IMG/VR virus record: IMGVR_UViG_3300027704_000079
Coordinates: 1-33,704 of that record
Strand: one strand, 5' to 3'
DNA length: 33,704 nucleotides
From: a virus
Below are positions 1-33,704 of this stretch, in pieces. A program made the position numbers and the translations under genes. The first letter of the stretch is position 1; every line of letters starts with the position of its first letter. The notes below the pieces were generated by a model. That model worked only from the letters and a program-made list of their open reading frames with translations. It had not been told where the DNA came from and did no database searches.

Positions 1-53
1 CTCATTAGGGAGATCTCTACGCCGCCGAGCATCTCCCAGCAGCGCCTAATGAG
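1..53. other. Stem-loop at window edge
   Basis: Bases 1-9 (CTCATTAGG) are the exact reverse complement of bases 45-53. An inner pair, GAGAT at 10-14 with ATCTC at 31-35, can continue the stem, leaving a GC-rich loop. The element lies downstream of the last small gene. It may be a transcript-end structure or part of something that continues past the window edge. No T-run can be judged on the minus strand because the sequence stops here. Function unknown. Confidence 0.5.
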
Positions 54-73
54 AGTTGGATATAAAGAAGTCT

Positions 74-127
74 TAATCGTGCCACTTAATCGTGCCAAAA
101 AAGTAATCGTGCCACTTAATCGTGCCA
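74..127. repeat. Four iteron-like direct repeats
   Basis: The 11-base word TAATCGTGCCA occurs at 74-84, 87-97, 104-114 and 117-127. The copies form two pairs: each pair has a 13-base period and the pairs are 30 bases apart. The repeats sit between the end of the last gene and the edge hairpin, partly over the transcript tail. Evenly spaced direct repeats of this kind often bind a protein (replication initiator or repressor), but nothing here says which. Confidence 0.75.
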
Positions 128-129
128 TT

Positions 130-303
130 TTAATCTTTGTCGGTTTCGTCTCCGAACCCAAGTATGTGCAACGCAGTTTCGATTCGGTTTAAAGCACTAT
201 AGTGTTCAACCATACTATCTTGGTCTCCAGCAAGCTTTGCGGTCCGGTATTTTTCATACGAATCTATCCAAGCATCCTCAAGATCACTTTCTTTTTTACT
301 CAT
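130..303 (-). CDS. Small hypothetical protein (57 aa)
   Basis: This 57-residue reading frame starts MSKKESDLED and ends GDETDKD. It is charged and probably helical, with no membrane segment and no recognised motif. Its ATG overlaps the TGA of the upstream gene in an ATGA junction (300-303). That is the commonest gene junction in this phage and the main reason to accept so short a frame. It belongs to the transcript from the promoter at 535-563. Function unknown. Confidence 0.7.
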   Translation of the reverse strand: MSKKESDLEDAWIDSYEKYRTAKLAGDQDSMVEHYSALNRIETALHILGFGDETDKD

Positions 304-506
304 AATTTTTCGTGGTAGAGCGGAAGTGGCTGTTGGCCAACATGGTACTCCGCCGTGGTAAGTGTTTCTAAATATTCATTTAAATCAATGATGAGATTCT
401 TCAGATTTTGAATAGTACCAGCGTCATGTTCAGGAGGAACATTGCAGTTTACGATAGAGTCGATGTTCTGCGCGATTTCAATTTGTTTTTGGGTGATGTC
501 AGTCAT
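300..506 (-). CDS. Hypothetical protein (68 aa)
   Basis: A 68-residue acidic protein starting MTDITQKQIE, predicted helical (IDSIVNCNVPPEHDAG, then a leucine-rich helix). No domain recognised. It is the first gene after an early promoter whose -10 lies 28 bases upstream of the ATG, and it overlaps the next gene by four bases. It is likely an early accessory protein; function unknown. Confidence 0.7.
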   Translation of the reverse strand: MTDITQKQIEIAQNIDSIVNCNVPPEHDAGTIQNLKNLIIDLNEYLETLTTAEYHVGQQPLPLYHEKL

Positions 507-534
507 TTAGTTGTTCTAGTTTGATTCTGGATGT

Positions 535-563
535 ATTATAGCATAAAATTAGCGGTTTGTACA
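535..563 (-). promoter_or_regulatory. Early promoter, TGTACA-17-TATAAT
   Basis: On the minus strand the -35 TGTACA lies at 558-563 and the -10 TATAAT at 535-540, with a 17-base spacer. It matches the eleven other early promoters of the window. It drives the two small genes at 506-130. Confidence 0.8.
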
Positions 564-593
564 TCTCTAAATTTCATAAGCAAGGGCCAGAGA

Positions 594-704
594 TCACTTT
601 GTAAATTCCAATAGGAATTTTAGGACAAAGAAGGCCACGATGCCTCCTGTTATTGCCGCGGCAAACTGTATGGACGGCCGGATTGTTGGTGGTGGGGTTT
701 TCAT
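594..704 (-). CDS. Small single-pass membrane protein (36 aa)
   Basis: The frame starts MKTPPPTIRPS, then has one hydrophobic stretch (residues about 13-32: QFAAAITGGIVAFFVLKFL) and ends EFTK. This is a plausible one-span inner-membrane peptide with a proline-rich N-terminal tail. Its ATG (702-704) begins one base before the TAG of the upstream gene (706-708), so it follows that gene directly. No function can be assigned; small membrane peptides of T4-like phages often act on host envelope or lysis timing, but that is inference. No clear ribosome binding site. Confidence 0.6.
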   Translation of the reverse strand: MKTPPPTIRPSIQFAAAITGGIVAFFVLKFLLEFTK

Positions 705-705
705 A

Positions 706-1038
706 CTAATATTCTAGGGAGAGCTCACACTGATCTTCGCTATTACTATTCTTATAGATATGCACATCAATGAGATTCAACATAGAATCAATGTCTTTAA
801 TCTGCTCAGGCTCATTGTAGAGCTCCATAGATACAAACTCAGCGCGGTAATCCATGCCTTCTTGATCATAGATTTCATTAAAAGCTGTACGAACTTCTGT
901 AACGTTGTATCGCGCGATACTGTGATCAAGCGTAATAAAGTAGTCACGGCGGCCGGTGAGCTTGTATCGGCCGATTACGTGGTCTTCATCACCACACCAT
1001 TCTCTAGCTTGAGCGCGAATTATCATTTGTTCTTTCAT
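706..1038 (-). CDS. Hypothetical protein (110 aa)
   Basis: A soluble acidic protein starting MKEQMIIRAQAREW. No family recognised. It contains an RRDYF stretch in the first third and an asparagine/serine-rich end. It sits between two other unknown genes, 9 bases after the upstream stop, so it is part of one polycistronic unit. The start is the first ATG of the frame; it has no Shine-Dalgarno match, only an A/T-rich leader (AATAATATG), as at many genes here. Confidence 0.75.
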   Translation of the reverse strand: MKEQMIIRAQAREWCGDEDHVIGRYKLTGRRDYFITLDHSIARYNVTEVRTAFNEIYDQEGMDYRAEFVSMELYNEPEQIKDIDSMLNLIDVHIYKNSNSEDQCELSLEY

Positions 1039-1047
1039 ATTATTTTT

Positions 1048-1383
1048 TTAGGAGTTTGGGGTTTCGGCGCGCCATCCTTCTGGCATGCAGCGGTATTTAT
1101 TACCGTCGATTTCGACAATGTCACCAACTGATAGAGACCTGAGCCGCGCACGGTTGCGATAGCGTTTTGCTATGTACGAATCGTTTTTCATAAGATCCCT
1201 AGGATCTACATTGAACATCATGAATGCTCTATTTAGAATAGCGGTATCGCTAAAACATCCTTGCGAGGTGTAATTAAAGAGTAGCTTCTTGGGATCGTCT
1301 GCTTCAAAAGCTCCATGATAAATGTTCACATCCGCGAGGCCACGGGAGGAGGCTACGAGTGCTTCGGGTTGTGTGTTGCTCAT
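1048..1383 (-). CDS. Hypothetical protein with SH3/KOW-like C-terminus (111 aa)
   Basis: A soluble protein starting MSNTQPEALV. The C-terminal third, RSLSVGDIVEIDGNKYRC, has the look of the small beta-barrel segment found at the end of YodL-type phage and plasmid proteins (R-S-L-S-V-G-D-x-V). That similarity is a pattern judgement only. Its ATG overlaps the upstream TGA in an ATGA junction (1380-1383), so the two are translationally coupled. Function unknown. Confidence 0.7.
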   Translation of the reverse strand: MSNTQPEALVASSRGLADVNIYHGAFEADDPKKLLFNYTSQGCFSDTAILNRAFMMFNVDPRDLMKNDSYIAKRYRNRARLRSLSVGDIVEIDGNKYRCMPEGWRAETPNS

Positions 1384-1607
1384 AATGTAAACGTAATTGT
1401 ATCATCCCGTAAGGCAGGATTGCCAGCTACAGACCTTTTCCGCCATTTCTTAATGACCTTATCGACGTCATTATCAGCATGCCCCATCATCCTCTTGAAT
1501 GTCTCCCAGGTGGGTTTAGGTTCTTCTACTGCGTCAAAGGCAGCTTTTCTTTCTTTCGGTTCCATATTAATTGAAATTGGGCTATTATTATTCTCTTTAT
1601 TGCTCAT
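1380..1607 (-). CDS. Hypothetical protein (75 aa)
   Basis: Starting at the ATG at 1605-1607 the product begins MSNKENNNSPIS and has a helical charged middle (KPTWETFKRMMGHADND) and a basic KKWRKR patch. This start overlaps the stop of the upstream 45-aa gene by three bases. An upstream in-frame ATG at 1631 and a TTG at 1667 would add 8 or 20 residues but lie inside the neighbouring gene. No family recognised; the basic patch could bind nucleic acid. Confidence 0.6.
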   Translation of the reverse strand: MSNKENNNSPISINMEPKERKAAFDAVEEPKPTWETFKRMMGHADNDVDKVIKKWRKRSVAGNPALRDDTITFTL

Positions 1608-1734
1608 CTGTTTTGATTTGTTTTTTGCCATCCTTCCTGACCTTCTTATTCTGGCGACGTTTTCCAAAAGGCCTCAAGTGTTTCCACCATTCAACTGTTT
1701 TTACCGAACCTTTACCTTTACTAGAACTTGCCAT
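1597..1734 (-). CDS. Very basic small protein (45 aa)
   Basis: The frame reads MASSSKGKGSVKTVEWWKHL and then a run dominated by Lys and Arg (RPFGKRRQNKKVRKDGKK). It is about one third basic residues, so nucleic-acid or host RNA polymerase binding is plausible but not shown. The ATG directly follows a structured leader (1735-1781) that is repeated at the next gene upstream. The overlap with the downstream gene is short. Confidence 0.65.
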   Translation of the reverse strand: MASSSKGKGSVKTVEWWKHLRPFGKRRQNKKVRKDGKKQIKTDEQ

Positions 1735-1781
1735 ATTCACCCAGAAAGCCCGAGCTGGTAAGGCTCAGGCGATTGGCAAGG
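1735..1781 (-). promoter_or_regulatory. Hairpin leader, copy 1
   Basis: On the minus strand GCCTGAGC (70 to 63 of the 1700s) pairs with GCTCGGGC (55 to 48) across a 7-base loop. It is flanked by GCCAATC upstream and TTTCTGGGTGAAT downstream, ending at the ATG. The same arrangement recurs at 2030-2079 with paired changes in the stem. The GGTGA word is complementary to the 3' end of 16S rRNA. It may be an mRNA-processing, stabilising or translation-control element, or a weak terminator. Confidence 0.65.
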
Positions 1782-1789
1782 TTTGGTTG

Positions 1790-2026
1790 TTATCCAACAA
1801 GCTCATGAAGGATCCGCGAGCTTGTCATACCGGGCATGCCCTCTATAATGTGCCAACCAGTGAGATTCTTAAAGTTACTCTTAAGTGAGTCCTCAGCTTC
1901 AAAGATGGCAACGTGTGTAGCTTCGAGATTTTCGAAGACTGAATGGCCCGTATTAGTATGGCTCTGAAGGGTCATTTCGTCCTTGGTGTAGCTGCCGCGG
2001 TCTTCAGTACTAGTAGTATTTTTCAT
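1790..2026 (-). CDS. Hypothetical protein (78 aa)
   Basis: I place the start at the ATG 2024-2026 (MKNTTSTEDR); a GTG nine bases further up is in the conserved leader and less likely. The middle, SVFENLEATHVAIFEAEDSL, looks amphipathic, and the end (IIEGMPGMTSSRILHELVG) looks folded. No family recognised. It is preceded by hairpin leader copy 2 and followed by copy 1, so both ends of this gene are marked by the same RNA structure. Confidence 0.65.
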   Translation of the reverse strand: MKNTTSTEDRGSYTKDEMTLQSHTNTGHSVFENLEATHVAIFEAEDSLKSNFKNLTGWHIIEGMPGMTSSRILHELVG

Positions 2027-2029
2027 AAT

Positions 2030-2079
2030 ATTCACCCAGAAAGCCCGAACCGTTTTAAGGGTTCAGGCGATTGGCGAGG
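2030..2079 (-). promoter_or_regulatory. Hairpin leader, copy 2
   Basis: On the minus strand GCCTGAACC (2068-2060) pairs with GGTTCGGGC (2051-2043) across an 8-base loop. Compared with copy 1, one stem pair changes from G-C to A-T on both sides and one pair is added, while the wobble pair and the flanks (GCCAATC, TTTCTGGGTGAATAT) are kept. Such compensatory change argues that the RNA fold of the minus-strand transcript is what matters. Confidence 0.7.
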
Positions 2080-2089
2080 TATTGCGCTC

Positions 2090-2521
2090 TTAGTCAGAGG
2101 TGAGGATTAAATTAAGCTTGGCTGCATACTTTCGGGTAGCCTTACACTTTGGCCAATTTTGATGAGAAATCATGATTTCCATATCGTCCTCTTTGAGCGT
2201 AACTAGCTGAAAGGGAGAGTTACTAACAATGCTGAAGAACGGCTCAAACTTGTTGAGGAGCGTAATATCACACTTAAAGATATAACGGATCGTTCCGTCT
2301 CCGCACACAAACGCACGCTCAATATCTTGGTCGGGTACCGGACTCTTTCTAGCAGAGATGTGAGCCCATGGAGGACCAGGAGATGAGAGGTCTAACGAGG
2401 CTGCTTCAACAGCTTCCTTAAGTGTGTCATGGACACTCAAGATCTCGATAGTCTCGATTTTCATTGGGATTATGGTGTCTAAGAAATCTTCTTGGACTTT
2501 AGTAGCTTCTAACTTGATCAT
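2090..2521 (-). CDS. Hypothetical protein (143 aa), probably leaderless
   Basis: A soluble alpha/beta protein starting MIKLEATKVQ. The in-frame ATG at 2545 (8 residues further up) lies upstream of the -10 box of the promoter at 2528-2556, so a transcript from that promoter cannot contain it. The expected transcription start coincides with the ATG at 2521, which suggests a leaderless mRNA. Features: a long N-terminal strand-helix region (IIPMKIETIEILSVHDTL), a PGPPW turn, and C-terminal basic residues. No family recognised. Confidence 0.7.
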   Translation of the reverse strand: MIKLEATKVQEDFLDTIIPMKIETIEILSVHDTLKEAVEAASLDLSSPGPPWAHISARKSPVPDQDIERAFVCGDGTIRYIFKCDITLLNKFEPFFSIVSNSPFQLVTLKEDDMEIMISHQNWPKCKATRKYAAKLNLILTSD

Positions 2522-2527
2522 GTTTAT

Positions 2528-2556
2528 ATAATACCCTACTTTCATCGAAAAGTAAA
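2528..2556 (-). promoter_or_regulatory. Early promoter, TTTACT-17-TATTAT
   Basis: -35 TTTACT at 2551-2556 and -10 TATTAT at 2528-2533 on the minus strand. This is a slightly divergent member of the early set. The gap between the -10 and the ATG at 2521 is only 6 bases. Confidence 0.65.
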
Positions 2557-2589
2557 TAGCCTTTTTAGCACTATTTTCGCTATTTACGC

Positions 2590-2651
2590 GTTTAATGCGT
2601 AACTCATTGATTCACAACACGTTACGCATTAAACTTTTTTTAACTTTTTTT
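2590..2651 (+). terminator. Long hairpin with T-run reading rightwards
   Basis: Bases 2590-2603 and 2621-2634 are perfect 14-base inverted repeats (GTTTAATGCGTAAC and its complement) with a 17-base loop. They are followed on the plus strand by TTTTTT at 2635-2640 and another T-run at 2645-2651. This has the form of a rho-independent terminator for plus-strand transcripts. No plus-strand gene is visible to the left, so it may stop antisense transcription or serve another role. Its loop holds one copy of the repeat word found at 2685-2788. Confidence 0.5.
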
Positions 2652-2684
2652 GCGGTGAGGAGCTAGTTTTGCTCGTTTTTTGTG

Positions 2685-2788
2685 TAACTCATTGATTCAC
2701 AACACTTTACGATTAACTCATTGATTACCAATGAGTTACAGCGAAGCCTACTAGTTTAAAAACTAAAGTGTTGTGAATCAATGAGTTA
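2685..2788. repeat. 25-base inverted repeat enclosing a smaller palindrome
   Basis: Bases 2685-2709 are the exact reverse complement of 2764-2788. Between them a 10-base palindrome (2714-2723 with 2729-2738) uses the same word, TAACTCATTG. Counting the copy at 2600-2620, the word TAACTCATTGATT occurs four times in both orientations within 190 bases. The 270-base stretch between the genes at 2521 and 2815 has no open reading frame I would accept. It could be a replication origin, a recombination site or a structured RNA. Confidence 0.75.
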
Positions 2789-2814
2789 GAGCAAATAAGA
2801 ACGGGTTTCCTTTA

Positions 2815-3027
2815 TTATGCAAGTTCTTTTTCGACCACTGAGTGGATTTCTCTTCTAATTATGACGATGGGATCTCCATAGAAATTAGAATCCATGATAC
2901 GTTTCTCGTTGTACTTCCAATATTTCAGAGCTTCATTTTTGTCATAGAATTCTGGTATATTTTCTATAGGCTCATATTTAAAACTTCGATCTCTTGCTAT
3001 TAGGTGGATTTGTTTGTAGCCTTTCAT
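2815..3027 (-). CDS. Hypothetical protein (70 aa)
   Basis: A basic-aromatic small protein starting MKGYKQIHLIARDRSF and ending HSVVEKELA. It appears to be a mixed strand/helix fold (KNEALKYWKYNEKR resembles a single helix after a strand). No family recognised. It stands alone between the CAU tRNA and the repeat-rich intergenic zone. Confidence 0.65.
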   Translation of the reverse strand: MKGYKQIHLIARDRSFKYEPIENIPEFYDKNEALKYWKYNEKRIMDSNFYGDPIVIIRREIHSVVEKELA

Positions 3028-3043
3028 TTAAAGTAATATAGTT

Positions 3044-3051
3044 TATTTATG
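3044..3051 (-). promoter_or_regulatory. Possible variant late promoter (CATAAATA)
   Basis: CATAAATA on the minus strand, 16 bases before the ATG at 3027. It differs from the TATAAATA consensus at the first base only. It lies between the tRNA and the 70-aa gene and could start a late transcript; evidence is limited to the 8-base match. Confidence 0.3.
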
Positions 3052-3060
3052 TTCTTTAAG

Positions 3061-3133
3061 TAGGGGTGGAGGGAATCGAACCCACACTCAATCGATTATG
3101 AGTCGACTGCTTTAACCGTTAAGCTACACCCCC
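3061..3133 (-). tRNA. tRNA with CAU anticodon, probably tRNA-Ile (lysidine type)
   Basis: The minus strand folds as a complete 73-base cloverleaf: a 7-bp acceptor stem (GGGGGTG with CACCCCT, ending in a G-T pair), a 4-bp D arm, an anticodon arm with loop CTCATAA, a 5-base variable loop and a T arm with loop TTCGATT. The T stem has one T-T mismatch. CCA is not encoded. The D arm and anticodon arm (AGCAG, CGACTCATAATCG) resemble the minor isoleucine tRNA of E. coli (ileX) more than either methionine tRNA, so I favour tRNA-Ile reading AUA after lysidine modification. It lacks the initiator hallmark of three G-C pairs in the anticodon stem. Confidence 0.85.
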
Positions 3134-3139
3134 TTATTA

Positions 3140-3253
3140 TTAAAGTCCGATATCAAATGCTCTAATGAAATTATCAGATAGACCAAGTATTTTTAAAGTG
3201 AGAAACACGATGAGTGCAGCTAATATAATTATAATGACTTCTTTTTTGCTCAT
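3140..3253 (-). CDS. Small single-pass membrane protein (37 aa)
   Basis: The frame starts MSKKEV and runs at once into a hydrophobic span (about residues 5-26: VIIIILAALIVFLTLKILGL), ending RAFDIGL. It is one clear transmembrane helix with a positively charged N-terminus. It lies just upstream of the tRNA. Function unknown; a host-envelope or superinfection role is possible but unsupported. Confidence 0.6.
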   Translation of the reverse strand: MSKKEVIIIILAALIVFLTLKILGLSDNFIRAFDIGL

Positions 3254-3271
3254 AAGATTTTTGTAAATATA

Positions 3272-3841
3272 CTAGTCAGCGATCTGCGCGTAAATCTCTT
3301 TCCAATTATTGACTCTCGTGACATCATCGTGCGTAATACCCATTTCATTATATGGATGGTTTATTAAAAACGACCTAAGCCCCATAGTAGCTCCTAGATT
3401 TGCGTTTTCCAATTTATCTTCAACCCAAACAAAATCTGAATCGCGATATCTTTCAAGTGATTCCTTTTTATTTCCTGCGCAAGGTAGGCAAAGAATCCGC
3501 TCAAACACCCCTTCACCAAACAATCTGGAGAGATTCATCTCACGGAGCTTTACAGCGCACGGCTCAGTTCCAATTGAAGTGATGCAATGAAATACCGCGC
3601 CGTGTTCTTCGTGCAATTTACGAACATACTTGATTGCGTCTCTTAGCGGAGGTAGAAAGGCAATTTCTGCTGATTCACAAAACTGTTGAGTAAGTTCAAT
3701 TGCTTTTTCTTTTGGAATACCATACTGTTTGCACACATAATAAGATATTTTCTTTTGTTTATACCCTTTCCGCTTCATCCACCATTCGAATGAATGCTCC
3801 CACGAAAGAAGAACGCCATCACAGTCCGTTAGTACAATCAT
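3272..3841 (-). CDS. HAD-superfamily phosphatase
   Basis: A 189-residue haloacid-dehalogenase fold protein. Motif I is DCDGVLL with the nucleophile Asp6 and acid/base Asp8; motif II is the CITS segment near residue 90; motif IV is VEDKLENA near residue 139, giving the acidic metal ligands. The cap (residues about 15-70) is small and helical. Members hydrolyse phosphate esters, and in phages often nucleotides (5'-nucleotidase-like) or DNA 3'-phosphates. Substrate here unknown; a nucleotide role fits the surrounding nucleases. It follows the exonuclease gene with a 6-base gap. Confidence 0.8.
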   Translation of the reverse strand: MIVLTDCDGVLLSWEHSFEWWMKRKGYKQKKISYYVCKQYGIPKEKAIELTQQFCESAEIAFLPPLRDAIKYVRKLHEEHGAVFHCITSIGTEPCAVKLREMNLSRLFGEGVFERILCLPCAGNKKESLERYRDSDFVWVEDKLENANLGATMGLRSFLINHPYNEMGITHDDVTRVNNWKEIYAQIAD

Positions 3842-3847
3842 AAATAT

Positions 3848-4534
3848 TTACCGGTTGTTAAAGTAGTAGTAGGAAATTTCTTTTCGCAATTTGTCTTCCC
3901 AGCACTCAACGCTCTCCTCAAATATAATTGGTTTAGGATCGTTGTCTACTACCATAATAGTAATAAGTTTTTTAATATCGATCCCGGTGTGCTCTTTAAA
4001 CATAATGGCATAAGCACATTCTTGCATAAAATACGAACTAATTTCCTTTTTTTCTTTTACTCTTCCAGAAGTTTTAAAATCAATGATGGCTGGTTCTCCA
4101 TCAAATTCAGCAATACAATCAACTCGACCAGCGATTTTTAGATCATCTGAATAAAGTGTACATTCTTGCATATACACTTTACCAACTCTTTCGTCAAGGA
4201 CGTTTTTAAGAGTTTTCCACGCGAATTGCACGTGTGGCATTTTATCATTAGGTGTACGAATAAAATCAGCTTCATTGTTGATATAGCGTTCAGCTATATT
4301 GTGCACTGAAGTGCCTCGCGTGCATGCGTGTCGCGAAATACGATTTGCAGCTTCTTCTCCGATTTTCTTGCGCCATTCAGCCCACTTCCATCGATCGCGA
4401 TAACCTAAAACTGTGGTTACAGACGGGTATTTGTTTCCTTCTGGTGTACTATACGTGCGTAGACTATTTTCAGTCTTAGCTGTTAACTCTTCGTACGCCA
4501 ATTCAGTATTGGTATGCTCAAATATCTTATTCAT
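3848..4534 (-). CDS. PD-(D/E)XK exonuclease, RecB/Cas4-like
   Basis: A 228-residue nuclease of the RecB-type PD-(D/E)XK superfamily. Visible motifs in order: GTSVHNIAERY (His78), GRVDCIAEF (Asp139), AIIDFKTS (Asp152 and Lys154) and the QECAYAIMF helix carrying the QxxxY-type motif of this clade. These residues coordinate the metal ion for hydrolysis of DNA ends. No iron-sulphur cysteine cluster is evident, unlike Cas4. Similar proteins are common in marine T4-like phages, where they may take part in host DNA breakdown or recombination. No ribosome binding site; A/T-rich leader. Confidence 0.8.
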   Translation of the reverse strand: MNKIFEHTNTELAYEELTAKTENSLRTYSTPEGNKYPSVTTVLGYRDRWKWAEWRKKIGEEAANRISRHACTRGTSVHNIAERYINNEADFIRTPNDKMPHVQFAWKTLKNVLDERVGKVYMQECTLYSDDLKIAGRVDCIAEFDGEPAIIDFKTSGRVKEKKEISSYFMQECAYAIMFKEHTGIDIKKLITIMVVDNDPKPIIFEESVECWEDKLRKEISYYYFNNR

Positions 4535-4562
4535 TATTAAATTGTGCTATTTTAGATTATTC

Positions 4563-4838
4563 TTAGTCTTTCTTTTCAGGGCGTGGTTGCCGGTTGTAAA
4601 TAAGTCTGAAAAGTCTATCAGCAACATCGTCATTAGCAGTTGCCTTTCGAACAGTTTCAACAGTGTTCCATGAGTGGCTTCCGTAACATGTTACAGTGTT
4701 TTTGACTAACCCATCTTCAATATAGTACTCTCTATCCCAATCTAAAAGGGATTCTAAGAATGTCGAAGTAACATTTAACTGCTGCGGATAGTCGAGTGTG
4801 TATTCAACATCGACAGTTTCTTTAGTTTTAATTTTCAT
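4563..4838 (-). CDS. Hypothetical protein (91 aa)
   Basis: Start set at the ATG 4836-4838 (MKIKTKETVDVEYT), which begins 1 base after the upstream stop codon. A longer frame to 5009 would run through the zinc-ribbon gene in another frame and is rejected. The protein has a strand-rich N-terminal half (VDVEYTLDYPQQLNV) and a helical C-terminal half ending in PEKKD. No family recognised; operon position between two nucleic-acid proteins suggests the same theme. Confidence 0.6.
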   Translation of the reverse strand: MKIKTKETVDVEYTLDYPQQLNVTSTFLESLLDWDREYYIEDGLVKNTVTCYGSHSWNTVETVRKATANDDVADRLFRLIYNRQPRPEKKD

Positions 4839-4839
4839 A

Positions 4840-5094
4840 TTAGTAATGATCGATTGTGTTTTCCTTGCCTGAAGCTTTTTTAATTCCTTTAAGAACATCG
4901 TTCCACCCGGAACCAGCACGTCGGATAGGTGATATAACTCCTGCGAAAGATATCGCTGGAGCGCAAACTCCTCTTTTAATAAATCCTCCTTCAGCGCAAG
5001 GGCAATCATTCCCTACAGGAAGATCGCGATCTTCGATGGTGTGAGACTCATCCCATTTGTCATTGCATTTATCGCAATAGTATTCGTATGTCAT
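4840..5094 (-). CDS. FmdB-like zinc-ribbon protein (84 aa)
   Basis: It begins MTYEYYCDKCNDKWDESH, the classic start of FmdB-type single zinc-ribbon proteins. The first CxxC (Cys7 and Cys10) is followed by a second metal half-site, DCPCAEGG (CPC rather than CPxC), near residue 35. The tail (residues 50-84) is glycine-rich and basic. FmdB-like proteins are presumed transcription regulators, but function in phages is unproven. The ATG at 5092-5094 overlaps the upstream stop as ATGA, so I prefer it over the ATG 13 codons further up. Confidence 0.75.
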   Translation of the reverse strand: MTYEYYCDKCNDKWDESHTIEDRDLPVGNDCPCAEGGFIKRGVCAPAISFAGVISPIRRAGSGWNDVLKGIKKASGKENTIDHY

Positions 5095-5645
5095 AGTGAT
5101 TTGAACCAATGTGGTGTATTTCGTTTTGTCCATACCATGGAAAAACGTGTTTGTTTAGTTTGATAAAATTTTTGGTATGAATCGATAGGATCAGCTGAAT
5201 TCATACATTCTGGATTAGATCCCATCGCCAAAGGCCAAGCATCCATAGCGCGCTTTGTTATGTTTTTTGGTAACGCCTTTAAGGAATCTAGGAGTTTTGT
5301 TTCTGTTGCATGGATTTTATTATAGCGGTACGTGTACTCTTTACACAATTTCTCAAATAGTAAATAGTGCCATTTATAATTTTTATGCGATTGCATTGTC
5401 CACACAGTGCACGGATGGCCCATATGGACTGCTTTATAAAGAACATCTTCTCTTTTGTCGTTTAATTGCCAATATTTTGACATCGTCTTGCCTGATGCTG
5501 ATCTCCGCCGGGTTTCAGTGCCATCGAGCATGCGGTGGGCTGTCGACAACATTTGTCCCGATTCGACAATCATCTTTACAACGTGTTTGTCGCAATGCCA
5601 TTTAGCGGCAATTTCTGGAACTGGAGATAGCGCGAAGATATTCAT
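5091..5645 (-). CDS. Conserved phage protein of unknown function (184 aa)
   Basis: Starts MNIFALSPVPEIAAKWHCDKH. It has a pattern I associate with proteins frequent in T4-like phages of aquatic bacteria: CDKHVVKM, then QMLSTAHR, GHPCTVW, NYKWHYLLF and a C-terminal WTKRNTPHWF. The invariant-looking Asp19, Lys20, His21 and His78-Pro79 could be catalytic. Such proteins are sometimes labelled pyrimidine-dimer glycosylase, but I see no resemblance to T4 DenV and do not adopt that. The ATG lies 9 bases from the -10 of the promoter at 5655-5683, so the mRNA leader is only a few bases. Confidence 0.8.
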   Translation of the reverse strand: MNIFALSPVPEIAAKWHCDKHVVKMIVESGQMLSTAHRMLDGTETRRRSASGKTMSKYWQLNDKREDVLYKAVHMGHPCTVWTMQSHKNYKWHYLLFEKLCKEYTYRYNKIHATETKLLDSLKALPKNITKRAMDAWPLAMGSNPECMNSADPIDSYQKFYQTKQTRFSMVWTKRNTPHWFKSL

Positions 5646-5654
5646 TCTGGGTAT

Positions 5655-5683
5655 ATTCTACCATAAATTAAGCAGAATGTACA
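5655..5683 (-). promoter_or_regulatory. Early promoter, TGTACA-17-TAGAAT
   Basis: -35 TGTACA at 5678-5683, -10 TAGAAT at 5655-5660 on the minus strand, 17-base spacer, with the shared TGG just before the -10. It opens the transcript 5645 to about 3140. Confidence 0.8.
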
Positions 5684-6106
5684 CTACATAATCTCAGGAA
5701 AACACGCTTCTACGAGGCTTTTCGTTATTTTAGAGTAAGTTTTGTTTTGTAGTGTCGTAACAGTTCCATCTTTCGCTGCACAGAGAATGTGCGCGTCTTT
5801 CTCGCATAGCTGCTCAAGGATTCCAATAAATATTTTCTCTTTCCGAGCTCGGCTGATTTGATTGCCTTTTACACATGAGCCAATTGGCTCGAAGGCATTT
5901 CTAAGCGGGGATGGTTCTCGGCCCTCTGGGCATACCTCGAATGGAGGCCTCCCATACGGAAGATCTAATTCGATTTTATCGTTGTAGCATAGCTGAAGAA
6001 TAGACTTTACTTGTTTAAACGAGTTTTCTTTTAGATGGGCTATTCGCTCTTCGCGGGATTCAAGTTTACAAGTTTCTTCGAGGATTTCATATATGTATTT
6101 TTGCAT
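5684..6106 (-). CDS. Conserved T4-like phage protein, DUF6433-like (140 aa)
   Basis: It starts MQKYIYEILEETCKLESREE. The layout of a helical N-terminus, LKENSFKQVKSILQLCYND, a LPYGRPPFE loop, ISRARKEKIFIGILEQL, a strand pair around AAKDG, and ITKSLVEACFPEIM at the C-terminus matches my memory of the DUF6433 family found near T4-like replication genes. The family has no known function. Its stop is at 5684, right against the next promoter. The gene follows RNase H by 4 bases, so the two are co-expressed. Confidence 0.75.
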   Translation of the reverse strand: MQKYIYEILEETCKLESREERIAHLKENSFKQVKSILQLCYNDKIELDLPYGRPPFEVCPEGREPSPLRNAFEPIGSCVKGNQISRARKEKIFIGILEQLCEKDAHILCAAKDGTVTTLQNKTYSKITKSLVEACFPEIM

Positions 6107-6110
6107 AGTA

Positions 6111-6980
6111 TTAGGTTGTTGGAAAGAAGTCTGCTACTGAATCGATTAGCATATTGCATCGTTTTTCGATAAGGTAAGTTAGCACTCCACTTTTCTTTTT
6201 GTGCGTCTGCTGGTTATATTTATTATTAATATCTGTCTTAATATCTTTAGGAATGTAGTCAAAATCAATCACTGACTTATTGCGGCAATAATTGCGATAC
6301 GTATCTTGTCCCATCATATCCATTAATTGCGAATCGGTTTTAGCAGCGTACCACTCTTGAATCTTTTTAGCACGCATAGGTTTTTGGCGAATACCTTCTG
6401 TAAACGACTCATCTACACTTAGAACATTAGGAACACCATCGCTGCTATCACCGCGGCAGACGTGGTCGAATTTATAAAAAGCAGCATCATCAACTTTAAT
6501 GAAGTCGCGCTTCATTGGGCTAAATTGCTTAACGTTCGAATATTGCTGAAGCTGAAAGAAATCTTTGTCTGATGACACAATCATGACTGGTTCTCCTTTG
6601 CCGAAATCCTGCGTTGATTCAACCAGTTCAGCGATAATATCATCGGCTTCTGCGCGATCTACAGTGACTACAGGGTAGTGCATATTTTCTTTAATCTCGT
6701 CTCGCACCCCATTAATAAGACTGAAGAGGTGTTTCCAATCTAGAGGAGATTCGTCCCTTGTAGTTTTGCGTTTAGCTTTATACTGTGGGTATGTTTCTTT
6801 GCGCCACGAGGAGCTGTCACACGCTATTACCATTTGCCCGTAATCTTTTCGGAACTTGAGGTTGTATCTCCGTAGAGAATTGAGAACCATGTGGCGAATA
6901 AGGCCCTCTTCAATTTCTTCTGGTCGATCTTGCGAGAAGATGGATGCAATGGCAATGCCGCTGTAATCTATAATAATCAT
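6111..6980 (-). CDS. rnh: RNase H / 5'-3' exonuclease (FEN family)
   Basis: A 289-residue T4 RNase H homologue that removes RNA primers and flaps from lagging-strand fragments. Metal-binding motifs are visible: IIIDYSG at the N-terminus (Asp5), the arch segment CDSSSWRKETYPQYKAKR, AEADDIIAEL (about residues 130-139), SSDKDFFQLQ and GDSSDGVPNVL, the last being the H3TH entrance. Length is close to T4 RNase H (305). The C-terminus ends VADFFPTT, a short hydrophobic tail that could contact the clamp. It is the first gene after the promoter at 7006-7034, with a leader of about 18 bases. Confidence 0.9.
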   Translation of the reverse strand: MIIIDYSGIAIASIFSQDRPEEIEEGLIRHMVLNSLRRYNLKFRKDYGQMVIACDSSSWRKETYPQYKAKRKTTRDESPLDWKHLFSLINGVRDEIKENMHYPVVTVDRAEADDIIAELVESTQDFGKGEPVMIVSSDKDFFQLQQYSNVKQFSPMKRDFIKVDDAAFYKFDHVCRGDSSDGVPNVLSVDESFTEGIRQKPMRAKKIQEWYAAKTDSQLMDMMGQDTYRNYCRNKSVIDFDYIPKDIKTDINNKYNQQTHKKKSGVLTYLIEKRCNMLIDSVADFFPTT

Positions 6981-7005
6981 AATCTGTATTTGGTGGTCTG
7001 AGTAT

Positions 7006-7034
7006 ATTATACCACAATAATCACTAGATGTAAA
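7006..7034 (-). promoter_or_regulatory. Early promoter, TTTACA-17-TATAAT
   Basis: -35 TTTACA at 7029-7034 and -10 TATAAT at 7006-7011 on the minus strand. It lies in the 56-base gap upstream of rnh and just after the stop of the GIY-YIG-like gene. Confidence 0.8.
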
Positions 7035-7036
7035 TA

Positions 7037-7450
7037 CTATTTTTTCTTAAATACGTGATTTCGGTGTATTTTGCCGCCTATAAAGGCATTATAGTACTCG
7101 TCAGGCTTAAACAGAACTTCTCGATCGATCTGTTCTTTCATCTCATAGTAAGTCATTTCACCAGGAGAATTGCATAGTCTTAAAATGACCCGCTTAAATC
7201 TCCCGCGGCCGTCTTCCTCTAAGAGATATTTCACTTTGGCATTTGAGCCATAATACCTTTGCCAATCAGACTCTTTTATAGATCTACGTTTATTCTTGCG
7301 GCCTTTCAACGGTGGCTTTGTAACCTTCGACCAGAATTTCTTCTTACCGATATATTTCATGCCATTATAAATATCAGTGATTTCATACACGAAACCATGG
7401 TACTCTCCAATCATCTCAGAAGTAAATTCTGAACCACTGTAAATCCACAT
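7037..7450 (-). CDS. GIY-YIG-like endonuclease protein (137 aa)
   Basis: From the ATG at 7448-7450 the product begins MWIYSGSEFTSE. The GIY-YIG pattern appears as GFVYEITDIYNGMKYIGKKKFWS (about residues 18-40, first Tyr pair and then KYIG). A basic stretch KPPLKGRKNKRR follows, and near residues 60-66 comes DWQRYYGS, with a glutamate further on that would complete the metal site. It is short for a homing endonuclease of the T4 Seg kind (about 200 aa) and may be the nuclease domain alone. Cargo-like insertion between the Ntn hydrolase and rnh fits, but flanks show no disruption. The ATG is 4 bases after the upstream stop. Confidence 0.7.
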   Translation of the reverse strand: MWIYSGSEFTSEMIGEYHGFVYEITDIYNGMKYIGKKKFWSKVTKPPLKGRKNKRRSIKESDWQRYYGSNAKVKYLLEEDGRGRFKRVILRLCNSPGEMTYYEMKEQIDREVLFKPDEYYNAFIGGKIHRNHVFKKK

Positions 7451-7454
7451 GTGA

Positions 7455-8363
7455 TTATTTATCAGTAAACTCTTTAAACGATAAGAGTTTACGAGATGAA
7501 ATAATCTCAAAGAATGTCTTAGATTCGGGACCACTCAATCGATTATAATCAAATTCAACTGATGAATATATAGGACGGTAATGGAGAGTCCGTTGTTTTG
7601 GTACAATTAACAGCTGACCTGTTGTCACCATTTCGCCTTTTTTAATGTTTCCGGTTCTCATCGGATTCATAAAAACGTCATCATCAGGACATTTCGCTAT
7701 CATATCAATAAGATCTCCTGGATTTGAAATATCAGGAGATGCGAACTGTCGTGTGAAATCTAAACGTTTTTCGCTACTCTTTCTAGCCCTAATTATACGA
7801 TCATCAGTTGGGTTTTTGTGATACCCTAGTTCTTTCATTATAATGCCATGATTAGTTCTGCACGAACATGGTTCATTGCGGGAAATTTTATTAATTACGT
7901 GCTTATACTCTCTTGGGTTTTCCGATGAAGCATCGGCCTTTCTTACAGTATATCCGCCTTCGAGTATATAGCACTCGCTTTCATTAAACACGTATGTAGC
8001 TCCTGCCAGTTCTAAATCAACAAGAAGTTTTAGTGCGGCCTTTGGAGTTTTTTCTAGAAGGCCTTTACGAATAACTCTTCCATCAGGAGAATAATAACCA
8101 ATCTGGTCCCTCTTCTTCTTTTTGCTAATGATTTTATCACCTTCCTTTTCGTCGCTTTTTACGGAAAAAGATGATGATATAATTGCTAAACCATGCTCGT
8201 TAACACCTTCACTCCACCTGCTTAATTTGTCGTCGATGAAGAGGCGTTGTACACCATGGCGGTTTGATTGGGTTATAGCAACATCTGTTTTGTAGTTCCT
8301 ATCGCGATTTTTAGCGCCAACCCAACCATATCCATTTACGTATTTAACAACAACGACACACAT
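7455..8363 (-). CDS. N-terminal-nucleophile hydrolase, acylase-like (302 aa)
   Basis: Residue 2 is cysteine (MCVVVVKY), the position that becomes the N-terminal nucleophile once Met is removed. It is followed by GAKNRDRNY (Asn19, Arg20, Asp21) and NEHGLAII near residue 55, the hallmarks of the choloylglycine/penicillin V acylase and related amide hydrolases. NHGIIM near residue 170 is another conserved-looking loop. It probably cleaves an amide bond in a small molecule or peptide; the substrate is unknown. It is under a late promoter (8375-8382). Its last ten residues, LLSFKEFTDK, resemble the capsid-targeting peptide seen at the N-termini of the late proteins at 14.4-19.0 kb. Confidence 0.75.
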   Translation of the reverse strand: MCVVVVKYVNGYGWVGAKNRDRNYKTDVAITQSNRHGVQRLFIDDKLSRWSEGVNEHGLAIISSSFSVKSDEKEGDKIISKKKKRDQIGYYSPDGRVIRKGLLEKTPKAALKLLVDLELAGATYVFNESECYILEGGYTVRKADASSENPREYKHVINKISRNEPCSCRTNHGIIMKELGYHKNPTDDRIIRARKSSEKRLDFTRQFASPDISNPGDLIDMIAKCPDDDVFMNPMRTGNIKKGEMVTTGQLLIVPKQRTLHYRPIYSSVEFDYNRLSGPESKTFFEIISSRKLLSFKEFTDK

Positions 8364-8374
8364 ATATTTAATCC

Positions 8375-8382
8375 TATTTATA
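8375..8382 (-). promoter_or_regulatory. Late promoter TATAAATA
   Basis: TATAAATAG on the minus strand, 11 bases before the ATG at 8363. Matches the T4 late promoter read by a gp55-type sigma factor (the factor itself is not in this window). Confidence 0.8.
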
Positions 8383-8390
8383 CAAACAGC

Positions 8391-8798
8391 CTATTCAATC
8401 CATGAGCCATCAGATACACGCTTATTCTTAAGCTCCTCGTAATCTTTTTCTTTGCTACCTCCATCGTACACCCAAGCATATCCCTTTTCAACCATAACCT
8501 CGTTAATAGAGGTACTAAATTCTTCAGTGTATAGCCAACCTAAAATGCGGCCATATTTGCCTTCCTTTTCGGTTTTAATAATAAGCGAATTGCAGTTTTC
8601 AAGATGGGCTTTAAGCCACTCTTTTGCTTCAAGGCCAAGCTTCTTTTCGTGAAGATCTCTTGTCCTAGATTCTGGTGCATCGATAGCAGCAATGCGGACT
8701 CTTTCTTTTTTTCTAACACCAAACCCTAGATCCATTATCACGTCAATAGTATCTCCATCGACTACTCTGGTCACTTCTCTAATTGTGTATGTGTACAT
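8391..8798 (-). CDS. Staphylococcal-nuclease-type (thermonuclease) protein
   Basis: A 135-residue SNase domain. VVDGDTIDV carries Asp14, RIAAIDAPES carries Arg35, Asp40 and Glu43, GLEAKEW follows, and GKYGRILGW carries Arg84. All catalytic and calcium-binding positions of the family are kept, with numbering nearly equal to that of staphylococcal nuclease. No signal peptide, so it acts inside the cell, probably in host DNA degradation that feeds the reductase encoded just upstream. Its ATG overlaps the previous stop by one base (TAATG). Confidence 0.9.
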   Translation of the reverse strand: MYTYTIREVTRVVDGDTIDVIMDLGFGVRKKERVRIAAIDAPESRTRDLHEKKLGLEAKEWLKAHLENCNSLIIKTEKEGKYGRILGWLYTEEFSTSINEVMVEKGYAWVYDGGSKEKDYEELKNKRVSDGSWIE

Positions 8799-8959
8799 TA
8801 TTCTTCTAGGTCGACGTCTTCATCAAATTCGATATCGCTAGTTCCACAAAATGGACAGTAATCAGGGTCTACATAATTGTTATATTCGGCAGCTCTATCT
8901 TCGAACCACTCAACATAATAGTCGGCGTGGCACATGTGGCATTTAAGGTTTTCTTTCAT
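8798..8959 (-). CDS. Small zinc-ribbon protein (53 aa)
   Basis: It reads MKENLKCHMCHADYYVEW, then has a YCPFCG second half-site and an acidic tail (EFDEDVDLEE). Two CxxC pairs (about Cys7/Cys10 and Cys39/Cys42) make one zinc site. It sits between nrdA and the nuclease gene with one-base overlaps on both sides (TAATG), so it is translated with nrdA. It may be a redox or scaffold partner of the reductase, or a nucleic-acid binder; neither is shown. Confidence 0.8.
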   Translation of the reverse strand: MKENLKCHMCHADYYVEWFEDRAAEYNNYVDPDYCPFCGTSDIEFDEDVDLEE

Positions 8960-10605
8960 TAGGCTTCGCACGATGAACACTCATTAAGTGAGCGCGCTAA
9001 TTCTTGTGCAGGATTAGCGCTTCGTTGATAATATAGCGACTTGATACCATTCTCCCAAGCCCACACTAGAAGCTCATTTACTTCTTTTGGCTTTGTGTCG
9101 GGAGGGACCATCATATTAATAGATTGGCCCTGATCAATGTATTTTTGACGCTGTGATGCTTGTATAAGTATTTCTTTTTGGGAGATCTCACCGAAGTTTT
9201 TAAACACTTCTTTTTCGTGGTCAGTGAGAAACGTTAAATGTTGTACTGAACCGCCTTTTTCTAGAATACTTCTCCACGTAGGATTATCATCCTTAACATA
9301 ATATTTAAGAAGCTTCTTAAGTTCTGGATTCTTATATGTAAACTTACCCTTAGCAAGATCTTTTGTAAAATAATTACTATTAAGCGGTTCAATGGAAGGA
9401 CTAACTTGTCCTAGGATAAACGAACTACTTGTAGTAGGAGCAATAGCAACTAAACAGCTATTGCGCAATCCGTAACCTTCCATTAGTGAAGGAACCCCGT
9501 ACTGAATTGCCATCTCCTTTGAAGCGTTGATTGTTCTCTCTTGAATAGTCTTAAAGATAAGAGAGTTTTGAAGTTTAGCTTCCATAGACTCAAATGCGAT
9601 ACTCTCTTGTTGTAGATACGAATGCCAACCCAATACACCGACACCGAGGGCTCTCTGAGTTACAGCAAACTTATGTGGCGACTCCAGATTTTTGACGCAC
9701 CGCGTCTTATTGATGAATTCGGTCATTACGGCATCAAGAAAACACGTTAATGTCTCGATTGCATCAGTTTCTACGATCTCTTTCCATTTAGCGAGGTTGA
9801 GCGAAGATAGATCGCACACAAATGATTCATCTTCTTCACTTGAAAGAAAAATTTCAGTGCACAGATTAGAAGCATTAATTCGCTTATTCTTATCTTTGTA
9901 TACTTGCGGTGCGGCATTATTAGCGTTATCAGAGAAGAATATGTATGGGTACCCAGACTCGTATCGTTTCTTAATAACTTTTCCCCATATAGACCGCTTC
10001 TTTTTATCGCCAGCGATCATGTCATTCATCCAAACATCGCTAACTGTAACTCCAATAGAAATATCTTGAATAGAATTTCCTTCGCCTCTAATACCTAGAA
10101 ACTCTTCAATATCACCGTGGTCAATTGGTAGATAGGCTGCAAATGAGCCTCTACGAACGTTACTTTGAGAAATGTAATTAGTCAAAGAATCAAACACTGT
10201 CAGCTGGTGGTGGACACCAGTAGCGGCACCTCCACTTGAAATTTCTGAACCTCTATGACGAACGTCGCCAAAATACGCAGATGTTCCTCCACCTACCTTA
10301 GACATCGTGCCAACCTCGGCTATCTTCCCAAGTATCTTCTCCATATCGTCAGGAATATATGATCCGAAACACGATATTGGTAATCCTCTATCCCTTCCAA
10401 AGTTTGACCAAATAGGTGACGATAAAGAGTAGAATCCTTTGTGCATATAGCCAATAAACTTCTCGGCCCAGCCATCTGTTCCAAGGTATTCTTGCGCTTT
10501 CTCAGCGATGTCGACAATTCGCTGTTCGGCCGTTTCTCCGGGTAACAAATAGCCTCTCTCTAGAAACTTGCGGCTATCTTCATTCAACCAATAAATGTTA
10601 TTCAT
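8959..10605 (-). CDS. nrdA: Ribonucleotide reductase class I, large subunit
   Basis: A 548-residue catalytic subunit that converts ribonucleotides to deoxyribonucleotides. Visible are Cys79 (LPISCFG), the active-site triad Asn247, Cys249 and Glu251 (NASNLCTEIF), Cys264 (FVCDLSSLN), the radical-transfer tyrosine pair in SLYYQRS, and a C-terminal CSSC that exchanges with glutaredoxin or thioredoxin. It is about 200 residues shorter than E. coli NrdA because the N-terminal ATP-cone is missing, so dATP feedback through that site is lost. This is expected for a phage enzyme. Cotranscribed with nrdB (20-base gap). The leader is A/T-rich (AATATTATG) without Shine-Dalgarno. Confidence 0.95.
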   Translation of the reverse strand: MNNIYWLNEDSRKFLERGYLLPGETAEQRIVDIAEKAQEYLGTDGWAEKFIGYMHKGFYSLSSPIWSNFGRDRGLPISCFGSYIPDDMEKILGKIAEVGTMSKVGGGTSAYFGDVRHRGSEISSGGAATGVHHQLTVFDSLTNYISQSNVRRGSFAAYLPIDHGDIEEFLGIRGEGNSIQDISIGVTVSDVWMNDMIAGDKKKRSIWGKVIKKRYESGYPYIFFSDNANNAAPQVYKDKNKRINASNLCTEIFLSSEEDESFVCDLSSLNLAKWKEIVETDAIETLTCFLDAVMTEFINKTRCVKNLESPHKFAVTQRALGVGVLGWHSYLQQESIAFESMEAKLQNSLIFKTIQERTINASKEMAIQYGVPSLMEGYGLRNSCLVAIAPTTSSSFILGQVSPSIEPLNSNYFTKDLAKGKFTYKNPELKKLLKYYVKDDNPTWRSILEKGGSVQHLTFLTDHEKEVFKNFGEISQKEILIQASQRQKYIDQGQSINMMVPPDTKPKEVNELLVWAWENGIKSLYYQRSANPAQELARSLNECSSCEA

Positions 10606-10625
10606 AATATTATAATAGTATTTTT

Positions 10626-11603
10626 TTAACCAAAGAGATCAGACTCATCGAACGATTGACTTTTCTTCGAGTATTCAACTGGGCGAGAATGGAAGAAATC
10701 TGTCATGTTATTTCCAAGAAGCTCTTCATCAAACCACATGGTGGATTCTAAGAGAGTGTTATCTACCTCAAATACAGCCTTAAAACCAATCTTTTCTAAT
10801 GATGAGTTAATTCGATTCTTAATAAACTCTTTAAGAGTTTCGGCATTTAGTCCTGGCTCGTCAATTCCGTTAATCATCCAATCAATAATCTTGCTTTCAG
10901 CATTAAACGCCTCTACAGCTTCTCCTCTGATACGATCTTCGAGTTCTGCATCAAACAATTCAGGCATCTCGTCTCGGATTGTATTAATGATTTTTATGCC
11001 AACGAGTGCATGAATATTTTCTTCATTACGCGTGTATTTGACTTGTTGGTCAGTATCTTTAAGAACGTTTTTGTGACGAGCAAACCAATTGATTATATAG
11101 AACTGCGAGAATAAAGAAACGTTTTCGACGAATAACGTGAATAGCGTAAGCGCATAGAGATATTGCTTCTTAGAGCTTTTATAAAACTTGTGTGTGTATT
11201 TCCGCAAATAGTTTACGCGGCCCTGAATAAAGTCAAGCTTAAGATTCTCTTCAAAGATATCCTCCATATCAAGGATAGTAATAAGTCTTTCATAAGCATT
11301 ATTATGGATTACTTCGGTGTTAGCCATAACATAACCAAGATCTTGGATTGCAGGGTGCGGTAAGTTTTCACCAAGTTTTGCCCAAAAAGTCTTAACGGCG
11401 ACTTCGATTTGGGCAACTGCTGAAAGTGTTCGGACAATAATTTCCCTCTCCTGATCGTCTAATACAGTTTTAAACTGATGCACATCAGAGGTAAATGAAA
11501 ATTCTTTATCAGTCCAAAATCCATTGTGCATAGATTCAATGAACTGTTCAGTCCATGGATATTGGTTTGGTTTGCGAGATACTTGTTCTTTAAATATAGA
11601 CAT
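10626..11603 (-). CDS. nrdB: Ribonucleotide reductase class I, small subunit
   Basis: A 325-residue ferritin-fold radical subunit. Predicted metal ligands: Glu67 (AQIEVAVKTFW), Glu97 and His100 (EVIHNNAY), Glu160 (FVENVSLF), Glu195 and His198 (EENIH). The radical tyrosine is Tyr104. The first ligand is Glu rather than the Asp of E. coli NrdB, and the AQIEVAVKTFW helix resembles the Bacteroidetes-type branch. The C-terminal tail (SFDESDLFG) should dock into NrdA. First gene after the promoter at 11625-11653, with a leader of about 14 bases. Confidence 0.93.
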   Translation of the reverse strand: MSIFKEQVSRKPNQYPWTEQFIESMHNGFWTDKEFSFTSDVHQFKTVLDDQEREIIVRTLSAVAQIEVAVKTFWAKLGENLPHPAIQDLGYVMANTEVIHNNAYERLITILDMEDIFEENLKLDFIQGRVNYLRKYTHKFYKSSKKQYLYALTLFTLFVENVSLFSQFYIINWFARHKNVLKDTDQQVKYTRNEENIHALVGIKIINTIRDEMPELFDAELEDRIRGEAVEAFNAESKIIDWMINGIDEPGLNAETLKEFIKNRINSSLEKIGFKAVFEVDNTLLESTMWFDEELLGNNMTDFFHSRPVEYSKKSQSFDESDLFG

Positions 11604-11624
11604 AGGGTTGTGGTGCCAGATAGT

Positions 11625-11653
11625 ATTATACCATACCAGACGGAAAATGTAAA
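11625..11653 (-). promoter_or_regulatory. Early promoter, TTTACA-17-TATAAT
   Basis: -35 TTTACA at 11648-11653 and -10 TATAAT at 11625-11630 on the minus strand; drives nrdB, nrdA and probably the genes down to about 8391. Confidence 0.85.
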
Positions 11654-11663
11654 TTAAATTATT

Positions 11664-11936
11664 TTACTTATTACAGCGATAAAGTGCGCGTAAAGCACCA
11701 TTGTCGGCATTCCGTAGAACTATCACTGAATTTTCATTCCTATTATAATAACGAACAATACCCTTCTCTTCTTCGTTAATAAATTTAGACCATCTTTCAT
11801 ATCTGGTTCGACCAGACTCAAACTTCCGGAAGGTTTCTGGTGAGACATCGAAAACACGATATTTTTGCTTTTTAACAATAGATAATGGCCTATGCGCTAA
11901 TGCTATAGCTGATGTGGTGGTTTCTTCTTTATTCAT
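11664..11936 (-). CDS. Hypothetical protein (90 aa)
   Basis: A basic soluble protein starting MNKEETTTSAIALAH, with FRKFESGRTRYERWSKF in the middle and VIVLRNADNGALRALYRC at the end. The end looks like a small beta sheet with a helix. No family recognised. Its ATG overlaps the upstream TGA as ATGA (11933-11936). It is the last gene of a late-type group that begins at 12882. Confidence 0.7.
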   Translation of the reverse strand: MNKEETTTSAIALAHRPLSIVKKQKYRVFDVSPETFRKFESGRTRYERWSKFINEEEKGIVRYYNRNENSVIVLRNADNGALRALYRCNK

Positions 11937-12511
11937 CTGATGATATCTTCCTGTGTAATGTAAATCGTCTGTAAGGTTTTTTTGTGTTTTGCCTCAAATA
12001 CCATGTGGCCCAGTACTGAGCCACATGGTTGAGATTCCGTAATTTGTACCAAAGAACCTTTAAGAGCTAATATTTCTCCTGTTTTTGGTAATGCAATGTC
12101 ACGTACAAGTGCATATTTTCCCGTTTCTATATTTCCGTCTTCAGTCAAATACCATTCATTCAAGTCTGGTTTATATTCCGAAAGATCTACACCATTAGAT
12201 TCATTAAGGATCTTAATTAGACGTTTATCGCTAATATTGGCATGTTCCTTAATAAGATACAACGCCGCGGCGTAACGTGCGATTGTACTTTGCCCGAGAG
12301 GGATTTTTCCCAACAGTCGGCGGAGATTAAACACTAATTTATGAAAAACGCTATATGCTGATTTCTCTTTGGATGTTTCAGGTTTTTTAAGCCTTACTCC
12401 CTTTTCATCAACGATGCCTTGTTTAAACGCTGCTGTCTTTATCCACGGCATCGTCAATAGACGAAGGAATCGTAGTGCGTAAAAAAAATCTGGTCCTCTA
12501 AATAATGACAT
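11933..12511 (-). CDS. Conserved phage protein of unknown function (192 aa)
   Basis: The N-terminus is hydrophobic-aromatic (MSLFRGPDFFYALRFLRLL, then TMPWIKTAAF). A helical region follows (FHKLVFNLRRLLGKIPLG, then STIARYAAALYLIKEH) and a beta-rich C-terminal domain from about residue 110 (YLTEDGNIETGKYALVRD). I recall similar openings (LFYALRFL..PW.KT.A) in marine T4-like phages but know no function. The C-terminal domain could be a small barrel. It follows its upstream neighbour by 2 bases. Confidence 0.75.
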   Translation of the reverse strand: MSLFRGPDFFYALRFLRLLTMPWIKTAAFKQGIVDEKGVRLKKPETSKEKSAYSVFHKLVFNLRRLLGKIPLGQSTIARYAAALYLIKEHANISDKRLIKILNESNGVDLSEYKPDLNEWYLTEDGNIETGKYALVRDIALPKTGEILALKGSLVQITESQPCGSVLGHMVFEAKHKKTLQTIYITQEDIIR

Positions 12512-12513
12512 TG

Positions 12514-12882
12514 TTATATTTCTTTAAGTTTCTTAGCTATGTTCAAATCGATACTAATATCCTGGTAACTGCTGTTTGGCAAATAATTTAAGAATATTAG
12601 AAAGGTTTTTAGTGCATACCACAAATCTTTATCGACTCTATAGAATAGCATTCTCGTTGCTGCTTGTATTTGGAACACATTATAGATTATGATGAGGTGA
12701 TTTAGAAGTAGTCTTTCTTGTATTTTTCCGTTTTCTCTGTAACGTCTAAACAATCTTACGACATATTTAAACTTTGCGAGATCCTCGTAAAACTCCTCTG
12801 TAGATAAACATGTAGGATTATCATAATATTTTGCTGCAAATAATTCAAAGTTTTCATTATCTAATTTGTCAAACAACTTCAT
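12514..12882 (-). CDS. Conserved helical phage protein (122 aa)
   Basis: An all-helical, Tyr- and Arg-rich protein starting MKLFDKLDNENFELFAAKYY. Its opening, followed by a CLSTEEFYEDLAKFKYVVRLFRRY helix and LLNHLIIIYNVF, is of a kind seen repeatedly in T4-like phages of marine bacteria. No enzymatic residues stand out; a structural or assembly role is possible. A GATAAATA element lies 7 bases upstream of the ATG, so the mRNA is nearly leaderless and late. Confidence 0.75.
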   Translation of the reverse strand: MKLFDKLDNENFELFAAKYYDNPTCLSTEEFYEDLAKFKYVVRLFRRYRENGKIQERLLLNHLIIIYNVFQIQAATRMLFYRVDKDLWYALKTFLIFLNYLPNSSYQDISIDLNIAKKLKEI

Positions 12883-12889
12883 ATAAAGT

Positions 12890-12897
12890 TATTTATC
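12890..12897 (-). promoter_or_regulatory. Late promoter variant GATAAATA
   Basis: GATAAATAA on the minus strand, 7 bases before the ATG at 12882. One mismatch from TATAAATA; position and spacing match the other late promoters. Confidence 0.55.
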
Positions 12898-12907
12898 CAC
12901 ATTCAAT

Positions 12908-14374
12908 TTACTGCTCTTTTCCTCTTAATGCGGAGTGCACTTTTTTAATCCCAGCTGGGTTAACTCCAGCGCCATCAAGAGCACTATTAACGTCTTCCCA
13001 CTTAAACAGGGCCTTTTGCCTAGCAAGCGCCTTACGATCGAGGCTCACAACAGCTTCATTCATATTTCCGTAGTCATATTCGATATCTTGCCAAACAGTA
13101 AGGATTTGACTAACAGCTTTTTCCATAATCTTAAAGTCTCCATCATACTTTCCGTCAAGTGTTTTATTAACACCCTTATTCAAGTTTGATCCAACTTTAA
13201 GAGAGCGCTCGAGGCTGTATATCTTCTCTTGCGCCTGTTTTACGCCTGAACTCATTTTAGCTGCTTCGGCAAGAGCGCCTCCATTCACTTCTACAGCTTC
13301 ATCGGCCGATTCTCGCTTTTTCCGCTTTGCCTCTTTAGCCTTTTTGATGCGCTCTTTAGCCTTTTTTAATCTTTCGCGATCAGCAGCCTTCTTATCTATT
13401 TTGTCAGCTTTTTTGCCTGCGCGGTCAGCACGACCTGAAATAGTAACACGCGACTTGATGGCACTTCCGATTTTACCAAGTATACCTTCCAACATTTCGT
13501 CGAGTTCTTCATCAGACATTTCTTCAATGTTAGTGGTTTCATCTTCGAGGATGTAGTTAATAGCTTCATCAATATCCTCTTCTTGCAACTTAGCCAATTT
13601 GCTCTTTAACATATCAACATACTTGGTGCCGCCGTATTGCTTAACTCTACTAGGATCTGGATTATTAATCAGATTTTCGAGGTCTTTCGCGAGGGCTTTT
13701 TTATCAGGCGATGCTTCGCTAAGATCGATGTCTTCCTTTTTAAATTTATTTAACGCCTCTTTTAGATACTCCTTTTTGATAAACGCTTCAACCGCTTTAG
13801 CAACGTCAGATATAGTCATCTTATCATTAAAATCGACGATAGTCTTGCTTGAATCGGCATCAACGACACTGGTGTTTCCGTCAATATAGACATCAAACTT
13901 CTTTTGTGCGGGCTTTGATAACAACTTTTTAATTGCTTTCCGAAAAGCTACCGTTGCTTTAAATGAGCTACCATGCACAAAATAATTTACTTCATCTCCG
14001 TCACGGTTTTTAGTCTTTCCAAGGACTTTGTCATTAGGTCTTATAGCTTCTTCAATTGAAGTTGATTCACCAAGGATTTTCTTAGCGACTTCAACATCCA
14101 TTTCAGTAGGGAATTTCTTACCTTCAAATTCAAATTCGTCATCACCAGCAACTGCGGCTTTTGCAGCAGCTTTAGTGAATTCGTTGGCCTCTTCAATATC
14201 TTTTTCTTCAAGAGCTGTTGATCCACTTCGCTTATGTTTGTCAATTGAATGAAGATCAACAAAGTCTTTATCAGAATCTTGAACTTTGGTTTCTTTAGTG
14301 GCTTTTCCTTCGCCTAAGAGAACGCGTGATACAGCGTCAGCCAGATTTGCGATCGATTTGTCTTGTGGTTTCAT
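12908..14374 (-). CDS. Large acidic/basic patterned protein, probable head-internal or scaffold-like (488 aa)
   Basis: A long, low-complexity, mostly helical protein. Alternating acidic and Lys/Arg-rich blocks are visible: residues about 265-290 acidic (EMSDEELDEMLEGILG) and about 315-350 very basic with AEEAKRKK-like repeats. A small folded segment lies near residues 120-195 (DGDEVNYFVHGSSFKAT). Several L-x-E sites (SRVLLGE near residue 21, KKILGE near 102) look like cleavage sites of the T4 gp21 prohead protease. It is the first gene after a late promoter and sits next to proteins with capsid-targeting-like N-termini. I infer a virion or prohead component but recognise no family. Confidence 0.7.
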   Translation of the reverse strand: MKPQDKSIANLADAVSRVLLGEGKATKETKVQDSDKDFVDLHSIDKHKRSGSTALEEKDIEEANEFTKAAAKAAVAGDDEFEFEGKKFPTEMDVEVAKKILGESTSIEEAIRPNDKVLGKTKNRDGDEVNYFVHGSSFKATVAFRKAIKKLLSKPAQKKFDVYIDGNTSVVDADSSKTIVDFNDKMTISDVAKAVEAFIKKEYLKEALNKFKKEDIDLSEASPDKKALAKDLENLINNPDPSRVKQYGGTKYVDMLKSKLAKLQEEDIDEAINYILEDETTNIEEMSDEELDEMLEGILGKIGSAIKSRVTISGRADRAGKKADKIDKKAADRERLKKAKERIKKAKEAKRKKRESADEAVEVNGGALAEAAKMSSGVKQAQEKIYSLERSLKVGSNLNKGVNKTLDGKYDGDFKIMEKAVSQILTVWQDIEYDYGNMNEAVVSLDRKALARQKALFKWEDVNSALDGAGVNPAGIKKVHSALRGKEQ

Positions 14375-14382
14375 GATAGTTT

Positions 14383-14390
14383 TATTTATA
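14383..14390 (-). promoter_or_regulatory. Late promoter TATAAATA
   Basis: TATAAATAA on the minus strand, 8 bases before the ATG at 14374. Leader of about 2 bases expected. Confidence 0.8.
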
Positions 14391-14393
14391 TGT

Positions 14394-14756
14394 TTACTCT
14401 GAGTCTTTTAGTTTTTGGAGGCGTTCGGCCTCAGCAGCTTTGATTTTTGGTATCAGCTTCTTCGCGATCTTTTTAATAGCACCCCTTTTCTTTTCAACCT
14501 TTTTATCAAGTTGAGTCTTTTGTGCGAAGGACATTGCCGCGTAACTTTGGCCGTCTGGTATAAATTTTTTGCGGATAATCTCAATAGCTTGTTTCTGTGC
14601 TCTTGCTTTAAGTTTTTCAGGAGAAGCCTTTTTCTTTAATGCCATTTCACGTTTCTTCTTCAGCTTAGGCATTATTCTTTTCATCATACGACTTCTAGCC
14701 ATACGCTGAGCAGGGTTCAACGGCTTTTCTGTGAGGTATTGTTTAAATGATATCAT
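14394..14756 (-). CDS. Highly basic internal-protein-like protein (120 aa)
   Basis: The first nine residues, MISFKQYLTE, match the capsid-targeting pattern of T4 internal proteins (MKTYQEFIAE), with LTE as the possible gp21 protease site. The rest is extremely basic and helical: MARSRMMKRIMPKLKKKRE, then KARAQKQAIEIIRKK and KKIAKKLIPKIKAAEAERL. T4 internal proteins IPI-III are likewise small and basic, packed with the DNA and injected. I infer a similar packaged DNA-binding protein. It is followed by the 488-aa gene after 19 bases containing a late promoter. Confidence 0.75.
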   Translation of the reverse strand: MISFKQYLTEKPLNPAQRMARSRMMKRIMPKLKKKREMALKKKASPEKLKARAQKQAIEIIRKKFIPDGQSYAAMSFAQKTQLDKKVEKKRGAIKKIAKKLIPKIKAAEAERLQKLKDSE

Positions 14757-14760
14757 ATTA

Positions 14761-15069
14761 TTAATCTGGTGTACTGGTGAACATCCACGCTATGGTTCCG
14801 GCTGCTGCTGTTATTATTGCTGATACCGTAGTCCACACAACAGATCTGATTGTTTTAACAGTCGCAGTATTATCATGCTGTATATCCTCAACCTTCCGCA
14901 ATCTATCATCATGATCGAGCATTTTTTGCAAAATCATTCGAGTTGTCTCATCAAGTTTTAAGATTCTTTCTTCGGCCCTAGCTAAAGCGATGACTGCTTC
15001 AGTCATCTTATCAATCTTCTCTTCAATGCGGTCTAGGCGGTGTTTGTCTCCTTGATTCATCTCTGACAT
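14761..15069 (-). CDS. Tail-anchored coiled-coil membrane protein, XhlA-like (102 aa)
   Basis: It starts MSEMNQGDKHRLDRIEEKID. Residues about 8-70 form a heptad coiled coil (HRLDRIEEKIDKMTEAVIAL). Residues about 75-97 form one hydrophobic span (VVWTTVSAIITAAAGTIAWMF) followed by a short tail. The plan matches XhlA/haemolysin-type phage membrane proteins that accompany holins, so a lysis-accessory role is possible. It has its own late promoter 8 bases upstream, which fits a lysis or virion role. No signal peptide. Confidence 0.7.
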   Translation of the reverse strand: MSEMNQGDKHRLDRIEEKIDKMTEAVIALARAEERILKLDETTRMILQKMLDHDDRLRKVEDIQHDNTATVKTIRSVVWTTVSAIITAAAGTIAWMFTSTPD

Positions 15070-15077
15070 TAGATTAA

Positions 15078-15085
15078 TATTTATA
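15078..15085 (-). promoter_or_regulatory. Late promoter TATAAATA
   Basis: TATAAATAT on the minus strand, 8 bases before the ATG at 15069. Confidence 0.8.
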
Positions 15086-15095
15086 CAAATGCGTA

Positions 15096-15956
15096 TTACT
15101 TTGTATTTGTTGATTTAGGAAGGCCTTTACCATACACTACATCGAGTTTTTCTACAAAATGCTTAGTCCCAGTTGAATCAATAATATAATTCGATTTGCG
15201 TTCTTTAATAGTGATCAAGTTACCAGATTCTGTAGATACTTTATCTCCTACATTGAAAATATCGGCCGAGATATACCGCTCACGTTTTTCTGAGAGACTT
15301 GGTAGTTGAACGTGTTTACGAAAGCTAACCATTTCTTTCAAGCCCATCCTCTTTCGAATTAGGTTGAAAAGTATCATGTCCTCTCCATACTCTTTTGGCA
15401 ATCCAGCGCTGAACGCTTTAAAGTCGCCTTCAAGAGCAGCTGCTCTCATCTTAGATGCACTCATTCCCTCAACACCTTCGGCATCGGGGTCACGCTCGCC
15501 TGCCGAGACAACTTCTATGCCATCTTTGAAATCATAAAAGCCGTGACGGGCTTTTGTGCCGTTATATTTCTTAAGCAGTTTTTGAAATTCAGAAATACGG
15601 TCAGAACCAACAACCAGTGTGATGCGGGTGAAACCCTGATCGTGCAGGAGTGACGCTATATCAAGAATATTCTTACCATTCTTATCCTCGATAATATTGC
15701 GGCCGTGCTTAGGAAACATCTTCCGCATAACACGAATTTTTTCTTTATACACAAGAGGATTCTTTTTAGCATCGTTAGATTGAGATGCGTATATACGATA
15801 CTGATTTCCGACTGCAGCTGCCGCGACCTTTTTTATAAGTTTACCGTGACCAACTGTAGGAGGGTTAAAGCGGCCGAAAGTAAATGCTACGGCATTTATG
15901 CTTTCTTCATTAAACTCTTTAAAGCCTTTGATCGTTTTTTTATCTGATTCGTTCAT
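15096..15956 (-). CDS. HxGH-type nucleotidyltransferase with capsid-targeting-like N-terminus (286 aa)
   Basis: The nucleotidyltransferase domain starts near residue 22: FGRFNPPTVGHGKL holds the T/H-x-G-H motif (Thr34 to His37). It is followed by SNDAKKNPLVYKEK, VVGSDRISEF and GVEGMSASKMR, the last corresponding to the ISSTKIR-type ATP-binding motif. Members transfer AMP or CMP, as in NMN adenylyltransferases; substrate unknown. Residues 8-17 (TIKGFKEFNE) resemble the capsid-targeting tag of its neighbours. Residues about 225-286 form a small extra C-terminal domain. The ATG at 15954-15956 overlaps the upstream stop as ATGA; a TTG three codons further up is less likely. It is cotranscribed with the ligase-like gene. 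Confidence 0.85.
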   Translation of the reverse strand: MNESDKKTIKGFKEFNEESINAVAFTFGRFNPPTVGHGKLIKKVAAAAVGNQYRIYASQSNDAKKNPLVYKEKIRVMRKMFPKHGRNIIEDKNGKNILDIASLLHDQGFTRITLVVGSDRISEFQKLLKKYNGTKARHGFYDFKDGIEVVSAGERDPDAEGVEGMSASKMRAAALEGDFKAFSAGLPKEYGEDMILFNLIRKRMGLKEMVSFRKHVQLPSLSEKRERYISADIFNVGDKVSTESGNLITIKERKSNYIIDSTGTKHFVEKLDVVYGKGLPKSTNTK

Positions 15957-17203
15957 CGTTCCCAACCTTTTATTACGTCTGCTGAAAAATTATTTGTAGA
16001 AAATTCTAATCGATCGACTAGTTTGACTGCGCCGTTAGTATTATAGTCAATTGCAACAAATCCTTCTGAACCTGTTACTTTAAAACCCTGTTTTGTTCTA
16101 ATAAATGTATCAATCTCTTTCAGTTTATCTAATTTATTTATAATGATTAATTTAGCATCGACAATAGCATTCATCAACTGGAACATCAAATCTAAGTTTT
16201 TGCGGTTGTTCTTAGAAAAGAATTGCATTTCTTCTTCATGTTTTTTAAGCACTGCTTCTTTACCCTTGGCGCTTTTACGCTTGTCGTACTCTTTTTTGTA
16301 CTTTGTGTCGAACCACGCAATTAGGTCATTCACGTGTTTAGTGGTATTGCCAATCCGCTCTCCTTTCCGGACGAAGGTGTTGCCGAAAGTCTCAATCTTA
16401 ATTGCGAGGGATGGCGTATTCTCTAACTCGTTGAGAGTCGTCGATTTAATCTGTTGAAAGATCTTACCTGCTTTCGAGAGCTGCTGAGTAACTTCATCAG
16501 TATCTGCTTTCGTGAGAGTAGCTGTTCCAGACAAGTTTTTAAGGTCTGCGGCCTGTTGCCAAACACTTGCTTTCTTCTTAAGATTGGAAATATCCACACC
16601 GTAAGATGCGCTCAGCGACTCAAAATCCTTTCCTTTATACGTTGTATGCCACACAACTCCCAGATTCGCTTTACCAATGGTTTTTGCTAATTTAGAATCG
16701 GCAGGAACTGCATACACAAGGGTGTTAGGCTGAAACGTAATGTATTTCTTGCCGTCAATCGTTTCAGCCTCAACATCGCCTTTTGTAAACATGATATCTC
16801 CCTGAATAACATTCTTAATACCAAGATCTTTAAGTTCGTTGAATGCTATCACCAATTTGTCTGCTAGGTCACCTGATGTGTCGTTTCGGACATCAGCCTC
16901 TGACTTATAAACCATTGGATCCTTATTAAAAATGCCTTTTTTTGCTACAAAGAACTTTCCATCAGTTGGATCAACACCTGCAAATACCGCAGGTGCCCCG
17001 TCCCATTTTTCTGTAACGTTAGTTGATGCGCTTGCTTTACCAGCTAGCATGTCTCTTAAAGACCGTAAGGCAAAGATTGCCTCGCGAGCTCCTTTAACTC
17101 CGCCGTAGATAACGCGGTCTTCAATGTGTGTCATGTGGGTGTTTTTCCCAGCCTTTGACGCTTCAGTTATGCTATCGCTAAGATGCTCTTTAAATGATTT
17201 CAT
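15953..17203 (-). CDS. Ligase-superfamily covalent nucleotidyltransferase, DUF6267-like (416 aa)
   Basis: Motif I EKWDGAP holds the AMP-accepting Lys66 with Asp68-Gly69. FFVAKKGIF follows; VIQGDIMF near residue 137 is in the motif III position; EGFVAID at 380-386 is motif IV; and AVKLVDR with Lys394 is motif V. The order and residues match DNA/RNA ligases and capping enzymes. The family is found in marine T4-like phages (I recall it as DUF6267). Residues 1-17, MKSFKEHLSDSITEASK, match the capsid-targeting pattern with SITE as a possible protease site, so the enzyme may travel in the capsid. The start overlaps the upstream stop by one base (TAATG). Confidence 0.75.
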   Translation of the reverse strand: MKSFKEHLSDSITEASKAGKNTHMTHIEDRVIYGGVKGAREAIFALRSLRDMLAGKASASTNVTEKWDGAPAVFAGVDPTDGKFFVAKKGIFNKDPMVYKSEADVRNDTSGDLADKLVIAFNELKDLGIKNVIQGDIMFTKGDVEAETIDGKKYITFQPNTLVYAVPADSKLAKTIGKANLGVVWHTTYKGKDFESLSASYGVDISNLKKKASVWQQAADLKNLSGTATLTKADTDEVTQQLSKAGKIFQQIKSTTLNELENTPSLAIKIETFGNTFVRKGERIGNTTKHVNDLIAWFDTKYKKEYDKRKSAKGKEAVLKKHEEEMQFFSKNNRKNLDLMFQLMNAIVDAKLIIINKLDKLKEIDTFIRTKQGFKVTGSEGFVAIDYNTNGAVKLVDRLEFSTNNFSADVIKGWER

Positions 17204-19029
17204 TATTTTAAGAATTTGATAAATTTATCATATGGTATTTTTTTAGTTCCTTCAAAGTTGAAAGAGAAACGACCAGATGCGTTTGTTCCTGTTCTAAATG
17301 CAGTGTAATAAATTTCGTTATCAAGAATATCGCTCACGACATACAAGTCAATATTCAAATATTTGTTATCTTGTGTGTTCAATCGTATTCCAGATATTGG
17401 AAATTGGGTATCTTTCAATTTCTCTCTTTTCTTATCGGCGAAGCTTCCTGCAGAACCTAAATATTCCCACGACTTTCCTGATGAAGTTTTGCCATATACC
17501 TTATAAAGCGGAAGGGATGTTTTACCGAAATAAACCTCTTTATGCATATCAACAACCGAATTTAATATTTCATCAGTATCAGTCGACCCAATAATCATTT
17601 CGACCGCGGATAATGAATATGAATTCGATAGTAGTTTAGAAACAATGTCGATATTTAGTTCCTTTGAATTTTTAAATTGTGTTATTGTAGTTCCAGTCTT
17701 ATATAACAAATAGTCTTTTGCATCATAGAGATTTATTATATCAGATTTTTTCTTTTGAACTTCCTTGACCAATTTGTTCGCGTCCTTGATTTTAATTTTT
17801 TCCAATTTAGCATTGAGACTTTCTCCAGTTTTTTTCTCAATGAGGTAATTACTGTCGTCGCAATATTTTTCAAGCAAAAAGATATCGTCATTATTTAGTC
17901 CAAAAAGTTTTTGGTACCTTTTAAACACATTCTTCTTTTCTAGACTATTAGCTTTTTTAAACCTATTTGTGATATTAGCAAAGAACTTGCCGACTGATTG
18001 TGACACTTTAGCTAAGGTATCCTTTACTTTGGAAAATGCTTTCTTTAAAAATGTAATAGGGCCTTCATTCAGTTCCATATCTAAAGATTCGTTAACGATA
18101 TCGTTGAAATAATCGTTATACGACGGTAGACTATATTTTTTAATAATATACGATGTTACCTTACCTAATTGAGCCTTATCAGCTGATTTTTTCAATGATA
18201 CTTGAATAAAAGTAATCTTACTTTTTTCTCCTTTTATGACTCCATTATCATCAAAAGTGAAAGTATCAGTTTTCATTGCCGCGATGGTCGTGGCTGCATC
18301 GGCCGATGAAACGATCATATCTGCAGTATTAGCCTTTACGCCAGTGATTTTTACATTTTCGTTATCTTCTTCGGCTGAATAATAGTCTGTAATTCTGCCG
18401 TGGATAATATTGGCTTTGAATTTTACAACATCCATAAATTCTGCCATACCGCTAATAAGACCAACTAATTCAAGGAAATTCTTAGATGTCATCGAATCGA
18501 GTTTTGAAAGGAGCGTCGATTTACCTTTACTGTCCCAATCTTGACCATTGCCGAGGATATTCTTTACATTCGCAATGACGGTCTCTCGTGATTCAATATC
18601 GTTTTCGATATCTTTATAGTAAACACCAATAGCTTGAACAGTTTCGAGCGTAGGAGTATCTTTACCCCAATTGATATCTGAACCTAGTTTTAAGATATTA
18701 TAATACGAGTCAACTGCTTTTTCATACCAAGCGACTGAGCCGACGGCCTTTCCTTCGGGCGAATCTAAAATTTCAAATGCAGCTCGGAGCGCTTTCTTAT
18801 TATCACCAAATACCACTGCGTCGGCAGGAATTTTAATAGGATCCAGTTTACTAAAAACTGGACTATCTGGCAATTTAATTGTAGAACCGATTCTGTTTTT
18901 AAATGTGTCTACTTTATCGCTTTTTAATGTAAAGAGCGAGCCTTCTCCGTATTTTCCAGCACTTACAGTAGCCTCGATGATCATATCAGAGGTTTCTTTA
19001 TATTCTTTAAACGACAGCATATTTCCCAT
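17203..19029 (-). CDS. Putative packaged protein with capsid-targeting-like N-terminus (608 aa)
   Basis: It starts MGNMLSFKEYKETSDMIIEA; the second ATG (19020, MLSFKEY) may be the true start. SFKEY plus IIE-A fits the targeting and gp21-cleavage pattern. Around residues 230-295, NTADMIVSS followed later by ITFIQVSLKKSADKAQLGK has the spacing of a PD-(D/E)XK-like core (Asp, then Q-x-x-x-K), seen in several phage proteins; low confidence. Residues about 325-380 are amphipathic and basic (LKKAFSKVKDTLAKVSQSVG) after a second possible site, ELNEG. The C-terminal 150 residues are beta-rich. Late promoter 24 bases upstream. Function unknown. Confidence 0.65.
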   Translation of the reverse strand: MGNMLSFKEYKETSDMIIEATVSAGKYGEGSLFTLKSDKVDTFKNRIGSTIKLPDSPVFSKLDPIKIPADAVVFGDNKKALRAAFEILDSPEGKAVGSVAWYEKAVDSYYNILKLGSDINWGKDTPTLETVQAIGVYYKDIENDIESRETVIANVKNILGNGQDWDSKGKSTLLSKLDSMTSKNFLELVGLISGMAEFMDVVKFKANIIHGRITDYYSAEEDNENVKITGVKANTADMIVSSADAATTIAAMKTDTFTFDDNGVIKGEKSKITFIQVSLKKSADKAQLGKVTSYIIKKYSLPSYNDYFNDIVNESLDMELNEGPITFLKKAFSKVKDTLAKVSQSVGKFFANITNRFKKANSLEKKNVFKRYQKLFGLNNDDIFLLEKYCDDSNYLIEKKTGESLNAKLEKIKIKDANKLVKEVQKKKSDIINLYDAKDYLLYKTGTTITQFKNSKELNIDIVSKLLSNSYSLSAVEMIIGSTDTDEILNSVVDMHKEVYFGKTSLPLYKVYGKTSSGKSWEYLGSAGSFADKKREKLKDTQFPISGIRLNTQDNKYLNIDLYVVSDILDNEIYYTAFRTGTNASGRFSFNFEGTKKIPYDKFIKFLK

Positions 19030-19053
19030 TAAACAAAATTGTTATTATAATTC

Positions 19054-19061
19054 TATTTATA
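19054..19061 (-). promoter_or_regulatory. Late promoter TATAAATA
   Basis: TATAAATAG on the minus strand, 24 bases before the ATG at 19029. It opens the unit 19029 to 15096. Confidence 0.8.
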
Positions 19062-19074
19062 CAAAAAACATCTT

Positions 19075-19548
19075 TCAATATTCAGCCCAATGACAATTTT
19101 TCCAGTCGCTTTCAACAAACCAACGGATGAACAAGCCGCGTTCCATACCATGGGCTTCAATCTCCCACGGCTGGTCATAGTAGTGAGTAGAATTAAAATT
19201 AAACTTCTTGCCTTTCCATTTACACAAGTATGGTGATCTTGCCAAGTCTTTTAACTCACCTCTAGCGTACTGCTTCACGTGAACCATTTCGTGCGCGATG
19301 GTTTCTAACATAGATTGGAGGCTTTGAGTAGAGTCAGCTCTTATGGTGAAGTTACGTGGGCGATCCCGGGATTGATCTTCCCAAATGCAGTCACCAGCAA
19401 GTTGCTCATTTTCGATGAGGCGGGGGATTAACGCGATATCGATATTTAGCTTTCCTTCAAGCCTGGGCATTATCTTACCTATGCAGTACTCGACAATTGA
19501 ATTAACCATTGCCCTTTTTCTTTTACCTGATCCTTTTACACTAACCAT
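19075..19548 (-). CDS. SprT-like zinc metalloprotease (157 aa)
   Basis: TIAHEMVHVKQ provides the HExxH zinc site (His86, Glu87, His90). PWEIEAHGME near residues 128-136 supplies the downstream acidic ligand and a helix typical of SprT/WSS1-type peptidases. These proteases cut DNA-bound proteins in cells; in phages the target is unknown. A lysine/arginine-rich N-terminus (MVSVKGSGKRKR) fits DNA association. The ATG lies 15 bases from the -10 of the promoter at 19564-19592. Confidence 0.8.
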   Translation of the reverse strand: MVSVKGSGKRKRAMVNSIVEYCIGKIMPRLEGKLNIDIALIPRLIENEQLAGDCIWEDQSRDRPRNFTIRADSTQSLQSMLETIAHEMVHVKQYARGELKDLARSPYLCKWKGKKFNFNSTHYYDQPWEIEAHGMERGLFIRWFVESDWKNCHWAEY

Positions 19549-19563
19549 GTTCGTTCTGCCCCT

Positions 19564-19592
19564 ATTCTACCACAAATTGTGGGGAATGTACA
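19564..19592 (-). promoter_or_regulatory. Early promoter, TGTACA-17-TAGAAT
   Basis: -35 TGTACA at 19587-19592, -10 TAGAAT at 19564-19569 on the minus strand, 17-base spacer. Confidence 0.8.
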
Positions 19593-19631
19593 CATTTATT
19601 TTCATAAAAGTGCGGCTTTTAGCTAATATGG

Positions 19632-20996
19632 TCATATTTTGAAGGCAGAAAAGTCATTATTCGCGACTGGGGTTGGAGTGATCTGATCACTCACGAGTGT
19701 TTGGGCTGAATCTTCCACATCGTAGAGCCGCATCTTAGATCGGTCAATACCAACAACGAACCTCTTATTTTGCGTAGGATCATTGTAGCGGTTCTTTAAT
19801 TGTTTCACCATAAGCTGATTCATGCCTTCAAGTTGTTCAGTTGAAATAAGAGCAAGCATTAGGTCTGCCGTGGCTGGAAGTCCAAAACTCTCTGAAGTAT
19901 CAGTGAGTTCAACATCGGTATTACCAAATCCTGAACGAGTAACTTGAGTAGCTGACCAAATAGGGACATCATGCTCAACTGCCAAACCTCTAAGCTCTTC
20001 TGCAATTGCTTTAATGAGAGAATAAGTATTAACAGAGCCTCCAAGGCCTTTGATGCGGGCAGAACCCATGATGTTTAGATAGTCAACATAAATGACATCT
20101 GGCTTAAAGTTCTTCTTAAGTTTAAGCTCATCAAGTAAAGCTCTGAAATGGCCTACGTGGGCTGTTGCTGTAGGATACTCTTTCACAATAAGTTTTCCTC
20201 GAGACTTCTCTTTGAGCGAATTAACTTTCGTATCAAAGAGCTCTTTAGGTAACGTAGTAAGTTGATCGATTGGGATATCAAGTAGATTCGCATCAATGCG
20301 CTCAGCAATTCTTTCTTCTGCCATTTCGAGAGTAATATACAATACGTTAAGACCTGCTGCAAGATTAGCAGAAGCAAAATGGCACATCGCTAAGCTTTTT
20401 CCAACACCTGTGCCGGCCAATATGATGTTAAGTGTTTTATTTGAAACACCACCTTTCGTGATAGTATTAAAGAGCGAGAGATCAAATGGTATTCTATCTT
20501 CTTTAGCATGATAAAAATCATACCGCTCAGTTGAATTTTCGAAATAATCATGCCCAACATTTTTATCAAAGGACACTTGGAGTGCCTTAGATAGTATCCC
20601 TGGGATAGCTCCATCAGTCAGTTCTTGCTCTTTTCCGTCAATAATGCTTATTGATTTAATAATAGCAATATAGACTGCTCTGTTCTTACACCATTCTTCA
20701 GTGGAGTCTAGTAGCCATTCAGTATCAACTTTCTCGGGATTTTTTAGATCAATGATCAAGTTGTGAATATCATTCTTATTTGGCTTATTTACGTAATCAG
20801 ACTTTTGAAACTCGACATCCAACGCAGAGGCTGTCGGCAGTTTGTTATAATCACCTAGAAACTGTAATATAAGTTCATAAACTGGCCTATACTCATTTTC
20901 AAAGTATTCAGTCTTAAGGTGTGGTAGTGTCTGACGACAAAAGTCTTCATCAGTCGTCAGATTCTTCAGTATCAGCTTTTGCAGATTCGTCATCAT
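19632..20996 (-). CDS. 41: Replicative DNA helicase, gp41/DnaB family
   Basis: A 454-residue hexameric helicase that unwinds the phage replication fork and pairs with a primase. The N-terminal domain (residues 1-150) opens QKLILKNLTTDEDFCRQTLP, as in T4 gp41. Walker A is AGTGVGKS (195-201), Walker B VIYVDYLNIMG (about 300-310), and an arginine-finger-like KNRYNDPTQNKRF lies near residue 410. Length is close to T4 gp41 (475). It starts with two ATGs (20996, 20993) inside the end of the upstream gene, a 44-47 base overlap, which suggests coupled translation. Expressed from the uvsX promoter. Confidence 0.92.
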   Translation of the reverse strand: MMTNLQKLILKNLTTDEDFCRQTLPHLKTEYFENEYRPVYELILQFLGDYNKLPTASALDVEFQKSDYVNKPNKNDIHNLIIDLKNPEKVDTEWLLDSTEEWCKNRAVYIAIIKSISIIDGKEQELTDGAIPGILSKALQVSFDKNVGHDYFENSTERYDFYHAKEDRIPFDLSLFNTITKGGVSNKTLNIILAGTGVGKSLAMCHFASANLAAGLNVLYITLEMAEERIAERIDANLLDIPIDQLTTLPKELFDTKVNSLKEKSRGKLIVKEYPTATAHVGHFRALLDELKLKKNFKPDVIYVDYLNIMGSARIKGLGGSVNTYSLIKAIAEELRGLAVEHDVPIWSATQVTRSGFGNTDVELTDTSESFGLPATADLMLALISTEQLEGMNQLMVKQLKNRYNDPTQNKRFVVGIDRSKMRLYDVEDSAQTLVSDQITPTPVANNDFSAFKI

Positions 20997-21276
20997 TAAT
21001 TTTCTCTTCGATTAGGGTAATAAGGACATCACCCATAAAATTCTTAAACGGTTTAGATTTTTCTAATTTGTTCTTCTTCTTTCCTTCTGGAACTTCATTG
21101 ATTGTGAAGTCAAACTTAACAACTGGCTCATCAACAGAACCAGTGATTTCTACTTTGCCGTATGTATATACTACACCAGAGTACGGTCCTTGTACAACCT
21201 TTAATGAATACAATTCGCTGTCGCCTCTTTCGACGAATTTGATGTATCGATCTACATTAATCTTATTCGCAGCCAT
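20950..21276 (-). CDS. Small acidic protein between uvsX and gp41 (108 aa)
   Basis: It starts MAANKINVDRYIKFVERGDS, then strands (GPYSGVVYTYGKVEITGS), a lysine-rich turn (GKKKNKLEKSKPF) and a very acidic tail (EEKINDDESAKADTEESDD). The beta-rich body plus acidic tail recalls single-strand binding proteins, but I cannot assign it. The conserved position in the recombination/replication operon suggests a helper of UvsX or the helicase. It has one of the few strong ribosome binding sites here, GAGGAGG 6 bases before the ATG, encoded within the end of uvsX. Confidence 0.75.
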   Translation of the reverse strand: MAANKINVDRYIKFVERGDSELYSLKVVQGPYSGVVYTYGKVEITGSVDEPVVKFDFTINEVPEGKKKNKLEKSKPFKNFMGDVLITLIEEKINDDESAKADTEESDD

Positions 21277-22312
21277 CGCTATCCTCCTCTCTTACCATTT
21301 CAACTGTTCCAACCTTGAATCGGTTTTCGATATAATCTTCGAAGTCGGTCTTTTCGAATACTGGTTCCCAGAATGACTTTTGAAGAGTTTGCTTAGCTCT
21401 AACATTTCCAGAAAGTTCCTCAGCGGTCGCAGGGTTTCTTGCTTGGTACCAACCATTTTTTGGTTTAATAACATAGCCGCCGATGATAGCGACATCAAGT
21501 AATCCAGACCATTTTTCGATGCCTCCGTCCCAAGAAACAGTAATAGGAATCTTTGATTTTTCTTTAACAAACCGTGATTTTTCGACGTTGATTACGAAAT
21601 GATATCCCTTGATTTCTGTGCCATCTTTTTCTTGTCGCCGGCCAATAATCCAAACATTATCTGCTGAATACATTACCCCGGTTCCTCCTGAAACAACTGC
21701 TTTTGGGAACATGCCTTGCTCCATATATGTATGATTGATCGCGATCAATGGTATGTCTTTAATAGTTAAAGTTGGCGTGATCATTCTGAATAAGCCTTTG
21801 AGAGCTTTTGCACGAGTCATATCAGCGACAGATTTCATATTCTCGGCATCATCAACTTCTTTCTTAGAAGCAATATTGCCGACAGAATCGATGATAATAA
21901 TGACTTTATCTTTACGGTCCAGCTCGTTAAGTTGATGCACCATATCAAACTTTAACTCTTCGATGTTTGTAACTGGTGTATGAAGCACGCGAGTGGTGTC
22001 GATTCCAAATGATTTAAAATACGCTTCGGGAGAACCGAATTCTGAATCATAAAACATCAAAATGGCATCATCGTGTTTTTTTAAATAAGCAGCTGCCATT
22101 AGCAGAGCAAATGACGTTTTAAAGTGCTTCGATGGCCCCGCCAAAACAGTAAGTCCAGATGCGAGGCCACCGTCGATTTTGCCAGAAAGTGCAACGTTGA
22201 TCATTGGCACTGGTGTTGAAGTTAGTTCTTTTTCAGAAAAGAGTTTTGATTCTGAAAGAACTGCTACTCCCGCAGAGCGGGAGGATTTTTTTAATTTATC
22301 TAATAGTGACAT
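21263..22312 (-). CDS. uvsX: RecA-like recombinase UvsX
   Basis: A 349-residue strand-exchange protein for recombination-dependent replication. Walker A is GPSKHFKTS (59-67), as in T4 UvsX rather than bacterial RecA. Walker B is VIIIIDSVGNIASKKE near residue 140, and the L1/L2 region holds AINHTYMEQGMFPKAVVSGG. The C-terminal acidic segment ends REEDSDGCE. Length is near T4 UvsX (391), somewhat short at the C-terminus. First gene of the uvsX-108aa-41 unit, with a leader of about 13 bases from the promoter at 22333-22361 and no Shine-Dalgarno. Confidence 0.93.
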   Translation of the reverse strand: MSLLDKLKKSSRSAGVAVLSESKLFSEKELTSTPVPMINVALSGKIDGGLASGLTVLAGPSKHFKTSFALLMAAAYLKKHDDAILMFYDSEFGSPEAYFKSFGIDTTRVLHTPVTNIEELKFDMVHQLNELDRKDKVIIIIDSVGNIASKKEVDDAENMKSVADMTRAKALKGLFRMITPTLTIKDIPLIAINHTYMEQGMFPKAVVSGGTGVMYSADNVWIIGRRQEKDGTEIKGYHFVINVEKSRFVKEKSKIPITVSWDGGIEKWSGLLDVAIIGGYVIKPKNGWYQARNPATAEELSGNVRAKQTLQKSFWEPVFEKTDFEDYIENRFKVGTVEMVREEDSDGCE

Positions 22313-22332
22313 ATTCTTGTTATTGTGATGAT

Positions 22333-22361
22333 ATTATACCATTTTTGACGGCGAATGTACA
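22333..22361 (-). promoter_or_regulatory. Early promoter, TGTACA-17-TATAAT
   Basis: -35 TGTACA at 22356-22361 and -10 TATAAT at 22333-22338 on the minus strand, with TGG before the -10. It is the best consensus match of the set. Confidence 0.85.
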
Positions 22362-22371
22362 TACCTAAATT

Positions 22372-23397
22372 CTATAGGAAGAACGCGTCTAGGTCGTTTA
22401 ACTGAGGTTCAGTCCAGTTCTTACCCTGCCAATGCGGATATGATGCTCGTGATAGGTGCACAGATTGTGGCTTTTCCATTACATCAAAACTGAGTTCTCC
22501 GATAGTATTCCTCAGTTTTGACGTCCATTCATAAATCGGTGTATGACTTTTCAATCTTTCAATGAATGCTTGACGTACATCTGTTCGTTGTTGCCATGAT
22601 CCATAGAATGGTGTTTTTTTGTACCAACCAGTTTTTGGCACTTTACGAGATTCGTTCTCAATTGGTAGTGGTTCCCATGGTAGAACAGAAGCATTATACG
22701 CATCAGAGATTCTATTTATCTCAATGCTGTAGCGATCTGCCAGCTTTTTAGCTTCTTCGATTGGGTTATCGAATCTGCATAGGTGATGTCGTATATCAAT
22801 GTTGCCAAAATAGGTTTCAATCTTATCGTATTCTTTACCTTCTGGAATGAACGTTTCAAACCCTCGATTGATCGAACCGTGCAGTGTTGAGAATGGGACA
22901 GACACATTTTCCCACTGAGGACGATACATGCAAATCGCATGACTATCTCCGAATGATAAACTTGAATAATGTTTAATTGTGTTCGGATCCACAGTAACTG
23001 CATCAGCTTGCAACTTCTTTAGGTTTTTCCAATCAACTTCGTTCCATTCAAGATTTGCCTTTGTAAGGCGATCTTCGAACATCGAGGAGTAATCAGGAAA
23101 GTCGACAAGAATGGACTTCACCTCACCTTTGAAATTGGATAGCGCAACCAAGAAGTCTTTATTCGTATAGGCTTGAATACCACCAAAGAGGTTGAGTCCA
23201 CCGCCCCAATCACTGCCATGATAAAAAAAGATTTCGTCATAAGGAGAGTAGTCTTTAATCTTATCAGATACCAAATTGATTGTCACATCATATCCACCTT
23301 CCGATAATTGGCCAGCATATATAATAGCCTGAGCTGCTTTGTGCGAATGTATCTTATTTGAGATCGGACCCAAACTAGTTAACAATATTTTTTTCAT
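22372..23397 (-). CDS. SGNH-like conserved phage protein with clamp-binding-like tail (341 aa)
   Basis: Residues 1-140 look Rossmann-like (MKKILLTSLGPISNK, DEIFFYHGSDWGG). FGDSHAICMYRP at 149-160 holds a GDSH block like the nucleophile motif of SGNH/GDSL hydrolases, and YFGNIDIRHHLC near 196-207 resembles the G-x-x-D-x-R block of that fold. A further conserved-looking stretch is ENESRKVPKTGWYKKTPFYG. The last ten residues, QLNDLDAFFL, resemble the end of the phage polymerase (ADLQEFFF). Substrate unknown; a DNA-associated role is an inference. It overlaps the upstream gene by 23 bases. Confidence 0.7.
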   Translation of the reverse strand: MKKILLTSLGPISNKIHSHKAAQAIIYAGQLSEGGYDVTINLVSDKIKDYSPYDEIFFYHGSDWGGGLNLFGGIQAYTNKDFLVALSNFKGEVKSILVDFPDYSSMFEDRLTKANLEWNEVDWKNLKKLQADAVTVDPNTIKHYSSLSFGDSHAICMYRPQWENVSVPFSTLHGSINRGFETFIPEGKEYDKIETYFGNIDIRHHLCRFDNPIEEAKKLADRYSIEINRISDAYNASVLPWEPLPIENESRKVPKTGWYKKTPFYGSWQQRTDVRQAFIERLKSHTPIYEWTSKLRNTIGELSFDVMEKPQSVHLSRASYPHWQGKNWTEPQLNDLDAFFL

Positions 23398-24043
23398 CTT
23401 TCTTAAAATTTTTGTATTCTTCTTTATTTGAAATCCACCATTCTTCTTCTAGCAACCATTTTTCCATTGCCTGAGCAGAACCGCTTTCTTCTTTGTACTT
23501 GCGGGCAAGTTTTCTTGTTGTAATAGGTGGCACAAAGTTTTTGTATATGTTTATACGTGGGTTGAATCCATAATAACACAATCTACCGCTTGCTCTTTGT
23601 CCAAGGTGATAATAATCACTAATATCAAGATAATCAAACTGTGCTGCAGTTGGGTCATAGGTTTCTTGAGTCTTGTTATCACGCAAAAACCAATGTGTCG
23701 TAAACTCGCCCTTAAGCTTATGTGGTATTTTTTTGTAAATCGTATAAGCTTCAAAATTATGAAAACCACCAATGTACTGAAAAAATCTAACAGCATGATA
23801 GCATTTTCCCAGTAGAGGATGAGGCTCAATTCCCTGTGCTCTCATTCTTTCATCTTGATCTCCCCAATTTGAATCAGATGTAGCAGGTCTTTCAGCCAAT
23901 TGACCACTAAAGAAACTCGGTGTCACGTCGAGATTGCGTGTGAAAAAATCAATCATGCTATCAAAATTTTCGATAACGTGGTTTCTATACTTTTCAGACT
24001 CTCGTTCTGCGTATTTAACGATTTTGCTTTTTGAAGAGTGCAT
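23375..24043 (-). CDS. Protein with possible Cys-His-Asp triad (222 aa)
   Basis: I use the ATG at 24041-24043 (MHSSKSKIVKYAERESEK); a TTG eight codons further up is less likely. Visible are GKCYHAVRFF (Cys81), FTTHWFLRD (His117) and ETYDPTAAQFD (Asp130). The Cys, His and Asp order and spacing are those of papain/transglutaminase-like folds. I remember similar C-Y-x-A / H-W-F-L / D-P-T-A-x-Q-F proteins in other phages, without known function. Basic C-terminus (ARKYKEESGS, KKDEKN). It overlaps genes on both sides, so the three are one translational unit. Confidence 0.65.
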   Translation of the reverse strand: MHSSKSKIVKYAERESEKYRNHVIENFDSMIDFFTRNLDVTPSFFSGQLAERPATSDSNWGDQDERMRAQGIEPHPLLGKCYHAVRFFQYIGGFHNFEAYTIYKKIPHKLKGEFTTHWFLRDNKTQETYDPTAAQFDYLDISDYYHLGQRASGRLCYYGFNPRINIYKNFVPPITTRKLARKYKEESGSAQAMEKWLLEEEWWISNKEEYKNFKKDEKNIVN

Positions 24044-25226
24044 TGCATTTTTCTTTGTATTCCTCAACTGACATTCCTGCTGCCTTTAATACAGTATCAT
24101 CTGAAGGGTGATTCTTAATTCCATTAAATGTATCTACAAGACCGAGATCGATCATTGCTCGCTGTCTTCCATATGGGTGATCCTTGATGCTCGACGAATT
24201 CCATACTCCATCAAAATCTAGATCGGCGTAATCAGCCCCAGGGCGAACATAGTTTTCAATCCATCGAATAAAGTCACATGCAACATCCTCTGCATTATAG
24301 GGAACAGATCCGCTATCTTCATAAATTTTCATCATCACTGCATCTAGGAATTCTTCTGACTTCTTTCCCTTACCATTAGGAGTGTCTGCCAAATAACCAA
24401 TGCATTCTACAGCGTTCGTTCCATAATAGAACATTGAGTCGAGATTAGTAAATTGCGGAAACCAATCAGCAATGTCTGCAATGAGTGCTGCGTATTGGAA
24501 ACGGTATACTCTTAGACCATTTGCTCGGTTCCATTTGAACATCCATTCCCCGATCTCTCGGAGATCACGCTTACCGCCTTTCTCTAAGAAAGATGCTAAC
24601 TCACGAGCTAATCGTGGTACATACTCACATAGGAAGTAATCTCCTCCTCGTTTGTATACATAATCGCCATCGATACCAAACAGGGGAGCTGCTTCTACCT
24701 GAGGCTTTGGCGGTTTAGGGAATGCAGGGAACTGATAACCAACAGAAGTGTAAAATGTCTTTTTAGTAGACTTTACTTGTTCACACATTTCTTCAATTGT
24801 ATCCGATTGCCACAGATCAAATAAGAGTGTGTTGTGATAACCGCTTGGTTTCGTTGCGTAGTTGATCGCTGATCCGCAGACCCGGTGGAGGATAAACACA
24901 TACAACCATTCAGCTAATCCAAACTTATCGCGTTTATTTGACCAATTTGTAGCTGCATCTTTACGTTGTTGAGTATATAGTCCTGCATCCATTCGTGACC
25001 AATATGGATGATCGTCTGACCAACCATAGAACGCATCATTTACAATCTGACTAAACCCTGCGTACTTTCTCTCAACGACATCATAGAGTTCAACTTTCTC
25101 CATAAGAGAATCGCCAACCTGCGAATCCTTATGTGGTGTATGACCCAAGTTTGATTTTTCCTGTTGATCTTTAGCCAAATGGAAATACCGAATGAACTCA
25201 TCATAATATTTTGTTGTTTTAAACAT
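24015..25226 (-). CDS. Conserved phage protein of unknown function, candidate base-modification enzyme (403 aa)
   Basis: A helical, tryptophan-rich protein starting MFKTTKYYDEFIRYFH. Notable segments: FSQIVNDAFYGWSDDHPYW, LAEWLYVFILHRVCGSAINYA (about residues 105-125), YFLCEYVPRLARELASFLEKGG and IADWFPQFTNL. It vaguely recalls helical proteins of phage thymine-hypermodification pathways (alpha-glutamyl/putrescinyl thymine enzymes), but I cannot confirm the similarity. It is followed by two genes that overlap it and each other, and preceded at 1 base by a DUF1599-like gene. Confidence 0.65.
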   Translation of the reverse strand: MFKTTKYYDEFIRYFHLAKDQQEKSNLGHTPHKDSQVGDSLMEKVELYDVVERKYAGFSQIVNDAFYGWSDDHPYWSRMDAGLYTQQRKDAATNWSNKRDKFGLAEWLYVFILHRVCGSAINYATKPSGYHNTLLFDLWQSDTIEEMCEQVKSTKKTFYTSVGYQFPAFPKPPKPQVEAAPLFGIDGDYVYKRGGDYFLCEYVPRLARELASFLEKGGKRDLREIGEWMFKWNRANGLRVYRFQYAALIADIADWFPQFTNLDSMFYYGTNAVECIGYLADTPNGKGKKSEEFLDAVMMKIYEDSGSVPYNAEDVACDFIRWIENYVRPGADYADLDFDGVWNSSSIKDHPYGRQRAMIDLGLVDTFNGIKNHPSDDTVLKAAGMSVEEYKEKCNALFKKQNR

Positions 25227-25227
25227 C

Positions 25228-25569
25228 TTAGCCCTTTTTGATTTCCCGATTCAAGAAGTCACGATCTGGGTCTTGACCTTCGATTTTACCACGGGAGTAT
25301 GCTACAGCAAATGAAGAGTAATTAATCAAATCCTTTAAAGAGTCTTCAATAGACTCAAAGTTTGGTTCGTATGTTGGATCATTTTCCATAGCTTCGATAA
25401 GCGACCACAATCTGATAGTTTTAGTATTAATCAATTCCATAATTGACATAACACCTCTCGGATAGTAGTCTGCCTGCTTGATGCGTGATGTAGGATTTTG
25501 GTAATCCTTGGATTTCTTCACTTGAATGTCTGAGCATTCCTTAAGTACTTTAATTGATTCCTTTTCCAT
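25228..25569 (-). CDS. DUF1599/Nmad1-like nucleotide-modification-associated protein (113 aa)
   Basis: An all-helical protein with the pattern KSKDYQNPTSRIKQADYYPRG, INTKTIRLWSLIEA and ESIEDSLKDLINYSSFAVAY. The K-D-Y, R-G, K-x-x-R-L and DxxKDLINY features are those of the DUF1599 (Nmad1) family, a relative of MazG-type helical bundles that is linked to nucleotide modification by gene neighbourhood. It has its own promoter at 25580-25608, with the ATG 10 bases from the -10, and leads the 403-222-341 cassette. Confidence 0.65.
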   Translation of the reverse strand: MEKESIKVLKECSDIQVKKSKDYQNPTSRIKQADYYPRGVMSIMELINTKTIRLWSLIEAMENDPTYEPNFESIEDSLKDLINYSSFAVAYSRGKIEGQDPDRDFLNREIKKG

Positions 25570-25579
25570 GTTGGTAGCT

Positions 25580-25608
25580 ATTATACACTAATTTCGTTAC
25601 TTTGTAAA
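25580..25608 (-). promoter_or_regulatory. Early promoter, TTTACA-17-TATAAT
   Basis: -35 TTTACA at 25603-25608, -10 TATAAT at 25580-25585 on the minus strand. It lies inside the last codons of the gene ending at 25581. Confidence 0.8.
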
Positions 25609-26015
25609 ACAAATCTTTCGTTGTTCCACTTATAAACGCCATTTAATTCGTAGTCTGCGGTTTTTCTATTACCGATAAACACATACAAAATATCTGGATA
25701 TCCTCTCCATGTTTGTAATTTTGCTTTTTCGGCTCTTTTTAAAACATATGGAACATAGTACTCTCCTTCAGTGACTTTGATTTCTACTGAACGGCCTTTG
25801 ATGTCGATAAGGTCTTTATATTTACGATCATCATCGCTGTAGCCGCACTCTTGAATAAGATACGCTTCGGCTGCATGGCCATATAAAGTGGTCTCTAAAA
25901 TGTTTTGAAACGTTCTATTGCGGCGTGTGCTATCTTTCGAATAAATTTCACTCGCCTCGTTTTCAGCTCGGTTGAGATAAAACTCCCTGTTTAATTCTGT
26001 TGCGTTAAATTTCAT
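25581..26015 (-). CDS. Possible PD-(D/E)XK nuclease-like protein (144 aa)
   Basis: A soluble protein starting MKFNATELNREFYLNRAENE. YGHAAEAYLIQE (Glu about 50) is followed by YKDLIDIKGRSVEIKVTEG near residues 66-84, where Asp and E-x-K could form a PD-(D/E)XK core, and by PDILYVFIG with a second aspartate. The pattern matches small restriction-endonuclease-like proteins of phages, but the residues are not decisive. It is coupled to the upstream dCMP-hydroxymethylase-like gene by an ATGA overlap. Confidence 0.55.
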   Translation of the reverse strand: MKFNATELNREFYLNRAENEASEIYSKDSTRRNRTFQNILETTLYGHAAEAYLIQECGYSDDDRKYKDLIDIKGRSVEIKVTEGEYYVPYVLKRAEKAKLQTWRGYPDILYVFIGNRKTADYELNGVYKWNNERFVLQSNEISV

Positions 26016-26746
26016 GAGTCGCCCATCGATGATTCAGCAAGAGCTTGCACCTCTACAGCTTTAGTTCTTGACTCAATTTCCTTCTCGATAAATTTAAAGT
26101 GGCGCTCATACACATGCAAAGATCCAACTTGCCAAGTGATGTCACCTGATGAATAGTTGTTATTGGTGTCCTCATTTAAATCTTTTACGAGGTAATCGAG
26201 GACAAACTTTTGCCATGCGTAATCGTTTCTATAACCAAATACGACGTCATTCGAGCGCATTTGCACAACAGAATGTACAACATTGTCGCGGATCATATAC
26301 TGTACAGCATTAGTGCAAATAAAGTCTGACATACCATTGACATTGAAATCGAGGTGCATCGTGGGTCGCTGGTAAATCACTACAGCACGTCTAGAATTAG
26401 GATCAACCAAAAGCTGCTTGAGAACAGCCATGTATTGACTATAGTTTTCTTCGGCGAAGACTAAATAGCCATAATTTGAATTAATCTTGCCTGTTCCAGA
26501 GGAGATTTGTTTCCAGATTTGAGGTGTTTTTTCAGGTATATCATCAACATAAAGACTTTCGCTGAGATACCACTCAATCTCGCGGGCAATATATTCCTCG
26601 TTAGGCGAGCCAAAGATTGTTTCCTCATCGGCAATAAATGAGGCACCTACGATTTCGAGGGTTTTTACGTCGGTCTTATCAGTGACATATTTCTCTTTAG
26701 TAAATAGATCAATGAATTGATCTCTGATATCTTCAGTTGTAGTCAT
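26012..26746 (-). CDS. Thymidylate-synthase-fold enzyme, probable dCMP hydroxymethylase type (244 aa)
   Basis: The thymidylate synthase fold is recognised by PNSRRAVVIYQRP (phosphate-binding arginines 119-120), SDFICTNAVQYMIRD with catalytic Cys144, MRSNDVVFGYRNDYAW (164-178) and SLHVYERH near residue 210. The position equal to Asn177 of E. coli thymidylate synthase, which recognises dUMP, is Asp175 here. Aspartate there marks dCMP-using enzymes such as T4 gp42. So the product is probably hydroxymethyl- or methyl-dCMP rather than dTMP; ThyX, encoded nearby, would make dTMP. The ATG lies only 5 bases after the -10, so the mRNA is leaderless. Length equals T4 gp42 (246). Confidence 0.7.
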   Translation of the reverse strand: MTTTEDIRDQFIDLFTKEKYVTDKTDVKTLEIVGASFIADEETIFGSPNEEYIAREIEWYLSESLYVDDIPEKTPQIWKQISSGTGKINSNYGYLVFAEENYSQYMAVLKQLLVDPNSRRAVVIYQRPTMHLDFNVNGMSDFICTNAVQYMIRDNVVHSVVQMRSNDVVFGYRNDYAWQKFVLDYLVKDLNEDTNNNYSSGDITWQVGSLHVYERHFKFIEKEIESRTKAVEVQALAESSMGDS

Positions 26747-26751
26747 ATGGT

Positions 26752-26780
26752 ATTCTACAATATTGTGCGTAGTTTGTAAA
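26752..26780 (-). promoter_or_regulatory. Early promoter, TTTACA-17-TAGAAT
   Basis: -35 TTTACA at 26775-26780, -10 TAGAAT at 26752-26757 on the minus strand. The gap from the -10 to the ATG at 26746 is 5 bases. Confidence 0.8.
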
Positions 26781-26787
26781 TAAAAAA

Positions 26788-27225
26788 TTACTCTGTAATG
26801 ATTTCACCTGAAAAAATCCGACTTGCAATTTCTCCAGCGTCTCCTTTAATCCTCTTGCCGCTAGGATAATAAGCTTTTAAATTTGTAAACTCAGACGCAT
26901 TTTTCCAAACAAGAGATGCTTGTTTTTGGCCATTTTCATACCAGCAATCAAATTGCCCATGCAGTTTGCCATCCTTAACTCCACCTTTTGCAAGGATGTT
27001 TCCATTAGGGTGGTATCTAACCAAAATTCCGCTAAAAACGTTATCCTTACTCAGCCTGGCTGATTTATAGAAAACCCCGGTGAATGGATCGACGAACAAA
27101 TCCTCACCATTCATAGTCGGACCGTCGGGATAGACCGCCGGCCGATTAACGTATGCTTCAGTACCATACTTAAATAGTATCGATACAAGTAGGATTGCTG
27201 TTGTTATTATTGCTAGTTTTTTCAT
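26788..27225 (-). CDS. Membrane-anchored MORN/YwqK-like protein (145 aa)
   Basis: Residues 1-17 (MKKLAIITTAILLVSIL) form an uncleaved signal anchor, so the body faces the periplasm. From about residue 60 come antitoxin-like MORN-variant repeats: FSGILVRYHPNGNILAKGG, then GKLHGQFDCWYENGQKQ and NLKAYYPSGKRIKGD. Each has the Y-x-x-x-G-(K/N/Q) pattern of YwqK-type proteins. No lipobox cysteine. Function in phages is unknown; it could act in the envelope of the host. It follows ThyX by 7 bases. Confidence 0.7.
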   Translation of the reverse strand: MKKLAIITTAILLVSILFKYGTEAYVNRPAVYPDGPTMNGEDLFVDPFTGVFYKSARLSKDNVFSGILVRYHPNGNILAKGGVKDGKLHGQFDCWYENGQKQASLVWKNASEFTNLKAYYPSGKRIKGDAGEIASRIFSGEIITE

Positions 27226-27232
27226 ATTGTTT

Positions 27233-27862
27233 TTAAATAATTTTGTGCCAACTGTTTAGTGTGTGTTTAAAAGGATTTCCTTCAATAAGCATAACGCAGT
27301 TAAGCATTTGCTCAGCGATTTCTCTAATTTCCTTTTGTGCGTGTTGGCTTTTACGCAATTTGATGAAATTAGCAAAGCTTCTCATATTGAACTGAACGTC
27401 AGCTTGAATGCGACTATTATAGGTCTTAAAGAATCTCGCGCTTTCCTTTGCTCGTTTACGACCCATGGTATCGCTCAATTCAGACACGCACTCATGATAT
27501 AGTTTGTTTCCTTGATCTGCATACGAGGCCAGAACGCATTGCCAATACTCTGGCCAATCATCAGGGATGAACATCTTATCCTCTTTTAATTCTTTGTACC
27601 GAGCCGACTCAGCATTAAGCGAAGACAATCGATGCTTAAGTAGATGAATATGACTGGCAATATCACAATCCACAAGAAAATGGACGGAACCCTTTTCGAA
27701 TGGAGTCTCATGTCCCTCGCTCCAAAGCATGTTGATGAGCTTCGGAATTCTCTTTCTTTTTTCTTCATTTAATTTTCTTGATGTAGATGTCCATGCGCTG
27801 CACGCGATGGTCTCATCTGATCCGTAATGTCCTAACAATTCTACCGTATTTGTGTTATCCAT
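27233..27862 (-). CDS. thyX: Flavin-dependent thymidylate synthase ThyX
   Basis: A 209-residue enzyme making dTMP from dUMP with FAD, NADPH and methylene-tetrahydrofolate. The ThyX signature is KHRLSSLNAESARY near residues 75-90, with Lys for the first Arg of the RHR motif and the Ser and Tyr positions kept. HETPFEKG near residue 50 and the C-terminal NSRIQADVQFNMRSFANFIKLR fit the FAD/folate sites. I start at the ATG 27860-27862 (MDNTNTVELL); a TTG three codons up is less likely. Leader AATATTATG, no Shine-Dalgarno. Confidence 0.92.
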   Translation of the reverse strand: MDNTNTVELLGHYGSDETIACSAWTSTSRKLNEEKRKRIPKLINMLWSEGHETPFEKGSVHFLVDCDIASHIHLLKHRLSSLNAESARYKELKEDKMFIPDDWPEYWQCVLASYADQGNKLYHECVSELSDTMGRKRAKESARFFKTYNSRIQADVQFNMRSFANFIKLRKSQHAQKEIREIAEQMLNCVMLIEGNPFKHTLNSWHKII

Positions 27863-27875
27863 AATATTCAATTGA

Positions 27876-28307
27876 CTATTCAGAGCTTACAACAATATAA
27901 TCGTGAAAATCTTTATAGCTGCTAGCGTATTCAACACATGACTTAAAGTCACCAATGTGGTCAACATAGGATGCGTCTACAACATAAAATTTACCTTCAG
28001 GCAATGGATACTGCTCTGGAGCTTTAACTAAATGCGTGGATGAAATTCGCCATCCAGTACTATCTTTTCGAACGATTGATTTAAATTTAAGAGTATCAGA
28101 CGGGTGAGAATCATTCTTAAATGATGAAGCCATCTTATCGATTTGCCATTTCGTTAGAAATACATGTGCTTCAACTTTTTCTGGTTCAGCCATTACAACC
28201 TTTTCCACGATTTGCACGGTTTCTTCTTTGTACATACTCCAGATTGTGGCACCCCAAATAGGGATAATTAAGCCAAATCCGATTCCTGCTATTAGTGTTT
28301 TTTTCAT
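27876..28307 (-). CDS. Membrane-anchored hypothetical protein (143 aa)
   Basis: It begins MKKTLIAGIGFGLIIPIWGA, one N-terminal transmembrane/signal-anchor span, then KEETVQIVEKVVMAEPEK and a mixed domain (VHLTKWQIDKMASSF-like, SIVRKDSTGWRISSTH, KFYVVDASYVD). An upstream in-frame ATG at 28325 (MHEINI) is possible; I choose 28307 for the AATATTATG context seen at other starts. Together with the small membrane protein upstream it looks like an envelope-directed pair. No family recognised. Confidence 0.65.
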   Translation of the reverse strand: MKKTLIAGIGFGLIIPIWGATIWSMYKEETVQIVEKVVMAEPEKVEAHVFLTKWQIDKMASSFKNDSHPSDTLKFKSIVRKDSTGWRISSTHLVKAPEQYPLPEGKFYVVDASYVDHIGDFKSCVEYASSYKDFHDYIVVSSE

Positions 28308-28327
28308 AATATTAATTTCATGCATAA

Positions 28328-28486
28328 CTAGATTCCAAACAGCACTGAGACAACATTTCTAATAATGATGACCAAGGCGATAAAGACAATCCATGAAGCG
28401 ATACCAATAAAGACAAACCATGGAAGGATTGCCACATAGGCGATATTTTCTAAAAACCCGCGTTTCTTTTCTTTTTTAATACTCAT
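28328..28486 (-). CDS. Small membrane protein (52 aa)
   Basis: It starts MSIKKEKKRGFLENIAYVAI and continues LPWFVFIGIASWIVFIALVI, then IIRNVVSVLFGI. Residues 16-50 are hydrophobic and can span the membrane once or twice, with a strongly basic N-terminus staying inside. It is the first gene after the promoter at 28509-28537 (22-base gap) and stops 2 bases before an alternative ATG of the next gene. Function unknown. Confidence 0.6.
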   Translation of the reverse strand: MSIKKEKKRGFLENIAYVAILPWFVFIGIASWIVFIALVIIIRNVVSVLFGI

Positions 28487-28508
28487 GTTCTAGCTTGATT
28501 ATTAATAT

Positions 28509-28537
28509 ATTCTATACTAATTTTAGCTAAATGTACA
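28509..28537 (-). promoter_or_regulatory. Early promoter, TGTACA-17-TAGAAT
   Basis: -35 TGTACA at 28532-28537 and -10 TAGAAT at 28509-28514 on the minus strand; drives the membrane proteins and ThyX. Confidence 0.8.
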
Positions 28538-28588
28538 TTCTATTTTTATAAAAATGCGCTCGCTTAATGCCAGAATTGTTTAAATATA

Positions 28589-29527
28589 TTAAAATGATAC
28601 ACTCTTAAGAGCAAAATCTATTGCTCTTGCAGCTTCGAGTTTTACAGGACGGCCTTTATACCAACCACCATTCTCTGAATCAATCTCGCGGGTTAGCGCT
28701 TCAATGTCGGCTGGCGTAATTGGATACTTTCTACGTATTGCGTTTGCTGCAATACTCATCATAATTCTGTACATTTGATGGTACCAACCAGATTCATTAA
28801 TAGTAACATACTCAGCAACGAGCTGCTTATTCACAAATGGGCAATCACGGTATGATGACCATTTAATATTTGTATTAGTGAGCTTATCTGCATAGTGTTT
28901 ATTAAGTTCCTTCTGAATAGCCTCAGGAAGATTATCGCTTAACCTATTACTTGAAGCAGTAAGAAAACTATGTTTCGCCATTAATTTTTCAGGATCTAGC
29001 AGAGGACCTTCATGCGTAAATATAAAATTATATGCATTCGGGTACTGAGCTGGAACATAATACATACGTGACAAATCTTTGGTCTGTGGATCACCAAGTG
29101 AATTGTATTCTTTGTTTACTGCGAACCAAAGATGCTTTATCTTTTCAGCTTTTACATCATGCGTTAGCGGGAATACTATTCTAAACTTTGGTTTCTCTTT
29201 CGATGAAGATGCAGAGCTATAGCACACGAATCGATTACCTTTAAAGGTTTCGATCGTTTCCTCAAAAGAGCCTTCATATTCATCAATGTCCATAGCAACC
29301 CAACTAGCCCATGAGACAACATTGCGATTGGCCCGCGTGGTGTCTTCGGCGTAAATCGCGGGAGTGATAAGAGGTGATCCATTTTTTCTTTCTCCTTTTT
29401 TTGGTTTATAACCAGGTTGTGCACTCAACGAATATAGCAATTTCTCAAACTCTTCCCAATTGGAAAAAGCCATTCTTCGGTGTGTTTTATTATCGAAGAT
29501 AGAATTGAATATCGTGAGAGAAAACAT
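28589..29527 (-). CDS. Putative AEP-type primase (312 aa)
   Basis: It starts MFSLTIFNSIFDNKTHRR. WVAMDIDEYEG (about residues 77-87) gives a D-x-D pair, YSSASSSKEKPKFRIVFPL (about 103-121) matches the YxT/SxS..KPKFRVV segment of archaeo-eukaryotic primase-like phage and plasmid proteins, and LGDPQTKDLSRMYYVPAQYP (about 147-166) matches their D-x-x-x-D-x-S-R-x-Y-Y-x-P segment. A helical domain follows (GWYHQMYRIMMSIAANAIR). It would make primers for lagging-strand synthesis. T4 uses the unrelated-looking gp61, so this may be its substitute; gp61 itself is not in the window. The gene follows the MazG-like gene by one base. Confidence 0.6.
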   Translation of the reverse strand: MFSLTIFNSIFDNKTHRRMAFSNWEEFEKLLYSLSAQPGYKPKKGERKNGSPLITPAIYAEDTTRANRNVVSWASWVAMDIDEYEGSFEETIETFKGNRFVCYSSASSSKEKPKFRIVFPLTHDVKAEKIKHLWFAVNKEYNSLGDPQTKDLSRMYYVPAQYPNAYNFIFTHEGPLLDPEKLMAKHSFLTASSNRLSDNLPEAIQKELNKHYADKLTNTNIKWSSYRDCPFVNKQLVAEYVTINESGWYHQMYRIMMSIAANAIRRKYPITPADIEALTREIDSENGGWYKGRPVKLEAARAIDFALKSVSF

Positions 29528-29528
29528 T

Positions 29529-29942
29529 TTAGAGACTTGAAATTTTGCCGTGATTACCTTCGTGCGACGGTGCGACCCAGCCCGCTGGTTTAATCAAATC
29601 CGGCAAACCCAATGGATTCGGGCGTTCTGGTTTAATGCCAACCACTTTTGACATATTAGCAGAATGAACTTTAGACCAAGCTTCTTGTGAATCAATGCCA
29701 AAAGCATCTAGTGTACCAATTGCTACGACGCATAAATCGATTAATCCATCAACAACCTCTTCTGCATCAACTGGAGTTTTTGATGCGGCCGTTTTAGTTT
29801 CGTTAAGCTCTTCTTCAAGAAAGTTTAAACGAAACTGCAAATATTCTCGAAGGTGCGGTGCGTCGAAGTTTTCGATTACTTCGTGCACACCATATTTTCT
29901 GTGCATATCGCGGACGTCATCATTCCAATCTTTTGTTTTCAT
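29529..29942 (-). CDS. MazG-like nucleotide pyrophosphohydrolase (137 aa)
   Basis: An all-helical NTP pyrophosphatase fold: FLEEELNETKTA (EExxE metal site, about residues 42-53) and DAEEVVDGLIDL (ExxxD, about 59-70), followed by AFGIDSQEAWSKVHSANMSKV and a conserved PNPLGLPDLIKPAGW tail that phage MazG-like enzymes share. It would hydrolyse noncanonical or excess NTP/dNTP, possibly dCTP if cytosine is replaced. The in-frame ATG at 29948 sits 4 bases after the -10 and is too close to be transcribed properly, so I prefer 29942. Confidence 0.8.
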   Translation of the reverse strand: MKTKDWNDDVRDMHRKYGVHEVIENFDAPHLREYLQFRLNFLEEELNETKTAASKTPVDAEEVVDGLIDLCVVAIGTLDAFGIDSQEAWSKVHSANMSKVVGIKPERPNPLGLPDLIKPAGWVAPSHEGNHGKISSL

Positions 29943-29952
29943 ATTCATATAT

Positions 29953-29981
29953 ATTCTACAATGTTTTTAGATAAATGTACA
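29953..29981 (-). promoter_or_regulatory. Early promoter, TGTACA-17-TAGAAT
   Basis: -35 TGTACA at 29976-29981 and -10 TAGAAT at 29953-29958 on the minus strand, with the ATG at 29942 only 10 bases downstream. Confidence 0.8.
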
Positions 29982-29983
29982 TA

Positions 29984-32458
29984 CTAAAAGAAGAATTCTT
30001 GTAGATCAGCTCGAGGTTCGGCTGACCAACCAATTGCATCAAGGATAATATTGATCGGATCAAGGAATGTTTTTTCAAACTGGAGATCGTAATTAACATA
30101 TCTCTGCAAGTCTAATTCTTCTGGAAGATGGCCTGGAAAGGATATAATATTTTCCTGAATTGCATTAGGTACCATAAGATAAACAAATTTTATTTTATCT
30201 CCATTTTGAATAATCTCATATTGCTTTTCTAAACCTAATGTCCTCAAACGTTTGTTGTAAAGTAAAGATCCTCTAACATGGATTGGGGTTCCTTTCTTAT
30301 AAATTGTTGAGCGACTCGACCACTTACTTATATCAGATACCCCTCGAGGGAACGCGACTTCATCCGGAGATAACGACTTAAAGTGATCTTTAAACATTTT
30401 AACTGCTACTTGAGTTTTTTCCTCATCACCTGTAACAATAATTTTAAACATACTGCGCATAGCTTCTCGGCAAATCTGCGGAGTAGAAGACTTAATCGCC
30501 TCGATACCCATAATTTTGATTTTTGGTTCGGCATATTGTACACCTTCGTTGTTGTGCACATTAAGAATGTATCGCTTTTTAGCAGTCCAAATACCACGAT
30601 CTGCGATGGCTTCACGTTTCATAACCATTCTGTTTGTATAGGCATTAGTCTTTTCGGCGAATTTGTCAAAGGCCTTTTCTAACATCGGTTCAATTGCTTT
30701 AGATCCAAACTCATCGAGGAATTCGATGGGGTTGTTTGGACAGAACTTATTGATAACGTCTTCAACACCGACGTAGAGCGAGTCGGTATCCATTGCAATA
30801 ACACGATCTTTGTCCTCTCCAATAAACTTGCCGAGAAACGTATTAACACTCTTCTCAGCATGCTTAATGACCTCCTGGCCAGTCAAAGTGATTGCTGAGG
30901 CGATACGCAAGTCGAAGTACCTAAAATATTTATTACCCATAGCTCCATACAGCGAATTAAGTAGAATCTTAACCGCGGTTTGTAGCGTCTCCAATCTTGC
31001 AACTTGGGCAGAGGTAGCAAGGTATTCGCTACGTTTATTTTTAGAAATTGTTTCTAATTTAGTTTTTGCTTCTAACATTTCGTTTTTAACTGTAACACGC
31101 TTTGCGTACAGTTCTTCAACGATTTCGGGGATAATACCTTTCTTAGACTTACTGAAAATCGCGCCGTTTGACGCTGTTGCTCCTTCTGCACCTGGCATAG
31201 TAAGAAGAGTTTCAGGTGACATGTTGTATTGAATAATAAGGTTCGGATAGAGAGAGTTGAGGTCAAAAGACATTACCCAATTGTGCATTCCAACTTGTGG
31301 CTTTTTAACATAACCACCTGGGAATGCTTCAGTTACCTTTTCTACTGTTGGAAGAACTGCGATCTTGGAGCGCGCTAATCGGCGGAAAATAATAGAATCC
31401 CATATTGCACAAGTGCCAAGAGTGTCTTGATAGTTTACACCACCAAGATATGCCATAGTCATGACGAGAGTAATAAGGCCAAGTTTTTCTTCCATGCGCT
31501 CGATAAGTTCAACATCTTTTATGTTATAATCTACGAACATTTGGAAGTCAGCATCATAGAGATCACGCAAGGAACCGATCTCAGAATAGTCTAACTTCTT
31601 TTCTCCAAGGACAACACTCGAAATATGATTAAGCGAGTATGATTCTTGGTTACCATATGTGTACGCGAACTTCTTAAATAGCTCCATGTAGTCCAAGTGT
31701 TGAATACCAACAATATCAAAGGTTGTTCGCACTGTTCCCTGAACGCGAATATCTCTGCGCTCGATCTTGCGCCACGGAGAGAAATTGCGTACTATATCTT
31801 CTCCTAAAAGGAAAGCCATTCGAGAGATCATGTAAGGTATATCAAAGAAGCGAGTATTCCAACCAGTGATAACATCTGGTGTGTTTTCAGGTGAAGCCCA
31901 ATATTCGATGAAAGCTTCTAGCATTGACTTCTCATCAGTGAATTGACGATATTCAATTTTCAGATGCTTAAGTTGCGTGATTGATTCATCGTAGGGTTTT
32001 AGGCCCCACACACGATATGTGTCATCTTTAGAACTCTTATAAGCAATCGTGAGGATCTCGTTAATTGGGTTGTCAATCTCAGGGAAGCCATCTCCAAATG
32101 ATGTTTCAATATCTAAAGAGGCAATGTCGATTAATCGACGGTCATAAGGAACTTCATTAGGAAACTGCCCTTGGATAAATGCCGGGATATGACGGGCATT
32201 GCCGTATAGCTTAAATTCAGGAACACCACGGTAAGTTTTTTCGAACTCTCGATGATCCGACATCGAGGTGAACTGCAGTGGTTCAACAGGGACACCATCG
32301 AGAGACTTCCATGGTGGATTGGCCTTTTTAGATTTTAAGTAGAGCGTAGGCTTGTACTTAATGCGATGTGAAATTTTCTTACCAGTATCGTCGTATCCGC
32401 GGTAAAGTAAGTTGTTTGCGAGTCTTTCGACACTTGTGTAAAATCCACCTAGAAGCAT
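29984..32458 (-). CDS. 43: Family-B DNA polymerase gp43
   Basis: The 824-residue replicative polymerase. Exonuclease motifs: ASLDIETSF (Asp116, Glu118), [14 protein letters not shown] and [10 protein letters not shown]. Polymerase motifs: [49 protein letters not shown] follows. The C-terminus, DLQEFFF, should bind the sliding clamp gp45, as the hydrophobic tail of T4/RB69 polymerase does. Slightly shorter than T4 gp43 (898). The -10 of its promoter is 6 bases from the ATG, so the polymerase mRNA is probably leaderless, unlike T4 where RegA and the polymerase control translation of a leader. Confidence 0.96.
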
Positions 32459-32464
32459 GTCAGT

Positions 32465-32492
32465 ATTATACCAAACCTGGGAAGGAAGTAAA
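32465..32492 (-). promoter_or_regulatory. Early promoter of gene 43, TTTACT-16-TATAAT
   Basis: -35 TTTACT at 32487-32492 and -10 TATAAT at 32465-32470 on the minus strand. The spacer is 16 bases, one fewer than the rest of the set. Confidence 0.75.
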
Positions 32493-32518
32493 TAACATAA
32501 TTGGTGTTTTTCACACTT

Positions 32519-32554
32519 AAAAACGAAGCCCCTTAGAACGGATTCTAAGGGGCT
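32519..32554 (-). terminator. Rho-independent terminator after hsp20
   Basis: On the minus strand AGCCCCTTAGAA, loop TCCG, TTCTAAGGGGCT (32554 to 32527) forms a 12-bp stem followed by TCGTTTTT. It ends the late hsp20 transcript just before the gene 43 promoter. Confidence 0.9.
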
Positions 32555-32570
32555 ATAGTCTGTTCAGGGC

Positions 32571-32589
32571 CCCTCCTAAACGAGGAGGG
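32571..32589 (-). other. GC-rich hairpin upstream of the terminator
   Basis: CCCTCCT at 32571-32577 pairs with AGGAGGG at 32583-32589 around a 5-base loop. No T-run follows on the minus strand, so it is not a terminator by itself for hsp20. A CTTT follows on the plus strand. It may protect the 3' end of the hsp20 mRNA. Confidence 0.6.
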
Positions 32590-32607
32590 CTTTACCCGGA
32601 AAAGTGA

Positions 32608-33030
32608 TTAAGTTTTATTTTTGTTAATTATAAACCTTTTAGGTTTTTTCTCTTCAGGAATTCTTTTTTCTAAATATATAGATAGAATTCCATCCACAAG
32701 AGTAACCTCTTCTAATTCAATGTATTCACCGACAGTGAATGTTTTATTAAACTTACGTGTTGCAATTCCTTTATGAATATATTCTTTATCACCATTTAGA
32801 TCAACACCTTTAGATGCTACGGTAATAACATTTTCATTTTGTTCAACAAATAAATCTTTCTCGTTGAACCCTGCAACTGCAATTGCAATTTCAAATCGGT
32901 CAGCATTGTGCTTCACTACATTGTGAGGTGGATAACCAGATTGTTGTGTATTTAGTTTTTCGATTCTATCAAACATAGAATCGAAACCGACAGTCCAGGA
33001 TTGGCCTGGCCATGTGTTTGTATTTGTCAT
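32608..33030 (-). CDS. Small heat-shock protein Hsp20/alpha-crystallin
   Basis: A 140-residue chaperone that holds unfolding proteins. The alpha-crystallin domain spans about residues 35-125: FEIAIAVAGFNEKDLFVEQ, ENVITVASKG, KGIATRKFNKTFTVGEYIEL, VDGILSIYLEKRIPEEKKPK. The C-terminal tail is short and lacks a clear I-x-I motif. Hsp20 is common in marine T4-like phages. It sits between regA and gene 43. It has its own late promoter, a leader of about 80 bases with a hairpin, a good Shine-Dalgarno (AGGAG, 4 bases before the ATG) and its own terminator, so it is regulated apart from the replication genes. Confidence 0.92.
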   Translation of the reverse strand: MTNTNTWPGQSWTVGFDSMFDRIEKLNTQQSGYPPHNVVKHNADRFEIAIAVAGFNEKDLFVEQNENVITVASKGVDLNGDKEYIHKGIATRKFNKTFTVGEYIELEEVTLVDGILSIYLEKRIPEEKKPKRFIINKNKT

Positions 33031-33082
33031 TTTCTCCTGTTAAGCGAGTTAATATTGTTGAGCTCCTTTCAGACGCTCGATC

Positions 33083-33103
33083 GAGTGGTCACTTTAACCA
33101 CTC
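33083..33103 (-). other. Hairpin in hsp20 leader
   Basis: GAGTGGT at 33083-33089 pairs with ACCACTC at 33097-33103 around a 7-base loop. It follows the regA stop and lies at the 5' end of the hsp20 late transcript. It has no T-run, so it is more likely a leader structure or stability element than a terminator. Confidence 0.6.
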
Positions 33104-33108
33104 AAAAG

Positions 33109-33531
33109 TTATTTATACGTTTTTACGTTTCCAATTGAATATTTTGATTCAAGATTCCAATCTTTTTTATCTCGATGTGAGATTATTTTAATAGCACGTA
33201 AGGTCGTTATAGGTAGTGCAGCCGAAGGCATTACTAATTCAAGTAAACCCCAATCAGAAAGCAACGTAGTAATTGTATTTCTTCGGGCCAGGTCATCCTC
33301 AGTGAAATTAGAGGGTTTCCCATCAAGTAGGAAAAGTTCTTTAAAATGAACAATAAAGTAACGGCCTTGTTTATGCAGAATGTGACAACTTTGGTAGAGA
33401 GTATTATGTTCCTTCTTCGAAGATACACCCACGCGCGTTAAAGTTTCTTTAATCTTTAGAAAGTCGTCCGGTTCTTCAAGTCGTACTTCAAGCATAGAAG
33501 TAGGTGTCCATTCTACAATATTTTCATCCAT
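33109..33531 (-). CDS. regA: RegA translational repressor
   Basis: From residue 13, MLEVRLEEPDDFLKIKETL closely follows T4 RegA, as do LYQSCHILHKQGRYFIVHFK, LLDGKPSNFTEDDLARRNTI and LLSDWGLLELV, ending with a KYSIGN segment. RegA binds mRNA near start codons and represses early genes. The frame adds 12 residues (MDENIVEWTPTS) before the T4-like start; the inner ATG is at 33495. The outer ATG lies 5 bases after a late promoter element, which would make it leaderless. Gene order (clamp loader, regA, 43) is T4-like apart from the hsp20 insertion. Confidence 0.92.
   Translation of the reverse strand: MDENIVEWTPTSMLEVRLEEPDDFLKIKETLTRVGVSSKKEHNTLYQSCHILHKQGRYFIVHFKELFLLDGKPSNFTEDDLARRNTITTLLSDWGLLELVMPSAALPITTLRAIKIISHRDKKDWNLESKYSIGNVKTYK
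33110..33117 (-). promoter_or_regulatory. Late promoter TATAAATA for hsp20
   Basis: TATAAATAA on the minus strand, overlapping the last codons of regA, about 80 bases before the hsp20 ATG. Confidence 0.8.
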
Positions 33532-33536
33532 AGAAC

Positions 33537-33544
33537 TATTTATA
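33537..33544 (-). promoter_or_regulatory. Late promoter TATAAATA for regA
   Basis: TATAAATAG on the minus strand, 5 bases before the ATG at 33531. A late promoter for regA is unexpected because T4 regA is mainly early. Confidence 0.7.
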
Positions 33545-33569
33545 GAATTATAACCTTTAGCATACTCAC

Positions 33570-33704
33570 TTACTTACTTTTCCAATCCCTATACGAATCT
33601 ACGTGCTCGGGAATTGTTTTATCTTTGAGATGCGGCTCAGATCCGACGTTCCAAAACAAAACATCTTTAGCTGGATTATTGTTTGCATAATCAAGTGCTG
33701 GGGA
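33570..33704 (-). CDS. 62: C-terminus of probable clamp-loader subunit gp62 (partial)
   Basis: The last 44 codons of a gene that starts beyond the window: SPALDYANNNPAKDVLFWN, then VGSEPHLKDKTIPEHVDSYR and DWKSK-stop. The fragment is too short for a domain call. The assignment rests on position: in T4 the gene upstream of regA is 62, the small clamp-loader subunit (gp44/62), and V-L-F-W-N-V near the end seems plausible for it. The 38 bases between its stop and regA carry the late promoter. Confidence 0.55.
   Translation of the reverse strand, partial: SPALDYANNNPAKDVLFWNVGSEPHLKDKTIPEHVDSYRDWKSK

Follow-up and report, generated by a model that had tools for sequence, protein, structure and literature searches.

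A T4-type capsid-targeting leader probably marks an internal-protein cassette in a T4-like marine phage

Four open reading frames (ORFs) in one block of a viral genome encode proteins with similar N-termini, which raises the question whether this peptide is a signal and where it would direct its carriers. The DNA analyzed here (the window) is the 33,704-nucleotide IMG/VR record IMGVR_UViG_3300027704_000079. Its preliminary description had proposed that the four proteins, taken to be adjacent and accompanied by three late promoters, enter the phage head by virtue of this peptide, as the internal proteins (IPs) of T4 do. The block is laid out as follows, all on the minus strand.

19054–19061, minus strand: late-promoter-like site TATAAATA, upstream of the 608-aa ORF
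17203–19029, minus strand: tagged 608-aa ORF, N-terminal sequence MGNMLSFKEYKETSDMIIEA, in a variable slot upstream of the putative ligase-like gene
18973–19020, minus strand: tag sequence MLSFKEYKETSDMIIE of the 608-aa protein, residues 4–19
15953–17203, minus strand: 416-aa DUF6267 ORF, N-terminal sequence MKSFKEHLSDSITEA
17162–17203, minus strand: DUF6267 tag MKSFKEHLSDSITE, a short way ahead of the conserved domain (KNTHMTHIED)
16135–16142, minus strand: TATAAATA within the 416-aa DUF6267 ORF
15096–15956, minus strand: 286-aa ORF, HxGH-type cytidylyltransferase, plausibly NMNAT-like, N-terminal sequence MNESDKKTIKGFKEFNEES
15903–15935, minus strand: tag TIKGFKEFNEE of the cytidylyltransferase, residues 8–18 (7.2 bits in the window copy)
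15078–15085, minus strand: TATAAATA upstream of the 102-aa ORF
14761–15069, minus strand: untagged 102-aa ORF separating the 286-aa from the 120-aa ORF; coiled-coil-like, its C-terminal part including a hydrophobic stretch
14394–14756, minus strand: tagged Lys/Arg-rich 120-aa ORF, N-terminal sequence MISFKQYLTEKP
14727–14756, minus strand: tag MISFKQYLTE of the 120-aa protein (21.8 bits, joint best of the first-start survey)
14383–14390, minus strand: TATAAATA upstream of the 488-aa ORF

All four tagged ORFs were found where the ORF list had placed them, but they are not strictly adjacent, as the untagged 102-aa ORF intervenes (DUF7201 at 22.6 bits, under the Pfam cut-off of 27). The ATG of the 286-aa ORF overlaps the stop codon of the DUF6267 ORF (ATGA), and the replication genes for UvsX and gp41 adjoin the block; no prohead protease was found among the 20 window proteins scanned. 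Exact copies of TATAAATA occur eight times in the window (3.45 expected; three of 100 shuffles reach eight). Late-promoter-like sites are present in and beside the block, but four rather than three lie on the coding strand, three just upstream of an ORF and one inside an ORF.

The peptide common to the four proteins can be written M-x-x-[F/L]-x-x-[Y/F/H]-[I/L]-x-E. When scored with a profile built from the DUF6267 leaders of the window phage and related phages, it reached 21.8 bits in the 120-aa, 12.1 in the 416-aa, 7.2 in the 286-aa, and 0.6 in the 608-aa protein; it is present on all four, as had been claimed, but the latter two copies are weak when taken alone. In the 286-aa protein, the peptide begins at residue 8, and several relatives start with it (MKSFKQFNEEN, MIKGFKQFNEEN). 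IMG/VR loci contain 14 homologues of the 608-aa ORF, including one that is 100% identical; SFxDYxE...IxEA recurs in all 13 homologues with an N-terminus, besides the identical copy, and S6, F7, Y10, E12, I17, E19, A20, and T21 are invariant in a nine-row alignment (A4). Beyond its tag, this protein had no phage-record match at E ≤ 0.01 and no Pfam family above cut-off, and its AlphaFold model (pLDDT 42.5) was unusable.

In T4 IPIII, residues 4 and 7 are required for targeting and residues 8 and 10 for processing, and the protease gp21 cleaves after L/I-x-E (PMC9026906). The constrained positions of the marine peptide are those mapped in the IPIII capsid-targeting sequence (PMC9026906). Positions 4 and 7 are aromatic or hydrophobic (F4/Y7 in the 120-aa protein, F4/H7 in the DUF6267 protein), and the 286- and 608-aa proteins keep the F-x-x-[F/Y] spacing from a later start. 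Three of the four peptides end in L/I-x-E (LTE, ITE, and IIE), the DUF6267 tag having D at position 10, whereas the window cytidylyltransferase reads FNE/NEE, with no L/I two residues ahead of E; many of its relatives do have the site (e.g., LTE or LVE). On the marine profile, T4 ipIII, ipII, and ipI ranked second to fourth among 26 genes, at 2.3–3.0 bits, which is well under the cut of 9 used below, and the non-internal gene 57B came first with 4.9 bits.

The distribution of the peptide was surveyed in ∼100 loci, mostly of near relatives (the 80 best of at least 597 DUF6267 matches), so the tag rates given here hold for near relatives. With a tag defined as 9 bits or more at the first start, and internal ATGs as background, 103 of 1,443 non-DUF6267 ORFs were tagged, compared with five of 6,268 internal ATGs (1.15 expected); with near-duplicates merged, the counts were 64/1,105 and 4/4,542 (0.97 expected). 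Tags were concentrated around the DUF6267 gene: downstream they amounted to 48/170 at 0–3 kb, 9/165 at 3–6 kb, and 3/172 beyond 6 kb, upstream to 24/211, 1/150, and 0/193, respectively, and on the opposite strand to 1/82. Merging near-duplicates left the shape unchanged (27/113, 3/116, and 2/135 downstream; 17/146, 1/92, and 0/163 upstream; 1/81 on the opposite strand). An aromatic residue occupied position 4 in 64 of 130 non-DUF6267 tags and in 52 of 71 DUF6267 tags.

Similar N-termini could also stem from common descent, or from the N-terminal composition of AT-rich phage genes, and carry no signal. In favor of this, the cytidylyltransferase and DUF6267 genes are linked, and fused in some phages, and clustering by single linkage places both, along with further tagged genes, in a single family of 373 ORFs. 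However, after removal of the leader (the first 16 or more residues), 22 of 569 loose, unlinked families had a tagged member at any start within 30 residues, and 19 of 569 did so by a stricter count (first start, DUF6267 excluded), in which single-member matches may include chance. It also speaks against this explanation that none of the 193 same-locus ORFs located beyond 6 kb on the upstream side of DUF6267 is tagged. We regard this explanation as highly improbable.

A tag of at least 9 bits precedes the domain of DUF6267 in 74 of 89 loci and that of the cytidylyltransferase in 54 of 66 homologues. DUF6267 is without it in S-SM1, S-CRM01, S-CREM2, and S-PM2, and in HTVC008M neither protein has a clear tag; the putative ligase-like protein thus need not be cargo everywhere.

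Published virion proteomes of relatives bear on whether tagged proteins reach the head. Cytidylyltransferases (NMNAT-like) of the window's family, all tagged, were detected by mass spectrometry in virions of S-SM1 (MKKFSAFLNEA), S-CREM2 (MKNFSSFLTEA), and S-SCSM1 (MKSFLQFLKEA); unlike those of S-SM1 and S-SCSM1, the window protein has no long linker between tag and catalytic domain. In S-CREM2, five of the six proteins scoring at least 7.9 bits are listed as virion proteins, compared with 52 of 219 overall (P = 0.0032), or 28 of 195 when recognized structural genes are left out (P = 0.00024); the association is weaker at the stricter cut of 9 bits (3/4, P = 0.042), and gp175 (55 aa), second highest in profile score, is undetected. 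The untagged DUF6267 protein of S-CREM2 (gp87) is absent from the virion list, and no virion report of a DUF6267 protein was found in the accessible literature. For S-SCSM1, there was no significant association between tag and virion (1/2 at ≥7.9 bits, P = 0.31; 2/3 at ≥7 bits, P = 0.076). In S-PM2, the cytidylyltransferase has no tag at its annotated start, and virion analysis did not detect it (PMC3037559), but this negative is weak because seven known structural proteins were missed as well (PMC3037559).

The authors of two of these proteomes caution that non-structural proteins may have copurified, and left undecided whether the NMNAT-like virion enzyme is cargo or contamination (PMC9602691 and PMC10665884). 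Tagged proteins listed in virions might then be abundant late products, and the peptide might serve otherwise, for example as an N-terminal helix involved in membrane binding or translation; the nonsignificant result for S-SCSM1 would fit. Against this speaks that the constrained residues coincide with those of the T4 signal, and that the tag is limited to the first residues (103 start at residues 2–6, then 27, 7, and 2 per next six residues). In addition, among the 63 DNA sequences encoding DUF6267 tags of at least 9 bits, synonymous codons vary (F, 40 TTT and 10 TTC; E, 52 GAA and 11 GAG), which marks the tag as a protein-level feature. We consider this alternative quite unlikely.

Docking on the prohead core could, alternatively, serve head assembly only, the tagged proteins being scaffold or core helpers that are degraded or lost, with nothing useful injected. 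T4 core proteins share the protease and end as fragments, and IPIII also influences head assembly (PMC9026906); the 120-aa protein, which is rich in Lys/Arg (28 K, 9 R, 3 D, and 8 E), could fit such a role. It matches phrog_23027 (E = 7.1e-15); homologues occur in 22 viral loci, and phage C48C1 has a similar gene. In finished virions of S-CREM2, however, several tagged enzyme-like proteins are detected (a member of the S-AdoMet lyase family, an APH-like kinase by annotation, and the cytidylyltransferase), and the gene upstream of DUF6267 varies strongly from locus to locus. A role confined to assembly is thus unlikely.

What the two enzyme-like proteins would do is a separate matter. The 286-aa protein matches PF01467 at 26.3 bits (Pfam cut-off 21) and phrog_395 (E = 1.8e-67); a search of PDB sequences gave nothing at E ≤ 0.01. 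The N-P...G-H and S-A...R columns of its alignment (A5) are invariant, and it reads PTVGH, with T in place of the first H of HxGH, where S-CREM2 has PHKGH; the protein is plausibly NMNAT-like. In some relatives, the enzyme has an extra polynucleotide-kinase-like P-loop domain.

The 416-aa protein is a clear member of PF19782 (DUF6267; E = 2.4e-102, 343.5 bits, cut-off 27). Invariant columns include K66WDG, KKGIF, E380GFVAI, and K394LVD, an ordered series KxDG...EGxV...K, which we take to be ligase motifs I, IV, and V. A post hoc pattern, loosened after its first version had missed T4 RnlA, matched 81 of 1,752 proteins, namely 79 of 93 DUF6267 proteins and two shortened DUF6267 ORFs; RnlA matches it and RnlB does not. 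T4 RNA ligase 1 (RnlA, gene 63) has the same order of KxDG, KG[S/I], EG[F/Y]VA, and a motif V lysine, but hhalign of the DUF6267 profile, against single sequences only, gave probabilities of 0.2% for RnlA and 0.1% for RnlB. None of the literature consulted reports RnlA as head cargo. No nucleic-acid ligase was among the matches listed (25 of 46 Pfam families), and Foldseek gave no match to the model at E ≤ 0.001. VIA-align placed T4 RNA ligase 2 at rank 11 (Z 6.0, rmsd 16.2, 172 aligned) and Sulfolobus solfataricus DNA ligase at rank 49 (Z 4.6, rmsd 5.0, 108 aligned), scores equaled by unrelated helical proteins, and the predicted model, unlike RnlA, has a helical stretch of ∼140 residues separating the motif regions. 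Of the enzyme pair proposed at the outset, the cytidylyltransferase is thus supported by its family assignment, and a ligase-like DUF6267 protein is plausible from its motifs.

Taken together, we consider it probable that the block is a cassette of internal proteins, that is, injected cargo, of a T4-like marine phage. The capsid-targeting proposal finds good support in the match to the IPIII positions, the many nonhomologous carriers, and the tagged cytidylyltransferases in the virions of relatives. Packaging of tagged proteins is likely, and for the window phage itself it is predicted from sequence; we infer their cleavage, injection, and enzymatic function. The four proteins would be produced late in infection, their N-terminal peptide would dock them on the prohead core, and a gp21-type prohead protease would cut it off after L/I-x-E where this site exists. 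The mature proteins would stay beside the DNA inside the head and pass with it into the next host. There, the ligase-like DUF6267 protein and the NMNAT-like enzyme might repair nucleic acids or NAD during the opening minutes of infection, which we propose only tentatively; the preliminary description had suggested such a role against damage by host defenses.

Somewhat more readily, we favor a general head-loading code in T4-like marine phages, whereby a T4-type leader moves between genes and makes unrelated proteins, enzymes included, injected cargo. The UvsX/gp41 locus would hold a standing set (the ligase-like DUF6267 protein and the NMNAT-like enzyme, at times with a kinase-like domain) and a fast-changing upstream slot, here taken by the 608-aa protein. 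The leader offers a sequence-based answer to whether the cyanophage NMNAT-like enzyme is cargo or contamination; the accessible portions of the S-SM1, S-CREM2, and S-SCSM1 virion papers make no mention of a packaging signal. If this reading is true, the leader alone would predict which proteins enter the cell with the genome in T4-like marine phages. The phase of infection that precedes expression would become predictable, a list of candidate injected counter-defense or repair proteins would be at hand, and the T4 targeting code would extend far past coliphages, to larger and partly enzymatic cargo.

Among known systems, T4 IPI, IPII, IPIII, and Alt share with the marine tagged proteins a short peptide at the N-terminus in which residues 4 and 7 are aromatic; IPII and IPIII have the L/I-x-E site at 8–10 as well, and IPI (MKTFKEFTSTTTPVSTITEA) is laid out like MKSFKEHLSDSITEA of the window. 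Both sets comprise unrelated mature parts and vary in gene content. Unlike the T4 IPs, which are small and basic (PMC9026906), three of the four window proteins have 286–608 aa and two are enzyme-like; the window set lies beside UvsX/gp41 in a marine-type phage, and its packaging is a prediction. Head-packaged proteins of other phage lineages include DarA/Hdf of P1 and the ejection proteins of SPN3US, the latter processed in part by the prohead protease. What was known is the T4 internal proteins; new are the larger, partly enzyme-like carriers in marine phages.

The window is a complete IMG/VR virus record of 33,704 bases whose genes include those for UvsX, a gp41-type helicase, DNA polymerase and ribonucleotide reductase. 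The following block lies between the helicase and the reductase genes:

608 aa, minus strand: protein with leader
416 aa, minus strand: DUF6267 protein (PF19782) with leader
286 aa, minus strand: cytidylyltransferase with leader
102 aa, minus strand: ORF without leader
120 aa, minus strand: protein with leader
12908-14374 (488 aa), minus strand: ORF that ends the block

The N-terminal peptide that the preliminary description had noticed on four of these proteins was recovered at the start of the ORF or just inside it, with the small correction that the untagged 102-aa ORF lies within the block. At the DNA level (megablast), the block found no match among phage records; the best phage-record match of the DUF6267 protein is in phage C48C1 (Kyanoviridae), with 58% identity. 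No capsid or prohead protease gene was present among the 20 window proteins scanned, so the phage's own prohead protease was not seen. The 488-aa ORF contains many short acidic stretches (IEEA, LSEA, IDEA), is preceded by TATAAATA, and had neither a PHROG match at E ≤ 0.001 nor a Pfam match above cut-off.

Placement of the leader was analyzed in the best 80 of at least 597 IMG/VR DUF6267 matches, in 15 further IMG/VR loci for the 608-aa protein and in four named phages. A seven-residue profile trained on DUF6267 leaders (63 7-mers, including three probably mis-picked ones that scored below 3) was applied to all other ORFs of at least 80 aa, with L003, a copy of part of the window, excluded. 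A leader of at least 9 bits preceded the conserved domain in 74 of the 89 DUF6267 genes outside the window; 13 of the 15 misses had a variant or a longer spacer (e.g., MKSFTNYVPLQEAA), and a clear leader was absent from those of HTVC008M and S-CRM01. Among the non-DUF6267 ORFs, 103 of 1,443 reached 9 bits with a core that began at residues 2-6, counted from the first start codon, against 1.15 expected from internal ATGs (5 of 6,268). Near-duplicate loci were retained in this count and in the distance counts; when they were merged at 70% identity, 64 of 1,105 ORFs carried the leader versus 0.97 expected. Matches per six-residue bin fell from 103 at the N-terminus to 27, 7 and 2. Leader-bearing ORFs cluster around DUF6267: downstream, the frequency was 48/170 within 3 kb and 3/172 beyond 6 kb; upstream, it was 24/211 and 0/193, respectively. 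With the leader removed, and any start within the first 30 residues allowed, loose linkage placed the tagged proteins in 22 of 569 families, and clustering at 70% coverage placed them in 39 of 696 clusters; when only the first start was counted and DUF6267 excluded, they fell into 19 of the 569 families. Because synonymous codons vary, the constraint on the leader acts on the peptide. Internal matches of at least 12 bits numbered 15, versus 6.5 expected in shuffles, which is only a hint that internal tags might serve as cleavable linkers. DUF6267 is joined to a further domain on its upstream side in two loci (L010, 420-1952; L099, 2481-4013), where the junction still contains a leader (SFSDYLSEASKAGKN).

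Published virion proteomes of cyanophages bear on where such proteins reside. Of the 219 S-CREM2 proteins, 52 were identified in the virion (PMC10665884, Table 3). By eye, the leader is carried by the detected cytidylyltransferase (MKNFSSFLTEA), an S-AdoMet lyase-family protein (MKDFDSFLEE), an APH-like kinase (MKRFDAFLTEE), gp13 (MKDLHSFLTE), gp15 (MNFSEFNES) and gp136 (MQTFSMFFSE), and further inside the protein by gp12. Three regular expressions gave p = 0.0026, 0.0032 and 0.0007 but were composed after these N-termini had been viewed; the profile is the independent test. It was run at cut-offs of 7, 7.9 and 9 bits. Five of the six proteins scoring at least 7.9 bits, a cut that leaves out gp12 and gp15, are virion proteins (p = 0.0032); with recognised structural genes set aside, the comparison was 5/6 versus 28/195 (p = 0.00024), and at 9 bits three of four were virion proteins (p = 0.042). 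The high scorer that escaped detection was gp175 (55 aa). In S-SCSM1, the same three expressions were not significant (p = 0.28, 0.31 and 0.43), and only two proteins reached 7.9 bits, the cytidylyltransferase, which is in the virion, and one that is not flagged (p = 0.31). By our count its record flags 48 CDS as virion proteins, where the paper gives 45 (PMC9602691). The S-SCSM1 proteome thus supports the enzyme, not the statistics.

The S-SM1 cytidylyltransferase (T4-GC190), which starts with MKKFSAFLNEA, was likewise detected in the virion (PMC3037559). That of S-PM2, which falls in the same cluster, is leaderless at the annotated start and is named as undetected in the S-PM2 virion (PMC3037559), although that older study also missed seven known structural proteins. 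The S-CREM2 DUF6267 protein (gp87) has no leader and is absent from the virion list. Therefore, in these few cases, virion presence tracks the leader. Contamination is an alternative left open in two of the proteome papers (PMC10665884 and PMC9602691).

A second leader-bearing spot lies near the terminase genes, in S-CREM2 with gp136 (L006, 9301-10014; in the virion) and in S-SCSM1 (L132, 44215-45287) with ORF30 (MKTFKQFMSES, not flagged) and ORF31 (MPFKNFLWDE, virion). S-CREM2 gp12 (L004, 7704-10313), a virion protein with a Cas9/Csn1 annotation, has its leader at about residue 19 and matched no Pfam nuclease family at E ≤ 1. In S-CRM01, five consecutive genes, 127c-131c (L008, 9848-14426), all have a leader of this kind: MKLFNQFFKEA in the cytidylyltransferase, LSLDSFIKEA further inside 128c, MKKLDQFLTEK in 129c, MISFDQFLSEK in the kinase and MNFSEFLEA in 131c; the adjoining DUF6267 gene (132c) lacks one. 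In Methylophilales phage Melnitz-3, by contrast, DUF6267 is tagged (INFSKYITED, behind a TTG), as is the protein upstream of it (MQGFKTFLSEA), and the cytidylyltransferase carries only a weaker variant (MKKFSEIIEA). The S-SM1 cytidylyltransferase (L130, 8256-9419) and the S-CREM2 kinase (L004, 10579-12846) share a second short module behind the leader (GYGRYADPSGNVTH and GFGYWADKNTGKITH, respectively). Caulobacter phage Cr30 gp060 (L137, 10344-10664; 106 aa) starts with MKTFKQFFNES, and its weak, below-cut-off matches to PARP and RNA 2′-phosphotransferase (ADP-ribosyltransferase-like) recall the packaged T4 Alt.

The enzymatic identities proposed for two of the window proteins stood in part. 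The HxGH nucleotidyltransferase is backed by a match to PF01467, and two virion papers name the cytidylyltransferase NMNAT or an NMNAT homologue (PMC10665884 and PMC9602691). DUF5824 matched in nine of ten such proteins scanned, in six above the cut-off of 25 bits and in three below it (two at 18-21.5 bits and one at 24.8); a Zeta-toxin/AAA_33 P-loop domain extends the enzyme in three relatives scanned (L014, L090 and L092). For the ligase-type protein, the motifs held: K66-W-D-G, E380-G-x-V and K394 are invariant in DUF6267, and the ordered motif pattern was found in 81 proteins among 1,752, every one DUF6267, although 14 of 93 DUF6267 proteins fail this pattern, which was loosened after T4 RnlA, which also matches, had been viewed. 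Profile comparisons did not support membership in a known ligase family, and fold searches confirmed no ligase. All 13 matches at E ≤ 0.001 in a viral structure library were to proteins of phages: some carried a cytidylyltransferase-containing annotation, one was labelled NrdB and several had no name. In the AlphaFold model (pLDDT 77.7), a helical stretch of ∼140 residues separates the motif regions, and most of the rows in the fold comparison align to it. The 608-aa protein gave no usable model (pLDDT 42.5), and a sequence search of the PDB found nothing for it at E ≤ 1; its TADMI...VSLK stretch was considered as a possible nuclease motif, but this reading found no backing in Pfam and was dropped.

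In T4 IPIII, the first ten residues are enough for head incorporation, residues 4 and 7 act in targeting and residues 8 and 10 in processing by the gp21 protease (site L/I-X-E), and D at residue 10 stops cleavage while targeting is kept (PMC9026906). The marine leader has F/L most commonly at residue 4 (64 of 130 tags, and 52 of 71 for DUF6267), followed in tags of at least 9 bits by Y/F/H at +3, then I/L, then E two further, so that the spacing of the constrained residues is identical to that of IPIII. On the marine profile, the T4 internal proteins rank second to fourth of the 26 genes in their region, at 2.3-3.0 bits, behind gene 57B at 4.9 bits. The proposal that the leader is a T4-type capsid-targeting signal is thus strengthened by this spacing and by the tagged cytidylyltransferases in S-CREM2, S-SCSM1 and S-SM1 virions, and packaging into the head is the best-supported reading, which we regard as probable. 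Because of the T4 precedent, the tagged proteins would be injected into the host with the DNA. Their putative task is most likely repair of nucleic acid or NAD, an assignment that we make only tentatively.

Among the matches listed in the openly licensed literature, no paper was found that describes the leader in cyanophages or pelagiphages, or that reports it for the DUF6267/cytidylyltransferase pair. New here are T4-type leaders on larger, partly enzyme-like marine phage proteins. IPIII and IPII of T4 start with MKTYQEFIAEA and IPI with MKTFKEFTSTTTPVSTITEA; the leader of the window DUF6267 protein (MKSFKEHLSD-SITE-A) closely resembles the latter: its residue 10 is D, and ITE, a second site, follows four residues later. 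The gene directly upstream of DUF6267, the slot occupied in the window by the 608-aa protein, is often leader-bearing and its start varies between loci, as T-even internal-protein genes also vary (PMC3012670 and PMC12373910). Finally, 37 of the 120 residues of the smallest tagged protein are Lys or Arg, and a basic character is also ascribed to the internal proteins of T4 (PMC9026906).

Follow-up and report, generated by a model that had tools for sequence, protein, structure and literature searches.

Several systems that hypermodify pyrimidines in phage DNA have been described. In phage T4, with the gene order 43 - imm - 42 - bgt - segA - uvsX - 40 - 41, 5-hydroxymethylcytosine (hmC) is glucosylated, while the thymidine hypermodification of phages M6 and PaMx11 combines a kinase, HMUDK_hel, an amino-acid:DNA transferase, a PLP enzyme and a radical SAM enzyme, with the PaMx11 enzyme PUGT being a 5-phosphomethyl-dU glycinyltransferase. 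Furthermore, hmC is the substrate of a 5-hmC carbamoyltransferase whose gene is found together with those for dCMP deaminase and thymidylate-synthase-type enzymes (MetaGPA, PMC8670742), CmoA/CmoX/CmoY attach an amino acid to a handle on cytosine to give 5-glycylcarboxymethyl-cytosine in phage DNA (PMC12783734) and phage RB69, which possesses gp42 without glucosyl-hmC, carries arabinosyl-hmC (PMC6024577). In phages 44RR, 31 and 25, gene 42 is present without a glucosyltransferase, and other modifications of hmC were then an open matter (Petrov et al., 2010, PMC2993671).

The locus reported here is located on a stretch of 33,704 nucleotides, positions 1 to 33,704 of the IMG/VR virus record IMGVR_UViG_3300027704_000079 and hereafter called the window, which is a 33.7 kb fragment of a T4-type virus with recognised genes for DNA polymerase, UvsX, a DnaB-like helicase and ribonucleotide reductase subunits. 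The genes follow the order pol - ... - dCMP hydroxymethylase - nuclease-like - MazG-like - 403 - 222 - 341 - uvsX - 108 aa - gp41, where 403, 222 and 341 designate three uncharacterised proteins by their length in amino acids. As the three genes lie between the gene 42 equivalent and uvsX, the interval that holds bgt in T4, they occupy the bgt slot, with the uvsX recombinase gene (21263..22312, minus strand; phrog_97, 8e-90) marking the gene 42 - bgt - uvsX slot. All six cassette open reading frames, from the hydroxymethylase to 341, are on the minus strand at the coordinates given by the first-pass annotation, and the overlaps it had noticed, 29 bases between 403 and 222 and 23 bases between 222 and 341, are exact with the 222 aa gene taken from its ATG; an upstream TTG start would lengthen this protein to 230 aa. 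Chance open reading frames are ruled out, since the same genes are found in conserved order on many independent phage contigs. We favour, with a probability of roughly 0.7, the reading that this island directs a non-glucose hypermodification of 5-hydroxymethylcytosine from the position of bgt, its likeliest part being that the island acts on hmC in DNA. While the kind, phage pyrimidine hypermodification, is known, the cassette itself is undescribed in the literature searched, where, at partial coverage, neither an SGNH enzyme in connection with hmC nor this cassette was found described. The first-pass annotation had already suspected an undescribed hypermodification cassette; its reading as an hmC cassette is supported, but two of its gene labels, Nmad1 and nuclease, did not hold as stated.

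The hydroxymethylase gene (26012..26746, minus strand) encodes a 244 aa protein whose alignment with T4 dCMP hydroxymethylase (PDB 1b49, 2.4e-86) covers most of the chain, with the catalytic-Cys motif present and Asp at the position of thymidylate synthase Asn177, which marks specificity for dCMP over dUMP. These features bear out the proposed dCMP-hydroxymethylase-type enzyme, and by sequence the protein is a gp42-type dCMP hydroxymethylase. A ThyX gene is located nearby in the window, and between the two genes positions 26788-27225 encode a 145 aa protein that combines MORN-type repeats with a hydrophobic segment at its N-terminus. The 113 aa protein (25228..25569, minus strand), a putative MazG/Nmad1-like nucleotide pyrophosphatase, had been placed in DUF1599/Nmad1, whereas it scores 16.2 bits against this Pfam family, under the gathering cut-off of 25, and matches the phage MazG/hydrolase-type families phrog_1485 (4.9e-12) and phrog_18404 (1e-11); a MazG-type pyrophosphatase is more likely than Nmad1. 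The gene is conserved next to the hydroxymethylase among relatives, and in the window a second MazG-like pyrophosphatase gene (29529-29948) adjoins DNA polymerase. The 144 aa protein (25581..26015, minus strand) shows, by eye, a PD-(D/E)XK-like pattern D-x(n)-ExK, and similar ExK proteins occupy the same slot in relatives; Pfam, PHROGs and NCBIfam gave no significant family match, which leaves the nuclease label, drawn from the motif, a weak one.

The 341 aa protein (22372..23397, minus strand) is a chimera of a T4-BGT-like N-terminal acceptor domain (~1-120) and an SGNH fold (~140-324), neither a plain glucosyltransferase nor a canonical hydrolase. Scans of Pfam, PHROGs and NCBIfam matched solely PHROGs of unknown function, and a PDB sequence search with the 341 profile gave nothing useful. 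In the AlphaFold model (pLDDT 82), residues ~140-324 match SGNH proteins over ~165 residues (VIA Z 13-14, rmsd 3.1-3.7), these matches being mostly carbohydrate O-acetyl esterases or transferases, and T4 BGT is also among the Foldseek matches. A profile-profile comparison by hhalign of 56 members of the 341 family with eight BGTs matched the N-terminus colinearly to BGT residues 1-116 (96.6%, E 5.6e-10), with a score of 79 against at most 31 among 200 column-shuffled controls; BGT had been chosen by eye after the fold list, which means that this was no blind test, although the score clears the controls by a wide margin. Residues 1-116 are part of the half of BGT that contacts DNA in solved BGT structures. 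The C-terminal UDP-glucose-binding domain is not matched in 341, where the profile match stops at BGT residue 116, and a simple BGT was rejected because the homology is confined to the N-terminal half. At the column equivalent to BGT Asp100, 40 of the 56 members possess Asp, 6 Glu and the rest P, N, H or S. In the SGNH half, the GDSH motif with the block I Ser is invariant (56/56) and the block III Asn and block V His are each present in 54/56; the usual triad Asp, expected three positions ahead of the catalytic His, is missing there throughout the family, with Q, K, R, S or H instead, and the conserved Glu308 or Asp201 of 341 may act as a stand-in.

For the 403 aa protein (24015..25226, minus strand), scans of Pfam, PHROGs and NCBIfam gave nothing significant. 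No Pfam match at all was obtained among 29 members of its family, including PF18724 (amino acid:DNA transferase) at E up to 1, for which M6 gp51 served as positive control (1.4e-46). The best solved fold match of its AlphaFold model (pLDDT 80) is PUGT (8z2n; VIA Z 8.1, rmsd 4.0, 206 residues), with AGOG/Ogg DNA glycosylases next in rank (AGOG Z 7), and a viral homologue 58% identical to 403 bears the BFVD label "amino acid:DNA transferase". Across the fold searches as a whole, the folds among the matches listed were SGNH and HhH. With moderate confidence, the predicted fold resembles that of an amino-acid:DNA transferase or HhH glycosylase, where a Z of ~8 may reflect a common helical arrangement. 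Profile links of 403 to PF18724, to PF18723 and to a 330 aa helical protein encoded by relatives were not above shuffles or had E 0.05 or worse, and PDB sequence searches with the 403 and 330 profiles gave nothing useful; the 330 aa protein compared with HMUDK_hel beats all 80 shuffles, yet with E 0.011 this is a lead only.

The 222 aa protein (23375..24043, minus strand) contains the motif GKCYxA...THWFL...YDPTAxQF, in which Cys, His and Asp are ordered as in papain/transglutaminase-like enzymes, and is a putative Cys-His-Asp enzyme, although neither scans of Pfam, PHROGs and NCBIfam nor a PDB sequence search gave anything significant or useful. It has one close homologue and shares GKCYxA...THWFL...DPTAxQF with a domain in a 735 kb uncultured phage (LR756501), whose 1233 aa open reading frame (L205:3095-6796) comprises deaminase-like, 222-type Cys-His-Asp and nucleotidyltransferase-like regions, unrelated domains which are separated by repeated DPYGEE(D/R)W peptides, and is possibly a polyprotein. 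For all three proteins the first-pass annotation had guessed well: the SGNH-like 341 agrees with the fold match and gains a BGT-type N-terminal domain, the helical enzyme 403 gains a predicted amino-acid:DNA-transferase/HhH-glycosylase-like fold, and the Cys-His-Asp protein 222 has its motif in common with the large phage.

Relatives were collected as 122 distinct 403 sequences, from 80 loci of a first scan and from scans with the 341 and 330 aa families, and split into type A (36, uvsX adjacent), type B (27) and 59 left untyped. Type A, which includes the window, encodes 341 in 36/36 loci, the 330 aa protein in 23 and a PLP enzyme in 34; the remaining two, the window and L088, are also the sole carriers of the 222 aa gene, the trio in L088 being ordered 341-222-403-uvsX. 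Judged by gene content, 222 takes the place of the PLP enzyme, and of the 330 aa protein, in a module swap. The PLP family, absent from the window, shows homology to M6 gp52, the neighbour of the PF18724 transferase in M6, and a UDG-like gene is found in many relatives, as in M6. The hydroxymethylase is present in 13 of the 14 type A loci whose upstream sequence extends to 5 kb, and long type A contigs of 66-167 kb possess both hydroxymethylase (8/8) and 403 (8/8).

Type B, a second marine group carrying the cassette mostly without hydroxymethylase, has the order MazG - 341 - 403 - 330 - PLP - polymerase with ribonucleotide-reductase genes nearby. Of the 15 loci that could be checked over 5 kb upstream, none has a hydroxymethylase nearby, and contigs of up to 150 kb mostly lack one as well; among the type B records searched whole, just two encode a divergent homologue of thymidylate-synthase-like type, in which Asp occupies the specificity position. 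Regular occurrence of homologues without the dCMP enzyme, which the first-pass annotation had named as counting against its own reading, is thus seen in type B but not in type A. A C5-methyltransferase (PF00145), which might supply type B phages with a handle, was absent from 14 records, while a search for TET/JBP (PF12851) was uninformative, as its control gave no match anywhere. The 5-hmdU DNA kinase helical domain (PF18723) was found in 0/24 relative records, the window record itself being a fragment. Among 84,980 bacterial and archaeal species, just six loci were found, all in metagenome-assembled or binned genomes. Additional genes were observed in some loci: type B cassettes encode a CitG-like triphosphoribosyltransferase (Pfam 8e-11) or, by eye, a LOG phosphoribohydrolase-like protein (L018:7179-7976, L100:9166-9843), enzymes of kinds that act on N-glycosidic bonds, and in L077 (4729-6238) genes that by eye are epimerase-like (sugar-nucleotide) and UDP-glucose-dehydrogenase-like are located between a MazG-like gene and the hydroxymethylase.

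Among cultured phage records, the 341 family is found in 38 of Aeromonas, 3 of Tenacibaculum and 2 of Stenotrophomonas phages, is absent from T4 and M6, and among the records searched no coliphage matched the 341 or 403 family. Aeromonas phages 44RR, AS4, phiAS4 and avDM4 possess both gp42 and 341, whereas Aeh1 and 65 lack both; 341 is present in 44RR, 31 and 25, and the 44RR and AS4 proteins extend into a fused C-terminal region that matches PF18723 weakly (0.003). In Tulanevirus Aeromonas phages (phiAS4, L195:1775-5047), genes for UDP-galactopyranose mutase and a 358 aa GT-like protein with a faint BGT-like stretch precede the 341 homologue, and in 44RR (L193:2408-6388) a sodium/galactose symporter gene does so, which suggests galactose-linked DNA chemistry in these phages. 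In Tenacibaculum phage PTm1 a 341-family gene (L196:5572-6591) adjoins ribonucleotide reductase genes, and its genome gave only a weak thymidylate-synthase-like match to the hydroxymethylase (2e-5).

Compared with T4, the island thus shares the gp42 orthologue, the genomic slot and a homologous DNA-acceptor domain, but the C-terminal half of 341 is SGNH instead of a UDP-glucose domain and 403 and 222 (in relatives, PLP) are added. The M6/PaMx11 pathway may be resembled in the fold of 403, with PUGT as its best solved match, and is resembled, in relatives, in the M6 gp52-type PLP enzyme and often the UDG-like gene (M6 gp48); unlike there, the hydroxymethylase is dCMP-type and not dUMP-type, no kinase or radical-SAM gene was identified, an SGNH/BGT chimera is found instead and the window is without PLP enzyme. 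No carbamoyltransferase gene was identified in the island, although the hmC substrate would be common to both systems, and the CmoA/CmoX/CmoY route, comparable in that an amino acid ends up on cytosine, with its methyltransferase, asparagine-synthetase-type ligase and Cx-SAM chemistry, uses genes unrelated to those of the island. With RB69 the island would share a gp42 phage background without glucosyl-hmC, but the RB69 modification is a sugar.

In the proposed pathway, hm-dCMP would be synthesised, phosphorylated and built into DNA as hmC, while MazG-type enzymes would trim competing dCTP. After replication, flipped hmC would be bound by the BGT-like domain of 341, whose SGNH domain would transfer a group onto the 5-hydroxymethyl oxygen, replacing glucosylation, the product being either the final group or a leaving group, the role of the 5-hmdU kinase in phage M6. 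The 403 enzyme might next put an amino acid or amine on that position, and the adduct might be tailored by the PLP enzyme in most relatives or the Cys-His-Asp enzyme in the window lineage, with the presumed purpose of shielding phage DNA against host restriction or CRISPR. This is the best explanation of the gp42 identity, the bgt-slot synteny, the 341-BGT homology, the SGNH fold, the 403 fold, the M6 gp52-type PLP family, the type A co-occurrence, the PLP/222 exchange (34 vs 2) and the Aeromonas gp42/341 pairing. It is counted against by type B without nearby hydroxymethylase, by the missing PF18723 and the missing 403 match to PF18724/PF18723, and also by the triad Asp off its usual place and by M6 without the 341 family. 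In its full form, to which we give somewhat less than an even chance, this would be a sugar-free branch of hmC modification, widespread among the T4-type phages of sea and fresh water, in which the BGT sugar-nucleotide domain is replaced by an SGNH acyl-/group-transferase, joined by an amino-acid:DNA transferase and interchangeable PLP/Cys-His-Asp tailoring, and in which the 341 part caps hmC in gp42-positive phages without glucosyltransferases.

The hmC adduct could, on the other hand, be a sugar to which the SGNH domain of 341 adds, or from which it removes, an acyl group, leaving the hydroxymethyl group itself untouched. The carbohydrate O-acetyl esterases and transferases among the SGNH matches, the galactose-related genes beside 341 homologues in phiAS4 and 44RR and the sugar-nucleotide-type genes of L077 point this way, but in the window, as in most type A loci, the island contains no recognised sugar-nucleotide or glycosyltransferase gene, and the constant partners, 403 and the PLP enzyme, point to amino-acid chemistry, which makes a sugar adduct unlikely. 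That hmC is not the target but some different base or nucleotide is, the gene 42 neighbourhood in type A being secondary, would fit type B, where the full cassette adjoins genes for MazG, polymerase and ribonucleotide reductase, mostly without hydroxymethylase, and where extra CitG-like and LOG-like genes occur. We regard this as rather improbable given the BGT-like acceptor domain of 341, the strict coupling to gp42 seen both in type A and in the Aeromonas phages, and the dCMP-enzyme Asp in both type B thymidylate-synthase-like homologues. PLP, SGNH and Cys-His-Asp enzymes are generic, and the DNA-modifying activity is predicted from the genes; a small-molecule or cofactor pathway located in the replication region by chance, with no DNA modification, is nevertheless very hard to reconcile with the exact bgt-slot position, the BGT homology of 341, the DNA-glycosylase-like fold of 403 and a cassette nearly confined to phages.

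What protects hmC in the gene-42-positive, glucosyltransferase-less T4 relatives 44RR, 31 and 25 was left open (PMC2993671), and as 341 is present in these phages but absent from gp42-negative Aeh1 and 65, the question is testable in cultured phages. If the proposed hypermodification of hmC is true, it would add an hmC chemistry that does not use glucose, together with a new joining of domains in which an SGNH enzyme carries the acceptor domain of BGT, and would be useful for base-specific DNA labelling and for insight into phage counter-defence.
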